NCBI RefSeq assembly: GCF_011801125.1
Contig: NZ_CP046171.1
Location: forward strand, 7,316,001-7,380,000
Length of the DNA stretch: 64,000 bases
Source of the DNA: Nocardia brasiliensis
Lineage (GTDB): Bacteria; Actinomycetota; Actinomycetes; Mycobacteriales; Mycobacteriaceae
Direction: 5' to 3'
The notes below the pieces were generated by a model. It had not been told where the DNA came from, ran no database searches, and was given only the letters and a program-made list of their open reading frames with translations. Below are positions 1 to 64,000 of the stretch, piece after piece. Both the position numbers and the translations under genes were made by a program. The stretch's first letter is position 1; the number at the start of each line of letters is the position of its first letter.

Positions 1-174
1 CCCGTCCAGCGCCGAATTCCATTGCGCGGCATGCGCGCCACCGTCGATTCCGGTGAACCCCCCAGCCGGCTCACCGAACGCCGCCGTGGTCAGCGCCTGC
101 GCACCCGCCAAGATCACCGACCCGATCACCATCGCCCGCAGCACGATCCGTTTCGCTCGGTTCCGAGCCCTCAT
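1..174 (-). CDS. N-terminus of a secreted protein (truncated by window edge)
   Basis: Only the first 58 codons lie in the window, reading leftward off the edge. The ATG at 174 is preceded by a purine-rich GAGGCGGG. The visible sequence begins MRARNRAKRIVLRAMVIG, a basic n-region followed by a hydrophobic stretch ending near TTAAFGEP, which is a typical Sec signal peptide. The mature start (AGGFTGIDGG) is not enough to name a family. It is divergent from the AraC gene at 435, and the 260 bp between them must hold both promoters. Seen: signal peptide and ribosome-binding site. Function is unknown. Confidence 0.6.
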   Translation of the reverse strand, partial: MRARNRAKRIVLRAMVIGSVILAGAQALTTAAFGEPAGGFTGIDGGAHAAQWNSALDG

Positions 175-434
175 CGATGTGTCCCGCCTCTCGATCGATC
201 CATAGGCCAGATTGTTGCTACTGGCCGGTAATAACGACTCGTCCCCACGCGACATCGTTTTACCCCAGGACGACAGAGCACCCTGCTATTACTGACCCTC
301 TCGCGCATTTCTCCCGGTGAGATGCTCTTCAGTGGCCCAGACGATGACGCCGAACGACTTGTCCACGGGAGCGCCGCTGGATATTCTGCGAACCCATTCG
401 GAAGCAAGGCTCGGCGGCGGCGAGAGGACCAGCG

Positions 435-1463
435 ATGGCGATCATGGGACGTGCGGCCGGCTTACGCGGATACCGCGAACTGGTGGACGAACTCGGCGGC
501 GACGGCGCGGCCCTGCTGCGCCGCTTCGGCATCGCGCCGGAGGCGCCGGACTCCGACGACGCGATCCTGACCACCGAATCCATGGGGTGGGCGCTCGAGG
601 TCGCCGCCACCGAATTGGCCTGCCCCGACTTCGGTTTACGCCTGGCCACGCGACAGGATCTGAGCCTGCTCGGCCCGCTCGCGGTCGCCGTGCTCAACGC
701 CGCCACCGTCGGCGGCGCGCTGGCCTGCCTGCAGCGGTATCTGTTCATCCAGCACGCCGGGCTCACGATCGAACTCGGCCCGGATCCGGCCAAGCAGCGT
801 GGCGTACTCGCTCTGCACTATCGGGACCTGGCCGAGGCGAGCTCGTTCAGTCAAGGCATCGACCACGGCGCCGGGCTGCTGCACCGGTATATCGACCGGG
901 CCGTCGGCGGCGAATACGGCCTGCGCACCGTGCACCTACCGCACGCGCAGCGGGCACCGCTGGCGCGCTACCTCGAATTCTTCGGTGCCGACGTGCGATT
1001 CGACATGCAGACCACGCTGTTTCGCTTCCCTGCCGATCTGCTCGTGCGCCCCCTGGTCGACCCCGATCCGATGCTGCACAAGCTCGCGATGGACTACCTC
1101 GACCGCAACTACGCCGGGCTCGAGCGGACCATGACCGCCCGGGTCCGACTGGCCGTCGACCGCGCGCTGCTCGAGTCGAGCGCCGACATCAGCACCGTCG
1201 CGGACATGCTGACCATCGGCGAACGCAGCCTGCAGCGCGCATTGGCCGCGGAGGGAACGACATTCACCGCGGTGCTCGACACCGCCCGCCGCGACGCGAC
1301 CTACCGCCTGCTGTGCGAGACCGACCTGCCCATGGGCCGCATCACCGCGCTGGTCGGGCTCCGCGAGCAGTCCGCGCTGACCCGCGTCGTGCGCCGCTGG
1401 TACGGCACCACACCGCAGCGGATCAGGGCCGAGGCCCGCGAACGAGTACGCCCGACCCGCTGA
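435..1463 (+). CDS. AraC-family transcriptional regulator
   Basis: This 342-residue regulator has the architecture of AraC proteins with the long arabinose-binding-like N-terminal domain (about residues 15-200, PF12625 type) and a C-terminal double HTH (about 240-335). The second HTH ends in the family hallmark RRWYGTTPQRIRAEA. The first HTH includes TVADMLTIGERSLQRALAAE. The ATG at 435 follows GGCGAGAGGACC, a plausible Shine-Dalgarno; longer upstream reading frames have atypical composition. Members of this subgroup often control neighbouring lipid or oxidoreductase genes, but the divergent neighbour here is cut by the window edge. The ligand is unknown. Confidence 0.85.
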   Translation: MAIMGRAAGLRGYRELVDELGGDGAALLRRFGIAPEAPDSDDAILTTESMGWALEVAATELACPDFGLRLATRQDLSLLGPLAVAVLNAATVGGALACLQRYLFIQHAGLTIELGPDPAKQRGVLALHYRDLAEASSFSQGIDHGAGLLHRYIDRAVGGEYGLRTVHLPHAQRAPLARYLEFFGADVRFDMQTTLFRFPADLLVRPLVDPDPMLHKLAMDYLDRNYAGLERTMTARVRLAVDRALLESSADISTVADMLTIGERSLQRALAAEGTTFTAVLDTARRDATYRLLCETDLPMGRITALVGLREQSALTRVVRRWYGTTPQRIRAEARERVRPTR

Positions 1464-1505
1464 GGCGCCGGACCCGCGGCGAAACAGAGTGGGCGACAGT
1501 CGATG

Positions 1506-1814
1506 TCAGCGATCCTCGAACGAGGACGCGGACCCGTCCTGCGGCCAGGCATGCGCGGCGAGCCGCGTCTGCACCCGCGCTACGTCGGTCTCCGAGGGCA
1601 TCTCGTTGGTGACCTTCGTGATCATCACCTGGATGTCGGTCTTGTCCGCCGGGAAATCCCCCGACCCGGCCAGTTCGGCGGCGATCTGGCGGACCTCGTC
1701 GTCGGAGAGGCGGCGGCGGAGCAGGGCGAGCAGCGGGATGTAGTCCGATTCCGGGACACCGTCCGGATATCCGGCCCGCAGCCAGTCGATGATGGCGTTC
1801 AGGAAGGGTGGCAT
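1506..1814 (-). CDS. DUF3349 domain protein, copy 2
   Basis: A 102-residue soluble protein, starting MPPFLNAIIDWLRAGYPDGV. It is clearly paralogous to the gene just upstream: both share WLRAGYPxGxPxSDYxxLxAxLxRxLxDxE followed by a helical half. The family (DUF3349) is confined to mycolic-acid actinobacteria and includes M. tuberculosis Rv0543c; its function is unknown. The ATG at 1814 is chosen because it leaves 13 bp after the preceding stop, whereas the longer frame would run through the neighbour. It is the last gene of an apparent four-gene operon that begins with the phosphate transporter. Confidence 0.8.
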   Translation of the reverse strand: MPPFLNAIIDWLRAGYPDGVPESDYIPLLALLRRRLSDDEVRQIAAELAGSGDFPADKTDIQVMITKVTNEMPSETDVARVQTRLAAHAWPQDGSASSFEDR

Positions 1815-1827
1815 GAACGCTGCTCGC

Positions 1828-2163
1828 TCAGTCCGAGTCGGAGGGCGGGTCGGCCAGCGGCCAGCCGCCCGCCGCGAGATGGGACGCGACGCGCGCCACA
1901 TCGCGGTCGTCGGGCTGTTCCTTCGCGACGCGCGCGATGGCGTCCTCGATCTCCTCGTGCGTGATCTCGCTGTCGGGGTTCGTCGCGGCCAACTCCTCGG
2001 CGATCGCGACCACCTCGAAATCGGTGAGATGCCGGTGCAATACGGCGAACAGCGCAACGTAGTCGGAGTGCGGAATCCCCTGCGGGTAGCCGGCGCGCAG
2101 CCAGCCGATGACCCGGCCGAGCAGGTTGGGGCGAAGTTCCGCGGATTTGGCTTGATCGGTCAC
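1828..2163 (-). CDS. DUF3349 domain protein, copy 1
   Basis: A 111-residue all-helical-looking protein of the DUF3349 family, with the conserved block GWLRAGYPQGIPHSDYVALF near residues 20-39 and an acidic C-terminus (PPSDSD). It lies 10 bp after the small membrane protein gene and 13 bp before its own paralogue, so translation is probably coupled. The arrangement pit, small membrane protein, DUF3349 matches M. tuberculosis Rv0545c-Rv0544c-Rv0543c. The tandem duplication of the last gene is the local difference. No catalytic motif is visible. Confidence 0.82.
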   Translation of the reverse strand: MTDQAKSAELRPNLLGRVIGWLRAGYPQGIPHSDYVALFAVLHRHLTDFEVVAIAEELAATNPDSEITHEEIEDAIARVAKEQPDDRDVARVASHLAAGGWPLADPPSDSD

Positions 2164-2173
2164 GTTCCGCCCT

Positions 2174-2458
2174 TCAGGACTGTCCGAACAGGTGAATGCC
2201 GAACCTGGCGGCGATGAAAGCCTTTGCCGTGTAGAGGATCCCGGTGATGATCGCCGCGATGATCAGTCCGAAACACCCTAGTGCAATCGCGAGGGCGGGG
2301 TAATTGCGTTGGGTCACACGGCCATCGGCGCTTACCGTCTCGGCCGCCGACCAGAACCGTACCCCGACCGCGAACACCAGCGGCAGTCCCGCACCGAGCA
2401 CCAGCCCGGCCAGCATGACCTTCCACAGCGAGTTCAGGTTCGTGATGAGCGTATGCAC
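2174..2458 (-). CDS. small conserved membrane protein of the pit operon
   Basis: A 94-residue protein with two predicted membrane spans, about residues 14-36 (VMLAGLVLGAGLPLVFAVGV) and 55-80. Between them is a short polar loop containing SADGRVTQRNYP. It corresponds in size, topology and position to M. tuberculosis Rv0544c, a conserved membrane protein of unknown function next to pitA. The gene starts 11 bp after the transporter stop, which supports co-transcription. An accessory role in phosphate uptake is an inference from context only. Confidence 0.8.
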   Translation of the reverse strand: MHTLITNLNSLWKVMLAGLVLGAGLPLVFAVGVRFWSAAETVSADGRVTQRNYPALAIALGCFGLIIAAIITGILYTAKAFIAARFGIHLFGQS

Positions 2459-2469
2459 GTCTGTCCCTC

Positions 2470-3816
2470 CTAGACCTGCGCCGAGCGGTTGGGCGTACCC
2501 GGCTCGGCAGGCTGCCCGTCCAGGGCCTGCGGCCGCGGCGCACGATCGGCTTCGGCCACCTCCACCGTTTCCGGCACGACGGTGGGTGTGACGACGGCAG
2601 CGGCGGCGGGTGCGACGGGGGCGACGACGGCAGGCCCTTCCGGCTTCGCAATACCCTCGAGATCGGTTGTCTCGCCCGGCGTGTCACCCGGCCACTCGTT
2701 GACGTTGGTGGTGTCCACCGGATTCCGGCGCGAGCGCAGATAGATCAGCCCGGACAGGCCGAGCAGGATCGCGAACACCACGAGCACACCGGGCAGCCCG
2801 CCGATGAAGTGCGCGATCGCCCAGCACAGCGCGCCCGCGACACCGGCGAGCGGCAGCGTGAGCAGCCACGCGACCACCATGCGGCCCATCACGCCCCAGC
2901 GCACCTCGGCGCCCTTGCCGAGGCCGGTGCCCAGGATCGAGCCGGTCGCGGTCTGCGTGGTCGACAGCGGCAGCCCGAAATGGGCCGAGCTGAGAATGAT
3001 GGCCGCCGACGCGGTTTCGGCCGCCAGCCCCTGCGGGGCCTCGATCTCCACCAGGCCCTTGCCGAGCGTGCGGATGATCCGCCAGCCGCCGAGGTAGGTG
3101 CCCAGCGCGATGGCGACCGCACACGCGGCCATCACCCACAGCGGCATCTCGTCGTTCTCGGTGAGCGTGCCGTGCGCGACCAACGCGAGAAAGATCACGC
3201 CCATCGTCTTCTGCGCGTCGTTGGTGCCGTGCGCCAGCGAGACCAGCGAGGCGGAGCCGATCTGTCCCCAGCGGAAGCCCGAATCCACCTTGCGGGGATC
3301 GGCCTGCTTGGTGATCCGGTAGACCAGCCAGGTGCCGAGGGCCGACACCAGCGCCGCGACGATCGGGGCGAGCACGGCCGGAAGAATGATCTTGGTCAGC
3401 ACGCCGTCCGAACCCGCCGCCCAGATCACACCGCTCCAGCCGAGGGCCGCGAGGGTGGCGCCGATCAGACCGCCGAACAGGGCGTGCGATGAGCTCGACG
3501 GCAGGCCGAACAGCCAGGTGAGCAGGTTCCAGAGAATGCCGCCGACCAGCCCGGCGAACACGATGATGAGCAGGTCGTGGCCTTGCACCGCATCGAGCCG
3601 GACGATGCCCTTGGCCACGGTGGCGGCGACCGCCACCGACAGGAAGGCACCGACCAGGTTGAGCACCGCCGACAACGCGACCGCGACGCGTGGCCGCAGA
3701 GCGCCGGTGGCGATCGAGGTCGCCATGGCATTCGCGGTGTCGTGAAAGCCGTTGGTGAAATCGAATGCGAGTGCTGTGACGATGACGATCAGAAGAACCA
3801 GTAATTCGACGGTCAC
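2470..3816 (-). CDS. pitA: inorganic phosphate transporter, Pit family
   Basis: A low-affinity, cation-coupled phosphate permease of about 448 residues. Both internal repeats of the PiT family are visible: the N-terminal signature GFHDTANAMATSIATGAL and the second-half signature SLAHGTNDAQKTMGV. There are about ten hydrophobic spans and a long C-terminal cytosolic tail rich in Ala, Pro and Val that ends in TPNRSAQV. The start is set at GTG 3816 (protein MTVELLVLLIVIV) because homologues begin there; an in-frame GTG at 3834 would add six residues. It heads the four-gene operon running down to 1506. Together with synteny to Rv0545c this makes the assignment firm. Confidence 0.92.
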   Translation of the reverse strand: MTVELLVLLIVIVTALAFDFTNGFHDTANAMATSIATGALRPRVAVALSAVLNLVGAFLSVAVAATVAKGIVRLDAVQGHDLLIIVFAGLVGGILWNLLTWLFGLPSSSSHALFGGLIGATLAALGWSGVIWAAGSDGVLTKIILPAVLAPIVAALVSALGTWLVYRITKQADPRKVDSGFRWGQIGSASLVSLAHGTNDAQKTMGVIFLALVAHGTLTENDEMPLWVMAACAVAIALGTYLGGWRIIRTLGKGLVEIEAPQGLAAETASAAIILSSAHFGLPLSTTQTATGSILGTGLGKGAEVRWGVMGRMVVAWLLTLPLAGVAGALCWAIAHFIGGLPGVLVVFAILLGLSGLIYLRSRRNPVDTTNVNEWPGDTPGETTDLEGIAKPEGPAVVAPVAPAAAAVVTPTVVPETVEVAEADRAPRPQALDGQPAEPGTPNRSAQV

Positions 3817-3929
3817 GCCTCTAGTGTGCGGCACGGGTCAATAGGATTGCCAGGTGGTTGCGGTTAACCGCGCGGCGGCCGTGCGTTAAGTTGGTCCCTG
3901 TCCTCTATCGGCTCGGATTCCCCCGTACA

Positions 3930-5174
3930 TCAGCCGAATCGGGTGCACCCCGGCGCCACGGGCTTGCCCGCGAGACGATCCTCGATCCAGGCATATGCAC
4001 CAGGGATGCCGCTGGTGCTGACGATGAAATGTTCACCGAGATATACCTGGAAATCCACCTGTGTGCCGCCGCCGCACCACTCGCGATAGAGGTTCTCGGC
4101 ACCGGCCAGCGGCACCCACCATTCGTTCCCGCCGTGATACAGGAAGACGGGGATGGCAGGCGCCATGGCGCCGAGCCGGTTCTGCGCCAGGATCTCGCGA
4201 ACGAACGGCACCTCGGTCGGCGCGGGCACATCGGTGAGCGCCTGCACCGGGATCGGCGCGACCACCCCGGCGAACTCCTCGGCGGCCATGCAGAAGTCCT
4301 TGCCCACCCGCGCGAGGCGCCAGCCGTTGTCGTTCATCAGGTCGAGCATTTCCGGATACTCGCGCGCCAGGCCGAGCGTGGCGGCGAGGAAGATCCCCGA
4401 GGCCGCGTCACGCCCGTTCATGGTGTGCACCAGCATCTCGTAGTCGGCGGGCACCCCGCCGACCGCGACACCGACGAGCTCGAGCTCCGGCGCGTACCGC
4501 GGCGCCAGCTGCGCGGCCCAGGCCGAGGCGATGGCGCCGCCGGAGTAGCCGGTGATCGCGGTCGGCGCGGCCGGCTCCAGGCCGAGCTCGGGCGTGCGCA
4601 CCACGGCACGGATGGCATCGAGCACCGCGTGCCCGGCCATCAGACCCGCCGCGTACGCCTGCCGCGGTCCCTGATGATCTGGCACCAACACCGCGAAACC
4701 CTTGGCCAGCGGGATCTGTGCCATCCACAACTTGCTCGACACCATCCGCAGTTCATAGGACGGCGCACACTGATGCCCGAGCGAGTCGATCGCCGGATTG
4801 ATGGTGACCAGCGGCCGCGGGCCGGGGCCGGTCCACGGCGTCGTCGGCATCAGCAGGGTGGCGACCACCGGCACCGGCTGATCTTTCGCGTCGTTGGAGC
4901 GGATCAGCAGCTCGGTGGAGGTCAGCGGGACACCGGTGACGCCGGTGCCGCCCGGACGGGACGCGAGAACCGTTCCCGGCGCCAGGGATTCGAACCCGGC
5001 AGGCGGAACGTAGAACGGATCGCCCAGCGGCGTCGGCAGGACATCGGCGATGTCCCTGGACGGAAAGAGCAGCTCATCGATCGGATTCGCGTGCGCGAGG
5101 GTGCCGAGCACCGCGCTCACCGCCACCACAACGGCCAGCACCAACGCGCGCAGCCGCCACACCATCGAACCCAC
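3930..5174 (-). CDS. secreted lipase of the LIP family
   Basis: A 414-residue exported alpha/beta hydrolase (LIP family, PF03583). It has a signal peptide with an A-H-A cleavage motif at about 27-29. The nucleophile elbow is GYSGG, with Ser at about residue 211, and the His is in GEHFIVSTSG near the C-terminus. Four cysteines of the mature protein could form disulfides. The usual acid motif (D-E-x-V-P) reads GGNEWWVP here, so the catalytic acid is uncertain. The ORF opens with GTG at 5174, but an ATG three codons later (5165) is equally possible. Likely substrates are acylglycerols or other esters. Nocardia and mycobacteria carry many such paralogues. Confidence 0.86.
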   Translation of the reverse strand: MGSMVWRLRALVLAVVVAVSAVLGTLAHANPIDELLFPSRDIADVLPTPLGDPFYVPPAGFESLAPGTVLASRPGGTGVTGVPLTSTELLIRSNDAKDQPVPVVATLLMPTTPWTGPGPRPLVTINPAIDSLGHQCAPSYELRMVSSKLWMAQIPLAKGFAVLVPDHQGPRQAYAAGLMAGHAVLDAIRAVVRTPELGLEPAAPTAITGYSGGAIASAWAAQLAPRYAPELELVGVAVGGVPADYEMLVHTMNGRDAASGIFLAATLGLAREYPEMLDLMNDNGWRLARVGKDFCMAAEEFAGVVAPIPVQALTDVPAPTEVPFVREILAQNRLGAMAPAIPVFLYHGGNEWWVPLAGAENLYREWCGGGTQVDFQVYLGEHFIVSTSGIPGAYAWIEDRLAGKPVAPGCTRFG

Positions 5175-5359
5175 GTGTCATCCCCGATCCCGAAGCAGCG
5201 TCCCGCCGAACCCACTGCATTCTGGCGCGCACCCGTGCCCCCTGAGGAGCCCCCGGTTGCAGTGGCAGCGCCATCCTCGCACCGCGCACGCGGCGCTGTG
5301 CGCCGAATCGCCGAAGCCGCGGCGCAGGGCGAGTGCCGCGGTCGGCGCCGGTCCGCGGG

Positions 5360-6871
5360 TCAGGGCAGCAGGGCGCGCACGGTGTCGATGGTGTCGGCCT
5401 CGGCGGCCTCCTTGTCGGGGCGATAGCGCACGACTCTGGCGAAACGCAGCGCCACACCGCCGTCGTAGCGGGTACTGACCTGCACCCCGTCCAGGGCGAT
5501 CTCGACGACCAGTTCGGGGTACAGGTAGACGGTGTGCTCGTCGCGGGCGCGCTCATGACGCGGGAATTCCGCTGTCTGCCAGTGCAACAGCGCGTCGGTG
5601 AGCCCCTTGAAGGTCTTGCCGACCATCACCGGTTCGCCGGTACGCGGATCGCGCGCCCCCAGGTGCAGATTCGACAGGTAACCGGTGCGGCGGCCGTAAC
5701 CCCATTCCGCGCCGAGCACCAGCAGGTCCAGCGTGTGCGTCGGCTTGATCTTCTGCCAGGCGCGACCCCGCCTGCCCGCCGCGTACGGCGCGGCGAGCGA
5801 CTTGATCATCACGCCCTCGTGCCCCGCGGCGAGCGCGCCGTCGAAGTACTCCGCGGCCGCCTCCGCGTCCGGCGCGAGCAACGCGGGAATGCTGTGCTCG
5901 CCCGCCACGCTCGTGAGCGCGGCCCGCCGCTCGGACAGCGGCGCGTCGAGCAGGTCCCGCCCGTCCAGGTGCAGGCAGTCGAAGAAGTACGGGTGCAGCA
6001 GCAGTTCCCTGGTCGAGCTCACCTCGGCGAAGCGGCTCATCGTCTCCTGGAACGGGCGTGGTCGGCCCGCGTCGTCGAGGGCCAGGGTTTCCCCGTCCAG
6101 CACCACGCTGGTGCAGTCGAGTCCCGCGACCAGTTCCACCAATTCCGGCACCCCGGCCGTGATGTCGCGCAGCGTCCTGGTGAACACCCACACCCGATCG
6201 CCCGCGCGATGCACCTGGATGCGGGCGCCGTCCATCTTGATCTCGGCGCTCACCGCACCGTCGAATTCGGCGAGCGCCTCGTCGAGCGAGGCGCCGGGCG
6301 AGGCCAGCATCGGTTGGATCGGCCGCCCCACCTCCAGCCGGAACTCGGCGAGCGCCGCGACCCCGCCGGTCAACGCGGCGAGCGCGGTCACCGGGAGCCG
6401 CCCCGAGAGCATGTAGGCCCGGCGCACCAGCTCGACCGGCACCTGCGCGGCCACCGCGACCGCCTCGCCGACGATCGCGGTGAGCGCGCCCTGCCGCAGT
6501 TCACCGGTCAGCAGCCGCAGCAGAAACGCCTGCTCCTGCTCGGTCGCCGCGCCCCACAGCGCCACGAGCAGTTCCTTGCGCCGCGCCGACGAGCCGGCAC
6601 CCGAGGTCTCGGCCACCTCGCTCAGAGCCGCGTCTACGGCCGAAACCGTCAGCGTCGCAACGGGAGCCGGGGGCGTATCCAGCCCGGCGAGGGTGCGCCA
6701 GCCGGTGCCGATGCGGCCCTGGCGCAGCTCGCCCGAGACCCACGCCACCACGGGGGCGAGTTCCTCGGGTCCGGCGGCGCTCAGCAATTCGGCGAAGGCC
6801 GCGATCTTCGTTTTCCGCGACCGGGTCGCGCGGACCGTCGCCGAAGCCTGGACGACATGGGAGAACAGCAC
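5360..6871 (-). CDS. ligB: ATP-dependent DNA ligase B
   Basis: A 503-residue ATP-dependent DNA ligase closely resembling M. tuberculosis LigB (Rv3062). It seals nicks by forming a ligase-AMP intermediate. The adenylation motif I is EIKMDGAR, with the nucleophilic lysine at about residue 212. Later motifs include DGETLAL (III), GHEGVMIKS (IV) and WQKIKP (V). An N-terminal DNA-binding domain (1-180) precedes the nucleotidyltransferase domain, and an OB-fold lies at the C-terminus. In mycobacteria LigB is dispensable and NAD-dependent LigA does replication. It is divergent from ramB with 93 bp between, and no NHEJ partner (Ku, primase) is nearby. Confidence 0.92.
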   Translation of the reverse strand: MLFSHVVQASATVRATRSRKTKIAAFAELLSAAGPEELAPVVAWVSGELRQGRIGTGWRTLAGLDTPPAPVATLTVSAVDAALSEVAETSGAGSSARRKELLVALWGAATEQEQAFLLRLLTGELRQGALTAIVGEAVAVAAQVPVELVRRAYMLSGRLPVTALAALTGGVAALAEFRLEVGRPIQPMLASPGASLDEALAEFDGAVSAEIKMDGARIQVHRAGDRVWVFTRTLRDITAGVPELVELVAGLDCTSVVLDGETLALDDAGRPRPFQETMSRFAEVSSTRELLLHPYFFDCLHLDGRDLLDAPLSERRAALTSVAGEHSIPALLAPDAEAAAEYFDGALAAGHEGVMIKSLAAPYAAGRRGRAWQKIKPTHTLDLLVLGAEWGYGRRTGYLSNLHLGARDPRTGEPVMVGKTFKGLTDALLHWQTAEFPRHERARDEHTVYLYPELVVEIALDGVQVSTRYDGGVALRFARVVRYRPDKEAAEADTIDTVRALLP

Positions 6872-6964
6872 CCGACGACGGTAGCGTCTCGCTGTGACAC
6901 ATCGCTCAGCTCTACTGCTAATTCCCCATTGGCACGGTTGCGAAAACGATCATAAACTGGACGA

Positions 6965-8371
6965 ATGGCCAAGACTTACGTCGGGGCGCGGCTACGCCAG
7001 TTGCGCACCGAACGGGGGTTGAGCCAGGTCTCGCTCGCACAGAAGCTGGAGATCTCGGCCAGCTACCTCAACCAGATCGAGCACGATGTGCGCCCGCTCA
7101 CGGTAGCGGTGCTGCTGCGGATCAGTGAGGTGTTCGGGGTAGACGCGACATTCTTCTCCTCCCAGGACGACACCCGGCTGATCGCCGAGCTCCAGGAGGT
7201 CGTGATGGACCAGGAGCTGGGCATCGAGGCCGACACCCAGGAGATCGCCGAGATGGTGTCGGCCCATCCCAGCATGGCGCGCGCACTGGTCAACATGCAC
7301 AACCGCTACCGCAACACCTCCGCCCAGCTGGCCGCCGCGACCGAGGATCGCTTCGCCGACGGCTCGGGCAGCGCGACGATCAGCAAGCCGCATGAGGAGG
7401 TGCGCGACTACTTCTATCAGCGGCAGAACTACATCCACGAATTGGACACCGCCGCAGAGGAACTCACTGCCCGCATCCGCTTCCACGGCGGCGACGTGAG
7501 CAGCGAGGTCGCCCGCATCCTGCGCTCGCACGACGTGCGCATCGTCGAGCGGATCGACCTCGGCGATGGCGTGCTGCACCGCTACGACGAACAGACCCAG
7601 CGGCTCGAGATCGCACCGCACCTGTCCGGCGGACAGCGCACCTTCAAGCTGGCCGCCGAGCTCGCCTACTTCGAATGCGGTGAGCTGCTCGAAAAGCTGG
7701 TCGAGGAAGGCAATTTCGCCTCCGAGGACACCAGGAAGCTGGCCATGCTCGGGTTGGCGAACTACTTCGCCGCGGCAACCGTGTTGCCGTACACGCACTT
7801 TCACGAGGTCGCCGAGGACTTCCGGTACGACATCGAGCGGCTCTCGGCGTTCTTCAGCCAGAGCTACGAGACCATCTGCCACCGGCTCTCGACGCTGCAG
7901 CGCCCGAAGCTGCGCGGGGTGCCGTTCTCCTTCGTCCGGGTCGACCGGGCGGGCAACATGTCGAAACGCCAGTCCGCGACCGGTTTCCACTTCTCCGCCA
8001 GCGGCGGCACCTGTCCGCTCTGGAACGTCTACGAGACCTTCGCCTACCCGGGCAAGATCATGACCCAGATCGCGCAGATGCCCGACGGACGCAAATATCT
8101 CTGGGTGGCCCGCACGGTGGAGCGCCGCGCCACCCGATACGGGCAGCCGAGCAAGACCTTCGCCATCGGCCTCGGCTGCGAACTGCGCCATGCGGGCCGG
8201 GTGATCTACGCCGACGGCATCGATCTCGACGAGGTCCAGCCAACGCCCATCGGCGCGGGCTGCCGCGTCTGCGATCGCACCAACTGTCCACAGCGCGCCT
8301 TCCCGCCGCTCGGCAAGGTGCTCGACATCAGCGAGCACCGCAGCTCGGTCTCGCCCTACGTGCTGAAGTAA
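6965..8371 (+). CDS. ramB: RamB-type regulator of acetate/glyoxylate metabolism
   Basis: A 468-residue XRE-family regulator. An N-terminal Cro-type HTH (residues about 8-62, LSQVSLAQKLEISASYLNQI) is followed by an ImmA/IrrE-like domain (about 170-300) and the ScfR/DUF2083 C-terminal region. Near the C-terminus is the conserved cysteine cluster GCRVCDRTNCPQRA. This is the layout of RamB from Corynebacterium and M. tuberculosis Rv0465c, which controls isocitrate lyase and acetate genes in response to carbon source. In M. tuberculosis ramB lies close to lpdC; here lpd is about 15 kb away. A strong hairpin terminator follows the stop codon. Confidence 0.9.
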   Translation: MAKTYVGARLRQLRTERGLSQVSLAQKLEISASYLNQIEHDVRPLTVAVLLRISEVFGVDATFFSSQDDTRLIAELQEVVMDQELGIEADTQEIAEMVSAHPSMARALVNMHNRYRNTSAQLAAATEDRFADGSGSATISKPHEEVRDYFYQRQNYIHELDTAAEELTARIRFHGGDVSSEVARILRSHDVRIVERIDLGDGVLHRYDEQTQRLEIAPHLSGGQRTFKLAAELAYFECGELLEKLVEEGNFASEDTRKLAMLGLANYFAAATVLPYTHFHEVAEDFRYDIERLSAFFSQSYETICHRLSTLQRPKLRGVPFSFVRVDRAGNMSKRQSATGFHFSASGGTCPLWNVYETFAYPGKIMTQIAQMPDGRKYLWVARTVERRATRYGQPSKTFAIGLGCELRHAGRVIYADGIDLDEVQPTPIGAGCRVCDRTNCPQRAFPPLGKVLDISEHRSSVSPYVLK

Positions 8372-8384
8372 CGACCACGAACGA

Positions 8385-8420
8385 CAAGGCCGACACCGCC
8401 GGATCGCGGTGTCGGCCTTG
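8385..8420. terminator. bidirectional terminator between ramB and the MFS gene
   Basis: A 14-bp perfect stem (CAAGGCCGACACCG / CGGTGTCGGCCTTG) with an 8-nt loop sits between the convergent stop codons of ramB (8371) and the MFS gene (8436). There is no long U-tract, as is usual for actinobacterial terminators. Its position suits both genes. Confidence 0.8.
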
Positions 8421-8435
8421 ATGTCTCGCCGATAC

Positions 8436-9680
8436 TCAGGCCAGGGCGGGCGCCTTCGACCCGGTTCGGCGTTGCAGCGCGAGGCCGAGCACCGTCATGC
8501 CGAGCGCCGCGACCAGGAGCCCGGCCAGCGTCCAGGCCAGGGCCGCGAAACCGTGCGGCGCGGCGGCAGCGGCGACCAGCGGGCCCACCGTGGCGCCGAC
8601 GTAGAAGCTGAACATCGCGACAGACATCGCGGCGGCCCGTGATTCGCCGCCCAATTCCCCCGCGCTCTGCAAAACGGCGGGGGCGATCACGCCGAGACCG
8701 CCGACCATGACGGCGAGCAGCACGGTCAGCACGGCGAGGTGGCTGCCCTCGAAGGTGGCCGCGACCATCGCCGCGGCGGCGACCAGCACGCCGAGCACGA
8801 TCTGGCTGTGCTTGGACAGCCGCGCCAGCGGCACCGCGAGCAACGGCAGCAACAGCATCACCGGCAGGGCGCCCGCACGCAGGGCGAGCAGCTCGCCGGA
8901 ACCAGTGACCACGCCGGTCAGTTCGAGACCGGTGTAGATGCCGACCATCACCGCCATGCTCATCGCACCCGCCACCAGCATCGGCACCAGGGGCAGCAGC
9001 CGGAACACCGCGGGGATCGCGGCATAGCTGTGCCGCAGCGGCAGTTCCCGCCCGGTCGGCGCGTCATCGAGCATCAGCTTGCGCAGCGCGACCGCGAGCA
9101 CGGCGAAAAGGATTGCGGAGGCGAGGAATACGGTGCGCCACGGGAACGAGGCGACCACCGCCTGCGAGACGATTTGCGCGACCACCGTCGCGGCCAGGAA
9201 CGAGGTGGCGATGGACATCGTCACCACGGCGCGATGCGCGGGCGTGATGCGGGTGGCGACGTAGGCCATGATCGCGGGCGGAATCGAGCCGACGACCAGC
9301 CCCTGCACGACGCGCAGCGCGACCGCCACCGGGGCACTGAAGGCCAGGCCGGTCAACAGCGTGACCACCGCGGCGACCAGCATGCCGGTCATCAGCACCT
9401 TGCGATGGCCGTAGCGATCCGAGAGCGGACCGAAGAGTACGAACCCGCCCGCGTAGCCGAAGGCGAACGCGCTGATGATCCAGGTCATCACGCCCGAGCC
9501 GACGTTCCAGTCCGCTTTCATGGCGGTGAACAGGGGAATCGGGACATACATCTGTCCGGTGGCGAGCAAAGCGGACAACACGAAAACAGGCAGGGTGCGC
9601 GCCGTGTGGGTGCGCGGCGCAGCGCTGAGGGTGGGCGCGGTGGCCGGGGCACCGGCCGGGAGGAGGGTCTGCGTTGCCAT
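8436..9680 (-). CDS. MFS transporter, drug/metabolite exporter type
   Basis: A 414-residue major facilitator protein with about 12 hydrophobic spans in two halves. The conserved loop 2-3 motif A reads FGPLSDRYGHRKVLM. This single-permease form resembles the AraJ/YnfM-type exporters. It is divergently transcribed from the TetR regulator at 9756, with a perfect AACCAA/TTGGTT palindrome between the two starts. This is the classic arrangement of a TetR-repressed efflux pump whose substrate also relieves repression. The ATG at 9680 is the only good start. The substrate cannot be read from sequence. Confidence 0.88.
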   Translation of the reverse strand: MATQTLLPAGAPATAPTLSAAPRTHTARTLPVFVLSALLATGQMYVPIPLFTAMKADWNVGSGVMTWIISAFAFGYAGGFVLFGPLSDRYGHRKVLMTGMLVAAVVTLLTGLAFSAPVAVALRVVQGLVVGSIPPAIMAYVATRITPAHRAVVTMSIATSFLAATVVAQIVSQAVVASFPWRTVFLASAILFAVLAVALRKLMLDDAPTGRELPLRHSYAAIPAVFRLLPLVPMLVAGAMSMAVMVGIYTGLELTGVVTGSGELLALRAGALPVMLLLPLLAVPLARLSKHSQIVLGVLVAAAAMVAATFEGSHLAVLTVLLAVMVGGLGVIAPAVLQSAGELGGESRAAAMSVAMFSFYVGATVGPLVAAAAAPHGFAALAWTLAGLLVAALGMTVLGLALQRRTGSKAPALA

Positions 9681-9715
9681 GTGGACGACAGTAGGTCCGC
9701 GGTCGGCACACTGTC

Positions 9716-9731
9716 AACCAAATAGTTGGTT
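9716..9731. promoter_or_regulatory. palindromic operator between MFS and TetR genes
   Basis: AACCAA-ATAG-TTGGTT is a perfect 6-bp inverted repeat with a 4-bp spacer. It lies in the 75-bp divergent promoter region, 36 bp from the MFS start and 25 bp from the tetR start. A TetR dimer bound here could block both promoters. Seen directly; the binding protein is inferred. Confidence 0.65.
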
Positions 9732-9755
9732 TAATGGGCTGGTAAAGTCGAACCC

Positions 9756-10784
9756 ATGACGGCAACGATGAAGCGCAGCGACGCGACCAAGCAGGCGCTG
9801 CTGCGTGCCGCCCGAAACGAATTCGCCGCATACGGCCTGGCCGGGGCGCGCGTCGACCGCATCGCGGAGGCGGCGGGGGTGAACAAGGAACGGATCTACG
9901 GCCTGTTCGGCAGCAAGGACAAGCTGTTCGACGTCATCCTGATCGACACCATGCGGGAATTCATGGATGTGGTCCAGCCGTTGACCGAGACCGACCCGGG
10001 CCGCTACGTCGCGAAGCTGTTCGACTATCACAACAACAACCCGCAGCTGCTGCGCCTGCTGCTGTGGGAGGGGCTGCACCGCGGCGTGGACGCGCACGAC
10101 ATCGATGGGTGGCGCGCGCAGAACTACGAGCGGAAATTCGCCAGGGCCATCGACCAATTCGGCGTCGACGCCCGATTCGCCGGGCACCTGCTGCTCGCGC
10201 TCTGCGGCATGTCCAACTGGAGTCTCGCGGTCCCGCAGACCACCAGGCTGCTGCTCGGCGCCGCCGCCGAGGACAAGGACGCGACCCGCGAGTTCATGCA
10301 GGAGTTCGCCCGCGCGGCGATGCGCAACTTCCCCCGCGACTACCAGCGTCGCGAGCCCGCCGGCGCACTCGATGCCGAGCCGGTCAACGGGTTGACTACC
10401 GAGTCTGCGCACCGATCCGCCACCGCGCAGGCCCGAGCCACCGCAACCGATCCCGAGACCCCGCTCCAACCAGGGATCTCGCTCCAACCCGAGGCCGCGC
10501 TCGGTCCCGAGGCCGCAGTCGGTCCCGAGCCCGCAGTCAGCCCCGAGGCCGCTGTCGACCTCGAGACCTCGCTCGATCCCGAGGCACCGCTCGATCCCGA
10601 TACCGCGGTCGATCGGGCCGCGCGGCGCCTGCGCGAGGCGCAGGCCGCGGCCGAGGCCGCCCGTGCCGAACTGGCCGAGGCCCTGCGCGACGCGCACGCG
10701 ACGGGCGCGAGCGCCAACCAGCTCGCCCGCCGGGTATCGGGCACGCTCTCGCGTCCCGTGGTGCTGAAGCTGCTCGCCGACTGA
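9756..10784 (+). CDS. TetR-type regulator with repeat linker and second C-terminal HTH
   Basis: A 342-residue protein, far longer than ordinary TetR regulators (about 190-220). Residues 1-60 form the TetR HTH (GARVDRIAEAAGVNKERIYGLFGSK region), and about 70-195 form the ligand domain. Residues 232-285 are nine six-residue repeats of the type xPEAAV, encoded by 18-bp DNA repeats. Residues about 286-342 form a charged helix (RRLREAQAAAEAARAELAEA) followed by GASANQLARRVSGTLSRPVVLKLL, which looks like a compact second HTH. It probably represses the divergent MFS exporter. The DNA-binding role of the C-terminal module is inferred. Confidence 0.85.
   Translation: MTATMKRSDATKQALLRAARNEFAAYGLAGARVDRIAEAAGVNKERIYGLFGSKDKLFDVILIDTMREFMDVVQPLTETDPGRYVAKLFDYHNNNPQLLRLLLWEGLHRGVDAHDIDGWRAQNYERKFARAIDQFGVDARFAGHLLLALCGMSNWSLAVPQTTRLLLGAAAEDKDATREFMQEFARAAMRNFPRDYQRREPAGALDAEPVNGLTTESAHRSATAQARATATDPETPLQPGISLQPEAALGPEAAVGPEPAVSPEAAVDLETSLDPEAPLDPDTAVDRAARRLREAQAAAEAARAELAEALRDAHATGASANQLARRVSGTLSRPVVLKLLAD
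10449..10610 (+). repeat. nine 18-bp in-frame repeats in the tetR gene
   Basis: Nine consecutive 18-bp units encode variants of (D/G/Q/S)PE(A/T)(A/P)(L/V). Unit cores resemble GGTCCCGAGGCCGCAGTC, with substitutions mostly at codon third positions and the first residue. The units keep frame exactly, so the array is a coding linker, not an intergenic repeat. Copy number is a likely source of strain variation. Confidence 0.85.
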
Positions 10785-10803
10785 GCGCCGGACCGGCGGC
10801 GGC

Positions 10804-12630
10804 CTAGAAGGCCGCCTCGTCCAGCTTCATGATGTCGTTGTCGATCGCCGCGATGATCGCCTTGTTCGCGGTGAGCTGCGGGAGCACGTTCTTGGCGAAA
10901 AAGCTTGCCGCACCGATCTTTCCGGTATAGAACGGCCGATCCTTCGGCGCCGCCTCCGCGGCGAGCGCGGCGGCCGCGATCTCGGCCTGCACCAGTAGCC
11001 GCCAGCCGATGAGCAGGTCGCCGACCGAGAGCAGGAAGCGCACCGAGCCGAGGCCGACCTTGTACAGCTCGGCCGGATCCTGCTGTCCCGCCATCAGATA
11101 GCCGGTGAGGGTGGCCGCCATCGCCTGCACGTCCGCCAAAGCCGTACGCAGCAGCTCGCGTTCGGTCTCGAAGCGCCCGCTCTTGGTGTCGAGGAAGGCC
11201 TCGATCTGACCGGTGACGTGCCCGATCGCCACGCCCTTGTCCCGAATGATCTTGCGGAAGAAGAAGTCCTGCGCCTGGATGGCGGTGGTGCCCTCGTACA
11301 GCGAGTCGATCTTCGCGTCCCGGATGTACTGCTCGATCGGGTAGTCCTGCAGATATCCCGAGCCGCCGAAGGTCTGCAGCGACTCGGTCAGGTACTGGTA
11401 GGCCCGTTCCGAGCCGACACCCTTGACGATCGGCAGCAGCAGATCGTCGACCCGATGCGCCAATTCGGCGTCCGCACCCGAAACCAGCTGTGCCACATCA
11501 GCATCCTGATGTGCCGCGGTGTACAGGTAGACCGCGCGCAGGCCTTCCGCGTAGGCCTTCTGCAAGGCCAGCGAGCGGCGCACGTCCGGGTGGTGGGTGA
11601 TGGTCACGCGCGGCGCGGCCTTGTCGGTCATCTGGGTCAGGTCGGCGCCCTGGACCCGCTCCTTGGCGTAGTCGAGCGCGTTCAGGTAACCGGTCGACAG
11701 CGTGCCGGAGGACTTGATGCCGACCATCATGCGGGCGTTCTCGATCACCTGGAACATCTGCGCGATGCCGTTGTGCACGTCGCCGACCAGCCAGCCGACC
11801 GCGGGCACGTCGCCGCCGAAGGTCAGCTCACAGGTGGGCGAGGACTTCAGGCCCATCTTGTGCTCGACATTGGTCGCGAACACGCCGTTGCGATCGCCGA
11901 GCTCGAGCGTCTCGGGGTCGAACAGGAACTTGGGCACGTAGAACAGCGACAGACCCTTGGTGCCGGGACCGGCCCCTTCGGGCCGCGCCAAGACCAGATG
12001 GAAGACGTTCTCGGCGGTGTCGCCGACATCGCCGCCGGAGATGAACCGCTTGACGCCCTCGATGTGCCAGGTGCCGTCGGGCTGCTCGATCGCCTTGGTG
12101 CGGCCCGCACCGACATCGGAGCCCGCGTCCGGCTCGGTGAGCACCATGGTGCCCTGCCAGCCCCGCTCGTAGCCCGCGGTGGCCCAGTGCCGCTGCTGCT
12201 CGGTGCCGACGTTGTAGAGCACCGAGGCCATCACCGGACCCATGTTGAAGAAGCTCGCCGACGGGTTGGCGCAGTTGATCATCTCCTGCACCGCCCAGAC
12301 CACCGCGGCGGGCGCGGGCGTGCCGCCCATGCCCTCGGGCAGCCCGAGCCTGCTCCAGTCCGCCTCGTGCACGGCCGTGATGGTCTTGCGCAACGCGTCG
12401 GGCACCGAGATGGAGTGGGTGGCCGGGTCGAAGACCACCGGATCGCGATCGGCGGCCGCGAACGATTCCGCGATCGGGCCCTCGGCCAGCCGCTTCACCT
12501 CGGCGAGGATCTCGCGCACGGTCTCGGAGTCCAGATCACCGTAAGCACCGGTGTCGAGGAGCTTGTCCAGCCCGAACACCTCGAACAGGTTGAACTCGAT
12601 GTCTCGCACGTTCGCCTTGTAGTGACCCAC
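10804..12630 (-). CDS. fadE5: acyl-CoA dehydrogenase, FadE5 type
   Basis: A 608-residue flavoenzyme very similar along its length to mycobacterial FadE5 (Rv0244c), an unusually large acyl-CoA dehydrogenase with broad chain-length range in beta-oxidation. Diagnostic stretches include [19 protein letters not shown] at the N-terminus, [19 protein letters not shown] in the middle, and [14 protein letters not shown] with C-terminal LDEAAF. The GTG at 12630 is chosen because GGGAGGA lies 6 bp upstream and homologues begin MxHYK. An upstream in-frame TTG at 12669 would add 13 unconserved residues. It stands alone, divergent from urtA across a 326-bp intergenic region. Confidence 0.93.
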
Positions 12631-12956
12631 GACGGTCCTCCCGGGTTCGGCCGTTCTGACGTTGTACAAACGCAGCGTGCCCCACCGCGGTCACGCTACG
12701 CAACCGTAAGCATGGGCCGCCCGCGCCGAGTTCACCAGGTGGTAACCACCAAGGGTTCACACGGACGAAACAGACGAAACGGACTCGTCATCGAGAGATA
12801 TTCCGCCGCAACAACTTCTGTCTAACGTTCGGACCACGAAGACCCCCGCCGCCCGCGGCCGGTCCACCGCGCTGACCGGGGCAAAGACGGGATGAATTCG
12901 CCGCGGCGCACTGCGCGCCGCGAGTTCTGCCTGATGAAGTGAGAAGGGTCCGCCCC
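12631..12956. promoter_or_regulatory. fadE5-urtA divergent intergenic region
   Basis: No gene is seen in these 326 bp. Contents: a perfect palindrome GGTGGT-A-ACCACC at 12738-12750, a candidate operator for fadE5. Just beyond it, TTCAC-n6-GAAAC at 12756-12771 resembles a GlnR half-site pair, which would fit nitrogen control of the urea transporter. At 12902-12922 a CGCGGCGC/GCGCCGCG hairpin lies in the probable urtA leader. GAGAAGG before the urtA ATG is its ribosome-binding site. All protein-binding assignments are inferred. Confidence 0.4.
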
Positions 12957-14237
12957 ATGTCAGATTTCCGTGCCATCCCTCGACTCCGCTCCCGGCGCAT
13001 GGCCAAGGCGATGGCGGTACCGACCGCGGTGGCGCTCGCCGGGCTGTTGCTGACCGCGTGCGGCGCCCGCGACGATGCCTCGACCACGGGCTCGAACGCG
13101 GCCTCCTGCGTGGACACCTCGAAGGACTCGATCAAGATCGGTTCGCTGCACTCGCTGTCGGGCACGATGGCGATCTCCGAGGTGACCGTCGCCAATTCGA
13201 CCAAGCTGGCGGTCGATCAGATCAACGCCGCGGGCGGCGTGCTCGGCAAGCGGATCGAGCTGGTGCTCGAGGACGGCGCGTCGGATCCGAAGACCTTCGC
13301 CGAGAAGGCCGAGAAGTTGATCAGCTCCGACTGTGTCGCCGCGGTGTTCGGCGGCTGGACCTCGTCGAGCCGCAAGGCGATGAAGCCCAAGTTCGAGAAC
13401 CTGAACGCACTGCTGTACTACCCGGTCCAGTACGAGGGACTGGAGGACAGCAAGAACATCTTCTACACCGGCGCGACGACCAACCAGCAGATCGTTCCGG
13501 CGCTGGATTACCTGAAACAGCAGGGCATCACCTCGCTGTACCTGGTCGGCTCCGACTACGTCTTCCCGCAGACGGCCAATCGGGAGATCAAGGCGTACGC
13601 GCAGGCCAACGGCATCGAGATCAAGGGCGAGGACTACACCCCGCTCGGCTCCACCGACTTCTCCACCATCGTGAACAAGGTGCGAAACGCCAAGGCGGGC
13701 GCGGTGTTCAACACCCTCAATGGCGATTCGAACGTCGCCTTCTTCCGCGAGTACACCAGTGCAGGCCTCAAAGCCGCCGAGATGCCGGTGGTTTCGGTCT
13801 CCATCGCCGAGGAGGAGGTCGCCGGCATCGGCGCGCAGAACATCGCGGGCCAGCTCACCGCGTGGAACTACTACCAGACCGTGGACACCCCGGTGAACAA
13901 GAAGTTCGTGGCCGACTACAAGGCCGCCTTCGGCGCCGACAAGCCGACCTCGGACCCGATGGAGGCCGCCTACGCCTCGGTCTTCCTGTGGAAGAACACC
14001 GTCGAGAAGGCGAAGTCGTTCCAGGTGGCCGACGTGCAGGCCGCGGCGGACGGCGTGAGCTTCGAGGCGCCGGAAGGACTGGTCACCATCGACGGCGCCA
14101 ACCACCACATCACCAAGACCGCGCGAATCGGCGAGATCCGGCCGGACGGGCTCATCTACACCGTGTGGGATTCGGGCAAGGCCGTCACGCCCGACCCGTA
14201 TCTGAAGTCCTACGAGTGGGCCAAGGGCCTCAAGTAG
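12957..14237 (+). CDS. urtA: urea ABC transporter substrate-binding lipoprotein
   Basis: A 426-residue periplasmic-type binding protein of the Leu/Ile/Val fold, anchored as a lipoprotein. The signal peptide ends in the lipobox LLTAC with Cys at about residue 35. Core UrtA features include [45 protein letters not shown] and [13 protein letters not shown]. These separate urea-binding UrtA from branched-chain amino-acid binders. The ATG at 12957 follows AGAAGG; an in-frame GTG at 12939 is less likely. It is followed directly by urtB with no gap, so the five urt genes form one operon that imports urea as a nitrogen source. Confidence 0.94.
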
Positions 14238-15122
14238 ATGGATGTCGTTGTCGGCCAGCTCTTCACGGGGCTGAGCCTGGGTTCGATTCTGCTGCTCGCC
14301 GCGCTCGGCCTTGCCCTGACCTTCGGCCAGATGGGCGTGATCAACATGGCGCACGGTGAATTCATCATGGCCGGTTGCTACACGACCTATGTTGTGCAGC
14401 AGGTCATCTCGTCGACCGGCGCGGCACTTGCGGTGTCCTTGCCGGTCGGCTTCCTGGTCGGCGGCCTACTCGGCGCGGCACTGGAGATGGGCCTGATCCG
14501 CTGGATGTACACCCGGCCGCTGGACACGCTGCTTGTCACCTTCGGCGTCGGGCTGGTGCTGCAGCAGCTGGCCCGCGATCTCTTCGGCGCACCCGCCAAG
14601 AACGTGCTCGCGCCCGAATGGCTCAGCGGCGGAGTGACGATCCTGGGCGCGGTGGTGCCGAAGAGCCGCCTGTTCATCCTGGTGCTCGCCGTCGCCGCGG
14701 TGCTCGCACTGGCCACGGTCTTGCGGACGACGCCGCTGGGCAGGCGCATCCGCGCCGTGGTGCAGAACCGCGACCTGGCCGAAACCAGCGGTGTGTCCAG
14801 CCGTTTCACCGATATCAGCACCTTCTTCATCGGGTCGGGGCTGGCCGGCATCGCGGGGGTCGCGTTGACCCTGATCGGTTCGACCAGCCCCACCATCGGC
14901 CAGAGCTATCTGATCGACGCGTTTCTCGTGGTGGTGATCGGCGGGCTCGGCCAGATCAAGGGCACGGTGCTCGCGGCCTTCGCGCTCGGGCTGCTCAACT
15001 CGTTCATCGAGTACTCGACGACCGCGTCGATCGCGAAGGTCATCGTCTTCGTCGCCATCGTCGTCTTCCTCCAGGTCCGGCCGCAGGGCCTGTTCCTCAC
15101 CAGGACAAGGAGTCTCGTATGA
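14238..15122 (+). CDS. urtB: urea ABC transporter permease UrtB
   Basis: A 294-residue LivH-type permease with about eight membrane spans. It starts immediately after the urtA stop codon and ends in an ATGA overlap with urtC. Characteristic stretches are ALGLALTFGQMGVINMAHGE near the N-terminus and GLGQIKGTVLAAFALGLLNS near the C-terminus. In the membrane it pairs with UrtC to form the urea channel powered by UrtD and UrtE. No urease or urea amidolyase gene lies in the window, so urea must be broken down by enzymes encoded elsewhere. Confidence 0.94.
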   Translation: MDVVVGQLFTGLSLGSILLLAALGLALTFGQMGVINMAHGEFIMAGCYTTYVVQQVISSTGAALAVSLPVGFLVGGLLGAALEMGLIRWMYTRPLDTLLVTFGVGLVLQQLARDLFGAPAKNVLAPEWLSGGVTILGAVVPKSRLFILVLAVAAVLALATVLRTTPLGRRIRAVVQNRDLAETSGVSSRFTDISTFFIGSGLAGIAGVALTLIGSTSPTIGQSYLIDAFLVVVIGGLGQIKGTVLAAFALGLLNSFIEYSTTASIAKVIVFVAIVVFLQVRPQGLFLTRTRSLV

Positions 15123-16240
15123 CCAAGGCGACACGCCGGTGGCGCGAGCACTCCACCTGGACCGCCCTCGGCGGCTTCGGGATCGCAGCGATCCTGTTGT
15201 TCGCGGTCGCTCCCGCGGTGCTCAGCGACTTCCGCCTGAATCTGCTCGCGAAATTCCTGTGCTTCGCCATCGTGGCCGTCGGCATCGGATTGGCGTGGGG
15301 CCGAGGGGGAATGCTCACGCTCGGGCAGGGTGTGTTCTTCGGCCTCGGCGCCTACCTCATGGCGATGCATCTGCAACTGGCCGACGCGGCCCGGCTCGGC
15401 AACGGGGTGCCCGAGTTCATGGAGATCGCCGGCATCGCTGAACTACCCGCGTTCTGGCAGCCTTTCGCGTCCGCACCGGTCACGCTGCTCGCCATCGCGG
15501 TACTGCCCGCGCTGGTCGCGGCGGTGCTCGGCTACGGCGTCTTCAAGCGCAGGGTCAAGGGCGCGTACTTCGCCATTCTGAGCCAGGCGCTGGCCGCGGC
15601 GCTGGCGATCCTGCTGACCGGGCAGCAGGCCATCGGCGGCTTCACCGGGTTGTCGGACTTCCGGGCGTTATTCGGCTTCAAGCTCGCCGACCCGGCGAAT
15701 CGGCGGATGCTGTTCTTCCTCGCGGCGGGCACGCTGCTCGTGGTGGTGGCGCTGGCGCGGCAGCTGATGCACAGCCGCTACGGGGAACTGCTTGTCGCGG
15801 TGCGGGATCAGGAGGAGCGGGTGCGCTTCCTCGGCTACGACCCGGCCAACGTGAAGATCGTCGCGTACGTGGTCGCGGCGTTCTTCGCCGGCATCGCCGG
15901 TGCGCTGTTCACCCCGATCGTCGGCATCATCTCGCCCGCCGACATCGGCGTCGTGCCCTCCATCGCGTTCCTGATCGGCGTCGCGATCGGCGGGCGGACC
16001 ACGCTGCTCGGTCCGGTGCTCGGCGCGATCGGGGTGGCGTGGGCGCAGACGGCGTTGTCCGAGCAGTTCCCGTCCGGGTGGACCTATCTGCAAGGGGTGT
16101 TGTTCATCATGGTGATCGGTTTCGTTCCAGCCGGCTTGGCGGGCGCTTGGCCGCTACTGAAAGGGCTGCTGGACAATAGATCTCGACGTGCTGCCCCGAC
16201 AACGCCGCTGCCGGAACCGGTGCGAGCGGAGGCGCGATGA
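15119..16240 (+). CDS. urtC: urea ABC transporter permease UrtC
   Basis: A 373-residue LivM-type permease. The ATG at 15119 overlaps the urtB TGA by four bases, which supports translational coupling. About ten hydrophobic spans are visible. Family stretches include GRGGMLTLGQGVFFGLGAYLM, VRDQEERVRFLGYDPANVK (the cytosolic coupling helix region) and GGRTTLLGPVLGAIGVAW. It forms the transmembrane heterodimer with UrtB. The C-terminal tail is a short Arg/Pro-rich segment, and its stop overlaps the urtD start. Confidence 0.94.
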   Translation: MTKATRRWREHSTWTALGGFGIAAILLFAVAPAVLSDFRLNLLAKFLCFAIVAVGIGLAWGRGGMLTLGQGVFFGLGAYLMAMHLQLADAARLGNGVPEFMEIAGIAELPAFWQPFASAPVTLLAIAVLPALVAAVLGYGVFKRRVKGAYFAILSQALAAALAILLTGQQAIGGFTGLSDFRALFGFKLADPANRRMLFFLAAGTLLVVVALARQLMHSRYGELLVAVRDQEERVRFLGYDPANVKIVAYVVAAFFAGIAGALFTPIVGIISPADIGVVPSIAFLIGVAIGGRTTLLGPVLGAIGVAWAQTALSEQFPSGWTYLQGVLFIMVIGFVPAGLAGAWPLLKGLLDNRSRRAAPTTPLPEPVRAEAR

Positions 16241-17073
16241 CCACGCCGCCGCTGCCCGGCGCCACCGCGAGCATGTCCCGTGAATACCTCGAAATCCGCG
16301 GTCTCTCGGTGAGTTTCGACGGATTCCAAGCGGTGACCGACGTCGATCTGACTGTGCTGCAAGGTGATCTGCGCTTCCTGATCGGCCCCAACGGGGCCGG
16401 GAAGACAACGCTCATCGACGCGATCACCGGTTTGGTGAGTGCCACCGGATCGGCGCAGAAGACCGGCGTCGAATTGCTCGGCAAGAAGGTGCATCAGATC
16501 GCCAGGCTCGGCGTCGGGCGCACCTTCCAGACCGCCAGCGTGTTCGAACAGCTCAGTGTCCTGCAGAATCTCGACATCGCCGCCGGCGCGGGGCGTTCCG
16601 TGCGCACCATGCTGCGCCGCCGCCGGTCGGTGCTGCCGCGCATCGAGGAGGCCATGGAGCTCACCGGCCTCGGCGGCCTGCGTGACCGGCCCGCGGGCGT
16701 GCTCGCGCACGGCCAGAAGCAGTGGCTCGAGATCGGCATGCTGCTGGTGCAGCACGCGTCGGTGCTGCTGCTCGACGAACCGGTCGCGGGCATGAGTGCC
16801 GAGGAACGCGAGGAAACCGGAAACCTGTTGCGCCGCATCGGCGGCGACCGGGTCATCGTGGTGGTCGAGCACGACATGGACTTCATGCGGGCCTTCGCGA
16901 GCTCGGTGACCGTGCTCGCGGGCGGACAGGTGCTCAGCGAGGGCACCGTGGCACAGGTGCAGGCCGATCCGCTGGTGCAGCAGGTCTATCTCGGCACCGC
17001 CGCGGCGATCGGCTCCGACCTCGAAGAGGTTGCCGCCGCACACGATCACGCCTCGAACAAGGAGTCCGCCTGA
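16237..17073 (+). CDS. urtD: urea ABC transporter ATPase UrtD
   Basis: A 278-residue ABC ATPase of the LivG type. Walker A is GPNGAGKTT (about residue 52), the Q-loop region follows GRTFQTASVF, and Walker B is VLLLDEPVAGM, with the switch His in VVVEHDMDFM. The signature motif is unusual: where LSGGQ is expected the sequence reads LAHGQKQWLEIGM, as is common in UrtD. It overlaps urtC by 4 bp and its TGA overlaps the urtE ATG. With UrtE it provides the ATP-driven half of the urea importer. Confidence 0.93.
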   Translation: MTTPPLPGATASMSREYLEIRGLSVSFDGFQAVTDVDLTVLQGDLRFLIGPNGAGKTTLIDAITGLVSATGSAQKTGVELLGKKVHQIARLGVGRTFQTASVFEQLSVLQNLDIAAGAGRSVRTMLRRRRSVLPRIEEAMELTGLGGLRDRPAGVLAHGQKQWLEIGMLLVQHASVLLLDEPVAGMSAEEREETGNLLRRIGGDRVIVVVEHDMDFMRAFASSVTVLAGGQVLSEGTVAQVQADPLVQQVYLGTAAAIGSDLEEVAAAHDHASNKESA

Positions 17074-17765
17074 TGCTCGAGCTCGTCGACCTCCATTCCG
17101 GCTACGGTCGCACCGAGGTGATCCACGGTGTCTCGGTGACGGTTCCGGACGACAGCGTCGTCGCCGTGCTCGGCCACAACGGCGCGGGCAAGACCACCCT
17201 GCTGCGCACGGCGGTCGGGCTGATCGGCACCTGGTCGGGTCAGATCCGATTCGACGGCGAGGTGCTCACCAAACTGTCGCCGTCGCGGCGGGTGCGCCGC
17301 GGCATCGCGTATGTGCCACAGGGACAACAGAGTTTCCCGCAGTTGACCACCGCGGAGAACCTGCAGGTGGTCGCCGACGGACGCAAGCGCGGCAAGGCCT
17401 CGATCGACGAGGCGCTCGATCTGTTCCCCGCACTGCGGGAGCTGTTGCCGCGCAAGGCCGGGCTGCTCTCCGGCGGGCAGCGACAGCAGCTGGCGATCGC
17501 CCGTGCGCTGATCACCGAGCCCAAGCTGCTCATCCTCGACGAACCCACCGAGGGCATCCAGCCGTCCGTGGTCGCCGAGATCGAGCGCACCATCGTCGAT
17601 CTGACCCGGCGCGGCGGGTTGAGCGTGCTACTGGTGGAGCAGCACATCGGCTTCGCTTTGCAAGCGGCACAACGCTGCTACATCCTGCAGGCGGGCCGCG
17701 TCACCGCCACGGGTGCGGGCGGCGCCGCCGCGGCGGACGCGGTACGGACGGCGATGGCGATCTGA
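17073..17765 (+). CDS. urtE: urea ABC transporter ATPase UrtE
   Basis: A 230-residue ABC ATPase of the LivF type, last gene of the urt operon. Walker A is GHNGAGKTTLL, the ABC signature is LLSGGQRQQLAIARAL, Walker B is LLILDEPTEGIQP, and the switch His is in LVEQHIGFAL. IAYVPQGQQSFPQLT is typical of UrtE. The start is the ATG at 17073 within TGATG, overlapping the urtD stop by one base. The C-terminus ends in an Ala-rich tail (GGAAAADAVRTAMAI). No clear terminator is visible in the 11 bp before the convergent NERD gene. Confidence 0.94.
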   Translation: MLELVDLHSGYGRTEVIHGVSVTVPDDSVVAVLGHNGAGKTTLLRTAVGLIGTWSGQIRFDGEVLTKLSPSRRVRRGIAYVPQGQQSFPQLTTAENLQVVADGRKRGKASIDEALDLFPALRELLPRKAGLLSGGQRQQLAIARALITEPKLLILDEPTEGIQPSVVAEIERTIVDLTRRGGLSVLLVEQHIGFALQAAQRCYILQAGRVTATGAGGAAAADAVRTAMAI

Positions 17766-17776
17766 GCCCGCCGGGG

Positions 17777-18646
17777 TCAGCAGTCCGTCTGGAACGGAAA
17801 GCAGGACTTCGGCTGGTACGGCGGCGGCGACGGCGTCGGACTGGTGGTGCTGGTCACCGGGTGCGGCTGCGACGAGTCGTGCACCAGCGAATTGGCGATC
17901 ACGCCGAGCACCACGACCATGCCAACCAGCGCCAGTGCGACGACGCCCCAGCCCGCGTAGGACTGCCGCTTGGTCGCGACGCCCGGCGTCGGCTCGGCCC
18001 GCGGCTTGGGCGGGCGCGGGATGACGCTCGGGGATTCCTGGGCCACCTGCTCGAAGCCCGCGGCGACCAGCTCCGCGCGCGACGGGGTCAGGTCCCCGAG
18101 CCCGAGCGCGGCGCAGTCGCCGATCACCCGATCGGCGGTCCAGCGTCGCGGGCCCGCGGAGAAGCCTTCGAGGTAGATGCGCAGTTCGGTGGCGTCGGAG
18201 ACATTGCCGACGACCACGTCCAGACCGGGCCGCAGGTTGGTGCGCGAGGGCCGGACCACCGCGCCGCGGAACGGCACCAGCACCACCGCGCCGCAGACAT
18301 GCCCCGCGTCGAGCAGCGCCCGCTCCAGCGTGTGCTTCACCGCGACCATGGCGTTCTCCAGCCGGTCGGACGGGCGGCCGGGCCGATCGTCCAGGGCGGC
18401 CTCGGCGTCGCTGATCTTCCACGGGCCGTCGACGGACAGGTTGAGGATGCCGCTCTGCCTGCGCTGGAAGCCCCTGACCTCCAGCACGGTGAGCCCGCGC
18501 GGCGTCCAGACCACCGCATCGATGCGCCGCTCGGCGACCGGTAGATCGACCATGGCGAGGGCGGGCGACGGATACGACCGCAGGCATTCGACGAATTCTT
18601 GTTCGGCACCGGAGAGCTGCGCCCCGGGCCTGACCCTCACCAGCAT
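17777..18646 (-). CDS. NERD-domain membrane-anchored protein
   Basis: A 289-residue protein with an N-terminal NERD (nuclease-related) domain at about residues 10-160. RRIDAVVWTPRGLTVLEVRGF carries the D-x(n)-E-V-R arrangement of the restriction-like fold; the usual second-site Lys is Arg here. A Pro-rich linker leads to one membrane span (about 230-255, WGVVALALVGMVVVLGVIA) and a short Thr/Pro-rich tail with two cysteines, probably outside the cell. The ATG at 18646 gives the usual family length. Function is unknown; a DNA-processing or stress role is often suggested for NERD proteins. The gene stands alone, convergent with urtE. Confidence 0.75.
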   Translation of the reverse strand: MLVRVRPGAQLSGAEQEFVECLRSYPSPALAMVDLPVAERRIDAVVWTPRGLTVLEVRGFQRRQSGILNLSVDGPWKISDAEAALDDRPGRPSDRLENAMVAVKHTLERALLDAGHVCGAVVLVPFRGAVVRPSRTNLRPGLDVVVGNVSDATELRIYLEGFSAGPRRWTADRVIGDCAALGLGDLTPSRAELVAAGFEQVAQESPSVIPRPPKPRAEPTPGVATKRQSYAGWGVVALALVGMVVVLGVIANSLVHDSSQPHPVTSTTSPTPSPPPYQPKSCFPFQTDC

Positions 18647-18944
18647 GTCGAGCTCGTCCGCCTCTCCACGTCTTCCGGGGCGTGCTAGCGCGCGCTACCG
18701 CTGCCGCCGGACCGACGACCCATGGCCGACGGCACGGCGAGCTCCGGCTGTCCCCCACGCGCCGCCCAGCTGCCCACGAATCCGATCGTAACCGGGTAAT
18801 CCCCAGGGTGCGCAGGCAATTCGGCACCCCGGTCGCCGCGAACCCCGCGCACAGCCCTCGATCGGCGGCGAACTCGCCGGTAGGCTGACCCGGCGGCCCG
18901 GCACCGCCCGGGCGCTCATCGATCACGCGGAGGTGCCGACCAGC

Positions 18945-19490
18945 ATGGATGCAGCGCTGCGACCACGTATTTCCCCCGGCCGGATACGCGAACTCGGCCC
19001 GGTCAACTGGGTGGTCTGGCGGGTACTGTCCCGGGCCGCGGGCACCACGGACGCGCACCTGTTCAGCACCCTCGGCCGGACCAAGGGGCTGTTCCGTGGC
19101 TGGCTGCACTATTCGGGCAAGCTCATGCCGGGCGGCAGGCTGCCCAGGCACGAATCGGAGCTGGTGATCATCCGGGTCGCGCACCTGCGGGGGTGCGAGT
19201 ACGAGATGGACCATCACATCCGGCTCGGCAAACGCGCGGGCGTGACCCCGGAGATCCTCGAGCGGCTGCGCACCGGCCCGGACGCGCCCGACTGGTCCGC
19301 CAAGCACCGCGCCCTGCTCGCCGCGGTCGATCAGCTGGTGCACACCCGTGACCTCGACGACGCCCACTGGAGCGCACTCGCCGAACACTACGACGAGCGC
19401 AGCCTGATCGAAATCGTCCTGCTCGTAAACCAATACGAGGGTCTTGCCGCCACCATCACCGCGCTCCGCATCCAACGCGACGGCGTCTAG
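18945..19490 (+). CDS. carboxymuconolactone decarboxylase / AhpD-like protein
   Basis: A 181-residue all-helical protein of the AhpD/CMD superfamily. The conserved block ESELVIIRVAHLRGCEYEMDHHIRLGKRAG corresponds to the AhpD active-site helix, but the CxxC is reduced to a single Cys (GCEYEMDHH). This suggests a non-canonical member such as the 4-carboxymuconolactone-decarboxylase-like group. The ATG at 18945 is preferred because GCGGAGG lies about 10 bp upstream; the in-frame GTG at 18933 overlaps that site. The gene is flanked by an unrelated NERD gene and a convergent TetR gene, so context gives no pathway. Confidence 0.75.
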   Translation: MDAALRPRISPGRIRELGPVNWVVWRVLSRAAGTTDAHLFSTLGRTKGLFRGWLHYSGKLMPGGRLPRHESELVIIRVAHLRGCEYEMDHHIRLGKRAGVTPEILERLRTGPDAPDWSAKHRALLAAVDQLVHTRDLDDAHWSALAEHYDERSLIEIVLLVNQYEGLAATITALRIQRDGV

Positions 19491-19556
19491 TTCCTCGTCG
19501 GGGGTGGTGCCGAAGCTCCTGGACGCCGCACCGGAGCAGCGCGAAACGCTACGGCC

Positions 19557-20405
19557 TCAGCGGTTTTCGATGAGCACCGCCAGGCCGTCCAGCAGGCGGG
19601 CGAGGCCGAAGTCGTAGGCGTGGTCGGCGCTGTAGGCGGCATCGTGGGCCTGACCCGCCGTGGTGCCAACGCGGGTAGCCACCGGATACTGCCGCGGATC
19701 GACGAGCCGAGCGAGCAGCGGGGCGGCGCGGTCCCACCACTGCGGGTCGGACATGCCGCTGTCGACCGCGGCGCGGGCGGAGTCGATCGCGATGCGCGCC
19801 ACGGAGTTCACGAAGCCGAGGACGAAGGTGAGCGCGGCGTCCATGGTGAGGTCGTCCAGGCCGAGACCCTCGAACGCACGGAGCTCGTGGTCGTACTTGG
19901 CGGACTGACCGGGCCCGAGCGGGGGCCGGGTGGTCGGCAGGTAGGCCAGCCACGGATGCCGGGCCAGCAGTGCGCGATTCTCCCCCGCGATCGCGGTCAC
20001 CCTTGCGCGCCAGGGCAATTCGTCCAGATCGGTGCGCGCCATCGCGCCGTAGACCTGGTCCACCATGAGGTCGAGCAGTTCGGCCTTGCCCGGCACATAG
20101 GTGTAGGTCGCCATCGGGGTCATGCCGAGTGCGGTCGCGACCGCACGCATGGTGAGCGCCTCGATCCCCGCGGTGTCGGCGATCTCGATGGCCGCGCCGA
20201 CCACGGCGTCGACGCTGCTGCGCTGCTTCGGCCCGCGCGCCTGACTGCCGGGCACCCGCCACAGCAACTCCAGTGTGCGCACGGGATCACCCGCGCCGCT
20301 GCGCTCCTGCTTGCCGCGGCCTCGTGTCGCGCCGTCTGCCACCCTGCCTCCTCGCCATGGTCGATCCGATGGTATCGGTGTGACGCGGGTCATAGTGCGG
20401 CCCAT
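19557..20405 (-). CDS. TetR-family transcriptional regulator
   Basis: A TetR regulator of about 282 residues. The HTH (AAIEIADTAGIEALTMRAVA...LGMTPMATYTYVPGK) lies about 85 residues in, behind an Arg/Gly-rich N-terminal extension. The ligand domain is of the TetR_C type seen in tetracycline-like and ActR-like repressors. The start at ATG 20405 is chosen over the longer frame because it leaves an inverted-repeat operator (20418-20440) just upstream; an ATG at 20393 is also possible. It is divergent from a VOC-family gene, which it probably represses together with itself. Confidence 0.78.
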   Translation of the reverse strand: MGRTMTRVTPIPSDRPWRGGRVADGATRGRGKQERSGAGDPVRTLELLWRVPGSQARGPKQRSSVDAVVGAAIEIADTAGIEALTMRAVATALGMTPMATYTYVPGKAELLDLMVDQVYGAMARTDLDELPWRARVTAIAGENRALLARHPWLAYLPTTRPPLGPGQSAKYDHELRAFEGLGLDDLTMDAALTFVLGFVNSVARIAIDSARAAVDSGMSDPQWWDRAAPLLARLVDPRQYPVATRVGTTAGQAHDAAYSADHAYDFGLARLLDGLAVLIENR

Positions 20406-20417
20406 CGAGAATTCTTC

Positions 20418-20440
20418 TACAAAGTACAGCGTACATAGTA
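20418..20440. promoter_or_regulatory. inverted-repeat operator between tetR and VOC gene
   Basis: TACAAAGTAC-AGC-GTACATAGTA forms 10-bp arms with two mismatches around a 3-bp centre. It sits 12 bp before the tetR ATG and 31 bp before the VOC start, in a locally AT-rich promoter segment (TATAGAG follows). The symmetry suits a TetR dimer. Binding is inferred. Confidence 0.65.
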
Positions 20441-20471
20441 TAGAGTTTTTCCCGAGCCGAGGAGGACCCCC

Positions 20472-20849
20472 TTGAACATCACCGCTTCCGCCATCTCCCT
20501 CAACGTCGCCGACCCGCAGGCCTCGGCCCGCTTCCTCATCGACCACCTCGGCTTCACCGAGCAGATGTCCGCCGACGGCTTCGTCTCCCTGGAACGCCCC
20601 GACGCCGGGATGAACGTCATCTACCTGCGCACCGGCCTGAAGTCCTTCAAGCCGGCGAGCATCGCGGGCAGTGCGGGCGAGGGACTGCTCGTCGTGTTCG
20701 TGGTGACCGACATCGATGCCGAGTTCGCCCGGTTACAGGGCGAGGGCGTACCGATCGTGACGCAACTCGAGACCGAGGAATGGGGCGAGCGCTACTTCCA
20801 GATGCGCGATCCGAACGGCATCATCCTGCAACTCGTGCAATGGGTTTGA
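20472..20849 (+). CDS. VOC-family (glyoxalase/bleomycin-resistance fold) protein
   Basis: A 125-residue protein of the vicinal oxygen chelate superfamily. Two beta-alpha-beta-beta-beta modules are visible, with the family endings RYFQMRDPNGIILQLVQWV. Metal-ligand candidates are His in IDHLGF and Glu near the end of each module. The start is a TTG at 20472, supported by a strong GGAGGA six bases upstream. It is divergent from a TetR regulator across a palindromic operator, so expression is probably substrate-induced. Such small VOC proteins act in detoxification or antibiotic binding; the substrate is unknown. Confidence 0.82.
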   Translation: MNITASAISLNVADPQASARFLIDHLGFTEQMSADGFVSLERPDAGMNVIYLRTGLKSFKPASIAGSAGEGLLVVFVVTDIDAEFARLQGEGVPIVTQLETEEWGERYFQMRDPNGIILQLVQWV

Positions 20850-20862
20850 GGAAAACAGCCGC

Positions 20863-20896
20863 GCGCGGCGAGGCCGCCAAGGCGACCTCGCCGCGC
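20863..20896. terminator. hairpin between VOC and NmrA-type genes
   Basis: An 11-bp stem GCGCGGCGAGG / CCTCGCCGCGC encloses an inner CGCC-AA-GGCG. It lies between the convergent stop codons at 20849 and 20932 and probably terminates both transcripts. Confidence 0.7.
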
Positions 20897-20931
20897 ACCG
20901 CGGGGCGGAATCAACGCGCACGGAGGCGCAA

Positions 20932-21783
20932 TCAGGCGAGCGCGGCGCGGAAGACCTCGAGCGCGGGAGTAGACGGGCGACCGAGCAGCTTCTGCAGGTG
21001 ACCGCTGGTGACGTCGAGCACGCCCGCGGCGATGCCCGTGTCCGCGTCGGCCAGTGCCCGCGCGTAATCCTCGGGCAGACCGGCACGCACCAGGGCCGCG
21101 AGATAGTCCGCCTCGGCGAGATTCTCGTAGCGCACCGGCTTGCCCGCCGCCGTCGAGATCACCTGGGCCAGTTCGGCATAGGTGAGGTGCTCGTCGCCGC
21201 CGAGCTCATAGATCTGCCCCTCGTGCCCGTCGGTGGTGAGCACCTGCGCGGCCGCATCGGCGTAGTCGGCACGAGCCGCGCCCGATACCCGGCCCGCACC
21301 CGCGGCACCGTGCAGCACGCCCGACTCGACGGTGTGCGCGAGGCCGCCGAGGTAGTTCTCCCAATACCAGCTGTTGCGCAGGATCACATGCGGGACAGTC
21401 GATTCGGCGAGCACCGCCTCGGTGCCGATGTGCTCCTGCGCCAGGATGAGCGGATTGTCGGCGCCGCGCGGAATGCTGGTGTAGGCGAGCAGTCGCACGC
21501 CGGCCCGCTCTGCGGCGCGAATGACATTGGTGTGCTGGGCGACTCGCGCGCCGAACTCGTTCCCGGACACGAGCAGCAACCGGTCGACACCGGCCAGCGC
21601 GCGATCGAGCGCCGCGGCGTCGTCGTAGCCCGCCTGCCTGACCTGCACACCGCGTTCGGCCAGCTCGGCGACGCGCTGCGGATCGCGCACGATCGCCACG
21701 ATCGGCCCGGCGTCCGCGCGCAGCAGCGATTCGACGACAAGACGGCCCAGCTGCCCACTGGCCCCGGTGACGGCGACGGTCAT
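20932..21783 (-). CDS. NAD(P)H-binding quinone oxidoreductase, QorB/NmrA type
   Basis: A 283-residue atypical short-chain dehydrogenase. The N-terminal nucleotide-binding motif is VTGASGQLGRLVVESLL. Later features match YtfG/QorB-type NADPH:quinone oxidoreductases: LLLVSGNEFGARVAQHTNVI, GVRLLAYTSIPRGADNP, ILRNSWYWENYLGGL and QIYELGGDEHLTYAELA. It probably reduces quinones or reactive aldehydes using NADPH in the cytosol. It is divergent from an HxlR regulator of the QorR type across two palindromes, an arrangement found widely (ytfG/ytfH, qor2/qorR). Confidence 0.88.
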   Translation of the reverse strand: MTVAVTGASGQLGRLVVESLLRADAGPIVAIVRDPQRVAELAERGVQVRQAGYDDAAALDRALAGVDRLLLVSGNEFGARVAQHTNVIRAAERAGVRLLAYTSIPRGADNPLILAQEHIGTEAVLAESTVPHVILRNSWYWENYLGGLAHTVESGVLHGAAGAGRVSGAARADYADAAAQVLTTDGHEGQIYELGGDEHLTYAELAQVISTAAGKPVRYENLAEADYLAALVRAGLPEDYARALADADTGIAAGVLDVTSGHLQKLLGRPSTPALEVFRAALA

Positions 21784-21811
21784 GGTCTTACCTCCAGAGA
21801 TTGACGCGTTC

Positions 21812-21839
21812 AGTTAGTGCTAACTATTAGTAAGTACTA
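21812..21839. promoter_or_regulatory. twin palindromic operators for the QorR-like regulator
   Basis: Two palindromes lie side by side: AGTTAG-TG-CTAACT at 21812-21825 and TAGTA-AG-TACTA at 21828-21839. Both have the form TAGT-nn-(A)CTA, and their centres are about 15 bp apart. They occupy the divergent promoter region of the quinone oxidoreductase and the hxlR gene. This fits QorR-type autoregulation; binding itself is inferred. Confidence 0.7.
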
Positions 21840-21883
21840 TTCATTCATACACTACTTTCCGAACGTTGGGTACCATTGGGCGC

Positions 21884-22300
21884 ATGAGCACAGGATTTTC
21901 CGGCGAGACCGGGCGCAGCGCGTCGCCTGAACTGGACGATCCAACCCTCGAAGCCGACGTCTTCGCGAAGGACTGCACGTCACGGCCGGTTTTGCAGAAT
22001 GTGGCCAGCCGCTGGGGCATCCTCGCGCTGGTCGCGCTGCGCGACGGGCCCTACCGGTTCAGCGCCCTGCGGCGCCGCGTCGACGGTGTGAGCGAACGCA
22101 TGCTGTCGCAGACCCTGCAGGCCCTGGAGCGCGACGGCATGGTGCATCGCGAGGTGCACGAAACCATCCCGCCGCGCGTCGAATACACCCTCACCGACCT
22201 CGGCGCCGAGATCGCGGACCAGCTGGAGGCGCTGATCCAGGTGGTCGAGCGGAACATGCCGCGGGTGCACCAGGCACAGGCGGCCTACCACCGCGAGTGA
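21884..22300 (+). CDS. HxlR-family redox-sensing regulator, QorR type
   Basis: A 138-residue winged-helix regulator. The conserved N-terminal motif KDCTSRPVLQNVASRWGILAL contains a cysteine directly before the DNA-binding core. In QorR from Corynebacterium and in YodB-like proteins such a Cys senses diamide or quinones. The HTH is FSALRRRVDGVSERMLSQTLQALERDG, with the wing in RVEYTLTDLG. The ATG at 21884 is preferred; a TTG six codons upstream is in frame. It is divergent from the QorB-type enzyme and probably represses both promoters until the cysteine is oxidised. Confidence 0.87.
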   Translation: MSTGFSGETGRSASPELDDPTLEADVFAKDCTSRPVLQNVASRWGILALVALRDGPYRFSALRRRVDGVSERMLSQTLQALERDGMVHREVHETIPPRVEYTLTDLGAEIADQLEALIQVVERNMPRVHQAQAAYHRE

Positions 22301-22340
22301 AGCGGGGAAGAGACCTGGATCACCACGGGTTGCTATCGGC

Positions 22341-22757
22341 ATGGAACTAGCTCAGGCAGTCGACTTCGCCCGCAGCCAACCCAGGTCGGTGCTGACCACG
22401 ATCCGCCGCAACGGCCGGCCGCAGCTGTCGAACGTGCTGCACGTGATCGGTGCGGACGGCCGCGTCCGCGTCTCGATCACCGCCGACCGCGCGAAATACC
22501 ACAATCTGGTGCGCGAACCGTGGGCCGCAATCCACGTCACCCGCGCGGATTTCTACGCCTACGCCGTCATCGAGGCCATCGCCTCGGTCACACCGGTGGC
22601 CGAGGACCCGCACGACGAGACCGTGCAGGCCTTGGTCGACTACTACCGCGCCGCCAACGGCGAGCATCCCGACTGGGACGACTACCGCCGGGCCATGGTC
22701 GCCGATCGCCGCGCGCTCGCGCTGCTCACCCCGACCCACGCCTACGGCATGCTCTGA
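22341..22757 (+). CDS. PPOX-class F420-dependent oxidoreductase
   Basis: A 138-residue split beta-barrel flavin/deazaflavin oxidoreductase (FDOR-B, Rv1155-like). Typical stretches are RSVLTTIRRNGRPQLSNVLH near the N-terminus and VRVSITADRAKYHNLVREPW, where the Lys/Arg residues bind the cofactor phosphate. These enzymes use F420H2, which Nocardia makes, to reduce diverse substrates. It starts 40 bp after the HxlR gene on the same strand, so it may belong to the same oxidative-stress group. It meets the polysaccharide deacetylase gene tail to tail with no intervening base. The substrate is unknown. Confidence 0.86.
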   Translation: MELAQAVDFARSQPRSVLTTIRRNGRPQLSNVLHVIGADGRVRVSITADRAKYHNLVREPWAAIHVTRADFYAYAVIEAIASVTPVAEDPHDETVQALVDYYRAANGEHPDWDDYRRAMVADRRALALLTPTHAYGML

Positions 22758-23462
22758 TCAGTGCCGCAGCAACTCCGCGACCGTGACGAAGCGATAGCCG
22801 GCGGCGCGGAGTTCGCTGACGATGCGCGGTATCGCGGCCAGCGCCGGGCCCGCCCACCGATGCATGACGTGCAGGATGATGATCGAGCCAGGACGCACCT
22901 CACGCACCGTCTGTGCCACGATCCCGTCGCTGGTATCCGACGCCCCGGTGGACGGCTCGACATCCCAGGTCACCGTCGTGCGGTCGTGGTCGGACAGGTA
23001 CTTCGGCAGCGACCAGAGCTTCTTGCCGTACGGCGGGCGGAACGTAACCTCGCCCCGGTAGCCGGTTTTCGCGATCTCGGCGTCGGTGCGCTCGATCTCG
23101 TCGCGGACCGTGTCGGCGGAGGTGAAGACCATTCGGCGGTGGTGGTAGCTGTGGTTGCCGATCTCGTGGCCCGCCGCGGCGATCGCCCTGCCGTACTCGG
23201 GACGGGCGGCGAGGTCGCTGCCCACCAGGTAGAAGGTCGCCGGAATCCCCGCGGCCGCCAGGGTTTCGAGCACCTCGGGGGTGCGCTCGGTCGGACCGTC
23301 GTCCAGGGTCAACGCGACGACCTTGTCGGCCGTGTCGACCCGGTGCACCAGCCGCCCGGCCAGCTGGAAGCTGCGCGAGTTCATCAGGTAGTACCCGCCG
23401 ACCGCCAGCACCAGGAGCACGACCAGGACCAGCGCACCGCCGATGAGCCACTTCCGCATCAC
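22758..23462 (-). CDS. membrane-anchored polysaccharide deacetylase (NodB domain)
   Basis: A 234-residue exported deacetylase of carbohydrate esterase family 4. An N-terminal membrane anchor (residues 5-27) is followed by the NodB domain. Motif 1 is LTLDDGP (Asp54-Asp55), motif 2 is GHEIGNHSYHH (metal ligands His104 and His108), motif 3 is TFRPPYG, and motif 5 is IIILHVMH. All metal and catalytic residues seem intact, so an active peptidoglycan or other amino-sugar N-deacetylase facing the cell wall is likely. A second ATG one codon in is possible. Confidence 0.88.
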   Translation of the reverse strand: MMRKWLIGGALVLVVLLVLAVGGYYLMNSRSFQLAGRLVHRVDTADKVVALTLDDGPTERTPEVLETLAAAGIPATFYLVGSDLAARPEYGRAIAAAGHEIGNHSYHHRRMVFTSADTVRDEIERTDAEIAKTGYRGEVTFRPPYGKKLWSLPKYLSDHDRTTVTWDVEPSTGASDTSDGIVAQTVREVRPGSIIILHVMHRWAGPALAAIPRIVSELRAAGYRFVTVAELLRH

Positions 23463-23530
23463 TGCTGTCTACCATCGCCGCGCTGCGCACGCACCGGGCC
23501 GGGCGCGGGAAAGATGCCGCACGGCAGACG

Positions 23531-23565
23531 AAAACGGTGGCGTCCGGGCAGGACGCCACCGTTTT
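23531..23565. terminator. strong terminator downstream of lpd
   Basis: A perfect 15-bp stem AAAACGGTGGCGTCC / GGACGCCACCGTTTT with a 5-nt loop lies 9 bp beyond the lpd stop. Read on the minus strand it ends in a short U-run, close to a canonical intrinsic terminator. Confidence 0.88.
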
Positions 23566-23574
23566 GTGCGGAAC

Positions 23575-24978
23575 TCAGAAGTTGATCATGTGCCCGGCGA
23601 GGCCGTGGAAGGCCTCCTGCAGGGCTTCGCTGAGCGTCGGGTGCGTGTGCACGTTGCGGGTCAGCTCGTTGACCGTGAGATCCCACTTCTGCGCCAGGGT
23701 CAGCTCGGGCAGCAGCTCCGAGACGTCCGGGCCGATGAGGTGGCCGCCGAGCAGCTCGCCGTACTTGTTGTCGGCGACGAGCTTGACGAAGCCGGTCGGA
23801 TCGGCGAGACCGTGCGCCTTGCCGTTGGCGGTGAACGGGAAGGTCGCGACCTTCACGTCGTAGCCCTCGTCGCGGGCCTGCTGCTCGGTCAGCCCGAAGC
23901 TGGCGACCTGCGGCTGGCAGAAGGTGGCGCGCGGCATCATCCGGTAGTCGCCGAGGGTGACGGTGTCCGCGCCCGCGATGGTCTCGGCGGCGACCACGCC
24001 CTGCGCCTCCGCGACGTGCGCCAGCTGCAGCTTGGCGGTGACGTCACCGATGGCGTAGATGTGCGCGACGTTGGTGCGCATGTAGTCGTCGATCGCGATG
24101 GCGCCTCGGTCGGTGAGCTGCACGCCCGCCGTCTCGAGGCCGTAGCCCTCGACCCGGGGCGCGAAGCCGACGGCCTGCAGCACCTTGTCGACGGTGACCG
24201 TCTCCACGTTGCCGGACTTGTTGTCCTTGATCGAGACGGTGACCTTCGAGCCGTCGTCGTCGATGGACTGCACGGCCGCACCGGTGGTGATGGTGATGCC
24301 GAGCTTCTTGTACTGCTTGGTGATCTCCTTGGAGACGTCGACGTCCTCGTTCGGCAGCGCGCGATCGAGGAACTCGACGATGCGCACGTCGACGCCGTAG
24401 TTCTTCAGGACGTAGGCGAACTCCATGCCGATGGCGCCCGCGCCGACGATCAGGATCGAGCCGGGCAGGTCACGGGTGAGGATCTGCTCCTCGTAGGTGA
24501 CCACGTTGGCGCTGAGCTGGGTGCCGGGCAGCAGCTTGGTGACGGTGCCCGTCGCGATGATCACGTTGTCGAACGTGACGGTCTCGGTTCCGCCCTTGGA
24601 CAGCTCGACCGACAGCGTGTTCGCGTCGGTGAAGGTGCCCTTGCCGTCGAACTCGTCGATCTTGTTCTTCTTCATCAGGAAGTGGACGCCCTTGACCCGG
24701 CCGTCGGCCACCTTGCGGCTGCGATCGAAGGCCACACCGAAGTCGAAGTCCACCTGGCCCGAGATCCCGAAGGTCTTGGCTTCCTTGGTGAAGATGTGTG
24801 CCAGCTCAGCGTTACGCAGCAGCGCCTTGGAAGGGATGCAGCCAACGTTGAGGCACACACCGCCCCAGTACTTTTGCTCGACGATCGCGGTACGGAGGCC
24901 TAACTGTGCCGCACGTATGGCGGCGACGTAACCGCCAGGACCGGCACCGAGAACGACAACGTCGTAATGGGAAGTCAC
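23575..24978 (-). CDS. lpd: dihydrolipoyl dehydrogenase
   Basis: A 467-residue E3 flavoprotein almost superimposable on M. tuberculosis Lpd (Rv0462). It reoxidises lipoamide in the pyruvate and branched-chain keto-acid dehydrogenase complexes and also serves the peroxynitrite reductase system. FAD motif [17 protein letters not shown], redox disulfide [16 protein letters not shown] motif [19 protein letters not shown], second FAD motif YAIGDV, and the C-terminal [17 protein letters not shown] with catalytic His-Glu are all present. The GTG at 24978 gives [13 protein letters not shown], as in homologues. The frame stays open far upstream, but that part is unlike any E3. Confidence 0.96.
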
Positions 24979-25315
24979 GCCCCCGAGCCTAACTCCGTCG
25001 CCGCGAGTTGGCCCACCCGTCCCCCACAACACCGCCGCACCGGCCCGACCGGCCACGGTCGCGGCCCGGATCGACCGGAGACCGAACGGTCCGCACTCGC
25101 TGTCGCCGACCGCCGCGAGCGGATCGATCGGCGGGTGCGCCGGCCCACCGGCACGCATCCGTTCCCACCCCGGCCGCCGATCGACGACACCGCCTCCACC
25201 CCGCCGATCCGGCTCGTCCGCGATACCACCCCGTCGGTTCGGCGTCGATCCGCGGTAACCCGCGTCGGTCCACGGCGTGGACGGCACATCGGGGACCACC
25301 TCGTCACCGTTCGAT
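24979..25315. other. non-coding gap between lpd and dipeptidase
   Basis: These 337 bp lie upstream of lpd and downstream of the dipeptidase stop, so they should hold the lpd promoter. Several long frames are open here only because of high GC; their translations are Arg/Pro/Gly-rich without family features. I see no hairpin, repeat or convincing small gene. Confidence 0.5.
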
Positions 25316-26290
25316 CTAGTCCCGCCAGACCTGGGCGGCGACGCGGGCGAAGTTGCCGCCGAACACCGCTGCTCGCTCGGCGGCGCTGAAGCCGCGGCGG
25401 GCGAGCACCTCGTCCAGGCCGGGCACCGCGCCGAGGCCGAGTAGGTCCTCCGGCGGGACCCATTGCAGCGGGCCCCATTTCGTGTACGACTCGGAGAACG
25501 CCTCGGGATGCCGGCGCAGCATGTCGTTGAAGTCCTCGGCGTCGAACGAATAGTCCGAGCCGATCCCGATGTGCTCGATGCCGACCAGCTCCACACCGTA
25601 CTCGACCTGGTCGGCCAGCGCCTCGATCCGCGCGCCCGCCGCGTCGGCGGCGTTGTGCCCCAGGAAGATCCCCACCCCATTGAGCCCGATCACCCCGCCG
25701 GTGGCCGCGCATGCCCGCGCCTGTTCATCGGTGATGTTGCGCGGATGCGCCCAGAGCGCGGCGAAATTGGAGTGGCTGTAGATCACCGGCGCGTGCGAGT
25801 GCGTGGCCAGATCCAGCGCGGTGCGCCGGGAACAGTGCGAGCCGTCGACGAACATGCCGACCTCGTTGAGTGTGCGTACCAGGTCCCTGCCGTAGCCGGT
25901 GAGCCCGGTGTCCTCGGTGTCCAGGCATCCGCACCCGGCCGCGTTGGCGTGGTTGTAGGTCGGCAGCAGCGAACGCACACCCAACTCGTAGAACAGCGCG
26001 ACGTTGTCCAGGTCCCCGTCGAGCGGGCCCGAGTCCTCGAGATCGAAAGCCAGCGCCAGAGTTTCCGGGTGGCCGATGTCGGAGTGCTTGCCCACCAACC
26101 GAAATCGCTCGTCGGCCGCCGCAGCAGCGCGGAACTGCCGCAGCAGCGCCAGCGAATCCGCGTTCGACTGCGCCGAATATCCGACGTTCACCGACAGGTA
26201 CGACCCGAGCGGGTACCGCGTCAGGTCCGCGATCCGCGCCGATGGCAGCAGCGGCAGACAGCAGTGCTGCTCCCAGAGAAAGTGCGGCAA
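25316..26290 (-). CDS. M19-family membrane dipeptidase homologue
   Basis: A 324-residue zinc peptidase of the renal dipeptidase family. Conserved parts are [37 protein letters not shown] segments with the metal-bridging Glu, [35 protein letters not shown] and GIGSDYSFD. The start is a TTG at 26290, preceded by AGGAGG at ideal spacing; the 98 residues the frame would add upstream look non-coding. The first zinc-ligand motif, canonically H-x-D, reads EQHCCLPL, as in a subgroup of M19 proteins. This leaves dipeptidase activity uncertain. A cytosolic location is likely because no signal peptide is seen. Confidence 0.82.
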
Positions 26291-26510
26291 CCGCGAACCT
26301 CCTGGATCGGACCGGCCTCGGAGCTGCGATCCTACTGGCGGCGCCGCCTCGGCCACGGCGACGCACGGTGGCGAGCGAACCCGCAGGCCCGCGCTCGCGC
26401 GGATCGGCGCAATCCGCCTTGACCGCAATCGGGCCCCGAGCGGTAACAGCGTGTCCAATTCGCCCGATTCACCGAGTGCTTCGTTCTTACTGCCCTGAAG
26501 GCGGTGCGGC

Positions 26511-27056
26511 ATGCGTCGCATGTTCATCCTGATCGCCTCCGTCGCACTGTGCGCCGGCCTCTGGCTCGTGCCGGGCGCGGCCACGGCGACTCCCTCCTAC
26601 TGCGGATTGGTGTGGGGTTCGCTCGACAAAACCGATCCCACGATGTCCACCGCGCCGGTCACCGGCCTGCGCACCGGCAGACACGACTGCTTCGATCGGC
26701 TGGTCATCGATCTCGCCGGGCCGGTGGCCGGCTACCGGGTCGGCTACGTCGACCGGGTGCGCGCGGACGGGTCCGGCACGCCGGTCGCATTGCGCGGCGG
26801 CGCGTTCCTGAACGTCGTTGTGCTCGCACCCGCGTACAACGACGCGGGCCATGCCACCTACCAACCGGCGAACCGCGCCGAGCTGGCCGACCTGGCCGGT
26901 TACCGCACCTTCCGCCAGGTCGCGTTGGCCGGCTCGTTCGAAGGCCAGACCACCGTCGGCCTCGGCGTGCGCGCCCGGCTGCCGATGCGGGTGTTCACCC
27001 TCGACGGCCCCGGCACCGGCTCGCGCATCGTGGTCGACGTAGCACACCTGTGGTAA
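26511..27056 (+). CDS. secreted AMIN-like domain protein
   Basis: A 181-residue exported protein. The signal peptide MRRMFILIASVALCAGLWLV ends near ATA-TPS. The mature part matches actinobacterial AMIN-like domain proteins: CGLVWGSLDKT, RTGRHDCFDRLVIDLAGPVAGYRVGYV, LRGGAFLNVVVLAPAYN and SRIVVDVAHLW. Two cysteines probably form a disulfide. Such proteins are found in cell envelopes of mycolic-acid bacteria; the role is unknown. It precedes the S9 peptidase by 41 bp on the same strand and may share its transcript. Confidence 0.78.
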   Translation: MRRMFILIASVALCAGLWLVPGAATATPSYCGLVWGSLDKTDPTMSTAPVTGLRTGRHDCFDRLVIDLAGPVAGYRVGYVDRVRADGSGTPVALRGGAFLNVVVLAPAYNDAGHATYQPANRAELADLAGYRTFRQVALAGSFEGQTTVGLGVRARLPMRVFTLDGPGTGSRIVVDVAHLW

Positions 27057-27097
27057 CCCCCACGTGCGCATCCGCGCCGCTCGGCAACAATGTGGGG

Positions 27098-29155
27098 ATG
27101 AGCGGCGTTGAGCAGAACGTGACCGATCCTTACCTCTGGCTCGAAGAAGTGACCGGCGAGCGAGCCCTCGATTGGGCGCGGGCGCACAACGACGTCGTCG
27201 TCGAGCGGTTCGCCTCCTCCGACCGGTTCAGCGAACTCGAGCACCGCATCCTGGACATGCTCGACACCGACACCAAGATCGCCTATCCGGGACGGCGCGG
27301 CCGGTGGCTCTACAACTTCTGGCGCGATGCCGAGCATCCCCGCGGCCTGTGGCGGCGCACCACGTTCGCCGAGTACGCCAAGGAGGCGCCGGACTGGGAC
27401 GTGCTGATCGACCTGGACGCGCTGGCCGCCGCCGAGGAGGAGAACTGGGTGTGGGGCGGGGCCGCGGTACTGCGGCCCGAGCAGTCGCGCGCGCTGATCA
27501 GCCTGTCCCGCGGCGGCGCGGACGCCAAGGTGGTGCGCGAATTCGACCTCGGGACAAGGGCGTTCATCGCGCCGGCGGACGGCGGGTACTTCCTGCCCGA
27601 GGCGAAGTCCGAAGTGCGCTGGATCGACCTGGATTCGGTCTACATCGGCACCGATTTCGGGCCCGGCTCGCTCACCGATTCCGGGTATCCGCGCATCGCC
27701 AAGCGCTGGCGGCGCGGCACCGAGCTCGCGGACGCCGAGACCGTCTTCGAGGGCACGGCGCAGGACGTCGCGGTCTCGGCGGGTTATGACCGGACCCCGG
27801 GCTACGAGCGGCATTTCGTCGGCCGCGCCACCGACTTCTTCAACGAGGAGGTCTACCTGATCGGCGCCGACGGCGCGCTCACCCACCTGGACACCCCGAC
27901 CGACGCCAGCGAATCCTGGTACAAGGATTGGCTGCTCGTCCGGCTGAAGTCGCCGTGGGAGGTCGGCGGTCACACCTACCCCGCGGGCGCGCTGCTGGCC
28001 ACCGACTTCGAGCGGTTCCTCGCGGGCGCACGGGAATTCGAGGTGCTCTTCACCCCGGACGCGCACACCTCGCTGCACGGTTACGGCTGGACCGAACGGC
28101 ACCTGCTGCTGATCACCCTGGAAGACGTGCAGACCAAGCTGTACGTGCTGACCCCGGGCGCGGGCGGCTGGCGCCGGGAGTCGCTGGCCGACACCCCGCC
28201 GATGGCGACCACCAGCGTGATGAACCTCGACCCGCTGGAGGGCGGCGACGAATTCATGCTCACCACCAGTGGTTTCACCACACCCGCCACGCTGCTGGCC
28301 GGCTCGGTCGGCGGGCCGACCACCCAGCTCAAGCAGGAGCCGGGGTTCTTCGACGCCGACGGCATCGAGACCGAGCAGTTCTTCGCCACCTCCGACGACG
28401 GCACCGCGGTGCCGTACTTCGTGATCCGGCATCGCGACCGCAAGGGCACGCCCGGCCCGACCGTGATGTCCGGCTACGGCGGCTTCGAGGTCTCCCGCAC
28501 GCCCGCCTACAGCGGCGCGTCCGGCATGGGCTGGCTCGAACGCGGCGGCACCTGGGTGATGACCAACATCCGCGGCGGCGGCGAGTACGGCCCGCAGTGG
28601 CACACCTCGGTGCAGAAGCAGCATCGGCACAAGGTGTACGAGGATTTCGCGGCGATCGCGAAAGACCTTGTGGCCCGTGGCATCACGACCGCGGACCAGC
28701 TCGGCGCGGTGGGCGGCAGCAACGGCGGCCTGCTGATGGGCGTGATGCTGACCCGCTACCCGCAGCTGTTCGGCGCGATCGTGTGCCAGGTGCCGCTGCT
28801 GGACATGAAGCGCTATCACCTGCTGCTCGCGGGCGCGTCCTGGGTCGCCGAGTACGGCGATCCGGACAAGCCCGAGGAATGGGAGTACATCAGCAAGTAC
28901 TCGCCCTACCAGAACGCCCGCGCCGACGTGGCCTACCCGCCGATCCTGCTCACCACCTCCACCCGCGACGATCGGGTGCACCCCGGACACGCCCGCAAGA
29001 TGGCCGCACTGCTGGAGGAGCAGGGCCACGAGTTCTGGTACCACGAGAACATCGAGGGCGGCCACGGCGGCGCGGCGGACAACAAGCAGTCGGCCTTCCA
29101 GGCGGGCCTGATCTACGAGTTCTTCACCCAGATGCTGATCGAGCGAGGCAAATAG
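27098..29155 (+). CDS. prolyl oligopeptidase family S9 serine peptidase
   Basis: A 685-residue cytosolic peptidase. The N-terminal block DPYLWLEEVTGERALDWARAHN is the S9A entry motif. A seven-bladed beta-propeller follows (about 70-410), then the alpha/beta-hydrolase domain. The catalytic serine is Ser541 in GAVGGSNGGLLMG, with the Asp in STRDDRVHPGHARK and the His in EGGHGGAADN. GGFEVSRTPAYSG and NIRGGGEYGPQWH are typical of the family. The ATG at 27098 is used; the frame upstream overlaps the AMIN-like gene in another phase. It cleaves short peptides, probably after proline or basic residues. Confidence 0.9.
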   Translation: MSGVEQNVTDPYLWLEEVTGERALDWARAHNDVVVERFASSDRFSELEHRILDMLDTDTKIAYPGRRGRWLYNFWRDAEHPRGLWRRTTFAEYAKEAPDWDVLIDLDALAAAEEENWVWGGAAVLRPEQSRALISLSRGGADAKVVREFDLGTRAFIAPADGGYFLPEAKSEVRWIDLDSVYIGTDFGPGSLTDSGYPRIAKRWRRGTELADAETVFEGTAQDVAVSAGYDRTPGYERHFVGRATDFFNEEVYLIGADGALTHLDTPTDASESWYKDWLLVRLKSPWEVGGHTYPAGALLATDFERFLAGAREFEVLFTPDAHTSLHGYGWTERHLLLITLEDVQTKLYVLTPGAGGWRRESLADTPPMATTSVMNLDPLEGGDEFMLTTSGFTTPATLLAGSVGGPTTQLKQEPGFFDADGIETEQFFATSDDGTAVPYFVIRHRDRKGTPGPTVMSGYGGFEVSRTPAYSGASGMGWLERGGTWVMTNIRGGGEYGPQWHTSVQKQHRHKVYEDFAAIAKDLVARGITTADQLGAVGGSNGGLLMGVMLTRYPQLFGAIVCQVPLLDMKRYHLLLAGASWVAEYGDPDKPEEWEYISKYSPYQNARADVAYPPILLTTSTRDDRVHPGHARKMAALLEEQGHEFWYHENIEGGHGGAADNKQSAFQAGLIYEFFTQMLIERGK

Positions 29156-29177
29156 CGGCACTTCCCGCGGCAGGGGC

Positions 29178-29209
29178 CTACGGTGTAGTGCAGTCATCTA
29201 CGCCGTAGA
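29178..29209. promoter_or_regulatory. paired palindromes upstream of tetR
   Basis: CTAC-GGT-GTAG (29178-29188) and TCTAC-GCC-GTAGA (29197-29209) lie 22-53 bp before the TetR start at 29231. The second is a perfect 5-bp palindrome with a 3-bp centre. They are probable autoregulatory operators of the downstream TetR; binding is inferred. Confidence 0.6.
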
Positions 29210-29230
29210 CCCGGCCAGGGAGGAACAGTC

Positions 29231-29863
29231 GTGCAGGCCGAGAACACCGCCGCACAGCCGAAACGTCGCAGCGCCGCCCCGCAGCGCCGAGTCTCGTTGA
29301 ACCGCGATCACATCGCCGCGGTCGCGTTGCGGCTCATCGACGAGACCGGGGTCGACGGTTTCTCCATGCGCAGGCTCGGCGCGGCGCTCGGCGCCGACCC
29401 GATGGCGGCCTACCGGCATTTCGCCGATCAGCAGGACCTGTTCGACGCGGTGGCCGCGACCATGTTCAGCGAGCTGGACATGGCATCGCTGCCCTGGCAG
29501 GAGCCGTGGCGCGAACTCATGCGCGCCTACACCCATCGGTTGCGCTCCACGCTGCGGCGGCATCCGAACGCGGTGCCGGTGTTCGCGACTCGGCCGGTGC
29601 GCAGCGAGTCCGCGCTGGAGACCGGCGGCTGGCTGGTGGAACACCTGCAGGGCGCGGGCTTTCCGGCACAGGTCGCCGCGCAGCTGACGCAGTGCCTGCG
29701 CGAGTACGTGCTCGGTCACCTGCTCAGCTCCACCATCGCCGCGGTACGCGCGGACCACGATGCGACCGAGGACACGGCACCGGCCGACCATTTCGATATC
29801 GGCGTCGACGCGATGCTCGACGGGTTCGCCCGGCACCTCGAGACACCGCGCAGGCACCACTAA
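29231..29863 (+). CDS. TetR-family transcriptional regulator
   Basis: A 210-residue TetR repressor. The HTH is AVALRLIDETGVDGFSMRRLGAALGADPMAAYRHFADQQ, of the TetR class whose C-terminal domain is TetR_C-like. The start is GTG at 29231 with GGGAGG 7 bp upstream. Two similar palindromes lie in its promoter, consistent with self-repression. It meets an alpha/beta hydrolase gene tail to tail with a 4-bp overlap. The target gene is not obvious, because the only same-strand neighbour is the upstream S9 peptidase. Confidence 0.84.
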   Translation: MQAENTAAQPKRRSAAPQRRVSLNRDHIAAVALRLIDETGVDGFSMRRLGAALGADPMAAYRHFADQQDLFDAVAATMFSELDMASLPWQEPWRELMRAYTHRLRSTLRRHPNAVPVFATRPVRSESALETGGWLVEHLQGAGFPAQVAAQLTQCLREYVLGHLLSSTIAAVRADHDATEDTAPADHFDIGVDAMLDGFARHLETPRRHH

Positions 29864-30717
29864 CGGTCGCGCAACCACTTCTCGATCCGGTCCACCGTGC
29901 CGGTGTAGTCGCGGATCCAGCCGTTGTGCCCCAACGGCTGCGGCGCGTGCCAGGTGCTCACCTCCGCCTTGGGCAGCTTGCCGAGCAGGTGCTCGGCCGA
30001 GCCGGGCGGGGTGAGTTCGTCGCCGGTCATGGTGATCGACAGCACCGGCAGCTTCAGCCGGGCGATCCGTTCCTCGTAGTCGATATCGGCGCCGACCGGC
30101 ACGAACCGGCCGGTGCGCGCGAGCCGGGCCCAGTCCGAGATCAACACCTTGGACTGCCTGCCGAAACCCATCGAGATCCGGTCGCCCGGCCAGAAGCCGG
30201 CCAGGTTCGCCGTCAGCGAGACGGCCGCGGTGCCGACGAGCATGCCCGGACCCGAAAGTCCCCGGTAGCCACGGTGATACGGCGTGCCGGAGGCGATCAG
30301 GATCAGCCCGCCGAGCCTGCCGCGGATCCGCGAGGCGTACATCACGGCGAGCTGACCGCCCATGCTGTGCCCGAGCAGGTACGGCGTGCTCGCCGGGAAC
30401 CGATCGCGCACCACCTGGAAGATCGCCGGGAAGTCGACCGAGACCAGCTCGTGGTAGCCGTAGGTGCTCGCGGCGCTCGGCTTCGGCGTGCTCGCCCCGT
30501 TGCCACGCAACTCACCGATGGCCACGTCGAAGCCGCGCCGGGACAAACCCAGGGCGAAACCGTCGTAGTACTCGCCGGGCACCCCGAGACCCGGCACGAT
30601 CACCAGCACCGGGCGCGGGGCGTCCGGAGTGACCGGATGCCGGTGCGCACCCGAGGCGGGAAGCAACCGAACCGGCACCGTGCTGCCGTCCGGCATCTGG
30701 ATCGGGACCGTCTCCAT
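29860..30717 (-). CDS. alpha/beta hydrolase
   Basis: A 285-residue cytosolic alpha/beta hydrolase. The oxyanion region is VIVPGLGVPGEYYDGFALGL, the nucleophile elbow is LLGHSMGGQLAV, the acid is in TMTGDELTPPGS, and the His in APQPLGHNGWIRD. PYHRGYRGLSGPG is a feature of the YjjU/esterase-like proteins described as 'serine aminopeptidase S33-like'. The ATG at 30717 is preferred to the longer frame, which runs into the neighbouring tetR gene. The substrate is unknown; it lies 29 bp downstream of a TetR gene on the same strand, which may control it. Confidence 0.82.
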   Translation of the reverse strand: METVPIQMPDGSTVPVRLLPASGAHRHPVTPDAPRPVLVIVPGLGVPGEYYDGFALGLSRRGFDVAIGELRGNGASTPKPSAASTYGYHELVSVDFPAIFQVVRDRFPASTPYLLGHSMGGQLAVMYASRIRGRLGGLILIASGTPYHRGYRGLSGPGMLVGTAAVSLTANLAGFWPGDRISMGFGRQSKVLISDWARLARTGRFVPVGADIDYEERIARLKLPVLSITMTGDELTPPGSAEHLLGKLPKAEVSTWHAPQPLGHNGWIRDYTGTVDRIEKWLRDR

Positions 30718-30746
30718 GCCGGGCACGCTACCGCGCCATGGCCGGG

Positions 30747-31379
30747 TCAAGCCCGGACGGCTCCCATGATCACCCTGCTCAGCACCCTGATCACATCGTC
30801 GAGCGGCGGGCGAGGGTCGGCGCCGCTCCACGAATCCACCACGTAGTTGACCGCGCCGATGACGGCCAGCACGCGCATCTCGTAGTCGCCGGTCGGGATC
30901 TCCCCCTGCAGCGCCGCGTCCTCCGCGGCTCCGGCCAGCAGCGAGCCCCACACCCGGCGCAGCTCCAACCGGAACTTCTCCACCTTGGGGCCCGCGCCGA
31001 CCACCTCGACCAGCGCCACGCGCGCCTTGCGCGGATCCGAGCCGATGGACTCGACGTAGGCGCGCACGGAGGCGTCGATGATCTCGAGCACGCTCGCGTC
31101 GGTCTTCGATTCCAGCGCCTTGGCCACCGCGTCGCGCGATTCCCGATCGATCTGCTCGTACAGCTCTAGTAGTAAGGACTCGCGGCCGGTGAACTCCTCG
31201 TAGAACTGTCGCGAGGAGAGTCCGGCGTCCTTACAGATGGCGCCGACCGAACTATTGGCGTAGCCGTCGCGTGCGAAGACCGTCAGGCCTGATTCCAGAA
31301 AACGCGCACGCCGCTGACGTTGCCGGTCCTCGACGGGTTGCCCGGCATACATTCGACCCGTATTCGCATCCTGAGACAT
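30747..31379 (-). CDS. TetR-family transcriptional regulator
   Basis: A TetR regulator of about 210 residues. The HTH is FLESGLTVFARDGYANSSVGAICKDAGLSSRQFYEEFTGRE, the type found near fatty-acid and beta-oxidation genes in actinobacteria (phenylalanine-tyrosine replaced by QFYEEF). The C-terminal half is helical and carries VLAVIGAVNYVVDSW. The start is uncertain: ATG 31379 is used, but ATG 31355 and an upstream TTG at 31439 are in frame and none has a clear ribosome-binding site. It precedes the hydrolase gene by 29 bp on the same strand. Confidence 0.78.
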   Translation of the reverse strand: MSQDANTGRMYAGQPVEDRQRQRRARFLESGLTVFARDGYANSSVGAICKDAGLSSRQFYEEFTGRESLLLELYEQIDRESRDAVAKALESKTDASVLEIIDASVRAYVESIGSDPRKARVALVEVVGAGPKVEKFRLELRRVWGSLLAGAAEDAALQGEIPTGDYEMRVLAVIGAVNYVVDSWSGADPRPPLDDVIRVLSRVIMGAVRA

Positions 31380-31801
31380 TGGGCCAGACAATACAGAAGC
31401 GTCAGAAGGGCTCCACATCGATCGGGCGGTTAGTTTCAACCATGGCCTGACCGGGCGTTTGCCGAGGGTTGGCAGGTTCGTTGCACACCCAATGCGACCG
31501 CAACGAAAGCGAGACGCGCGGCTCTTAACAGAATCCTTCCGAGCACGGAAAACAGTTTTTCAGACCGTCCGAGACTTCTTCTGATTGCCGAGAGCTGCCC
31601 TGTCACTGAATGTTTGCCGAAACAGTTCTAACAGTTCGGTCACAACAGGCGTGGTCGATTTTGACGGGAATTCATAGAATTATTCGGAAAACCGAACTGG
31701 TCCGCCCGTTAAGTCGGATTCATCCCATCTGCGAATACGCTCCGAATTGACCGAACGCCAAGAGTCGCAAGCGATCCCCCGGCCCGCCGACACTCCGACG
31801 G
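31380..31801. other. AT-richer intergenic region upstream of tetR
   Basis: This 422-bp gap is clearly less GC-rich than its surroundings, with runs such as GGAAAACAGTTTTTCAG and GAATTATTCGG. A small hairpin TTCGG-AAAA-CCGAA lies at about 31684-31697, close behind the 3' end of marR read leftward. AACAGTTC occurs twice in quick succession near 31620. No reading frame has coding character. It may hold a long leader, a small RNA or a remnant of transferred DNA. Confidence 0.4.
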
Positions 31802-32266
31802 TTACCCCTTTGTGACGGAAGGTGTTTCGGGCTGCACCGAGTCGAACAGGTCCGCACAACGGGTGAGCAACTCCTGCAGCGTGGCGCGTTCGGCGTCGGT
31901 GAAACCGGCGGCGACCGCGCGCTCCACCCGCACCGCACGGGCGTCGGCGTCCCGCATCACCGCGGTACCCGCCTCGGTCAGCCTGGTCTCCAGGATGTTC
32001 TTGTGCCACGCGTGCGGGGTCCGCTCGATCAGACCGCGCTCCTGCAGGTTGGACAGGATGGTGTTCATCGTCGGCGGCGTGACACCGCAGAGCCGAGCCA
32101 GTGCGGCGGCCGAGATGCCGGGGTTCTCGTCGAGGTGCAGCAGCGCGGCGTACTGCGGCACGGTGACGCCCGCCGGCTTCAACGCGGCGTGCTTGGCCGT
32201 CTGCAGAGCCTGCTCGGCGCGCTTCACATACGAACCGACACGCTCGGCGGAAGGCAGGGACGTCAT
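31802..32266 (-). CDS. MarR-family transcriptional regulator
   Basis: A winged-helix regulator of about 154 residues. Helices QYAALLHLDENPGISAAALARLCGVTPPTMNTILSNLQERGLI form the DNA-binding region, with the wing reading RTPHAWHKNILETRLTEAG. The ATG at 32266 (MTSLPSAERVGSYVKR) is used; ATG 32287 is also in frame. It is divergent from the SMP-30-like lipoprotein gene across two overlapping palindromes containing TTAGA/TCTAA and AATCTAGATT. MarR proteins normally bind such sites and release on small phenolic or oxidant ligands, so it probably controls the lipoprotein and itself. Confidence 0.85.
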   Translation of the reverse strand: MTSLPSAERVGSYVKRAEQALQTAKHAALKPAGVTVPQYAALLHLDENPGISAAALARLCGVTPPTMNTILSNLQERGLIERTPHAWHKNILETRLTEAGTAVMRDADARAVRVERAVAAGFTDAERATLQELLTRCADLFDSVQPETPSVTKG

Positions 32267-32312
32267 CACCCGATCGTATCCGCCCATCCGAGCATTAGAT
32301 TCTTGACGGATG

Positions 32313-32332
32313 TTAGAACTCTAATCTAGATT
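32313..32332. promoter_or_regulatory. overlapping palindromes, probable MarR operator
   Basis: TTAGA-AC-TCTAA (32313-32324) overlaps the perfect 10-bp palindrome AATCTAGATT (32323-32332). A further TTAGATTC half-site occurs at about 32295. They lie between the divergent marR and SMP-30 lipoprotein starts, where a MarR dimer would cover both promoters. Inferred function, directly visible symmetry. Confidence 0.7.
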
Positions 32333-32362
32333 CGGGCACATCCAATGATGAGAGGCCTGATC

Positions 32363-33379
32363 ATGCAGCACTCCACCCGACGTCGCCTTTCGACCCTGGC
32401 CATCGCCCTGGCCTGCGGCGCGATCGCGGCCTGCGGCACCGACGACGCCGCGGCACCCACCCCCACCGCCCAGAGCACCCGAATCAGCACCGCCTACACG
32501 CTGCCGAGCGAGCACGCCTACCCCGAGGGCATCGCCGCCGACCCGCGCACCGGCGACACCTACGTCGGCTCGTTCACCACCGGCGCGATCTACCGCGCCA
32601 CCCCCGGCGCCGCGGCGGCCGAGGTCTTCCTGCCCGAGGGGACCGACGGGCGCAAGACCGCCAACGGCGTGAAAGTCGATCAGGCGGGCAGACTCTGGGT
32701 GACGGACTCGTCCACCGGAGCCGCGGTGTACGACACCGCTACTCGCGCGCTGATCGCCCGATTCGATGTCGCCGCAACGACACCCAGATTCATCAACGAC
32801 CTGGCCGTGACGCCGGACGGCACGGCCTACCTGACCGATTCGGTGCGCGGCGTGGTCTATCGCGTCACCGCCGAGCAGCTCGCCACCGCCGCCGCGCACG
32901 GCGGCCGCGGCGAACTCACCGCGCAATTCGACCTGAATACCGTTCTCGCCCCGCATGATCCGAGTGGCTACACCCTCAACGGCATCGTGGCCGATCCCGC
33001 AGGACGCTACCTGCTGGTCGTCGACATGAACCTCGGCGAGCTCTACCGGATCGATCTCACCCCCGGCGGCGCAGGGCAGACGCGCAAGGTCGCGCTGCGC
33101 GGCGGTGACCTGAAGTTCGGCGATGGGCTGGAACTGCACGACAACACCCTGTGGGCGGTGCAGAACAAGACCGACACGATCTCGCGCTGGACGCTCGCCG
33201 ACGACGCGACGACGGCCACCCTGGACGCCCAGCTGACCGACGAATCCCTGGACCTGCCAACCACATTGGTGCGCATGGCGGACCGGCTCCTGGTCGTCGC
33301 CTCACAATTCGACAAGGGCGGCCCGATGGGCCAAGGCACGCCGGGACCGTTCACCGTCCGCGCGGTGACCGGGATCTGA
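32363..33379 (+). CDS. SMP-30/gluconolactonase-like lipoprotein
   Basis: A 338-residue exported beta-propeller. The signal peptide ends in the lipobox IAAC-G with the lipidated Cys at about residue 24. The propeller repeats are visible as YPEGIAADPRTGDTYVGSF, NGVKVDQAGRLWVTDSSTG, INDLAVTPDGTAYLTDS and LNGIVADPAGRYLLVVD. These match the SMP-30/Gluconolactonase/LRE domain. The ATG at 32363 has GAGAGG about 8 bp upstream; an earlier ATG at 32345 is possible. It probably binds or hydrolyses a lactone-like small molecule outside the membrane. It is likely MarR-controlled through the operator at 32313. Confidence 0.84.
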   Translation: MQHSTRRRLSTLAIALACGAIAACGTDDAAAPTPTAQSTRISTAYTLPSEHAYPEGIAADPRTGDTYVGSFTTGAIYRATPGAAAAEVFLPEGTDGRKTANGVKVDQAGRLWVTDSSTGAAVYDTATRALIARFDVAATTPRFINDLAVTPDGTAYLTDSVRGVVYRVTAEQLATAAAHGGRGELTAQFDLNTVLAPHDPSGYTLNGIVADPAGRYLLVVDMNLGELYRIDLTPGGAGQTRKVALRGGDLKFGDGLELHDNTLWAVQNKTDTISRWTLADDATTATLDAQLTDESLDLPTTLVRMADRLLVVASQFDKGGPMGQGTPGPFTVRAVTGI

Positions 33380-33413
33380 GCGCTGAGCAGGCGCGAGAAA
33401 CGCCGCGACAAAG

Positions 33414-33451
33414 CCGAAAGCCGGCCCACCCGAGGGTGGACCGGCTTTCGG
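33414..33451. terminator. bidirectional terminator between SMP-30 gene and groEL2
   Basis: An 18-bp stem (CCGAAAGCCGGCCCACCC with GGGTGGACCGGCTTTCGG, one mismatch) with a tight loop lies 34 bp after one stop and 30 bp before the convergent one. It is a U-less actinobacterial terminator serving both genes. Confidence 0.85.
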
Positions 33452-33481
33452 TGTACTGCAGGTGTTGCCGGGAGGCAGGAC

Positions 33482-35616
<2,135 letters not shown>

Positions 35617-35703
35617 CGCTATAGCTTAGCGGCCCGCAGGGCGGCGTAGATTGCGGAAGGGAATCATGATCATTTTCGATATTCTCCGCTAAGGGGGACG
35701 GCC

Positions 35704-37773
35704 GTGCACGACCTGCCCTTCGATTCGCTGTACCGGCACGACTTCGCGCGGGTGGCGGTGGCCGTGCCCCTGGTGCGGGTCGCTGACCCGGCGGACAACG
35801 TGGCGCAGACCCTGCTGCTGGCCGAGCAGGCTGCGGCCGACGGCGCGGTGCTGACCGTGTTCCCCGAGCTCGGGCTCTCCTGCTACACCGCGGACGACCT
35901 GTTCCACCAGGACGCGCTCGACGACGCGGTGCAGGCCGCGCTGGCCGAGGTGGTGGCCGCGAGCGCGCGCCTCGACACCGTGCTCGTGGTCGGCGCGCCG
36001 GTGCGCGCGCAGGGACGACTGTTCAATTGCGCGATCGCGATATCCGCGGGCGTGATACTCGGCGCCGTGCCGAAGAGCTATCTTCCGAATTATCGTGAGT
36101 TCTACGAGAAGCGGCAATTCGCCGCAGCCAGAGAAAATCTCGACACCCACATCACCATCGCCGGTCAGCGGGTGCCGTTCGGCGCGGATCTGTTGTTCTC
36201 GGCGAGCAATCTCGACGGTTTCGTTTTTCATCTGGAAATCTGCGAGGACGGCTGGGTTCCGTTGCCGCCCAGCGGTTATGCGGCATTGGCCGGGGCCACC
36301 GTGCTGGTCAATCTGTCGGCGAGCAATATCGTCATCGGCAAGGCCGATTACCGCCGCGCGCTGTGCACCTCGCACTCGGCGCGCTACCTGGCCGCGTACC
36401 TGTATTCGGCTGCGGGACACGGCGAATCGACCACCGACCTGGCCTGGGACGGGCAGGCCATGGTGTGCGAGAACGGCGACCTGCTCGCCGAGGGCGCACG
36501 CTTCGCCGACCGGCCGCAGCTGGTCACCGCCGATCTCGACCTGCGGCGACTGGCCGCTGATCGGTTGCGCACCACCAGCTTTGCCGACAATGTGCACGAT
36601 CACCGCGAGCGACTGGCCCGGATGCGCCGCATCGACGTGCGGCTGCCGATCCCACGGGCGGCCGTGCCGCTGCGCCGCGAAATCGAGCGCTTCCCTTACG
36701 TTCCCGCCGATCCGGCGGTGCGCAACGAGCGCTGCGCCGAGGTACAGCACATACAGGTGGAAGGGTTGAGCACCCGACTGCGAGCCACCGGCACCGAGCG
36801 GGTGGTGCTCGGGGTCTCCGGTGGGCTGGACTCCACGCTGGCGCTCATCGTCGCGGCGAAGACCATGGATCGGCTCGGCCTGCCCAGGGCGAATGTGCTG
36901 GCCTACACCATGCCCGGCTTCGCGACTAGCACCAGGACCCGTACCGACGCGCACCGGCTGATGGACGCGCTCGGGGTCACCGCGCACGAGATCGACATCC
37001 GCCCCTCGGCCACCCAGATGCTGCGCGACCTCGGGCATCCGGCCGCCGACGGCGTCGCGCAATACGACGTCACCTACGAGAACGTGCAAGCGGGCGAACG
37101 CACTTCGCACCTGTTCCGGCTGGCGAACCAGCACGGAGCGCTGGTGCTCGGCACCGGCGATCTCAGCGAACTCGCGCTCGGCTGGTGCACTTTCGGGGTC
37201 GGCGACCACATGGCGCACTACAGCGTGAACGCCTCGGTGCCGAAAACCCTGATCAAGTACCTGATCGCGTGGTCGGTCGCCACCGGCGAGTTCGGGCCCG
37301 CGGCCGGCGAGGTGCTCGATTCCATTCTGCGCACCGAGATCTCGCCGGAACTGGTGCCCGACACCGGCGCCGCGCGATCCGACGGCGGTACGGCCCCGAG
37401 CCAGAGTTCCGAGGCCACCGTGGGGCCCTACGAGTTGCAGGACTTCCACCTGTACTACCTGCTGCGGTTCGGCTACCGGCCGAGCCGCATCGCCTACCTC
37501 GCCCGGCACGCGTGGTCGGATCCCGGCCGCGGCAGCTGGCCCGATCTGATTCCGGCCGATCAGCGCAACGCCTACGACCTGCCGACCATCAAGCACTGGC
37601 TCGCGGAGTTCCTGCGCCGATTCGTGCAGACCAGCCAGTTCAAACGCTCGACCCTGCCCAACGCGCCGAAGGTCGGTTCCGGCGGTTCGCTGTCCCCGCG
37701 CGGTGATTGGCGCGCGCCGAGCGACGCCTCGGCCGCCGCCTGGCTCGACGAGCTCGCCCGCAACGTGCCGTAG
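35704..37773 (+). CDS. nadE: glutamine-dependent NAD+ synthetase
   Basis: A 689-residue two-domain enzyme that makes NAD from deamido-NAD using glutamine. The N-terminal nitrilase-type glutaminase has its triad Glu55 (VFPELGLSC), Lys124 ([15 protein letters not shown]) and Cys180 (LEICEDGW). The C-terminal synthetase has the PP-loop [13 protein letters not shown]. Size and layout match M. tuberculosis NadE (Rv2438c, 679 aa). The GTG at 35704 follows AAGGGGG. A SUFU-domain gene follows 78 bp downstream on the same strand. Confidence 0.95.
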
Positions 37774-37851
37774 CCCGCGACGCGCGGCACCGGCTGCCCG
37801 CCAACACAATCCGCCCAGCGCCACGCGGGGCGGCGGACTTAGGGTGGCGGT

Positions 37852-38526
37852 GTGAGTGAAGCACCCGGCTGGAAGGCCATCGACGACGCATTGCAGCCGC
37901 TGTACGGCACGACCGAACCTTTCCATTGGGCCACCGATCACCGCTGGTCACTCGGCGGGCCGGATCCGCTCGACGGGATCAGCGCCTATCCGCGCACCGA
38001 GCCGGTCCCGCATTGGCACTACATCAGTTACGGCATGACCGAGCTGTACGAAAAGGAATGGGACAACCCCGCGGAATCCGGCTGGGGCTTCGAGCTGACC
38101 TTCCGCCTGGTGCGCGCGGGCACCGACACCGAACCGCCCGCCTGGCCCGCGAACTTCCTGCAGAACCTGGCTCGCTATGTCTTCCAGTCCGGCAAGTGGT
38201 TCGAGCCGGGACACACCATCAAAGCGAACGGACCGATCGCCGCCGACCAGCCGGACTCCGGCATCCATGCCGTCGGCTTCACCGACGACCCGGAGCTCGG
38301 CACCATCGAAACCCCGCACGGTCGTGTGCGATTCCTGCAGATCGTCGGGCTGACCATGCCGGAGTACCGCGCCGCGCAGGGCGGCAACACCCGTACCGTG
38401 CTCGACGAGCTCGCACCGCACCTGCCGCTGTTCGTCACCGACACCGGCCGTGGTTCGCTCATCTCCGAGCCGAAACCCCAAGCGCGCTGGCCACGGTGGG
38501 GCGGTGGGCTACGCGGGCGGGCGTGA
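37852..38526 (+). CDS. suppressor-of-fused (SUFU) domain protein
   Basis: A 224-residue cytosolic protein of the SUFU family (PF05076). Recognisable parts are HWHYISYGMTELYEKEWDNP, SGWGFELTFRLV, WPANFLQNLARYVFQSGKWF and RFLQIVGLTMPEYRAAQGG. In animals this domain inhibits Gli factors. In bacteria it occurs singly or as an immunity protein in toxin loci, with no established role. The C-terminal 25 residues are Arg/Gly/Trp-rich. The start is GTG at 37852. Nothing in the neighbourhood is an obvious toxin partner. Confidence 0.85.
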   Translation: MSEAPGWKAIDDALQPLYGTTEPFHWATDHRWSLGGPDPLDGISAYPRTEPVPHWHYISYGMTELYEKEWDNPAESGWGFELTFRLVRAGTDTEPPAWPANFLQNLARYVFQSGKWFEPGHTIKANGPIAADQPDSGIHAVGFTDDPELGTIETPHGRVRFLQIVGLTMPEYRAAQGGNTRTVLDELAPHLPLFVTDTGRGSLISEPKPQARWPRWGGGLRGRA

Positions 38527-38633
38527 CGTCAGGCCGCCCGCGCCAGGCCGAACCCACCGTCGTGGCGCTGCCGACCCGCCCTTCGTGCGGCACGGATCGC
38601 CCGGAGCCGCCGCGCCGGTCGGCCGTGGCCTGC

Positions 38634-39365
38634 TCATTGCTGTCCGGCCGCCAGCACCGAAAGCACTTCCACCAGGTGCGCCTCGACCTCGGCTTTGTCG
38701 AGTCCGCCACCGGCCAGCAGCCCGGTGCCGTTCTCCTGTTCGAGCAGCGCGAGCAGGATGTGTTCGGTCCCGATGTAGTTGTGCCCGAGGCGAAGTGCCT
38801 CACGGAAGGTCAATTCGAGCGCCTTCTTGGCCTCGGCGTCGAACGGGATGAGCGCGGGCAGCTTGTCCGCCTTGGCGGGCAACGCCGCGGTCGCCGCGGC
38901 CGCCAGGTCCGCCGGATCGACGCCCTGGGTGATGATCTCTTTCACCGCAAGGCCTTCCGACTCCGACAGCAGTCCGAGCAGCAGGTGCGCGACGGTGATC
39001 TGGTCGTTGCCCGAGTTGCGGGCGGACTCCTGCGCGGCTACCACGACCGCGCGCGCACGCGGGGTGAAGCGCGCGAATCCGGCGTTGGGATCCATCTGTG
39101 CGGCCTCGGCGGCATCGCCGGGCGCCTTGGGCACGAACCGCTTCTGTGCGGCCTGCTTGGTGACACCCATGCTGCCGCCGATATCGGTCCACGAGGCGCC
39201 CGCGCGGCGGGCCTGGTCCACGAAGTGGCCGATCAGGTGATCGGCCACCTCGCCGAGGTGGTCGCCGACGACCACGGCGTCGGACAGTTGGTCGAGCACG
39301 TTGTCGGGACGGGCCTTCTTGATGCCGTCGATCAAGTCGTCGAGGCGGGGCGTTGAAGAGGTCAT
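38634..39365 (-). CDS. HTH-ClpN domain protein, probably autoregulated
   Basis: A 243-residue soluble protein combining two parts. The N-terminal region (about 1-80) contains GASWTDIGGSMGVTKQAAQKRF, a helix-turn-helix resembling those of AsnC/sigma-type proteins. The C-terminal part (about 90-240) has two Clp N-terminal repeats, FTPRARAVVVAAQESARNSG...ITVAHLLLGLL and FDAEAKKALELTFREALRLGHNYIGTEHILLALL. There is no AAA ATPase domain. The ClpC N-domain binds adaptors and substrates, so this may be a regulator that senses Clp clients. Its ATG lies at the edge of a perfect 9-bp palindrome and a second copy follows, which suggests self-repression. Confidence 0.85.
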   Translation of the reverse strand: MTSSTPRLDDLIDGIKKARPDNVLDQLSDAVVVGDHLGEVADHLIGHFVDQARRAGASWTDIGGSMGVTKQAAQKRFVPKAPGDAAEAAQMDPNAGFARFTPRARAVVVAAQESARNSGNDQITVAHLLLGLLSESEGLAVKEIITQGVDPADLAAAATAALPAKADKLPALIPFDAEAKKALELTFREALRLGHNYIGTEHILLALLEQENGTGLLAGGGLDKAEVEAHLVEVLSVLAAGQQ

Positions 39366-39413
39366 GCGTCAACGATAGGTTGACGCAACCCCATCGTCAA
39401 CCCTGAGTTGACG
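39365..39413. promoter_or_regulatory. twin palindromes at the HTH-ClpN start
   Basis: Site 1 (39365-39387): TGCGTCAAC-GATAG-GTTGACGCA, perfect 9-bp arms, beginning at the first base of the ATG. Site 2 (39395-39413): CGTCAAC-CCTGA-GTTGACG, perfect 7-bp arms with the same core GTCAAC and the same 5-bp spacer. Centres are 28 bp apart. This is a strong operator pair for the adjacent HTH protein; binding is inferred. Confidence 0.8.
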
Positions 39414-39482
39414 CATCCGATGCCGTGCCGCGCCCCGCGACACCGCCCCGAAGCCCGCGCAGCGCCAGCCCCCAAGCCAGGA

Positions 39483-40571
39483 CTAGGGCTGGGTCGCGCG
39501 CGCCGCGCCGCGCACCACCTGCTCTTTCGCCCAGGCCGCTGTCCGTCCGGTCAGCACGAACCGGGCCGGGGAATCGTCGGCATGCAGCGACTGGATGATG
39601 CCGTCGCGCCGCCCCAGGCTCATGGCCTGACCGAAATAGCGGAACCGCAGCGGTCGCGGTCGCGCCCCGCGCAGCCGCGCGGCGATGGCGTCGGCGACCT
39701 GCTTGCCGCCGGGCAGCGCGGTCGCACAGGCCATCCGCAGCGACCGGTCACCGGGACCCGCGACCACGGCACAGTCTCCGGCCGCGTAGACATCCGGATG
39801 CGAGATCGAGCGCAACGTGGTGTCGGTGCACACCCTGCCCATGCCGTCCACGGCGATGCCGGATCGGCGCGCCAGGTCGGGCACCCCGAAACCGGCCGTC
39901 CACACCGTGGCGGCGGCCTCGATCAGGGTGCCGTCCGCGAGCCGCACGCCCGCCGGGGTCACCTCGATAACCTTGGCGTCCGAATGGATCTCGACACCGA
40001 GCCGGTCGAGCACACGGGTGATGTGCGCCTGCGCCCGCGGCGAGAGCCAGGCACCGGGCGCCTCCGAACCGAGCAGCAGCACGCGCAGGTCGGGCCGGGA
40101 CTCGCCCAGTTCCGCGGCCAGCTCGATGCCGGTGGAGCCGCTACCGACCACCGCGACGGTCCCGCTCGGCGCGACGAACCGGTCCGCGTCCTCCGGTGTC
40201 GCCACCGAGTACGCGTACCGGGCCACACCGGGTACGCCGGACAGATCGGCGACGCTGCCCAGTGTGTACACGAGCGTGTCGTAGCCGAGTTCGGTTCCGG
40301 TATCGAGCAATACCCGCTTACCCTCGGTATCGATCGACTCGGCGCGGGCACGGACGAAACCGATCTCCTTGCGCGCCAGCAGTTCTCTGATATCCCAGGC
40401 GGGAATCTCTTGCCCGGCGGCCTGCTGGTGCAGGCGTACGCGTTCGACGAAGCGCTCCCGTGCGTCGACGACGGTGATCTCGGCTCCGCGTGCCTTGCGC
40501 GCGAGACGGCGAGCTGCCGCCAGTCCCGCGTATCCGGCACCGAGGACGACGATCCGATGCTGTCCGGTCAT
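39483..40571 (-). CDS. NDH-2-like FAD/NAD(P) oxidoreductase, ECF41 partner
   Basis: A 362-residue flavoprotein of the pyridine-nucleotide disulfide oxidoreductase fold, similar to type II NADH dehydrogenases. The FAD motif is VVLGAGYAGLAAARRLAR, the NAD motif is VAVVGSGSTGIELAAEL, and the second FAD motif is HPDVYAAGDCAVV. No CxxC redox pair or membrane helix is seen. The ATG at 40571 has AAAGGAG 8 bp upstream. It directly follows an ECF41 sigma gene on the same strand; ECF41 factors characteristically sit beside oxidoreductases, epimerases or carboxymuconolactone decarboxylases, which they control. The substrate is unknown. Confidence 0.85.
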   Translation of the reverse strand: MTGQHRIVVLGAGYAGLAAARRLARKARGAEITVVDARERFVERVRLHQQAAGQEIPAWDIRELLARKEIGFVRARAESIDTEGKRVLLDTGTELGYDTLVYTLGSVADLSGVPGVARYAYSVATPEDADRFVAPSGTVAVVGSGSTGIELAAELGESRPDLRVLLLGSEAPGAWLSPRAQAHITRVLDRLGVEIHSDAKVIEVTPAGVRLADGTLIEAAATVWTAGFGVPDLARRSGIAVDGMGRVCTDTTLRSISHPDVYAAGDCAVVAGPGDRSLRMACATALPGGKQVADAIAARLRGARPRPLRFRYFGQAMSLGRRDGIIQSLHADDSPARFVLTGRTAAWAKEQVVRGAARATQP

Positions 40572-40661
40572 GCTGTGACTCCTTTCGATCGGCCGACACA
40601 CACCAGACCGAACAGGGCCACGATCCATGACAAACACGCACGTGAAGCGCGTCACGCCCGA

Positions 40662-41543
40662 TCAGGAGGCGGACACGGCGAGATACTTCAGCTTCTGCGG
40701 GTTGATGATCAGTCGCAACGTGGCGATCGCGCCGTCGACCAGGTCGACGCCCGCGACCAGCAGCGGCGCCCCCTCGACCCGGACGACCGCGGCGGGCGCG
40801 CCGTTGATCTCCTCGATATGGATCTGCATGCCGGGCACCGCCCAGCGCAGCAAACCGCACAGATAGCGCGCGACGTTGCTCGACCCGACGATCTGCCGCC
40901 GCGCCGCGGTGACCTCGCCGCCGCCGTCGGCGGTCGCGGTCACGTCGGCGGCGAGCAGCTGTTGCAGCGCCGCCATGTCACCGTTGCGGGCCGCCTGCAC
41001 GAACCGGCTGATCAGCTCGCCCGCGTGCGCGGGCGGGACATCGAAGCGCGGGCGATCCTGGCGCACCCGCTGCCCGGCACGGCGAAAGATCTGCTGCGAG
41101 TTGGCTTCTGTGATGGTGAGCATGTCCGCGATCTCGCGATGCGCGTAGCCGAAGGCCTCGCGCAGCACGAACACCGCGCGCTCGACCGGGGTCAATCGTT
41201 CCATCGCGGTGAGCAGCGCCAGCGAGACCAGTTCGCGCTCTTCCACGGTCTCCAGCGGACCCAGCTGACCGTTCGAGGTGGGCACGGGCTCGGGAATCCA
41301 GGGCCCGACGTAGGTCTCGCGACGAGCGCGCGCCGAAACCAGCCAGGTGCGACACTGATTCACCAGCACCGTGGTCAACCAGGCTTCCGCGGAACGGATC
41401 TCGGACCGATCGACGGCGTCCCAGCGCAGATACGTCTCCTGCACGGCGTCCTCGGCTTCCGCGGCCGAGCCGAGCATCCGGTAGGCGAGCGCGAACAGGC
41501 GAGGGCGATGTTCCTCGAATTCGCGCAACCCGTCCGGCTCCAT
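40662..41543 (-). CDS. ECF41-type RNA polymerase sigma factor (SigJ-like)
   Basis: A 293-residue extracytoplasmic-function sigma factor. Region 2 is HRPRLFALAYRMLGSAAEAEDAVQETYLRW and region 4 is AMERLTPVERAVFVLREAF with YAHREIADMLTITEANSQQ. The C-terminal SnoaL-like domain (about 175-293) ends in INPQKLKYL, the NPxKL motif typical of ECF41, where the fused domain replaces an anti-sigma factor. The ATG at 41543 has GGAGG upstream. The frame also stays open to 41732, adding a Gly-rich 63-residue stretch that I regard as non-coding. M. tuberculosis SigJ belongs to this group. Confidence 0.88.
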   Translation of the reverse strand: MEPDGLREFEEHRPRLFALAYRMLGSAAEAEDAVQETYLRWDAVDRSEIRSAEAWLTTVLVNQCRTWLVSARARRETYVGPWIPEPVPTSNGQLGPLETVEERELVSLALLTAMERLTPVERAVFVLREAFGYAHREIADMLTITEANSQQIFRRAGQRVRQDRPRFDVPPAHAGELISRFVQAARNGDMAALQQLLAADVTATADGGGEVTAARRQIVGSSNVARYLCGLLRWAVPGMQIHIEEINGAPAAVVRVEGAPLLVAGVDLVDGAIATLRLIINPQKLKYLAVSAS

Positions 41544-41829
41544 CGCCACCTTCCTCCGCGCCCGACCGCTCGGCACGACCGTACCAATCCCCCGCGCGGA
41601 CAGGCGTCCCCGTACCGCGCCGGAGGACGACTCGATACCGAGCAGCCGCCGCAGGCCGAAGCGGGCCGCGCCGAACCCGCCGATACCGAACCCTCCGAAG
41701 CCAACACCGCCGGCGGTCGCAAGAGTGTCCATACCCGGGAAGCCTGCTCGGTCGGACTTGCCAAGTCCTTAAGAAATCCCAGTGTTGAGAAGCCCGGCCC
41801 TTAAGAGGCCGGACCTCCAGGGGTTTCGC

Positions 41830-42735
41830 TCAGCGGGTGCGGTCGTCGAGATCGCGTTCTTTGGCGCCGGGCCTGCGCAGCCGCAGCCGCGCGGTGGAGC
41901 CCCGGATAGCCGGGCGGCGGATCACCGGACGCCGCTGTGCCCGCCGCTGCGCCCGGCGCTCGGCGGGCTTGTGCTGCCAGGTTTCCGGGCGCGCGGCGAC
42001 CCAGCGCTGCGAATGCCAGGCGAACGGGATGTGGCACAGATACAGCGCGACCAGGATCAACAGCAGCACCGTCGGATAGGTCACCAGCAGCGCCGCGGCC
42101 AGTGCCACCAGCACCAGCAGCCCGGCGGCCGCCTGCGGCGCCACCGACACCGACTTCATCGCCAGCGTCGGCACGGTGCTCACGGCCAGCGCCGCGGCAA
42201 GCACGGTCCACGCGGCGACCGCGTAGAAACCGAGCCACCACCCGTCGCCGAACTGCACCGACAGCGCGATCGGCACCATCGCGATGAGCGCGGCCGCGGG
42301 CGCGGGCACGCCGACGAAGTACTCGCGCTCCCATTCCGGGCGGGTGTCGTCGTCGAGCAGGGTGTTGAACCGAGCCAGGCGCAGCACGATGCTCACCGCG
42401 AACAACAGCGCGATGATCCAGCCCGCCGTCTCGGTGTGCAACAGCGTCACGTAGAGCACGAGCGCGGGCGCGACGCCGAAGGAGATGGCGTCGGAGAGCG
42501 AGTCCAGCTCGGCGCCGATCTTGGTGGTGGCGTCGAGCATGCGGGCCAGCCTGCCGTCGAGGGTGTCCAGCACCGCGGCGGCGCCGATCATCGCGAGCGC
42601 GATGTCGAGCTGGTTGTCCAGCCCGAACTTCACCGCGGACAGGCCGGAGCACAGCGCGAGAATGGTCACCACACTCGGCAGCAACCGGATGGAGCGGCGC
42701 CGCCGTCGCTGGGTCGGAGCAGCCGCCTCCATCAT
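41830..42735 (-). CDS. pssA: CDP-diacylglycerol-serine O-phosphatidyltransferase
   Basis: A 301-residue integral membrane enzyme that makes phosphatidylserine from CDP-DAG and serine. The CDP-alcohol phosphotransferase motif D-G-x2-A-R-x8-G-x3-D-x3-D is complete: [20 protein letters not shown] followed by SLSD. About eight membrane spans and basic termini are visible ([12 protein letters not shown] at the N-terminus). The gene overlaps psd by 4 bp, so the two steps to phosphatidylethanolamine are coupled. In M. tuberculosis the same pair is Rv0436c-Rv0437c. A weak CCGGCC/GGCCGG hairpin at 41794-41812 may terminate the operon. Confidence 0.94.
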
Positions 42736-43466
42736 GAACCGCTGGTGGCCGCGGACCCGAGCACCGCGAGCACGGTCTCACCGCCGATGGTGCGCTGCCC
42801 CGGCTCGACGAGCAGCTCGGTGCCCGCGGGGAAGTAGGTGTCCACCCGCGAGCCGAAGCGGATCAGGCCGTAGGTGTCGCCGATCGTCAGCACGTCACCC
42901 ACCTGGGCGTCGCAGACGATCCGGCGCGCGAGCAGGCCCGCGATCTGCACCACGACCACCTGCTCGCCGTTCGCGGTGTCGAGCACCATGCTGTTGCGCT
43001 CGTTCACCGCGCTGGCCTCGGGCAGATCGGCGGAACGGAACTGCCCCGGCTGATGCAGCACGCTGCGCACCACACCGGACACCGGGGTGCGCTGCACATG
43101 CACGTCGAGCACGGAAAGGAAGATGCTCACCCGGGGCAGCGGCTGCTCGCCGAGACCCAGTTCCGCGGGGGGAGCGGCGGAGTCGACGAGCGCGATCTCG
43201 CCGTCGGCGGGCGCGACCACCACACCGGGACGGTTCGGCGGCACCCGATTCGGATGCCGGAAGAAGGTCGCGCACGCGGCGGCGGCCAGCAAACCCGTCC
43301 GGCGCACCCACTTACGCTTGCCGCCGACGACGGCGACAGCGAGCGGGGCGGCGACAAACGGAAGCCCGGCGGGATGCAACGGGGGAATCGCATTGCGGAC
43401 CAGATCGGCGACATGGCCGACCCCGGTGCGTTCAGGCGTGCCGGGCGGCGTGGGACGGCGGGCCAC
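42732..43466 (-). CDS. psd: phosphatidylserine decarboxylase proenzyme
   Basis: A 244-residue archaeal/actinobacterial-type phosphatidylserine decarboxylase. The self-cleavage site is LIRFGSRVD, between Gly205 and Ser206; the serine becomes the catalytic pyruvoyl group. An N-terminal hydrophobic hairpin (about 35-68) anchors it to the membrane, and [10 protein letters not shown] and VVAPADGEI are family blocks. The [18 protein letters not shown] segment carries the catalytic His. It overlaps pssA by 4 bp and the pair makes phosphatidylethanolamine. The start ATG at 43466 gives the usual length. Confidence 0.94.
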
Positions 43467-43566
43467 AGGCTCCTCTTTCGTGCTAGATGCAGTCGGATCG
43501 CGCCGTCAACGACAGGACCGGCGCAAGCGTTCACACCTTACGGGAAGGGAGCCTGTGGCACGGCTG

Positions 43567-43839
43567 TCAGCTACGGACTTTGCGTCCCGTGACCAACCCG
43601 ACGAGGAACAGCAGAATCACCGCGCCACCGAGGCAGGTGAAGAAGCTGAACCAGAGGCCACCGCCCTCGACGTCGACGCCGAGCAGCTTCAGCAGGAACC
43701 CGCCGAGTAGGCCACCCACGATGCCGACGACGATGTTCAACAGAATGCCCTGCTGGGCATCTGTCTTCATGATCTTGCTGGCAATCCACCCGGCAAGACC
43801 GCCGATGATGATCCACCCGATAATCCCGAGACCGAGCAT
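43567..43839 (-). CDS. GlsB/YeaQ/YmgE-family small membrane protein
   Basis: A 90-residue transglycosylase-associated membrane protein with three predicted spans. The pattern IIGWIIIGGLAGWIASKIMKTD, GILLNIVVGIVGGLLGGFLL and a third span LGGAVILLFLVGLV is standard for the family. Homologues are induced by acid, salt or stationary-phase stress, with no known biochemical activity. The ATG at 43839 is preferred over the open frame to 43962, whose first 41 residues are Arg/Gln/Cys-rich and unlike the family. It lies 100 bp upstream of psd on the same strand. Confidence 0.88.
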   Translation of the reverse strand: MLGLGIIGWIIIGGLAGWIASKIMKTDAQQGILLNIVVGIVGGLLGGFLLKLLGVDVEGGGLWFSFFTCLGGAVILLFLVGLVTGRKVRS

Positions 43840-43988
43840 GGTGTCCTCGCAATCCGCGCCAGCCGTCCGTTGTGCAGGACGGCCCGCACATAGTTGGGTT
43901 TCACGCCGCTGGAGCATTTGGCGTGCTACGAGGGTATACCCGCCGCTTGTGAGAATACGCACGACAAAACGGCGATTCTCGGGCTAAT

Positions 43989-44003
43989 ATGAGGTCGCCT
44001 CAT
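43989..44003. promoter_or_regulatory. palindrome upstream of the KAS III gene
   Basis: ATGAGG-TCG-CCTCAT is a perfect 6-bp inverted repeat with a 3-bp centre, 95 bp before the ATG at 44098. GCTAATAT directly before it could be a -10 region, so a repressor bound here would block transcription. Function is inferred. Confidence 0.5.
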
Positions 44004-44097
44004 GTCTACGGTTCCGTAGGGCGTGGCTGATGAGGGTTCCAATTCGAGGCTTCGGGGACAACCCGGCGGCGCCGCCGCAGGTACATAGGAGACGCAG

Positions 44098-45195
44098 ATG
44101 GCTGCTCGAATCGCCCAAACCAGCGGGGCAGAGCACACGGCGATCCTCGGGCTCGGCGTATACCGCCCGGCCCGAGTCGTGACCAACGACGAGGTCGCGG
44201 GCCCGATCAACTCCAGCGACGAGTGGATCCGCACCAGGTCCGGGATCAAGACCCGGCGCTTCGCCTCGGCGGTGGAGACCGTGCAGAGCATGAGCGTCGC
44301 GGCCGCCCGCGGTGCGCTCGAATCCGCGGGCGTCGACGCCGACCAGGTCGACTGCGTGATCGTCGCGACCTCAACCCATCTGCTGCTCACCCCCGCCGCC
44401 GCACCGCGCATCGCCACCGAACTCGGCATGAACGGCTCGGCCGCCTTCGACGTGTCCGCCGGTTGCGCGGGCTTCTGTCACGCCCTCGCGCTGGCCTCCG
44501 ATCTGGTGCGCTGCGGCACCGCGGGCCACGTGCTGGTGATCGGCGTGGAGAAGCTGACCGACACCATCAACCCGACCGATCGCTCCACCGCGTTCCTGTT
44601 CGCCGACGGCGCGGGCGCGGTCGTCGTCGGCCCGTCCGACGTCCCTGGCATCGGCCCCACCGTGTGGGGTTCGGACGGCACCCAGGCCCACGCGATCCGC
44701 CAGGACAAGGACTGGGTCGAGTTCTTCCGTGAGATCGAGGAGAAGGGCACCGACGCGGTGCGCCCGTACCTCGCGATGGAGGGCACCGCGGTCTTCCGCT
44801 GGGCCGCGCACTCGCTGGAGAAGGTGTGCCGCGACGCCGTCGACCGTGCCGGGCTGTCCACCGACGACCTGAACGCGATGATCCCGCACCAGGCCAACGG
44901 CCGGATCATCGAGATCATGGCCAGGGTGCTCGAGCTGCCGGAGAACTGCGCGCTGGCCAACGACATCGAGGAGACCGGCAACACCTCGGCCGCGTCCATC
45001 CCGCTCGCCATGGAATCGCTGCTGCGCAAGGGCGAATCGCAGCCGGGAGACACCGCGCTGCTCATCGCGTTCGGCGCCGGGCTCTCCTACGCGGCGCAGG
45101 TCGTCACGCTGCCCCGCTTCGCCGCCCCGGCCGCCCCCATCACCGCCGACACCTCGGATATCGAGTCGGTAGACGCCGAGGCCGCCACCGTCTGA
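44098..45195 (+). CDS. fabH: beta-ketoacyl-ACP synthase III (KAS III)
   Basis: A 365-residue thiolase-fold condensing enzyme. The catalytic triad is Cys123 (FDVSAGCAGF), His264 (IPHQANGRI) and Asn295 (ETGNTSAAS). The GAGAVVVGPSD loop is also conserved. KAS III starts chain elongation by joining an acyl-CoA to malonyl-ACP; the mycobacterial version links FAS-I products to FAS-II for mycolic acid synthesis. This protein is about 30 residues longer than usual because of an Ala/Pro/Thr-rich C-terminal tail (PITADTSDIESVDAEA). The ATG is preceded by ATAGGAGACGCAG. The specific acyl substrate cannot be told. Confidence 0.9.
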   Translation: MAARIAQTSGAEHTAILGLGVYRPARVVTNDEVAGPINSSDEWIRTRSGIKTRRFASAVETVQSMSVAAARGALESAGVDADQVDCVIVATSTHLLLTPAAAPRIATELGMNGSAAFDVSAGCAGFCHALALASDLVRCGTAGHVLVIGVEKLTDTINPTDRSTAFLFADGAGAVVVGPSDVPGIGPTVWGSDGTQAHAIRQDKDWVEFFREIEEKGTDAVRPYLAMEGTAVFRWAAHSLEKVCRDAVDRAGLSTDDLNAMIPHQANGRIIEIMARVLELPENCALANDIEETGNTSAASIPLAMESLLRKGESQPGDTALLIAFGAGLSYAAQVVTLPRFAAPAAPITADTSDIESVDAEAATV

Positions 45196-45329
45196 TCAGC
45201 AGCCGGGGCTCCCCGTACCGGCCGAGCTCGATCGACGCAGCCCGCTCCGATCAACGCGGGCACAGGCTTTCATCGGCGCTGTGCTCGATCAGCGCCGCCA
45301 GGGCTCCGTCAATTAGCCGCCGGGCATGA

Positions 45330-46037
45330 TCAACGCAGCCCCCAGGTGACCTTCACCGTGAAGGTCACCGTCTGGGTGCCCGGTTCCAGTGGGACGGATT
45401 GCGGGGCCGCGTCCCGGGCGGACATCGTTGGCCTCTCTTCGCGGTTGCTCGCCTCGTTGATCGTGCGCACGCCCGACAGCTGCACGCCGGCCAGTACGGC
45501 GTACTGCTCGGCGCGGGCTTTCGCGTCGGCGAAGGCGCGGGCTCGGGCGTCGGCGAGCAGCTGCGAGTTGTCGTCGATCGCGAAAGACACCCCGCGCAAC
45601 CGGGTTTCGTTGCCGCCCGCGGCGACCGCCGCGTCGAGCACAGCCGAGGCCTTGGCCAGATCGCGCACGACGACCCGAACCGAATTGCCCGCGCGGTAGC
45701 CGACTACCGTGTTCCGGTCCGTCCCGCCCGCGTACTCCGGCTGGATCGAGACATCGGTGGTGCGCACATCCTCGCGGGTCACGCCCGCCTCGGCCATGGC
45801 ATCGGTCATCGCCTTGGCCTTCTCGTTCGCCTTCGCGACGGCGGCCGAGACCTTGTCCGCACGCACCTCCACCCCGAGGTCGGCGTTCAAGATGTCCGGC
45901 GCGCCGCGCACCTGCCCGGTACCGACAACGGTGACATCACGCTCAGCCCCCGGCTCGTCCTTACCGCAACCCGCCAGTACCACGGTGCTCACCGTCACCG
46001 CGGCAGCAACCGCCACCCACTGCGTCATTCGTCGCAT
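45330..46037 (-). CDS. SIMPL-domain lipoprotein (DUF541)
   Basis: A 235-residue exported lipoprotein. The signal peptide MRRMTQWVAVAAAVTVSTVV ends in the lipobox LAGC-G. The SIMPL (DUF541) domain is clear: VTVVGTGQVRGAPDILNADLGVEV, VTREDVRTTDVSIQPEY, VVGYRAGNSVRVVVRDL and DARARAFADAKARAEQYA. Its bacterial relatives form envelope oligomers, and one protects against oxidative stress, but no activity is established. The ATG at 46037 is used; ATG 46028 also fits. The same promoter side borders the degraded immunity region at 46.1-47 kb. Confidence 0.86.
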   Translation of the reverse strand: MRRMTQWVAVAAAVTVSTVVLAGCGKDEPGAERDVTVVGTGQVRGAPDILNADLGVEVRADKVSAAVAKANEKAKAMTDAMAEAGVTREDVRTTDVSIQPEYAGGTDRNTVVGYRAGNSVRVVVRDLAKASAVLDAAVAAGGNETRLRGVSFAIDDNSQLLADARARAFADAKARAEQYAVLAGVQLSGVRTINEASNREERPTMSARDAAPQSVPLEPGTQTVTFTVKVTWGLR

Positions 46038-46135
46038 ACCCCGGCAACATACGCACCCGCGCCCCGCCGACGCGGGCGAACCGCCGAGCAACGATCCGCC
46101 CTAGGGGGTTCCCCGCGCACCGCGCCCCGGCCCCC

Positions 46136-46419
46136 TCAGTCCCGATAGTCCTCGAATTCCCGAGCCGCCCAATTTTCTCAGCCAACTCACCCCAGGTCGG
46201 TTCATCGAATTGCGCGACGAAATCCCGCACATATCGCTCGACCACATCGAGATCAATCCGTTCCATGATCAGCGCGTGGCGCCCACTGACCGGCACACCC
46301 CTCTTCGCTTCTGCCGCAAGCCAGTCGGCTGTGCAGACCAGAATGTCGAACGACTCCTCGCCAGGCCCGTACCGAGGGCCGACCAACGCCTGAACCCTTC
46401 CGTACCTGGGATCAGAGGG
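46136..46419 (-). pseudogene. Imm8-family immunity protein remnant (frameshifted, no start)
   Basis: Read leftward, the frame encodes RPSDPRYGRVQALVGPRYG, GEESFDILVCTADWLAAEAK, GRHALIMERIDLDVVERY and FDEPTWGELAEKIGRLG. This matches immunity protein 8 (Imm8) from polymorphic-toxin loci. The N-terminal 15-20 residues and a start codon are missing; an in-frame TGA lies at 46432-46434. At about 46159 the frame is broken: the expected C-terminus EFEDYRD-stop is present in the next frame and ends at 46136. The start of the remnant overlaps the end of the upstream gene by a few bases. It is therefore a decayed orphan immunity gene. Confidence 0.65.
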
Positions 46420-46993
46420 TCGAACGGATGATCAGTTCACCGGCGCGTCGGTGCGGGACCTCGGACAACTCACCGTGCCGCGCATCCAGCGGCGGCGCCA
46501 GTGCGACCAGTTCGGGTCGTGGATCGATCGGGATCGAACCACCCGCGACGATCGCATCCCAATCCAAGTCTTCGGTTGCGCCCCACAGGTCGACAACTGC
46601 TGCACGCAAATCGGTGGCCGGATGAAAAATGGTCGACGCCAATCTTTCGACGGAGACCTGTTGCTCATCGAGGCTCAGGCCGTCGAAACTGTATTCGTGC
46701 ACCACGAGACCGTTTCCGACGCGCTGCACGGACGAGACGATATCCGTCTGATGGTCGAACCACATTTGAAAGGTCAGCCTGTCCCGATTTCGCAAAGACA
46801 AGTCGACCACGAGCCCATCACGAGAGACGAATACCTGCTCGCCGATTGTTTCCCAGCCAGCACTGACCTCGGAGATGGCCCCGGTCACAGGGTGGCCGAG
46901 GTGGAACCCGAGACCCTCGAGTTCCGCGAGCAGCCGCGCGGCTTTGTCCGTCGACCACGCTTCGACGTAGCGGAGAACGAAACCCTTGGACAT
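46412..46993 (-). CDS. hypothetical protein beside the Imm8 remnant
   Basis: A 193-residue acidic soluble protein, MSKGFVLRYVEAWSTDKAAR. I do not recognise a family. Composition is balanced, with many aromatic and acidic residues (FDHQTDIVSSVQRVGNGLVVHEY, GATEDLDWDAIVAGGS), as in small immunity proteins. Base composition is less GC-rich than neighbours, which points to transfer. It ends inside the Imm8 remnant and reads in the same direction, so the two may once have formed an immunity pair. There is no toxin gene nearby. The immunity role is inference from context only. Confidence 0.6.
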   Translation of the reverse strand: MSKGFVLRYVEAWSTDKAARLLAELEGLGFHLGHPVTGAISEVSAGWETIGEQVFVSRDGLVVDLSLRNRDRLTFQMWFDHQTDIVSSVQRVGNGLVVHEYSFDGLSLDEQQVSVERLASTIFHPATDLRAAVVDLWGATEDLDWDAIVAGGSIPIDPRPELVALAPPLDARHGELSEVPHRRAGELIIRSTL

Positions 46994-47047
46994 CTCGACC
47001 GGCCCCTATCCCATAGAAAGCACCGACGGACGCGGAAGTCTGCGTGC

Positions 47048-47503
47048 TCAGCTGTGTCCTTCTACCGCGGCCTTGATCTTCTCCAGGGTTTCGGTCATGC
47101 CGCGGACGAGGACCGACTCGAAGGGGACTTCGCCGCCTAGTTTGGTGGCGATCAGCCTGCGGGACAGCCAGGTGGTGCCGCGGGAGACGTCGCGGCGCTC
47201 GACCAGCCGGGTGCCGGTCGCGGTGGGCTCGAGGGTGTAGCTCCAGATCGAGCGATTCTCGTTGATCCGAAACGCGAACACCTGGTTCGGTTCGAAACGC
47301 ACTATGCGCCCGGTGGTCGGCCAGTACTGCTTGCCGTCGGTATTCAGGTGCAGCGTCCAGGTGCCCTTCCTCGGCGAGCCGAGCGGCAGGATCCGCACCA
47401 GCTGCGGGCTGAACTCCGGCATCCGCTTCAGGTCCGCGACGACCGGCCACACCTGCTCCGGCGGGGCGGAAATGTCAATGGCGGCTTCGAGATTCTGCGG
47501 CAA
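47048..47503 (-). CDS. SRPBCC / polyketide cyclase-like protein
   Basis: A 151-residue START-like ligand-binding protein. Family features are LEAAIDISAPPEQVWPVVADLKRMPEFSP at the N-terminus, FAFRINENRSIWSYTLEPTATGTRLVERRD in the central sheet, and a long C-terminal helix MTETLEKIKAAVEGHS. Such proteins bind or cyclise hydrophobic ligands in a deep cavity; no specific role can be given. The ATG at 47503 is followed by the usual Pro-Gln N-terminus. It lies 54 bp after the hypothetical gene at 46412-46993 in reverse order and probably has its own promoter. Confidence 0.83.
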   Translation of the reverse strand: MPQNLEAAIDISAPPEQVWPVVADLKRMPEFSPQLVRILPLGSPRKGTWTLHLNTDGKQYWPTTGRIVRFEPNQVFAFRINENRSIWSYTLEPTATGTRLVERRDVSRGTTWLSRRLIATKLGGEVPFESVLVRGMTETLEKIKAAVEGHS

Positions 47504-47707
47504 CGGGGCCTCCGGGGTCCAGCGGGGCGGGCCGGTGGTTACGCGCCCGAACCTGTTCCATGGTTTATGCGTATTTTAATCCGAGGACAGTTGGATCACA
47601 TTCAGCATGTTGCGCGCCGAATTCTGTAATGCCGAGCGCACAATGCGGGATAGACGAAGCAACGACACAGCCTCAGAGCTTTCCCGTCCAACGTGAGGTG
47701 ATCGGCC

Positions 47708-47869
47708 GTGAAACTGCGCGCACTCCTACATCGTCGACATGCGGACCACGTTCCGCTGCTGCCGGGCGGCGACACCGAAGCAGGCACCGCCCGCGGCCCC
47801 TCCCCCGAGAACCTCGAACGTCTGCTCACCAACGACGAGCTCGATCTCATCCGGCACCACCTGCTCTGA
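47708..47869 (+). CDS. possible small protein upstream of the REC-TrxR gene
   Basis: A 53-codon frame starting at GTG 47708, with GAGGTGATC upstream. The product begins MKLRALLHRRHADHVPLLPG and ends SPENLERLLTNDELDLIRHHLL. The C-terminal half looks like an amphipathic helix, and composition is protein-like rather than the Arg/Pro pattern of shadow frames. It lies 67 bp before the REC-TrxR gene on the same strand, so it may be the first gene of that operon. I know no family. The next 67 bp contain no clear terminator. Confidence 0.45.
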   Translation: MKLRALLHRRHADHVPLLPGGDTEAGTARGPSPENLERLLTNDELDLIRHHLL

Positions 47870-47936
47870 CCGGCCATATCGTCCGCCTCGAGCGAACGTT
47901 GACGCTGCGTTTCGCACGACCGTACATACTCGATAG

Positions 47937-49604
47937 GTGACTTCACCCGCTGCCACGAAACCGGCCATCCTGAGCGTCGACGATGATCCCGGGGTCTCCC
48001 GAGCGGTTGTCCGTGATCTACGCCGCCGCTACGGGGCCGAATACCGGATTCTGCGCGCGGAATCGGGCGCGCAGGCGCTCGAGGCGCTGCGTGAGATGAA
48101 ACTGCGCGGCCAACCGGTCGCGGTCCTGATCGCCGATTACCGGATGCCGGGCATGGACGGCATCGAATTCCTGGAGCAGGCCATGGACCTGCACCCGTAT
48201 GCCCGCCGCGTCCTGCTCACCGCGTACGCCGACACCAACGCCGCGATCAACGCCATCAACGTGGTCGACCTGGACCACTACCTGCTCAAGCCGTGGGATC
48301 CCCCGGAGGAGAAGCTGTATCCGGTGCTGGACGGGCTGCTCGACTCCTGGCGCAGCAGCGAGCATCGACCGGTGACCGAGACCAAGGTGGTCGGCAACCG
48401 CTGGTCGCCGCGGTCCTCGCAGGTGCGCGAGTTCCTGGCCCGCAATCAGCTGCCCTACCGGTGGTACCTGGCCGACGAGCCGGAGGGCGCGCGGCTGCTC
48501 GAGGCCGCGGGCGCCGATCCCGAGCGCTGCCCGGTGGTGATCACGGCCGCCGGTGACGCGCTGGTCCAGCCCTCGGACAGCCTGCTCGCGGAGCACGTCG
48601 GGCTCACCGTCAACGCGACCGGCGACTTCTACGATCTGATCGTGGTCGGCGGCGGTCCGGCCGGGCTGGGCGCCGCGGTGTACGGCGCCTCCGAGGGACT
48701 GCGCACGGTGCTGGTGGAGCGCACGGCGACCGGCGGACAGGCCGGGCAGAGCTCGCGCATCGAGAACTATCTCGGCTTCCCGGACGGTGTGTCGGGCGCC
48801 CAGCTGGCCGACCGGGCCCGCCGCCAGGCGGCGAAGTTCGGCGCCGAGGTGATCACCACCCGCGAGGTGGTCGGGCTGGAGGTGAACGGTTCGGCGCGCA
48901 CGGTGCGCTTCGCCGACGGCGGCAGGCTGTGCGCGCACACGGTGATCATCGCGACCGGCGTGGACTATCGCAGGCATCCGGCGCCCGGCGTCGACGAGTT
49001 CACCGGGCGCGGGGTCTATTACGGCTCTGCGATGACCGAGGCGTCCGAGTGCGCCGATCGCGACGTCTACATCGTGGGCGGGGCGAACTCCGCGGGTCAG
49101 GCCGCGGTGTTCCTGTCCCGCAACGCGAAGACGGTGCACCTGGTGGTGCGCGCGGACTCGCTGGACAAGTCGATGTCGCACTACCTGATCCAGCAGATCG
49201 CGCAGATCCCGAACATCAAGGTGCACACCAACACCGAGGTGAGCGCCGCCGACGGCGACGACCACCTGCAACAGATCGTGCTGCGCGACAACGTCTCCGG
49301 CGCCGAGGAGAAGGCAGAGGCCGAGCGGCTGTTCCTGTTCATCGGCGCCGCACCGCAAACCGATTGGCTCGACGGCGTGGTCAAGCGCGACGATGCGGGC
49401 TTCGTGCTGGCCGGGCCGGACCTGATGGTCGACGGCGCGCGGCCCGCGGGCTGGGAATTGCCCAGGCCGCCACACCATTTGGAGACGAGCGTGCCCGGCG
49501 TGTTCGTGGCGGGCGACGTGCACGCCGATTCCGCCAAGCGGGTCGCCTCGGCGGTCGGCGAGGGTGCGATGGCCGTGATGCTCGTGCACCGGTACCTCGC
49601 GTAA
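47937..49604 (+). CDS. response regulator fused to Grx-like and TrxR-like domains
   Basis: A 555-residue three-part protein. Residues 10-130 are a REC domain with acidic pair in SVDDDPG, phospho-acceptor Asp67 (LIADYRMPGMDG), Thr95 and Lys118 (LLKPWDPP). Residues about 150-225 resemble a glutaredoxin-like fold (SQVREFLARNQLPYRWYLAD) without a CxxC. Residues 230-550 are thioredoxin-reductase-like, with FAD site VVGGGPAGLGAAVYGASEG, NADP site IVGGANSAGQAAVFL and VFVAGDV. The redox CATC motif is replaced by GSAM, so disulfide reduction is unlikely. The start is GTG at 47937. The kinase gene follows 15 bp downstream. Confidence 0.9.
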   Translation: MTSPAATKPAILSVDDDPGVSRAVVRDLRRRYGAEYRILRAESGAQALEALREMKLRGQPVAVLIADYRMPGMDGIEFLEQAMDLHPYARRVLLTAYADTNAAINAINVVDLDHYLLKPWDPPEEKLYPVLDGLLDSWRSSEHRPVTETKVVGNRWSPRSSQVREFLARNQLPYRWYLADEPEGARLLEAAGADPERCPVVITAAGDALVQPSDSLLAEHVGLTVNATGDFYDLIVVGGGPAGLGAAVYGASEGLRTVLVERTATGGQAGQSSRIENYLGFPDGVSGAQLADRARRQAAKFGAEVITTREVVGLEVNGSARTVRFADGGRLCAHTVIIATGVDYRRHPAPGVDEFTGRGVYYGSAMTEASECADRDVYIVGGANSAGQAAVFLSRNAKTVHLVVRADSLDKSMSHYLIQQIAQIPNIKVHTNTEVSAADGDDHLQQIVLRDNVSGAEEKAEAERLFLFIGAAPQTDWLDGVVKRDDAGFVLAGPDLMVDGARPAGWELPRPPHHLETSVPGVFVAGDVHADSAKRVASAVGEGAMAVMLVHRYLA

Positions 49605-49619
49605 ACAGGAGGCTGGCAG

Positions 49620-51122
49620 ATGAATTCGAACGACACCGCGGACCGCAGCAGCAGGCTGGTCTGCGACCCCGCGGAACTGCGCACGCTGTTCCTGTTCGAG
49701 AAGTTGAACGACGAGCAGCTGGCGTGGCTGTGCCGGGACGGGCGGATCGAGACGATCGAGCCCGGCCTCGTCTTCCGCGAGGGCGACCCGGCCACCTGCT
49801 TCTACGTGCTGATGGACGGCGAGGTCGTGCTGACCAAACTGTCCGGCGGCACGGAGGTCGAGCTGGTGCGCACGCAGCATCACGGCTCCTACGCGGGCGC
49901 GTGGAGCGCCTATCTCGGCGACAAGGTCGACCAGACCTACAACAGCTCGATGTCGGTGACCAGGACGTCACGGTTCTACGTGCTCGACGCCGCGATTTTC
50001 GCGCAGATGATGCACGAGTGGTTCCCGATGGCGGTGCACCTGCTCGAGGGCGTGTTCTTCGGCAACCGCAACGCCAACGCCAGGGTCGGCCAGCGCGAGC
50101 GGCTGCTCGCCCTCGGCTCGCTGTCGGCGGGCCTGACCCACGAACTGAACAACCCCGCCGCCGCCGCCGTCCGGGCCACCTCCGGCCTGCGCGAACGGGT
50201 CGCGGGCATGCGGCACAAGCTGGCCATGATGGCCGACGGGAAGTTCGACACCGCCTCCCTCGGCGCGCTGGTGCGGCTGCAGGAGGAGGCGGCCGCGCAG
50301 GTGGCCAAGGCGCCCGAGCTCACCCCGATGGAGGCCGCCGATCGCGAGGACCTGCTCGGTGAGTGGCTCGAGGAGCACGGCATCGTCGACGGCTGGAACC
50401 TTGCGCCGAACTTCGTGCAGGCCGGCTTCGACGTGGACTGGCTCGAGCGGGTGGCAGGCACCCTGGAGGGCTGCACCGAGCAGGTGTTCCAGGGCGCGAT
50501 CCGCTGGTTGAACTACACCATCGAGACCGAGCTGATGATGAACGAGATCGCGGACTCGACCACCAGGATCTCGTCCCTGGTCAACGCGGCCAAGCAGTAT
50601 TCGCAGATGGACCGGGCGCCGTTCCAGGTGGTCGACATCCACGATCTGCTCGACAGCACGCTGGTGATGCTGAGCCGCAAGATCGGTGACGGCGTCGAAG
50701 TGGTCAAGGACTACGACCGCGCGCTGCCCGAAGTACCGTGCTACGCGGCGGAATTGAACCAGGTGTGGACCAACCTGATCGACAACGCGGTGTACGCGAT
50801 GCAGGGCCGTGGCACGCTGACCATCCGCACCAGGCACGAAAACGACTGTGCCGTCGTCGAAATCGGGGACACCGGGCCCGGCATTCCGGACGACGTGCGC
50901 ACCAGGATCTTCGAACCGTTCTTCACCACCAAGCCGATGGGCGAGGGCACCGGGCTGGGCCTGGACATCTCGTTCCGGATCGTGGTGAACAAGCACGACG
51001 GCGACATCCAGGTCGACTCCGTGCCTGGCAACACACGGTTCACGGTCTGGTTGCCGCTGCACCCGAACACGGACAACACCACCGACGACGCCACCCCATC
51101 GACCGCAGGAGAGCAGCGATGA
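49620..51122 (+). CDS. cytosolic histidine kinase with cyclic-nucleotide-binding-type sensor
   Basis: A 500-residue soluble sensor kinase. The N-terminal Crp-like cyclic-nucleotide-binding domain spans about 20-140 (GLVFREGDPATCFYVLMDGEVVL). The phospho-accepting His174 lies in LSAGLTHELNNP. The ATP-binding domain has the N box NQVWTNLIDNAVYAM (about 380-394), G1 GDTGPGIP, F box FEPFFTTKP and G2 GEGTGLGL. No membrane span is present. Downstream of the REC-TrxR gene by 15 bp and overlapping the zinc-finger gene by ATGA, it is the obvious partner kinase. The Glu/Arg pair that binds cAMP phosphate is not evident, so the ligand is open. Confidence 0.92.
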   Translation: MNSNDTADRSSRLVCDPAELRTLFLFEKLNDEQLAWLCRDGRIETIEPGLVFREGDPATCFYVLMDGEVVLTKLSGGTEVELVRTQHHGSYAGAWSAYLGDKVDQTYNSSMSVTRTSRFYVLDAAIFAQMMHEWFPMAVHLLEGVFFGNRNANARVGQRERLLALGSLSAGLTHELNNPAAAAVRATSGLRERVAGMRHKLAMMADGKFDTASLGALVRLQEEAAAQVAKAPELTPMEAADREDLLGEWLEEHGIVDGWNLAPNFVQAGFDVDWLERVAGTLEGCTEQVFQGAIRWLNYTIETELMMNEIADSTTRISSLVNAAKQYSQMDRAPFQVVDIHDLLDSTLVMLSRKIGDGVEVVKDYDRALPEVPCYAAELNQVWTNLIDNAVYAMQGRGTLTIRTRHENDCAVVEIGDTGPGIPDDVRTRIFEPFFTTKPMGEGTGLGLDISFRIVVNKHDGDIQVDSVPGNTRFTVWLPLHPNTDNTTDDATPSTAGEQR

Positions 51123-51472
51123 CAGCGGAACTCGAAGGCATCGACCCCGGCGCGGCGCCGAGCGGCACCGGCTGTCTGGAATGCGAACAGGCACAAGGCT
51201 GGTGGGTGCACCTGCGCCGGTGCGCGCAGTGCGGCCACATCGGCTGTTGCGACTCCTCGCCGCAGCAGCACGCGAGCAAGCACGCGAAAGCGACCGGCCA
51301 CCCGTTCATTCAGAGCTTCGAACCGGGCGAGGACTGGTATTGGAACTTCCAGACCGAGCAAATGTACGGCGACGGACCGGAACTCGCGCCGCCGACCAGC
51401 CACCCCGCCGACCAGGGCGCGCCCGGTCCGCGTGACCGGGTGCCAGCGGACTGGCGGGCACACATCCACTGA
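51119..51472 (+). CDS. UBP-type zinc finger protein
   Basis: A 117-residue protein with a UBP-type zinc finger. Metal ligands are Cys19, Cys22, Cys35, Cys38, Cys43/44, His51, His55 and His61, in the order C-x2-C, C-x2-C, C, H-x3-H-x5-H. GCLECEQAQGWWVHLRRC and KHAKATGHPFIQSF are clear family sequence. In eukaryotes this fold binds the free C-terminus of ubiquitin; bacterial versions are of unknown role. A conserved EDWYWNFQTEQMY follows the finger. The ATG overlaps the kinase stop (ATGA), so it is translated with the two-component genes. Confidence 0.88.
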   Translation: MTAELEGIDPGAAPSGTGCLECEQAQGWWVHLRRCAQCGHIGCCDSSPQQHASKHAKATGHPFIQSFEPGEDWYWNFQTEQMYGDGPELAPPTSHPADQGAPGPRDRVPADWRAHIH

Positions 51473-51576
51473 TCCCGGTAAACCGGTACGCTGCACCGAG
51501 CACGCCGCAGGCCCCGGTATTCCGCGATGGTCCGTGGCGTGCTGATTCCACAAGAACCCATCGGGGAAAGCACGGT

Positions 51577-52002
51577 ATGAAGCGAACATCCGCCATCGTC
51601 CTCGCCGCCGGGACGGTGGCCTTGCTGCTGGCCGGCTGCGGCCAGTCCTCGACCGACGCCGGCGACGCGACCAGCTCGCGGCCGAGCAGCTCGACCAGCG
51701 CCGCGGCCGCGGCACCGAGCGCGCCCGCCGCGGCGAGCAGCACCGCGACGCCGGGCAACGCGGGCGCCGACGCGCCGGGCAACGCGGCAGCGGACCCGTC
51801 GAAGACCACCTGCGCCGAGTTCAAGAAACTCGACAGCGAGGCGGAGAAGGCACTGATCGAGCAGCTGCTGGCGCAGAATCCGGACAGCACATTCGCGGGC
51901 AGCCCGAACGTCGCGCTCGGCACCGCGAAGCTGGTCTGCCTGTCCGGCAGCGTGGCCGAGACGCCGGTGGGCGTCGCCGCCGGGATCGTCGCGAAGAAGT
52001 AG
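51577..52002 (+). CDS. lipoprotein of unknown function
   Basis: A 141-residue exported lipoprotein. The lipobox is LLLAGC-G with Cys at about residue 21. A long Ser/Ala/Pro-rich linker (about 25-75) leads to a small folded C-terminal domain: TTCAEFKKLDSEAEKALIEQLL and LGTAKLVCLSG, with two cysteines probably forming a disulfide. It recalls the small acid-stress (HdeA-like) domain of actinobacterial lipoproteins, but I cannot confirm that. It has its own promoter space between the redox operon and the AAA ATPase gene. Confidence 0.78.
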   Translation: MKRTSAIVLAAGTVALLLAGCGQSSTDAGDATSSRPSSSTSAAAAAPSAPAAASSTATPGNAGADAPGNAAADPSKTTCAEFKKLDSEAEKALIEQLLAQNPDSTFAGSPNVALGTAKLVCLSGSVAETPVGVAAGIVAKK

Positions 52003-52069
52003 GCACCGGCTCAGTAGCGGGTCACGCCGTCCCGGCCACGGGCCCGCGTCGGCACGGCAGAATGGCACG

Positions 52070-54370
52070 GTGGCAGAACTAGCGCTCACCGCTCGATGGA
52101 ATCCGTCCGCTGCCGACGCCCGCCGCGGGGTGGTGCGGCTGCATCCAGAGGCGCTGGCCGCGCTCGGACTGCGAGAGTGGGACGGCATCGCGCTGGTCGG
52201 CGCGCGGCGCACGGCCGCGGTGGTCGGCGTCGCGCCCGCGGGTACCCCGACCGGCATCGCGTTGCTCGACGACGTGACGCTGTCCAACGCGGGGCTGCGG
52301 GAGAACGCCACCGTGATCGTCGCGCCGGTCACCGTGTACGGGGCGAAGCAGATCTCGGTGAGCGGTTCGGTGCAGGCGACCCGCACCATCGCGGCGGCGA
52401 CCCTGCGCCAGGCCCTGCTCGGCAAGGTGGTCACCGTGGGCGACGCGGTCTCGCTGCTGCCCCGCGACCTCGGCCCCGACATCAGTTCCGCCGCTGCCGC
52501 CCAGGCACTTTCGCGCACCTTCGGCATCGCCTGGACCACCGAGCTGCTCACCGTCACCGCCACCGATCCGCACGGGCCGGTCAGCGTGCAGCCGAACACC
52601 GCGGTCGTGTGGGGCGCGGGGGCGGTCGCGGCGCGCGACGCCGCCGACCGGGCGCAGGCCGGGGAGCCCGCCCCCACCGGCGCCGCCGCCCAGGCCGCGA
52701 CCGAGGCCGCAGCCTTCGACGGCGCGGCCGCGGTGAACGGCGCGCCTGCGGGCAGGCACGGCGCGGTGCGCGATGTCGCGCCGCGGATCACCGTCAAGGA
52801 TCTGGCGGGCGCGCACAGCCAGGCGAGCAAGCTCGCGGAGTGGCTCAGCCTCGCCCTCGACGAGCCCGAGCTGCTCAAAACCCTCGGCGCCACACCGCAT
52901 CTCGGCGTCCTGATCACCGGGCCCGCGGGGGTCGGCAAGGCGACGCTGGCGCGCGCGGTCACCGCCCCGCGCCGCATCGTCGAACTCGACGGCCCGACCA
53001 TCGGCGCGGCCGAGAGCGGCACCCGGCTGCGCGAGGTCGCCGAGGCGGTCGCCGACGCGTGTTCCGGCCAGGGCGGCATCCTGCTGATCACCGACATCGA
53101 CGCGCTGCTGCCCGCGCAGGCCGAGCCGGTCGCCACGCTCATCCTCGATCAGCTGCGCGCCGCCGTCGCCGAACCGTGCGTCGCGTTCCTGGCCACCACG
53201 GCGCATCCCGCCGATGTCGATGCCCGGCTGCGCGCGCCCGACCTGTGCGACCGTGAACTCGCGCTGGCGCTGCCCACCGCCGCAGTGCGCCGATCGCTGC
53301 TGGAGCAGCTGCTGCGCCAGGTACCGGTCGCCGACCTGCGCCTAGACGACATCGCCGCGCGCACACCGGGTTTCGTCGTCTCCGACCTGGCGGCACTGTG
53401 CCGGGAGGCGGCGTTGCGCGCGGCATCGCGGGCGAGCAAGGAACACACCGACCCGCGATTGACCCAACCGGATCTGCTCGACGCGCTGACCGTGATCCGC
53501 CCGCTCTCGCGCTCCGGCATGGACGAACCCGCCATCGGCAGCCTCACCCTGGACGAGGTCGGCGACATGGTGGAGACCAAGCAGGCCCTCACCGAAACCG
53601 TGTTGTGGCCGCTGCGACACCCGGATTCGTTCGCGCGCCTCGGCGTCGACCCGCCGCGCGGCGTGCTGCTCTACGGCCCGCCCGGCTGCGGCAAGACCTT
53701 CCTGGTGCGCGCGCTGGCCGGTACCGGTCAGCTGAGTGTGCACACCGTCAAGGGCGCCGAGCTGATGGACAAGTGGGTCGGCTCGTCCGAGCGGGCGGTG
53801 CGCGAATTGTTCCAGCGCGCCCGCGATTCCGCGCCGTCGCTGATCTTCCTCGACGAGGTCGACGCGCTCGCCCCGCGGCGCGGGCAGAGCAGCGACTCCG
53901 GGGTCGGCGATCGCGTGGTCGCCGCGCTGCTCACCGAACTCGACGGGGTGGAACCGCTGCGCGATGTCGTGGTGCTCGGCGCGACGAACCGTCCCGAGCT
54001 GATCGATCCTGCCCTGCTGCGGCCCGGCAGGCTGGAACGGCTGGTCTTCGTGCCGCCGCCGGACAGCGCGGCCCGGCTGGCCATCCTGCGCACGGCGGGC
54101 CGCTCGGTGCCGCTGGCCGGTGACGTCGATCTGCCCGCGCTGGCACGCGGCCTCGACGGGTTCTCCGCGGCCGACTGCGCCGCCCTGCTGCGCGAGGCGG
54201 CGCTGGCGGCGATGCGCCGCGATGTCGAGGCCGCCGATGTCACCGCGGCCGACGTGGCGGCGGCGCGCACCGTGGTGCGCGCCTCGCTGGACCCGCTCCA
54301 GGTCGAATCGCTGCGCCGCTACGCCGACGCCAAGGGACAGCCGACCGGCAGCGAGGGCCGCTACCTCTAG
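52070..54370 (+). CDS. CDC48-like double AAA+ ATPase
   Basis: A 766-residue actinobacterial CDC48/p97-like ATPase, related to M. tuberculosis Rv0435c. An N-terminal double-psi barrel-like domain (about 1-100) is followed by two AAA modules. D1 has GPAGVGKATLAR in place of GxxGxGKT and LLITDIDALL without the Walker-B Glu, so it is probably inactive. D2 is intact: GPPGCGKTFLV, LIFLDEVDALAPRRG and the sensor region VLGATNRPELIDPALLRPGR with both arginine fingers. It ends at YADAKGQPTGSE. Substrates are unknown. In M. tuberculosis it adjoins pssA; here it is 9 kb away. Confidence 0.9.
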   Translation: MAELALTARWNPSAADARRGVVRLHPEALAALGLREWDGIALVGARRTAAVVGVAPAGTPTGIALLDDVTLSNAGLRENATVIVAPVTVYGAKQISVSGSVQATRTIAAATLRQALLGKVVTVGDAVSLLPRDLGPDISSAAAAQALSRTFGIAWTTELLTVTATDPHGPVSVQPNTAVVWGAGAVAARDAADRAQAGEPAPTGAAAQAATEAAAFDGAAAVNGAPAGRHGAVRDVAPRITVKDLAGAHSQASKLAEWLSLALDEPELLKTLGATPHLGVLITGPAGVGKATLARAVTAPRRIVELDGPTIGAAESGTRLREVAEAVADACSGQGGILLITDIDALLPAQAEPVATLILDQLRAAVAEPCVAFLATTAHPADVDARLRAPDLCDRELALALPTAAVRRSLLEQLLRQVPVADLRLDDIAARTPGFVVSDLAALCREAALRAASRASKEHTDPRLTQPDLLDALTVIRPLSRSGMDEPAIGSLTLDEVGDMVETKQALTETVLWPLRHPDSFARLGVDPPRGVLLYGPPGCGKTFLVRALAGTGQLSVHTVKGAELMDKWVGSSERAVRELFQRARDSAPSLIFLDEVDALAPRRGQSSDSGVGDRVVAALLTELDGVEPLRDVVVLGATNRPELIDPALLRPGRLERLVFVPPPDSAARLAILRTAGRSVPLAGDVDLPALARGLDGFSAADCAALLREAALAAMRRDVEAADVTAADVAAARTVVRASLDPLQVESLRRYADAKGQPTGSEGRYL

Positions 54371-54496
54371 CAATCGGCGACAGCACGGCAAACGCGCCGT
54401 AAAGGCACAGTTTCCGATGTCACCACCACCTCGACATACCCGGGCAAAGTGGTGGCAATCACAGGCTCGACCGGCGCGCGCGGGTATGTTCGGCAC

Positions 54497-55798
54497 GTGC
54501 GGCGGATGGGTGATGCGTTCGACGCGATCGCGGCGTTCTTCGGCGCCGCGGTCGCGGGTGTGACGCTGTTCCTGCCGGTCACCTTCAGCGCGATCCGCGA
54601 CAGCACGCCCTACCGGATCACCAACCTCGTCAACAGCGTGCCGCGCGGCGCCGCGATCGGCGTGATCGTCGCGGTCGCCGTCGCGGTGATCGTGTGCACC
54701 GCGGCCCGCCCGGCCACCGCGTGGCTGACCGCGCTGCTCGGCGCGCTCGCACAGCTGATCAACCACATTGCGGGCGAACAGGTTTCCTCCGCCGACATGC
54801 TGACCACGCAGAACTACATCGACGCGGTGTGCGCCGGGATCGTGCTCGGCGGCCTCGGCGCCGCCGTGCTGCGCAGGCCGCTGCCCGCGGTGGGTCTCGC
54901 CCTCGGCGCTGCCGGATTCTTCGTGTTCAGCGACCTGTCCGCGCTGCTGCACATCGACCTCGACCCCTTCGCCGTGCTGGAAACGCCGCCGCGCTGGCTC
55001 ATCGTGCTGGCGCTGGTGCTGCTCGTCTTCAGCACGATGCGCAATTGGTCGGCCACCGACGAGCAGCCGCAGCGGGCGTCGGTCGAGCTGCCGATCACGC
55101 CGATTCTCGCGGCGCTGGTGCTCGCGCTGGTGATCCTCGCCGTCACCGAGTGGCTGACCAAGCAGTTCAGCAACGCGCCCGGCAGCAATCACGCGGTCGA
55201 CATCGGGCTGGCCGCCGCGGCCACGATCGCGGCCGCCACGGTGGCGGCGATGCTGCTGCCCGGCCGCGACGGCGCGGCGGTCTATCTCGCGGTCGCGCTG
55301 ACCGCGGCCGCCGACGCGTTCGGTTACGCGCCACGGCCCGCCTGGACCGTCTGGGGCATGGTCGCGCTGACCGCCATCGGCATCCTGGCCGGTGTTCGGA
55401 TGCCCTCGATGACGCTGGCCGTCACCTTGATCGCGGGCATCGCCGGGTTCGCCGTGCTGACCCCGCCGGACGCGAACCGGCTGCTGTTCGCGGCGAGCAG
55501 CGCGGTGCTGGCGCTCACCGCGGGCTACTGCTGCGCCACCGCGCGACCGCGCTACGCCCCGAGCGGCGTGCTGGCGTTGTCGGCGCTCTACCTGCCTTCG
55601 GTGGTGACCGCGCTGCCGGACACCGAGAAGGCCTGGCACGATCCGGGCACGGCCGACTACAACAGCACCCCGGGGCGCGCCGCGCTGACCATCGCGCTCG
55701 GCAGCGCGGTCGGGCTCGCCGTGCTGTATCGGCTGCGGCCACGTGGCAGGCCGCGCGCGAGCGGATCGACGCCCGACGCCGCGTTAGCGGATATATAG
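54497..55798 (+). CDS. polytopic membrane protein of unknown function
   Basis: A roughly 433-residue integral membrane protein with about 12 hydrophobic spans (for example GVIVAVAVAVIVC, WLIVLALVLLVF, ALVLALVILAVTEWL). I do not recognise a family; composition and repeat-like spans resemble actinobacterial permease-like proteins of unknown role. The GTG at 54497 (MRRMGDAFDAIAAFFG) is used. A GTG at 54449 and ATG at 54506 are in frame, and none has a strong ribosome-binding site. It follows the AAA ATPase gene by 126 bp and overlaps the first two bases of a structured region before mrpA. Confidence 0.65.
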   Translation: MRRMGDAFDAIAAFFGAAVAGVTLFLPVTFSAIRDSTPYRITNLVNSVPRGAAIGVIVAVAVAVIVCTAARPATAWLTALLGALAQLINHIAGEQVSSADMLTTQNYIDAVCAGIVLGGLGAAVLRRPLPAVGLALGAAGFFVFSDLSALLHIDLDPFAVLETPPRWLIVLALVLLVFSTMRNWSATDEQPQRASVELPITPILAALVLALVILAVTEWLTKQFSNAPGSNHAVDIGLAAAATIAAATVAAMLLPGRDGAAVYLAVALTAAADAFGYAPRPAWTVWGMVALTAIGILAGVRMPSMTLAVTLIAGIAGFAVLTPPDANRLLFAASSAVLALTAGYCCATARPRYAPSGVLALSALYLPSVVTALPDTEKAWHDPGTADYNSTPGRAALTIALGSAVGLAVLYRLRPRGRPRASGSTPDAALADI

Positions 55799-55856
55799 CC
55801 TGACCAGCGCGGGATGGCCGACGCCATAGCCGACGGGAAGCGGAAAGTCCCAGGCT
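55797..55856 (+). ncRNA. possible structured leader RNA of the mrp operon
   Basis: AGCCTG (55797-55802) pairs with CAGGCT (55851-55856). Inside, GGGA (55811-55814) can pair with TCCC (55848-55851), and ATGGC-CGAC-GCCAT (55814-55827) is a perfect hairpin. A GGGAAGCGGAAAG segment is left unpaired. The element lies 52 bp before the TTG of mrpA. It does not match any riboswitch I can name with confidence. A sodium- or ligand-responsive leader is only a suggestion. Confidence 0.3.
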
Positions 55857-55907
55857 CCGAGTAGGATTGTCTCGCACGACCCCGCCCCCTACCGGACGGA
55901 GTGCAGT

Positions 55908-58808
55908 TTGCTCGCAATCCTGCTCGCCATCGCCGCCACCGCGCTCGTCGCACCGTTGTGGGTGAAGGCATTGGGGCGCAACGCTTTCTATGTCCTGGCG
56001 CTGGCACCCCTCGGCTGCCTCGGCTGGGTGATCGCGAATTGGGGTAGCACACAGCAGGTTCGGCTCGCCTGGGCGCCGAGCATCGCGATGAACATCGATC
56101 TGCGCTTCGATTCGCTCGCCGCGATCATGGCCGTGCTCGTGCTCGGCATCGGCGCGCTGATCCTGGTCTACTGCGCTCGGTACTTCGACGACGACGAGCC
56201 GCGGCTCGGGTTGTTCGCCGCCGAACTCGTCGGCTTCGCCTGCGCCATGTTCGGACTCGTGACGAGCGACAACATGTTGCTGCTCTTCGTCTTCTGGGAA
56301 GTGACGACCGTGCTGTCGTTCCTGCTCGTCGGCCACTACGCCGAACGGGCGGACAGCAGGCGCGCGGCGATCCAGGCCCTGCTGGTGACCGCCGCGGGCG
56401 GGCTGGCGATGCTCGTCGGCTTGATCATCCTCGGCGAGGCGAGCGGCAGCTATCTATTCTCGGACCTGCTGGCCAGGGCACAACCGCCGAGCGGGCTCGC
56501 GGTGAACGTCGCGCTGGTGCTGATCCTGGTCGGCGCGCTCAGCAAGTCCGCGGTGGTGCCGCTGCACTTCTGGTTGCCCGGCGCGATGGCGGCGCCGACC
56601 CCGGTCAGCGCCTACCTGCACGCCGCGGCGATGGTGAAAGCCGGTGTGTACCTGGTGGCGCGGCTGGCGCCGGTCTTCGCGGGCAACCCGGTCTGGCATC
56701 CGCTCGTGCTCACCCTCGGGCTGGCCTCGATGCTGCTGGCCGGGTTGCGCGCGATGGAGGTGGCCGATCTGAAACTGGTGCTCGCGTTCGGCACGGTGAG
56801 TCAATTGGGCTTCCTGATCGTGCTGGTCGGTGTGGGCACCCCGGCCGCGGCGCTGGCCGGTGCGGCTCTGATCGTGGCGCACGCGCTGTTCAAGGCCTGC
56901 CTGTTCATGGTGGTCGGCATCATCGATCACAGCGCGGGCACCAGGGACCTGCGCAAACTCACCGGGCTCGGCCGCAGGGCCCCGGTGCTGTGCGGCATCG
57001 CCGTGCTCGCCGCAGCGAGCATGGCGGGTATTCCGCCACTGGTCGGGTTCGTCGGAAAGGAGAGCGCGCTCAGCGCGATCCTGGACGCGGACAATCTCGC
57101 CGAACCGGCCAAGGCGGCGCTCGCCGTCGGCGTGGTGTTGGGCTCGATGCTGACCGTCGGCTACAGCATCCGTTTCGTCTGGGGCGCCTTCGCCGACAAG
57201 CCGGGCCAGCCGACCCCGCACGGCGCGCATCGAGTCCGCCGCGTCACCGAATACCTCGATGCCGGCGACAAGCAGGCACCGGACCGGGAGCCGAACTGGC
57301 ACGCACCCGGCGCGCTGTTCCTCGCCGCGCCCGCGGTCCTCGCCGTGGCGAGCCTCGCCGCGGGCCTGGCCGCGCCCGGCCTGAACCGGCTGGTCAGCCC
57401 GTACGCGGAAACCCTGCCGACGGAGCTGGTTTCGCATCTGTCGCTGTGGCACGGGGTGAATCTCGCCCTGCTGCTGACCGTGCTGGTGATCGCGGGCGGT
57501 ATCGCGCTGTTCCAGCTGCGCGACCGGCTGCGCGATCCGGCGCATCCGCGCCTTGGCAACGCCGACCGCGCCTACGACGCCACGCTGCGCGCGATGGATC
57601 GGCTGTCGCTGCGGATGACCGGCGCGGTGCAGCGCGGCTCGTTGCCGTTGAGTCAGGCGACCATCCTGAGCACCCTGATCATCCTGCCCGCGGTGCTGCT
57701 CGCGGTCGGCACCCGCACCGGAGTCGAACTGCGCCTGTGGGATTCGCCGCTGCAGGCGGTGATCGGCGGCATCATGATCGCGATGGCGCTCGGCGCGACC
57801 GTGCTGCGCAACCGGCTGGCCGGGGTGCTCGTGGTCGGCGTCACCGGCTACGGCTGCGGCGTGATCTTCGCGCTGCACGGCGCGCCCGATCTGGCGCTAA
57901 CCCAATTCCTGGTCGAGACACTGACATTGGTGATCTTCGTGCTCGTGCTGCGCGCCTTCCCCGCCGAGATCGAGGAGAGCAAGGCGACCGCGTTCAAGGC
58001 GCGCCGCGCGATCCTGGCGGCGCTGGTCGGCACGGCCGTCACGGTATTCGCCGCGTTCGCCACCGCGGCCCGCACCGCGGAGCCGATCTGGCGCCGGATC
58101 CCCGACGCCGCTTACGAATTCGGCGGCGGCAAGAACGCCGTCAACGTGCTGCTCGTCGATATCCGCGCGTGGGACACCCTCGGCGAGATCTCGGTGCTCG
58201 TGGTCGCCGCGACCGGCGTCGCCTCCCTGGTGTTCCGCAGCCGTCGCTTCGGCAGCGCACCGCGCGCCGCCGACTCCCCGCACTACGACCCGGATCTGGT
58301 GAGCTGGCTGCCCGCCGGGCGGCTGGTCGATCGCGCGGAACGCTCGATGGTCCTGCAGATCACCACCCGCCTGGTGTTCCCCACCATCATGGTGTTGTCG
58401 GTGTACTTCTTCTTCTCCGGGCACAACGCGCCCGGCGGCGGGTTCGCGGGCGGTCTCACCGCCGGGCTCGCGCTGACGCTGCGCTATCTGGCGGGCGGGC
58501 GCTACGAACTCGGCGAGGCATTGCCGGTCGACGCGGGCCATCTGCTGGGCGCCGGGCTCACCCTCGCCGCCGGAACCGCGGGCGCCTCGCTGTTTTTCGG
58601 CGCACCGCCGCTGTCCTCGGCGATCTTCGAGGTGACCCTGCCGGTGCTCGGCCACGTCAAACTGGTGACCGCGCTGTTCTTCGATCTCGGTGTCTACCTG
58701 ATCGTCGTCGGCCTGGTGCTCGACGTGCTGCGCAGCCTCGGGGCCCGCCTGGACAGCGAGTTGGCCACCGACACCACCGCGACGACGAAGGGAGGTGCGG
58801 CGCGATGA
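55908..58808 (+). CDS. mrpA: Mrp Na+/H+ antiporter subunit A fused to subunit B
   Basis: A 966-residue fusion of MrpA and MrpB. The N-terminal two thirds resemble NuoL/ND5: ALSKSAVVPLHFWLPGAMAAPTPVSAYLHAAAMVKAGVYL and AHALFKACLFMVVGIIDHS with the key lysines and acids of the proton channel. The C-terminal part (about 770-940) is MrpB-like: TRLVFPTIMVLSVYFFFSGHNAPGGGFAGGLTAG. The start is TTG at 55908 with GGACGGAG upstream. It ends in an overlap with mrpC. The six-gene Mrp complex exchanges Na+ for protons for pH and salt homeostasis. Confidence 0.93.
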   Translation: MLAILLAIAATALVAPLWVKALGRNAFYVLALAPLGCLGWVIANWGSTQQVRLAWAPSIAMNIDLRFDSLAAIMAVLVLGIGALILVYCARYFDDDEPRLGLFAAELVGFACAMFGLVTSDNMLLLFVFWEVTTVLSFLLVGHYAERADSRRAAIQALLVTAAGGLAMLVGLIILGEASGSYLFSDLLARAQPPSGLAVNVALVLILVGALSKSAVVPLHFWLPGAMAAPTPVSAYLHAAAMVKAGVYLVARLAPVFAGNPVWHPLVLTLGLASMLLAGLRAMEVADLKLVLAFGTVSQLGFLIVLVGVGTPAAALAGAALIVAHALFKACLFMVVGIIDHSAGTRDLRKLTGLGRRAPVLCGIAVLAAASMAGIPPLVGFVGKESALSAILDADNLAEPAKAALAVGVVLGSMLTVGYSIRFVWGAFADKPGQPTPHGAHRVRRVTEYLDAGDKQAPDREPNWHAPGALFLAAPAVLAVASLAAGLAAPGLNRLVSPYAETLPTELVSHLSLWHGVNLALLLTVLVIAGGIALFQLRDRLRDPAHPRLGNADRAYDATLRAMDRLSLRMTGAVQRGSLPLSQATILSTLIILPAVLLAVGTRTGVELRLWDSPLQAVIGGIMIAMALGATVLRNRLAGVLVVGVTGYGCGVIFALHGAPDLALTQFLVETLTLVIFVLVLRAFPAEIEESKATAFKARRAILAALVGTAVTVFAAFATAARTAEPIWRRIPDAAYEFGGGKNAVNVLLVDIRAWDTLGEISVLVVAATGVASLVFRSRRFGSAPRAADSPHYDPDLVSWLPAGRLVDRAERSMVLQITTRLVFPTIMVLSVYFFFSGHNAPGGGFAGGLTAGLALTLRYLAGGRYELGEALPVDAGHLLGAGLTLAAGTAGASLFFGAPPLSSAIFEVTLPVLGHVKLVTALFFDLGVYLIVVGLVLDVLRSLGARLDSELATDTTATTKGGAAR

Positions 58809-59188
58809 CGGCGAATCTGACCCTGCTCATCGTCATCGGGGTGCTGGTCGCGTGCGGGGTCTATCTCATCCTCGAGCGCGCGGTATCGAAGATGCTGCTC
58901 GGCATGATCCTGTTCGGCAACGCGGTGAACCTGTTGATCATCACGCTGGCCGGGCCCGACGGGCGCGCGCCGATCCAGGGCCAGTCCGACACCACTTCGC
59001 GCGACACCGCCGATCCGCTGGCCCAGGCGATGGTGCTCACCGCCATCGTGATCACCATGGGGATCGCGGCGTTCGTGCTCGCGCTCGCCTACCGTTCCTT
59101 CACGCTGACCACCACGGACGATGTCGAAAACGACCAGGAGGACGTGGATCTGGCGCGCAGGCGCGAGCGAGAGGACCCGGAAGCGTGA
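58805..59188 (+). CDS. mrpC: Mrp antiporter subunit C
   Basis: A 127-residue NuoK-like subunit with three membrane spans, the first TLLIVIGVLVACGVYLIL. The middle contains RAVSKMLLGMILFGNAVNLLII and TSRDTADPLAQAMVLTAIVITMGIAAF, both diagnostic of MnhC/MrpC. A charged tail (ENDQEDVDLARRRERED) is cytosolic. The ATG at 58805 overlaps the mrpA stop (ATGA) and its own stop overlaps mrpD, so the operon is tightly coupled. Confidence 0.93.
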   Translation: MTANLTLLIVIGVLVACGVYLILERAVSKMLLGMILFGNAVNLLIITLAGPDGRAPIQGQSDTTSRDTADPLAQAMVLTAIVITMGIAAFVLALAYRSFTLTTTDDVENDQEDVDLARRREREDPEA

Positions 59189-60801
59189 GCCTTTCCCCCG
59201 ACCTGCTGCGCGTCCTGATGCCGCTGCCCGTGCTGGTGCCGCTGCTCGCGGCCGCTGGCACGCTGGTCTACGGCCGCAGACCGCGCACCCAGCGCGTCAT
59301 CATGCTGAGCGCGCTCGCCGCCGTCGTCGTCATCTGCGCCTTCCTGCTGTACCTGACCGACCGGCACGGCACCACCGCGGTGCAGGTCGGCGGCTGGGAG
59401 ACCCCCATCGGCATCACGCTGGTGGTGGACCGGCTCTCGGCGGCGATGCTGCTGGTCTCGTCCATCGTGCTGCTCGCGGTCGCGGTTTACGGTGCGGGAC
59501 AGAACATCCGCGACGGCGACCAGCGCCAGCCCACCTCGATCTACCGACCCACCTACCTGGTGCTCACCGGCGGTGTCTCGGCCGCCTTCCTCGCCGGTGA
59601 CCTGTTCAATCTGTTCGTCGGCTTCGAGATCCTGCTCGCCGCGTCGTTCGTGCTGCTGACCGTCGGCGGCACCGCCGCCCGCATCCGCGCCGGTGTGTCC
59701 TACGTGATGGTCTCGATGCTCGCCTCGCTGATCTTCCTGACCGGCATCGCGATGACCTACGCGGCCACCGGCACGCTGAACCTGGCCCAGCTCGCCGAGC
59801 GGATCGGGGCGGTGCCGGAGGGCATCCGCACGGCCATCTACGCGGTGCTGCTGGTGTCGTTCGGGATCAAGGCGGCGGTGTTCCCGCTGTCGAGCTGGCT
59901 GCCCGACTCCTACCCCACCGCGCCGGCGCCGGTGACCGCGGTGTTCGCCGGCCTGCTCACCAAAGTCGGTGTGTACGCGATCATTCGGACCCATTCGCTG
60001 CTGTTCCCCGGCGGCGAGTTCGAGTCCATTCTGCTGGTGTGCGGGCTGCTCACCATGCTGGTCGGCATCCTCGGCGCGATCGCGCAGAGCGATATCCGCC
60101 GACTGCTGTCGTTCACGCTGGTCAGCCACATCGGCTACATGGTGTTCGGCGTGGGACTGGCCAGTGTGTCCGGCCTGGCCGGCGCGGTCTTCTATGTGGC
60201 GCACCACATTCTGGTGCAGACCTCGCTGTTCCTGGTGGTCGGCCTGATCGAGCGGCAGGCGGGCTCGACGTCGCTGCGCAGGCTCGGCGGGTTGGCCGCA
60301 GCCAGTCCGGTGCTCGCGGTGCTGTTCCTGATCCCCGCGCTGAATCTCGGTGGTATTCCGCCGTTCTCGGGGTTCATCGGCAAGGTGGCGCTGCTGCAGG
60401 CGGGCGCGCAGGACGGCAGCGTGCTGGCCTGGGTATTGGTCGGCGGGTCGGTGCTGACCAGCCTGCTCACGCTGTACGCCGTGGCGCGGGTGTGGAGCAA
60501 GGCATTCTGGCGACCGCGTGCGGAGGCGCCGGAGGGGCATCTGTCGGCGGCGCGGACACCGTCGCTGATCGAGGACACCACCGACGTGCTCTACGACGAG
60601 CGCACCGATCCCGGCCGGATGCCGCTGCCGATGGTCGGCTCGACCGCGGCGCTGGTCGCGGTGGGCCTCAGCCTGACGGTGCTCGCCGGTCCGATGCTGC
60701 GCATCGCCGACCGCGCGGCGGCGGATCTGCGGGATCCCGGCGTGTATATCACCGCGGTACTGGGCGTTTCGGCGCCCGCCGAACCAGGTGACGGCCGATG
60801 A
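59185..60801 (+). CDS. mrpD: Mrp antiporter subunit D
   Basis: A 538-residue NuoM/ND4-like channel subunit with about 14 spans. Functional blocks are LFVGFEILLAASFVLLTVGG, SFGIKAAVFPLSSWLPDSYPTAPAPVTAVFAGLLTKVGVYA (proton-path lysines) and AQSDIRRLLSFTLVSHIGYM. The GTG at 59185 overlaps the mrpC stop, and the C-terminus overlaps mrpE. It pairs with MrpA as the two proton/sodium-conducting subunits. Confidence 0.93.
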   Translation: MSLSPDLLRVLMPLPVLVPLLAAAGTLVYGRRPRTQRVIMLSALAAVVVICAFLLYLTDRHGTTAVQVGGWETPIGITLVVDRLSAAMLLVSSIVLLAVAVYGAGQNIRDGDQRQPTSIYRPTYLVLTGGVSAAFLAGDLFNLFVGFEILLAASFVLLTVGGTAARIRAGVSYVMVSMLASLIFLTGIAMTYAATGTLNLAQLAERIGAVPEGIRTAIYAVLLVSFGIKAAVFPLSSWLPDSYPTAPAPVTAVFAGLLTKVGVYAIIRTHSLLFPGGEFESILLVCGLLTMLVGILGAIAQSDIRRLLSFTLVSHIGYMVFGVGLASVSGLAGAVFYVAHHILVQTSLFLVVGLIERQAGSTSLRRLGGLAAASPVLAVLFLIPALNLGGIPPFSGFIGKVALLQAGAQDGSVLAWVLVGGSVLTSLLTLYAVARVWSKAFWRPRAEAPEGHLSAARTPSLIEDTTDVLYDERTDPGRMPLPMVGSTAALVAVGLSLTVLAGPMLRIADRAAADLRDPGVYITAVLGVSAPAEPGDGR

Positions 60802-61367
60802 CCGCCCGGCGGTGGCAGCGCGGCGTGAGCCGGGAGCATGCCGTTCGCATCGGCGTCCTGAGCTGGCTCACGGTGGTGTGGATCGCGCTGTGGGGCGATC
60901 TCAGCGCGGCCAACCTGCTGGCGGGCGTCGCGGTCGGCACGTTGCTCATGCTGGCGCTGCCGCTGCCACGGGTGCCGGTCGGCGGTCGGCTGCACCCGCT
61001 GTCGCTGCTCCAATTGGTCTTCGTCGCTTCGTATTACGCGATCGAGTCGAGTGTGCAGGTGGCCTGGTTCGCCATCCGCCCCGCCCCGCCCCCGGTGTCC
61101 GGGGTGCTGCGGGTCTACCTGAGCACCAAGTCCGATCTGGTGCTCGTGCTGTGCGTCGACGTGCTGAATCTGATCCCGGGCACCATGGTGCTCGAGATCG
61201 ACCGGCGGCGCTGCGTCGTCTACGTCCACGTGCTCGACGTCAGCAGCGACGACGCGGTGGACAAGTTCTATCGGACCACCCGGCGCCTGGAGCAGCTGCT
61301 CATCTCGTCGTTCGAGCGGCCGACCGAATGGCGTTCGACCGCAACACCTCCGGAGGTGCTCCCGTGA
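60798..61367 (+). CDS. mrpE: Mrp antiporter subunit E
   Basis: A 189-residue subunit with two N-terminal spans (about 20-60, LTVVWIALWGDLSAANLLAG) and a soluble C-terminal part. The MrpE signature VLRVYLSTKSDLVLVLCVDVLNLIPGTMVLEID and YVHVLDV are present. The ATG at 60798 overlaps the mrpD stop by 4 bp and its TGA overlaps the mrpF GTG. It is required for assembly of the complex in other bacteria. The basic N-terminus MTARRWQRGVSREH is local. Confidence 0.92.
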   Translation: MTARRWQRGVSREHAVRIGVLSWLTVVWIALWGDLSAANLLAGVAVGTLLMLALPLPRVPVGGRLHPLSLLQLVFVASYYAIESSVQVAWFAIRPAPPPVSGVLRVYLSTKSDLVLVLCVDVLNLIPGTMVLEIDRRRCVVYVHVLDVSSDDAVDKFYRTTRRLEQLLISSFERPTEWRSTATPPEVLP

Positions 61368-61624
61368 CCGTCGTCGCCATCGTGGCCGGGGTCATGCTGA
61401 CCGTCGCCGCCATCCTGACCAGCTATCGCACGCTGGCCGGGCCGAGCACGCTGGACCGGGTCGTCGGCATCGACTCGCTGATGGCGATCGCCGCGTCCGG
61501 CCTGGCGGTCTGGGCGGCCTACAGCCAGGACAGCACGCTGTTGCCCGCGATCATCGCGCTGGCGCTGGTCGGCTTCCTCGGCTCGGCCGCCGTGTCCCGC
61601 TTCCGCGTCCGGGACGACCAATGA
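61364..61624 (+). CDS. mrpF: Mrp antiporter subunit F
   Basis: An 86-residue three-span subunit. TVVAIVAGVMLTVAAILTSY, the conserved GPSTLDRVVGIDSL and PAIIALALVGFLGSAAVSRF are all typical of MnhF. The GTG at 61364 overlaps the mrpE stop. In Mrp systems this protein also affects bile-salt and ion resistance. The 31-bp gap to mrpG is the longest inside the operon. Confidence 0.92.
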   Translation: MTVVAIVAGVMLTVAAILTSYRTLAGPSTLDRVVGIDSLMAIAASGLAVWAAYSQDSTLLPAIIALALVGFLGSAAVSRFRVRDDQ

Positions 61625-61655
61625 TCCGCACCCACCCGAGCCCCGGAGCCGCCCG

Positions 61656-61991
61656 ATGACCCTGTCGCAGTGGCTGTCCGCCGCGTTGATCCTGTTCGGC
61701 GCCACCCTCGCGCTCACCGCGGCGATCGGGATCGTGCGATTCCCCGACACCCTCACCCGCATGCACGCCGCCACCAAACCCCAGGTGGTCGGCCTCATCC
61801 TCGTGCTCACCGGCGCGGGCATCGAGCTCTACGGCCACGGCAACGTCTGGGCCATGATCCTGGTAGGCCTGTTCACCCTGCTCACCGCGCCCGTAGTAGC
61901 CCACCTGATCGGCCGCACCGCCTACCGCGAACAACGCCACCGCGACGGCCTGCTCACCGTCAACGAACTAGGCAACGAAATCGACAACTGA
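61656..61991 (+). CDS. mrpG: Mrp antiporter subunit G
   Basis: A 111-residue three-span subunit closing the mrp operon. The diagnostic stretch is IVRFPDTLTRMHAATKPQVVGLILVLTGAGIEL, with the conserved Pro-Asp and His-Ala-Ala motif of MnhG. The ATG at 61656 follows CCCGGAGCC. The cytosolic C-terminus is polar (YREQRHRDGLLTVNELGNEIDN). No terminator hairpin is obvious before the antitoxin gene 55 bp downstream. Confidence 0.93.
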   Translation: MTLSQWLSAALILFGATLALTAAIGIVRFPDTLTRMHAATKPQVVGLILVLTGAGIELYGHGNVWAMILVGLFTLLTAPVVAHLIGRTAYREQRHRDGLLTVNELGNEIDN

Positions 61992-61996
61992 CCCTC

Positions 61997-62016
61997 CTGT
62001 ACAGGATCACGTACAG
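61997..62016. promoter_or_regulatory. inverted repeat, probable YefM operator
   Basis: CTGTAC and GTACAG form a perfect 6-bp inverted repeat separated by 8 bp, lying 30 bp before the antitoxin ATG. YefM-YoeB complexes bind palindromes of the type TGTACA at their own promoter, so this fits autoregulation. Binding is inferred. Confidence 0.6.
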
Positions 62017-62046
62017 CTGAGGGTGACCGCCGCGAGAGGAATTCGG

Positions 62047-62319
62047 ATGCGTCCGATATCCATCACCGAAGCACGCGCCAACCTAGCAGCGGTCCTCGAT
62101 TCCGCCACCGAGGATCTAGAGGAAGTCGTCATCACCCGGGCCGGGCACGAACCGGCGGTCGTCATTTCGCTTCGTGAGTACGAGTCACTGAAGGAGACCG
62201 CCTACCTCCTGGGCAACCCCGCGAACGCTCGCCACCTGGAGCGCTCGATCGCTCAACTACGGGCCGGAGAGGCCGCACCGCACGATCTCATCGAGGTCGA
62301 CGATGAGGATACGGCGTGA
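62047..62319 (+). CDS. yefM: YefM/Phd-family antitoxin
   Basis: A 90-residue type II antitoxin. The N-terminal DNA-binding part is MRPISITEARANLAAVLDSA and is followed by VVITRAGHEPAVVISLREYESLKETAYLLGNPANARHL, the typical YefM pattern. The C-terminal acidic tail (EVDDEDTA) would wrap the toxin. The ATG at 62047 with GAGAGGAATTC upstream is preferred. It overlaps the toxin gene by 4 bp. The pair normally autoregulates through the antitoxin; CTGTACAGGATCACGTACAG about 30 bp upstream, with CTGTAC and GTACAG inverted, is a likely operator. Confidence 0.9.
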   Translation: MRPISITEARANLAAVLDSATEDLEEVVITRAGHEPAVVISLREYESLKETAYLLGNPANARHLERSIAQLRAGEAAPHDLIEVDDEDTA

Positions 62320-62573
62320 AGATCCTCTTCACCCCTGACGCATGGGCCGACTATCTGTGGTGGCAGGCCCACGACCGCGCGACCTTCAAGCGAGTGAACA
62401 AGCTGATCGACGACATCACGCCTAACGGTTACGAAGGAATCGGCAAGCCAGAAGCCTTGCGCCAGAATCTCGCCGGTTTCTGGTCTAGGCGCATCACCAG
62501 CGAGCATCGCATCGTGTAGGTCATCGAAGACGACACGGCGAAGATCGTCGCCTGCCGTCATCGCTACGAGTAG
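62316..62573 (+). pseudogene. yoeB: YoeB-family toxin with an in-frame stop
   Basis: The frame encodes MKILFTPDAWADYLWWQAHD and PEALRQNLAGFWSRRITSEHRIV, then a TAG at 62517-62519. Without that stop it continues VIEDDTAKIVACRHRYE to the TAG at 62571, giving the normal YoeB length of about 85 residues. The amber codon replaces the expected tyrosine (TAC) of R-I-V-Y. The lost part holds the catalytic His-Tyr of the C-terminus, so the truncated 67-residue product should be inactive as an RNase. The substrate-binding Glu and Arg residues upstream are intact. A sequencing error cannot be excluded. Confidence 0.85.
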
Positions 62574-62591
62574 CCCTGCGGTGGGCGGTCT

Positions 62592-63950
62592 TCAGTGGGA
62601 GACCGGTTGGAGGGGGGTGGAGGCGGGGCGGCGGGTGGCGAACCAGGTGGCGTGGAAGGCGACGGCCAGGCCTGCCAGCAGGGCGAGCACGATGGTGCCT
62701 GCGAGGACCGGGTATTCGGCCATCGGGACGGGCAGGTAGCGGTAGGAAAGCAGGAGGGTGGCCAGGACGGCGAGGCCGCCCCCGACCAGCCGGATCCGGA
62801 ACCAGCCCCAGCCGCGTTCGGGATCACGCAGCGCCGACTCGACGGTCAGGCACAGCACCGCGCCCGCCACCAGGTCGACACCGTAGTGGTAGCCGAAGCC
62901 GAGAGTCGCGGTGAGCGTGGCCAGCAGCCAGAACGTGCCGCCCCAGCGCAGCCACGCCGGCGCTGGCCCGCCGTCGGTGTCGCGACGGGTGTGCAGGAAG
63001 ACCGACAGCGCCCACGCGGTGTGCATGGACGGCATGCAGTTGCGCGGGGTCACCGTATCGAAGTCCATCGGCATCGGATTGCGGTCCAGCGGCGGCACCA
63101 CGCTCGGCCAGAAGTTGCCCAGCTGCAGGCCGTGCCCGTCTGGCCCGAACGCGAACATCGGGCCCACCACGGGGAAGATCACATAGATGACCGGGCCGAC
63201 CAGCCCGAGCACCAGAAACGTGCGCACCAGATAGTGGCTCGGCCAGCGCCCACTCGGGACCACCCGGCGCAGCTGCCACACCGCGACCACGATCGCCGCC
63301 ACCGGCAACTCGATGTAGACCCAGTGCAGCACCGCGTAGACGGCGGGACCGAGCACGTCCAGCACGCGGCCGAGCACCCAGGACGGATCGCCGAGCGCGC
63401 GATCGGCCAGCAGCACGTACTCGTCGAACACCGCCGGCCTGCTCAGCACGGTGATGTGCAACCACACATCGCCGACCTTGGTGGCCAGGATCAGCAGCGC
63501 GCCCAGCGCCGCCGCGTGCAGCGCGTTGCGCCGGTCGGCACCGTCCCAGCGCAGCCAGGCGACCACCGTCAGCGCGGTGAGCGCGAGCACCGGCCCGTTG
63601 CCGATCGCGAACTGCTCACCCGCGAGCAGCCGAACGCTCGCCCACACCACGTCGATGCCGATCGCCGCGCCGAGCACGACCAACCGCCGCCGCCAGGAAA
63701 GCCCGACCAACGCGAGAATCAATCCGGCCCACGGCACCGACATCGATTTGGGGGTGCCGACGTAGTCGTGCCACAGGCTGCCGAGCGGACCCTCGAAGTC
63801 CTGCCACACCGCCACGAACTGCAGCGCGATCAACAGCACCGGCACCGCGGCGACGGCCACCGCGACCCGGACCCGAGGCGACGGCACGCGCGATCGCGCG
63901 GCCGTACTTCCTATTTTGGGATCCGGGTCTTCGACAAGCACGTCGACCAT
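62592..63950 (-). CDS. PAP2-family phosphatase/inositolphosphotransferase-like membrane protein
   Basis: A 452-residue integral membrane protein with about 11 spans. A PAP2/Aur1-type motif is present: RNCMPSMHTAWALSVFLH and later GFGYHYGVDLVAGAVLCL, with the two catalytic histidines. The first motif region includes PVVGPMFAFGPDGHG. The architecture recalls phosphatases that act on lipid-linked phosphates, or inositolphosphoryl transferases of the Aur1 type, at the membrane. The N-terminal 28 residues are polar and basic, so the ATG at 63950 is accepted. The exact substrate is unknown. It is convergent with the toxin-antitoxin genes. Confidence 0.83.
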   Translation of the reverse strand: MVDVLVEDPDPKIGSTAARSRVPSPRVRVAVAVAAVPVLLIALQFVAVWQDFEGPLGSLWHDYVGTPKSMSVPWAGLILALVGLSWRRRLVVLGAAIGIDVVWASVRLLAGEQFAIGNGPVLALTALTVVAWLRWDGADRRNALHAAALGALLILATKVGDVWLHITVLSRPAVFDEYVLLADRALGDPSWVLGRVLDVLGPAVYAVLHWVYIELPVAAIVVAVWQLRRVVPSGRWPSHYLVRTFLVLGLVGPVIYVIFPVVGPMFAFGPDGHGLQLGNFWPSVVPPLDRNPMPMDFDTVTPRNCMPSMHTAWALSVFLHTRRDTDGGPAPAWLRWGGTFWLLATLTATLGFGYHYGVDLVAGAVLCLTVESALRDPERGWGWFRIRLVGGGLAVLATLLLSYRYLPVPMAEYPVLAGTIVLALLAGLAVAFHATWFATRRPASTPLQPVSH

Positions 63951-64000
63951 AGTAAACGCGGGATGAACGCCATCTCATTCGCCGTTTGAACGCCAGGCAA

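Follow-up and report, generated by a model that had tools for sequence, protein, structure and literature searches.

Most response regulators act on DNA. The closest described relatives of the system analysed here are REC-thioredoxin reductase response regulators, a group to which the sequence of gene 1 assigns it, recorded as 'fused response regulator/thioredoxin-disulfide reductase', a name that implies disulfide reduction, whereas the catalytic CxxC is absent in all members examined. A passage of PMC5847659 already has the REC-thioredoxin reductase (TrxR) fusion in print as a 'Mycobacterium-like combination', and the preliminary description of the present locus was right that such fusions are annotated. 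A related group, the CNB 'thioredoxin-disulfide reductases' of Rhodococcus, Deinococcus and Streptomyces plasmid records, has the same glutaredoxin-like and cysteine-less TrxR-like body (approximately 40-49% identity) and often a zf-UBP neighbor, as here, but in these proteins a Crp-like (CNB) domain is fused directly, without REC and without an adjacent kinase. Low-Mr thioredoxin reductase and AhpF have the fold and the FAD and NAD(P)H motifs in common with the protein studied here, which differs from them in having no dithiol and a REC domain in front; in AhpF, thioredoxin-fold domains precede the reductase. TrxR-like ferredoxin/flavodoxin NADP+ reductases resemble it through fold-search matches only, and lack its additional REC and thioredoxin-like domains. 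For the zinc finger, the closest known counterpart is PDB 2ida, a bacterial zf-UBP protein of the same family (89 bits) deposited as a 'hypothetical protein'. No experimental description of the system was found in the open-licence papers searched, and it is not described in passages of PMC4506424, PMC8945050 and PMC9025218.

The window, which is the whole 64,000-nucleotide stretch of Nocardia brasiliensis DNA that was analysed, contains three genes on the + strand: a GTG-initiated REC/thioredoxin-like/TrxR-like FAD-NAD(P)H flavoprotein of 555 aa (gene 1, 47937..49604), a soluble CNB-histidine kinase of 500 aa (gene 2, 49620..51122), and a zf-UBP protein of 117 aa (gene 3, 51119..51472). The arrangement is as first described, with a 15-bp gap between gene 1 and the kinase gene and an ATGA overlap coupling the kinase and zf-UBP genes, and Pfam matches bore out the REC, flavoprotein, Crp-like, kinase and zf-UBP domains. 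PADLOC returned no match for the three proteins, and identity with a known anti-phage system was rejected. A search for further recurrent neighbors returned mainly what we read as shadow ORFs and lineage synteny.

Domains and catalytic residues of the flavoprotein

The REC domain of gene 1 (residues 11-123, 47967..48305, + strand; PF00072, 56.6 bits) is intact, as had been claimed, with all of the phosphorelay residues (D16, D17, D67, T95 and K118) in place. It is followed by a putative thioredoxin/glutaredoxin-like domain (residues ~149-220, 48381..48596, + strand), which has a strand-helix pattern in the model and no Pfam match. The TrxR-like domain occupies residues 231-555 (48627..49601, + strand; Pyr_redox_2, 113.1 bits), with GGGPAG at 238 and GGANSAG at 381, and the protein thus has the TrxR fold together with the FAD/NAD(P)H motifs; the predicted pose may echo the program's training. 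The NCBIfam model TIGR01292 scored 228.8 bits against gene 1, below its cut-off of 343.45.

The residues needed for the chemistry that the recorded names imply are missing. Alignment to 7p9d placed GSAM (residues 363-366, 49023..49034, + strand) where TrxR has its redox CxxC, and none of the 240 homologs has a CxxC at that position. In the preceding domain, within the stretch RWSPRSSQ, a CPYC-type glutaredoxin site is replaced by SPRSSQ; this motif could be located in 238 of the 240 homologs, none of them with a CxxC. Six of the 240 have a CxxC elsewhere in the sequence. Identity as a thioredoxin reductase and identity as a glutaredoxin were both rejected on these catalytic residues, so that the labels 'Grx' and 'TrxR' given earlier are descriptions of fold at most and fail as descriptions of catalysis. 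The members' sequences, in other words, contradict the 'disulfide reductase' of the public records, and the absent cysteines speak against dithiol chemistry of the TrxR or glutaredoxin kind. Because both CxxC sites are missing, the gene 1 product probably works as an NAD(P)H flavoenzyme without the help of thiols, in which hydride would pass from NAD(P)H to FAD, and for the same reason the electrons are proposed to continue to a non-dithiol acceptor, which may be a protein, a quinone-like molecule or O2.

It is rather unlikely that the protein is a thiol reductase after all, working through C372, through cysteines of the finger or through a dithiol borne by the substrate. C372 shows conservation of 90% or more in one alignment (A1) and occurs in 22 of the 29 proteins with an intact REC in a second, which makes single-cysteine chemistry conceivable. 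A Rhodococcus locus has trxA, UBP and the CNB-enzyme within one chaperone cluster, and in Tsukamurella a gene for S-(hydroxymethyl)mycothiol dehydrogenase comes after the operon, both of which would suit a thiol reductase. Against it, both CxxC sites are empty and no cysteine is universal.

The kinase and its pairing with intact REC domains

The kinase has an N-terminal CNB domain (residues ~20-150, 49677..50069, + strand) that matched cNMP_binding at 30.9 bits (cut-off 27.5), and an HATPase_c domain (residues 378-481, 50751..51062, + strand; 87.5 bits, 1e-24). The phospho-acceptor His174 (50139..50141, + strand) lies in the motif HELNN, the G boxes DTGPGI and GTGLGL are present, and no membrane span was seen when the sequence was read by eye. 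An AlphaFold2 model (mean pLDDT 76.3, pTM 0.37) showed a helical insert between the two DHp hairpin helices (residues ~211-281, 50250..50462, + strand). The fold search had ordinary histidine kinases among the 50 matches listed and did not place this insert. When aligned with the Crp-like protein of the same genome, the window kinase has Ala and Tyr in place of the cassette Glu and Arg of CRP, and sensing of cAMP by the window kinase through the canonical cassette was rejected on the loss of these residues. In a wider alignment, the cassette Arg was absent from that column in 12 kinases and six CNB-enzymes, its absence being uncertain in four of the proteins (L131a, L101a, L117 and L119), where an Arg stands just before an alignment gap. 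One kinase (L133) has a REC domain in place of CNB.

The enzyme search gave 53 matches in 198 Actinomycetota genomes, and the 52 outside the window were examined for a kinase gene directly downstream. Such a gene was present for 23 of the 24 enzymes with an intact REC domain, for none of 17 with a degenerate REC (two more stand at the end of a contig), and for none of the seven without REC, six of which carry a CNB domain of their own. Kinase adjacency is therefore 23/24 for intact REC and 0/24 for all others, counted on genomes that are non-independent samples. The single exception (L165) is an intact-REC paralog of 39% identity whose match is broken by a TGA; an N-terminally cut enzyme (L162) also had no downstream kinase. 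The genome searches scored the best 7 candidates per genome in the phylum set and the best 23 in the family set. The 59 named loci had been retrieved via the kinase, and their kinase adjacency is no test; seven REC-type plasmid loci were picked from the 13 records whose coverage was 80% or more. Records from four phyla have the enzyme and the kinase as neighbors, which places this pairing beyond chance.

Because kinase adjacency tracks REC integrity, the earlier proposal that phosphorylation controls the flavoenzyme gained support. The alternative that kinase and enzyme lie together for co-regulation only, the kinase serving another regulator, draws on the fact that adjacency is indirect evidence; it is quite improbable, given that the adjacency depends on an intact REC domain. 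The kinase follows the intact REC, and enzymes without REC mostly have their own CNB domain, which is why the CNB-kinase and REC-enzyme together look like a two-component form of the one-component CNB-enzyme.

We therefore favor, as a reasonably likely reading, a soluble two-component system with an enzyme as its output, in which the CNB-kinase acts on the REC-flavoenzyme, electrons go to a non-dithiol acceptor, the zf-UBP protein is a partner, and the CNB-enzyme is the one-component counterpart. The Crp-like domain of the kinase would sense an intracellular signal, the kinase would autophosphorylate His174 and pass the phosphate to Asp67 of REC, and phosphorylated REC would alter the activity of the attached flavoenzyme. 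The system would thus be the two-component version of an enzyme that has CNB fused directly to the same flavoprotein. With an output that is apparently a flavoenzyme, redox chemistry could be changed directly upon phosphorylation and not through gene expression, which would be unusual for a bacterium.

The swap between one- and two-component forms also predicts the direction of the signal clearly. In the reverse arrangement the flavoprotein would be a sensor, its NAD(P)H/FAD redox state influencing how far REC is phosphorylated or how active the kinase is, and the true output would lie elsewhere. This would suit a cysteine-less enzyme without an obvious acceptor, and the HELNN motif, which is compatible with phosphatase activity in histidine kinases, would permit such activity in this one. 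It is nonetheless unlikely: the kinase already owns a sensory CNB domain, and because the kinase-less versions have CNB fused straight to the flavoprotein, the signal is expected to run from CNB to the enzyme.

The zf-UBP protein

The finger of gene 3 (residues 19-82, 51173..51364, + strand) matched Pfam zf-UBP at 49.5 bits (cut-off 22.7). In ubiquitin-binding zf-UBP domains the Arg after CG is a contact for the C-terminal tail. The window finger has GCCDSS, in which GCCD takes the place of the CGR of eukaryotic fingers; Asp stands opposite the Arg in an ungapped alignment with USP16, and Ser in a gapped alignment with USP49. CGR was found in none of the 120 nearest finger relatives, all of which have GCC[DE].

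A zf-UBP protein was found in 31 of the 37 enzyme-bearing genomes of the phylum set and in 31 of 31 of the family set, with or without Pup, and it also adjoins kinase-less enzymes (L116, L117). These counts include fingers fused to exchangers, and the sole finger of one genome (G227) lies in a 653-residue frame. The idea that the finger is a companion of the enzyme was strengthened by this pattern, and the bacterial zf-UBP protein may bind the flavoenzyme as its partner; the link gives bacterial zf-UBP proteins a role that can be tested. The finger is not obligatory for the enzyme: it is missing in the other 6 of the 37 phylum genomes, and at 14 of the 59 named loci, some of them cut by contig ends, there is none within 8 kb.

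It had also been suggested that the finger reads a Pup-like tail; in a fuller form of this reading it would recognize Pup or a ubiquitin-like tail and so steer the enzyme to tagged proteins. The zf-UBP fold itself is in line with this, and over all 198 genomes Pup accompanies the finger above chance, in 35 of the 45 genomes that have one (p = 2e-6), as it does among enzyme-less genomes (p = 0.003). Among enzyme-bearing genomes, however, the association is not significant (24/31 versus 3/6, p = 0.31). The link between enzyme and finger holds in genomes with Pup and in genomes without it, seven genomes have the enzyme and finger with no Pup match, 10 of the 45 finger genomes have no Pup match, and 57 of the 92 Pup genomes (one of them, G039, with a match under the Pfam cut-off) have no finger. 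The genome lists behind these co-occurrence counts and the CxxC and cassette counts were transcribed by hand. A Pup-tail reader was rejected on this phyletic pattern, in which the finger does not depend on Pup, and tail reading in general is very improbable, given the lack of CGR among the nearest relatives. A more speculative extension, and a doubtful one, is that the finger, with the conserved extra cysteine of GCC[DE], would serve as electron acceptor or docking adaptor of a kinase-gated, thiol-free flavoenzyme and would itself, as a redox-written finger, target stress-proteostasis factors, the one- and two-component forms replacing one another over evolution.

The small upstream gene

A 53-aa ORF with a GTG start and an SD-like sequence (47708..47869, + strand) precedes gene 1. 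Forty-two relatives align with it (43 sequences including the window), and its differences from the copy at another locus (L003) fall 2/1/14 on codon positions 1/2/3, a pattern that marks it as a genuine coding gene. It is present 5' of the enzyme in Nocardia, Aldersonia and Antrihabitans. A -10-like element, CATACT (47925..47930, + strand), is separated by 6 nt from the gene 1 GTG; across loci, ATA[CA]T stops 6 nt short of the gene 1 start in 49 of 55 and 7 nt short of it in three more, and an SD-like sequence precedes gene 1 in only two of the 55. A generic consensus sigma-70 scan gave no sites. The position of the conserved motif just before gene 1 suggests that the gene 1 mRNA is leaderless. 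The small ORF had been placed, as a possible gene, at the head of the operon. Although it does code for protein, the conserved -10-like element stands 3' of it, and membership in the operon was rejected. Because this motif lies between the ORF and gene 1, the 53-aa gene probably stands outside the core system, as a separate or read-through unit.

The operon and its transcription start

The system of a REC/TrxR-like enzyme, a kinase and a zinc finger outlined in the preliminary description is real and conserved. On the forward strand of the window it comprises a 555-residue REC/thioredoxin-fold/TrxR-like flavoprotein (the enzyme, 47937-49604), a 500-residue histidine kinase with a Crp-like cNMP_binding (CNB) domain (49620-51122) and a 117-residue zf-UBP protein (the finger, 51119-51472). 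The possible 53-residue ORF at 47708-47869 is, judging from alignment and codon-position differences, a genuine gene: its ends are conserved across 43 aligned sequences (window included), and it differs from the copy in one other locus (L003) at 2, 1 and 14 sites in codon positions 1, 2 and 3. The proteins nearest to those of the window came from Nocardia brasiliensis and its kin, and the host genome is 7.95 Mb. PMC5847659 already notes the REC-TrxR fusion itself. No experimental study of the system was found in the open-licence literature searched, and its public annotation is probably wrong.

The sequence CATACT lies directly 5' of the GTG start of the enzyme gene. In 49 of 55 loci, which are related, ATA[CA]T ended exactly 6 nt 5' of this start (7 nt in three more), the chance expectation at one fixed offset being about 0.01. 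Of the loci compared, 2 of 55 had a Shine-Dalgarno-like sequence ahead of the enzyme gene; ahead of the kinase gene the count was 22 of 22, and ahead of the finger gene 24 of 35. A generic promoter scan found no site. The transcript appears to be leaderless, starting at the enzyme gene.

In many Nocardia loci a CDC48-family double AAA ATPase is encoded downstream of the operon (window 52070-54370, + strand); in others (L030, L037, L042-L044) this gene does not adjoin it. The closeness of this ubiquitin-system fold to a ubiquitin-finger fold is probably coincidence.

Kinase adjacency and the state of the receiver

A scan of genome contigs with the kinase gave 60 loci, and the enzyme adjoined it in 59, the exception (L062) being a distant cyanobacterial kinase. 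As the kinase itself had selected these loci, the enzyme served as the query for a second sample, drawn from 198 Actinomycetota genomes. At E ≤ 1e-90, with no more than the best seven candidates per genome scored, there were 53 matches in 37 genomes, including the window itself; the 52 others were examined. An intact receiver, defined by D16, D/E17, D67, T/S95 and K118, was present in 24; the receiver was degenerate in 19 and absent in 7, and two matches were cut N-terminally (one with a kinase, one without). A kinase lay directly downstream on the same strand in 23 of the 24 intact cases; the one without, L165, is a paralogue of 39% identity with a TGA inside its match. No kinase accompanied the degenerate (0/19, two of which end at a contig end) or REC-less enzymes (0/7). 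The contrast of 23/1 for intact receivers versus 0/24 for others is significant if kinship is ignored (Fisher p = 1.6e-12).

On plasmids, the kinase was directly downstream of six of the seven intact-REC enzymes fetched (Tsukamurella, Streptomyces, Deinococcus, Caballeronia, Gloeothece and Nostoc sp. C052); in Nostoc edaphicum, transposase and bestrophin genes lie between the two. The proposed kinase control of the flavoenzyme is well supported by comparative genomics, phosphotransfer itself being a prediction. The system would be a new variant of two-component system with an enzymatic output, a predicted flavoenzyme.

Paralogues whose REC is degenerate (L125-L128, L160, L161, L163, L164, L167 and others) carry putative pseudo-receivers on the same flavoenzyme; G028, G013 and G042 each have several. 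The Nostoc and Gloeothece plasmids (L133, L134, L139) share a glgX-AGE epimerase-REC-enzyme neighborhood, and both Nostoc records have a low-temperature-requirement A gene near the enzyme.

The CNB domain and kinase architecture

Six of the seven REC-less enzymes (L116, L117, L119, L166, L169, L173) contained a cNMP_binding domain; the seventh, L168, had no match at E 0.01. The Rhodococcus and Agrobacterium plasmid enzymes tested carried it too. Where tested (the window, L101 and, by the enzymes of Deinococcus and Caballeronia, the second kinase), kinases beside REC enzymes had the same domain type; the downstream kinase of Nostoc edaphicum (L133) had REC in its place. In G050, of the same genus as the window, only a CNB-enzyme was found at E ≤ 1e-90, with an adjacent finger. 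Since CNB is fused directly to REC-less enzymes, it would act as the input and the flavoprotein as the output. On a Rhodococcus sp. PD04 plasmid (L135), the CNB-enzyme lies in a co-directional cluster, dnaK-grpE-J domain-cbpM-clpB-trxA-UBP-CNB-enzyme, which ties this one-component version to protein-folding stress.

In the window's kinase, Ala and Tyr occupy the CNB positions where the CRP cassette has Glu and Arg. None of the 12 kinases and 6 CNB-enzymes aligned had Arg in that Arg column, but in L131a, L101a, L117 and L119 an Arg directly precedes an alignment gap, so no loss is claimed for these four. Elsewhere in the host genome, several frames some 470-510 residues long contain a CNB domain (G000:C1:4457138-4460106, 3211039, 2815420, 2917387); two of them are close together, and these frames may resemble family 2 encapsulins.

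H174, HELNN and the G boxes of the kinase are all intact. The domain search of the kinase reported no HisKA match, which a predicted helical insert in the DHp hairpin (residues 211-281, window 50250-50462) would explain; in a low-confidence structure model with a pTM of 0.37, these helices sit between the two DHp helices. A fold search with the kinase did not place the insert.

The finger, the enzyme and Pup

Pooling free and exchanger-fused fingers, zf-UBP occurred in 45 of the 198 genomes, including 31 of 37 with the enzyme (p = 1.4e-19), and in 40 of 61 genomes of a family sample, including all 31 with the enzyme (p = 1.2e-9). A finger lay within about 8 kb of 11/24 intact-REC, 1/19 degenerate and 2/7 REC-less enzymes, some contigs being short, and equally close to 45 of the 59 enzymes from the loci selected by the kinase. 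Because REC-less enzymes with a finger have no kinase beside them, gene context makes the enzyme the more likely partner of the finger than the kinase.

The suggestion that the finger reads Pup-like tails is not supported by these distributions. Pup matched in 92 of the 198 genomes (91 above cut-off). Among Pup-positive genomes the finger was present in 24/27 with the enzyme versus 11/65 without, and among Pup-negative ones in 7/10 versus 3/96, so the enzyme-finger link holds in both. The finger-Pup association was significant overall (p = 2e-6, 198 genomes) and in enzyme-less genomes (p = 0.003), and not among enzyme-bearing ones (p = 0.31). The Arg of the eukaryotic finger CGR binds the ubiquitin tail; all 120 nearest relatives have GCC[DE] at this site.

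A Na+/H+ exchanger of the host genome carries a second finger at its C-terminus (G000:C1:3922382-3922564; L001, L144; PF00999 167.8 bits, zf-UBP 46.8). Other genomes have fingers within longer open frames, about 625-675 residues, which are candidate exchanger fusions, and the sole finger of G227 sits within a 653-residue frame.
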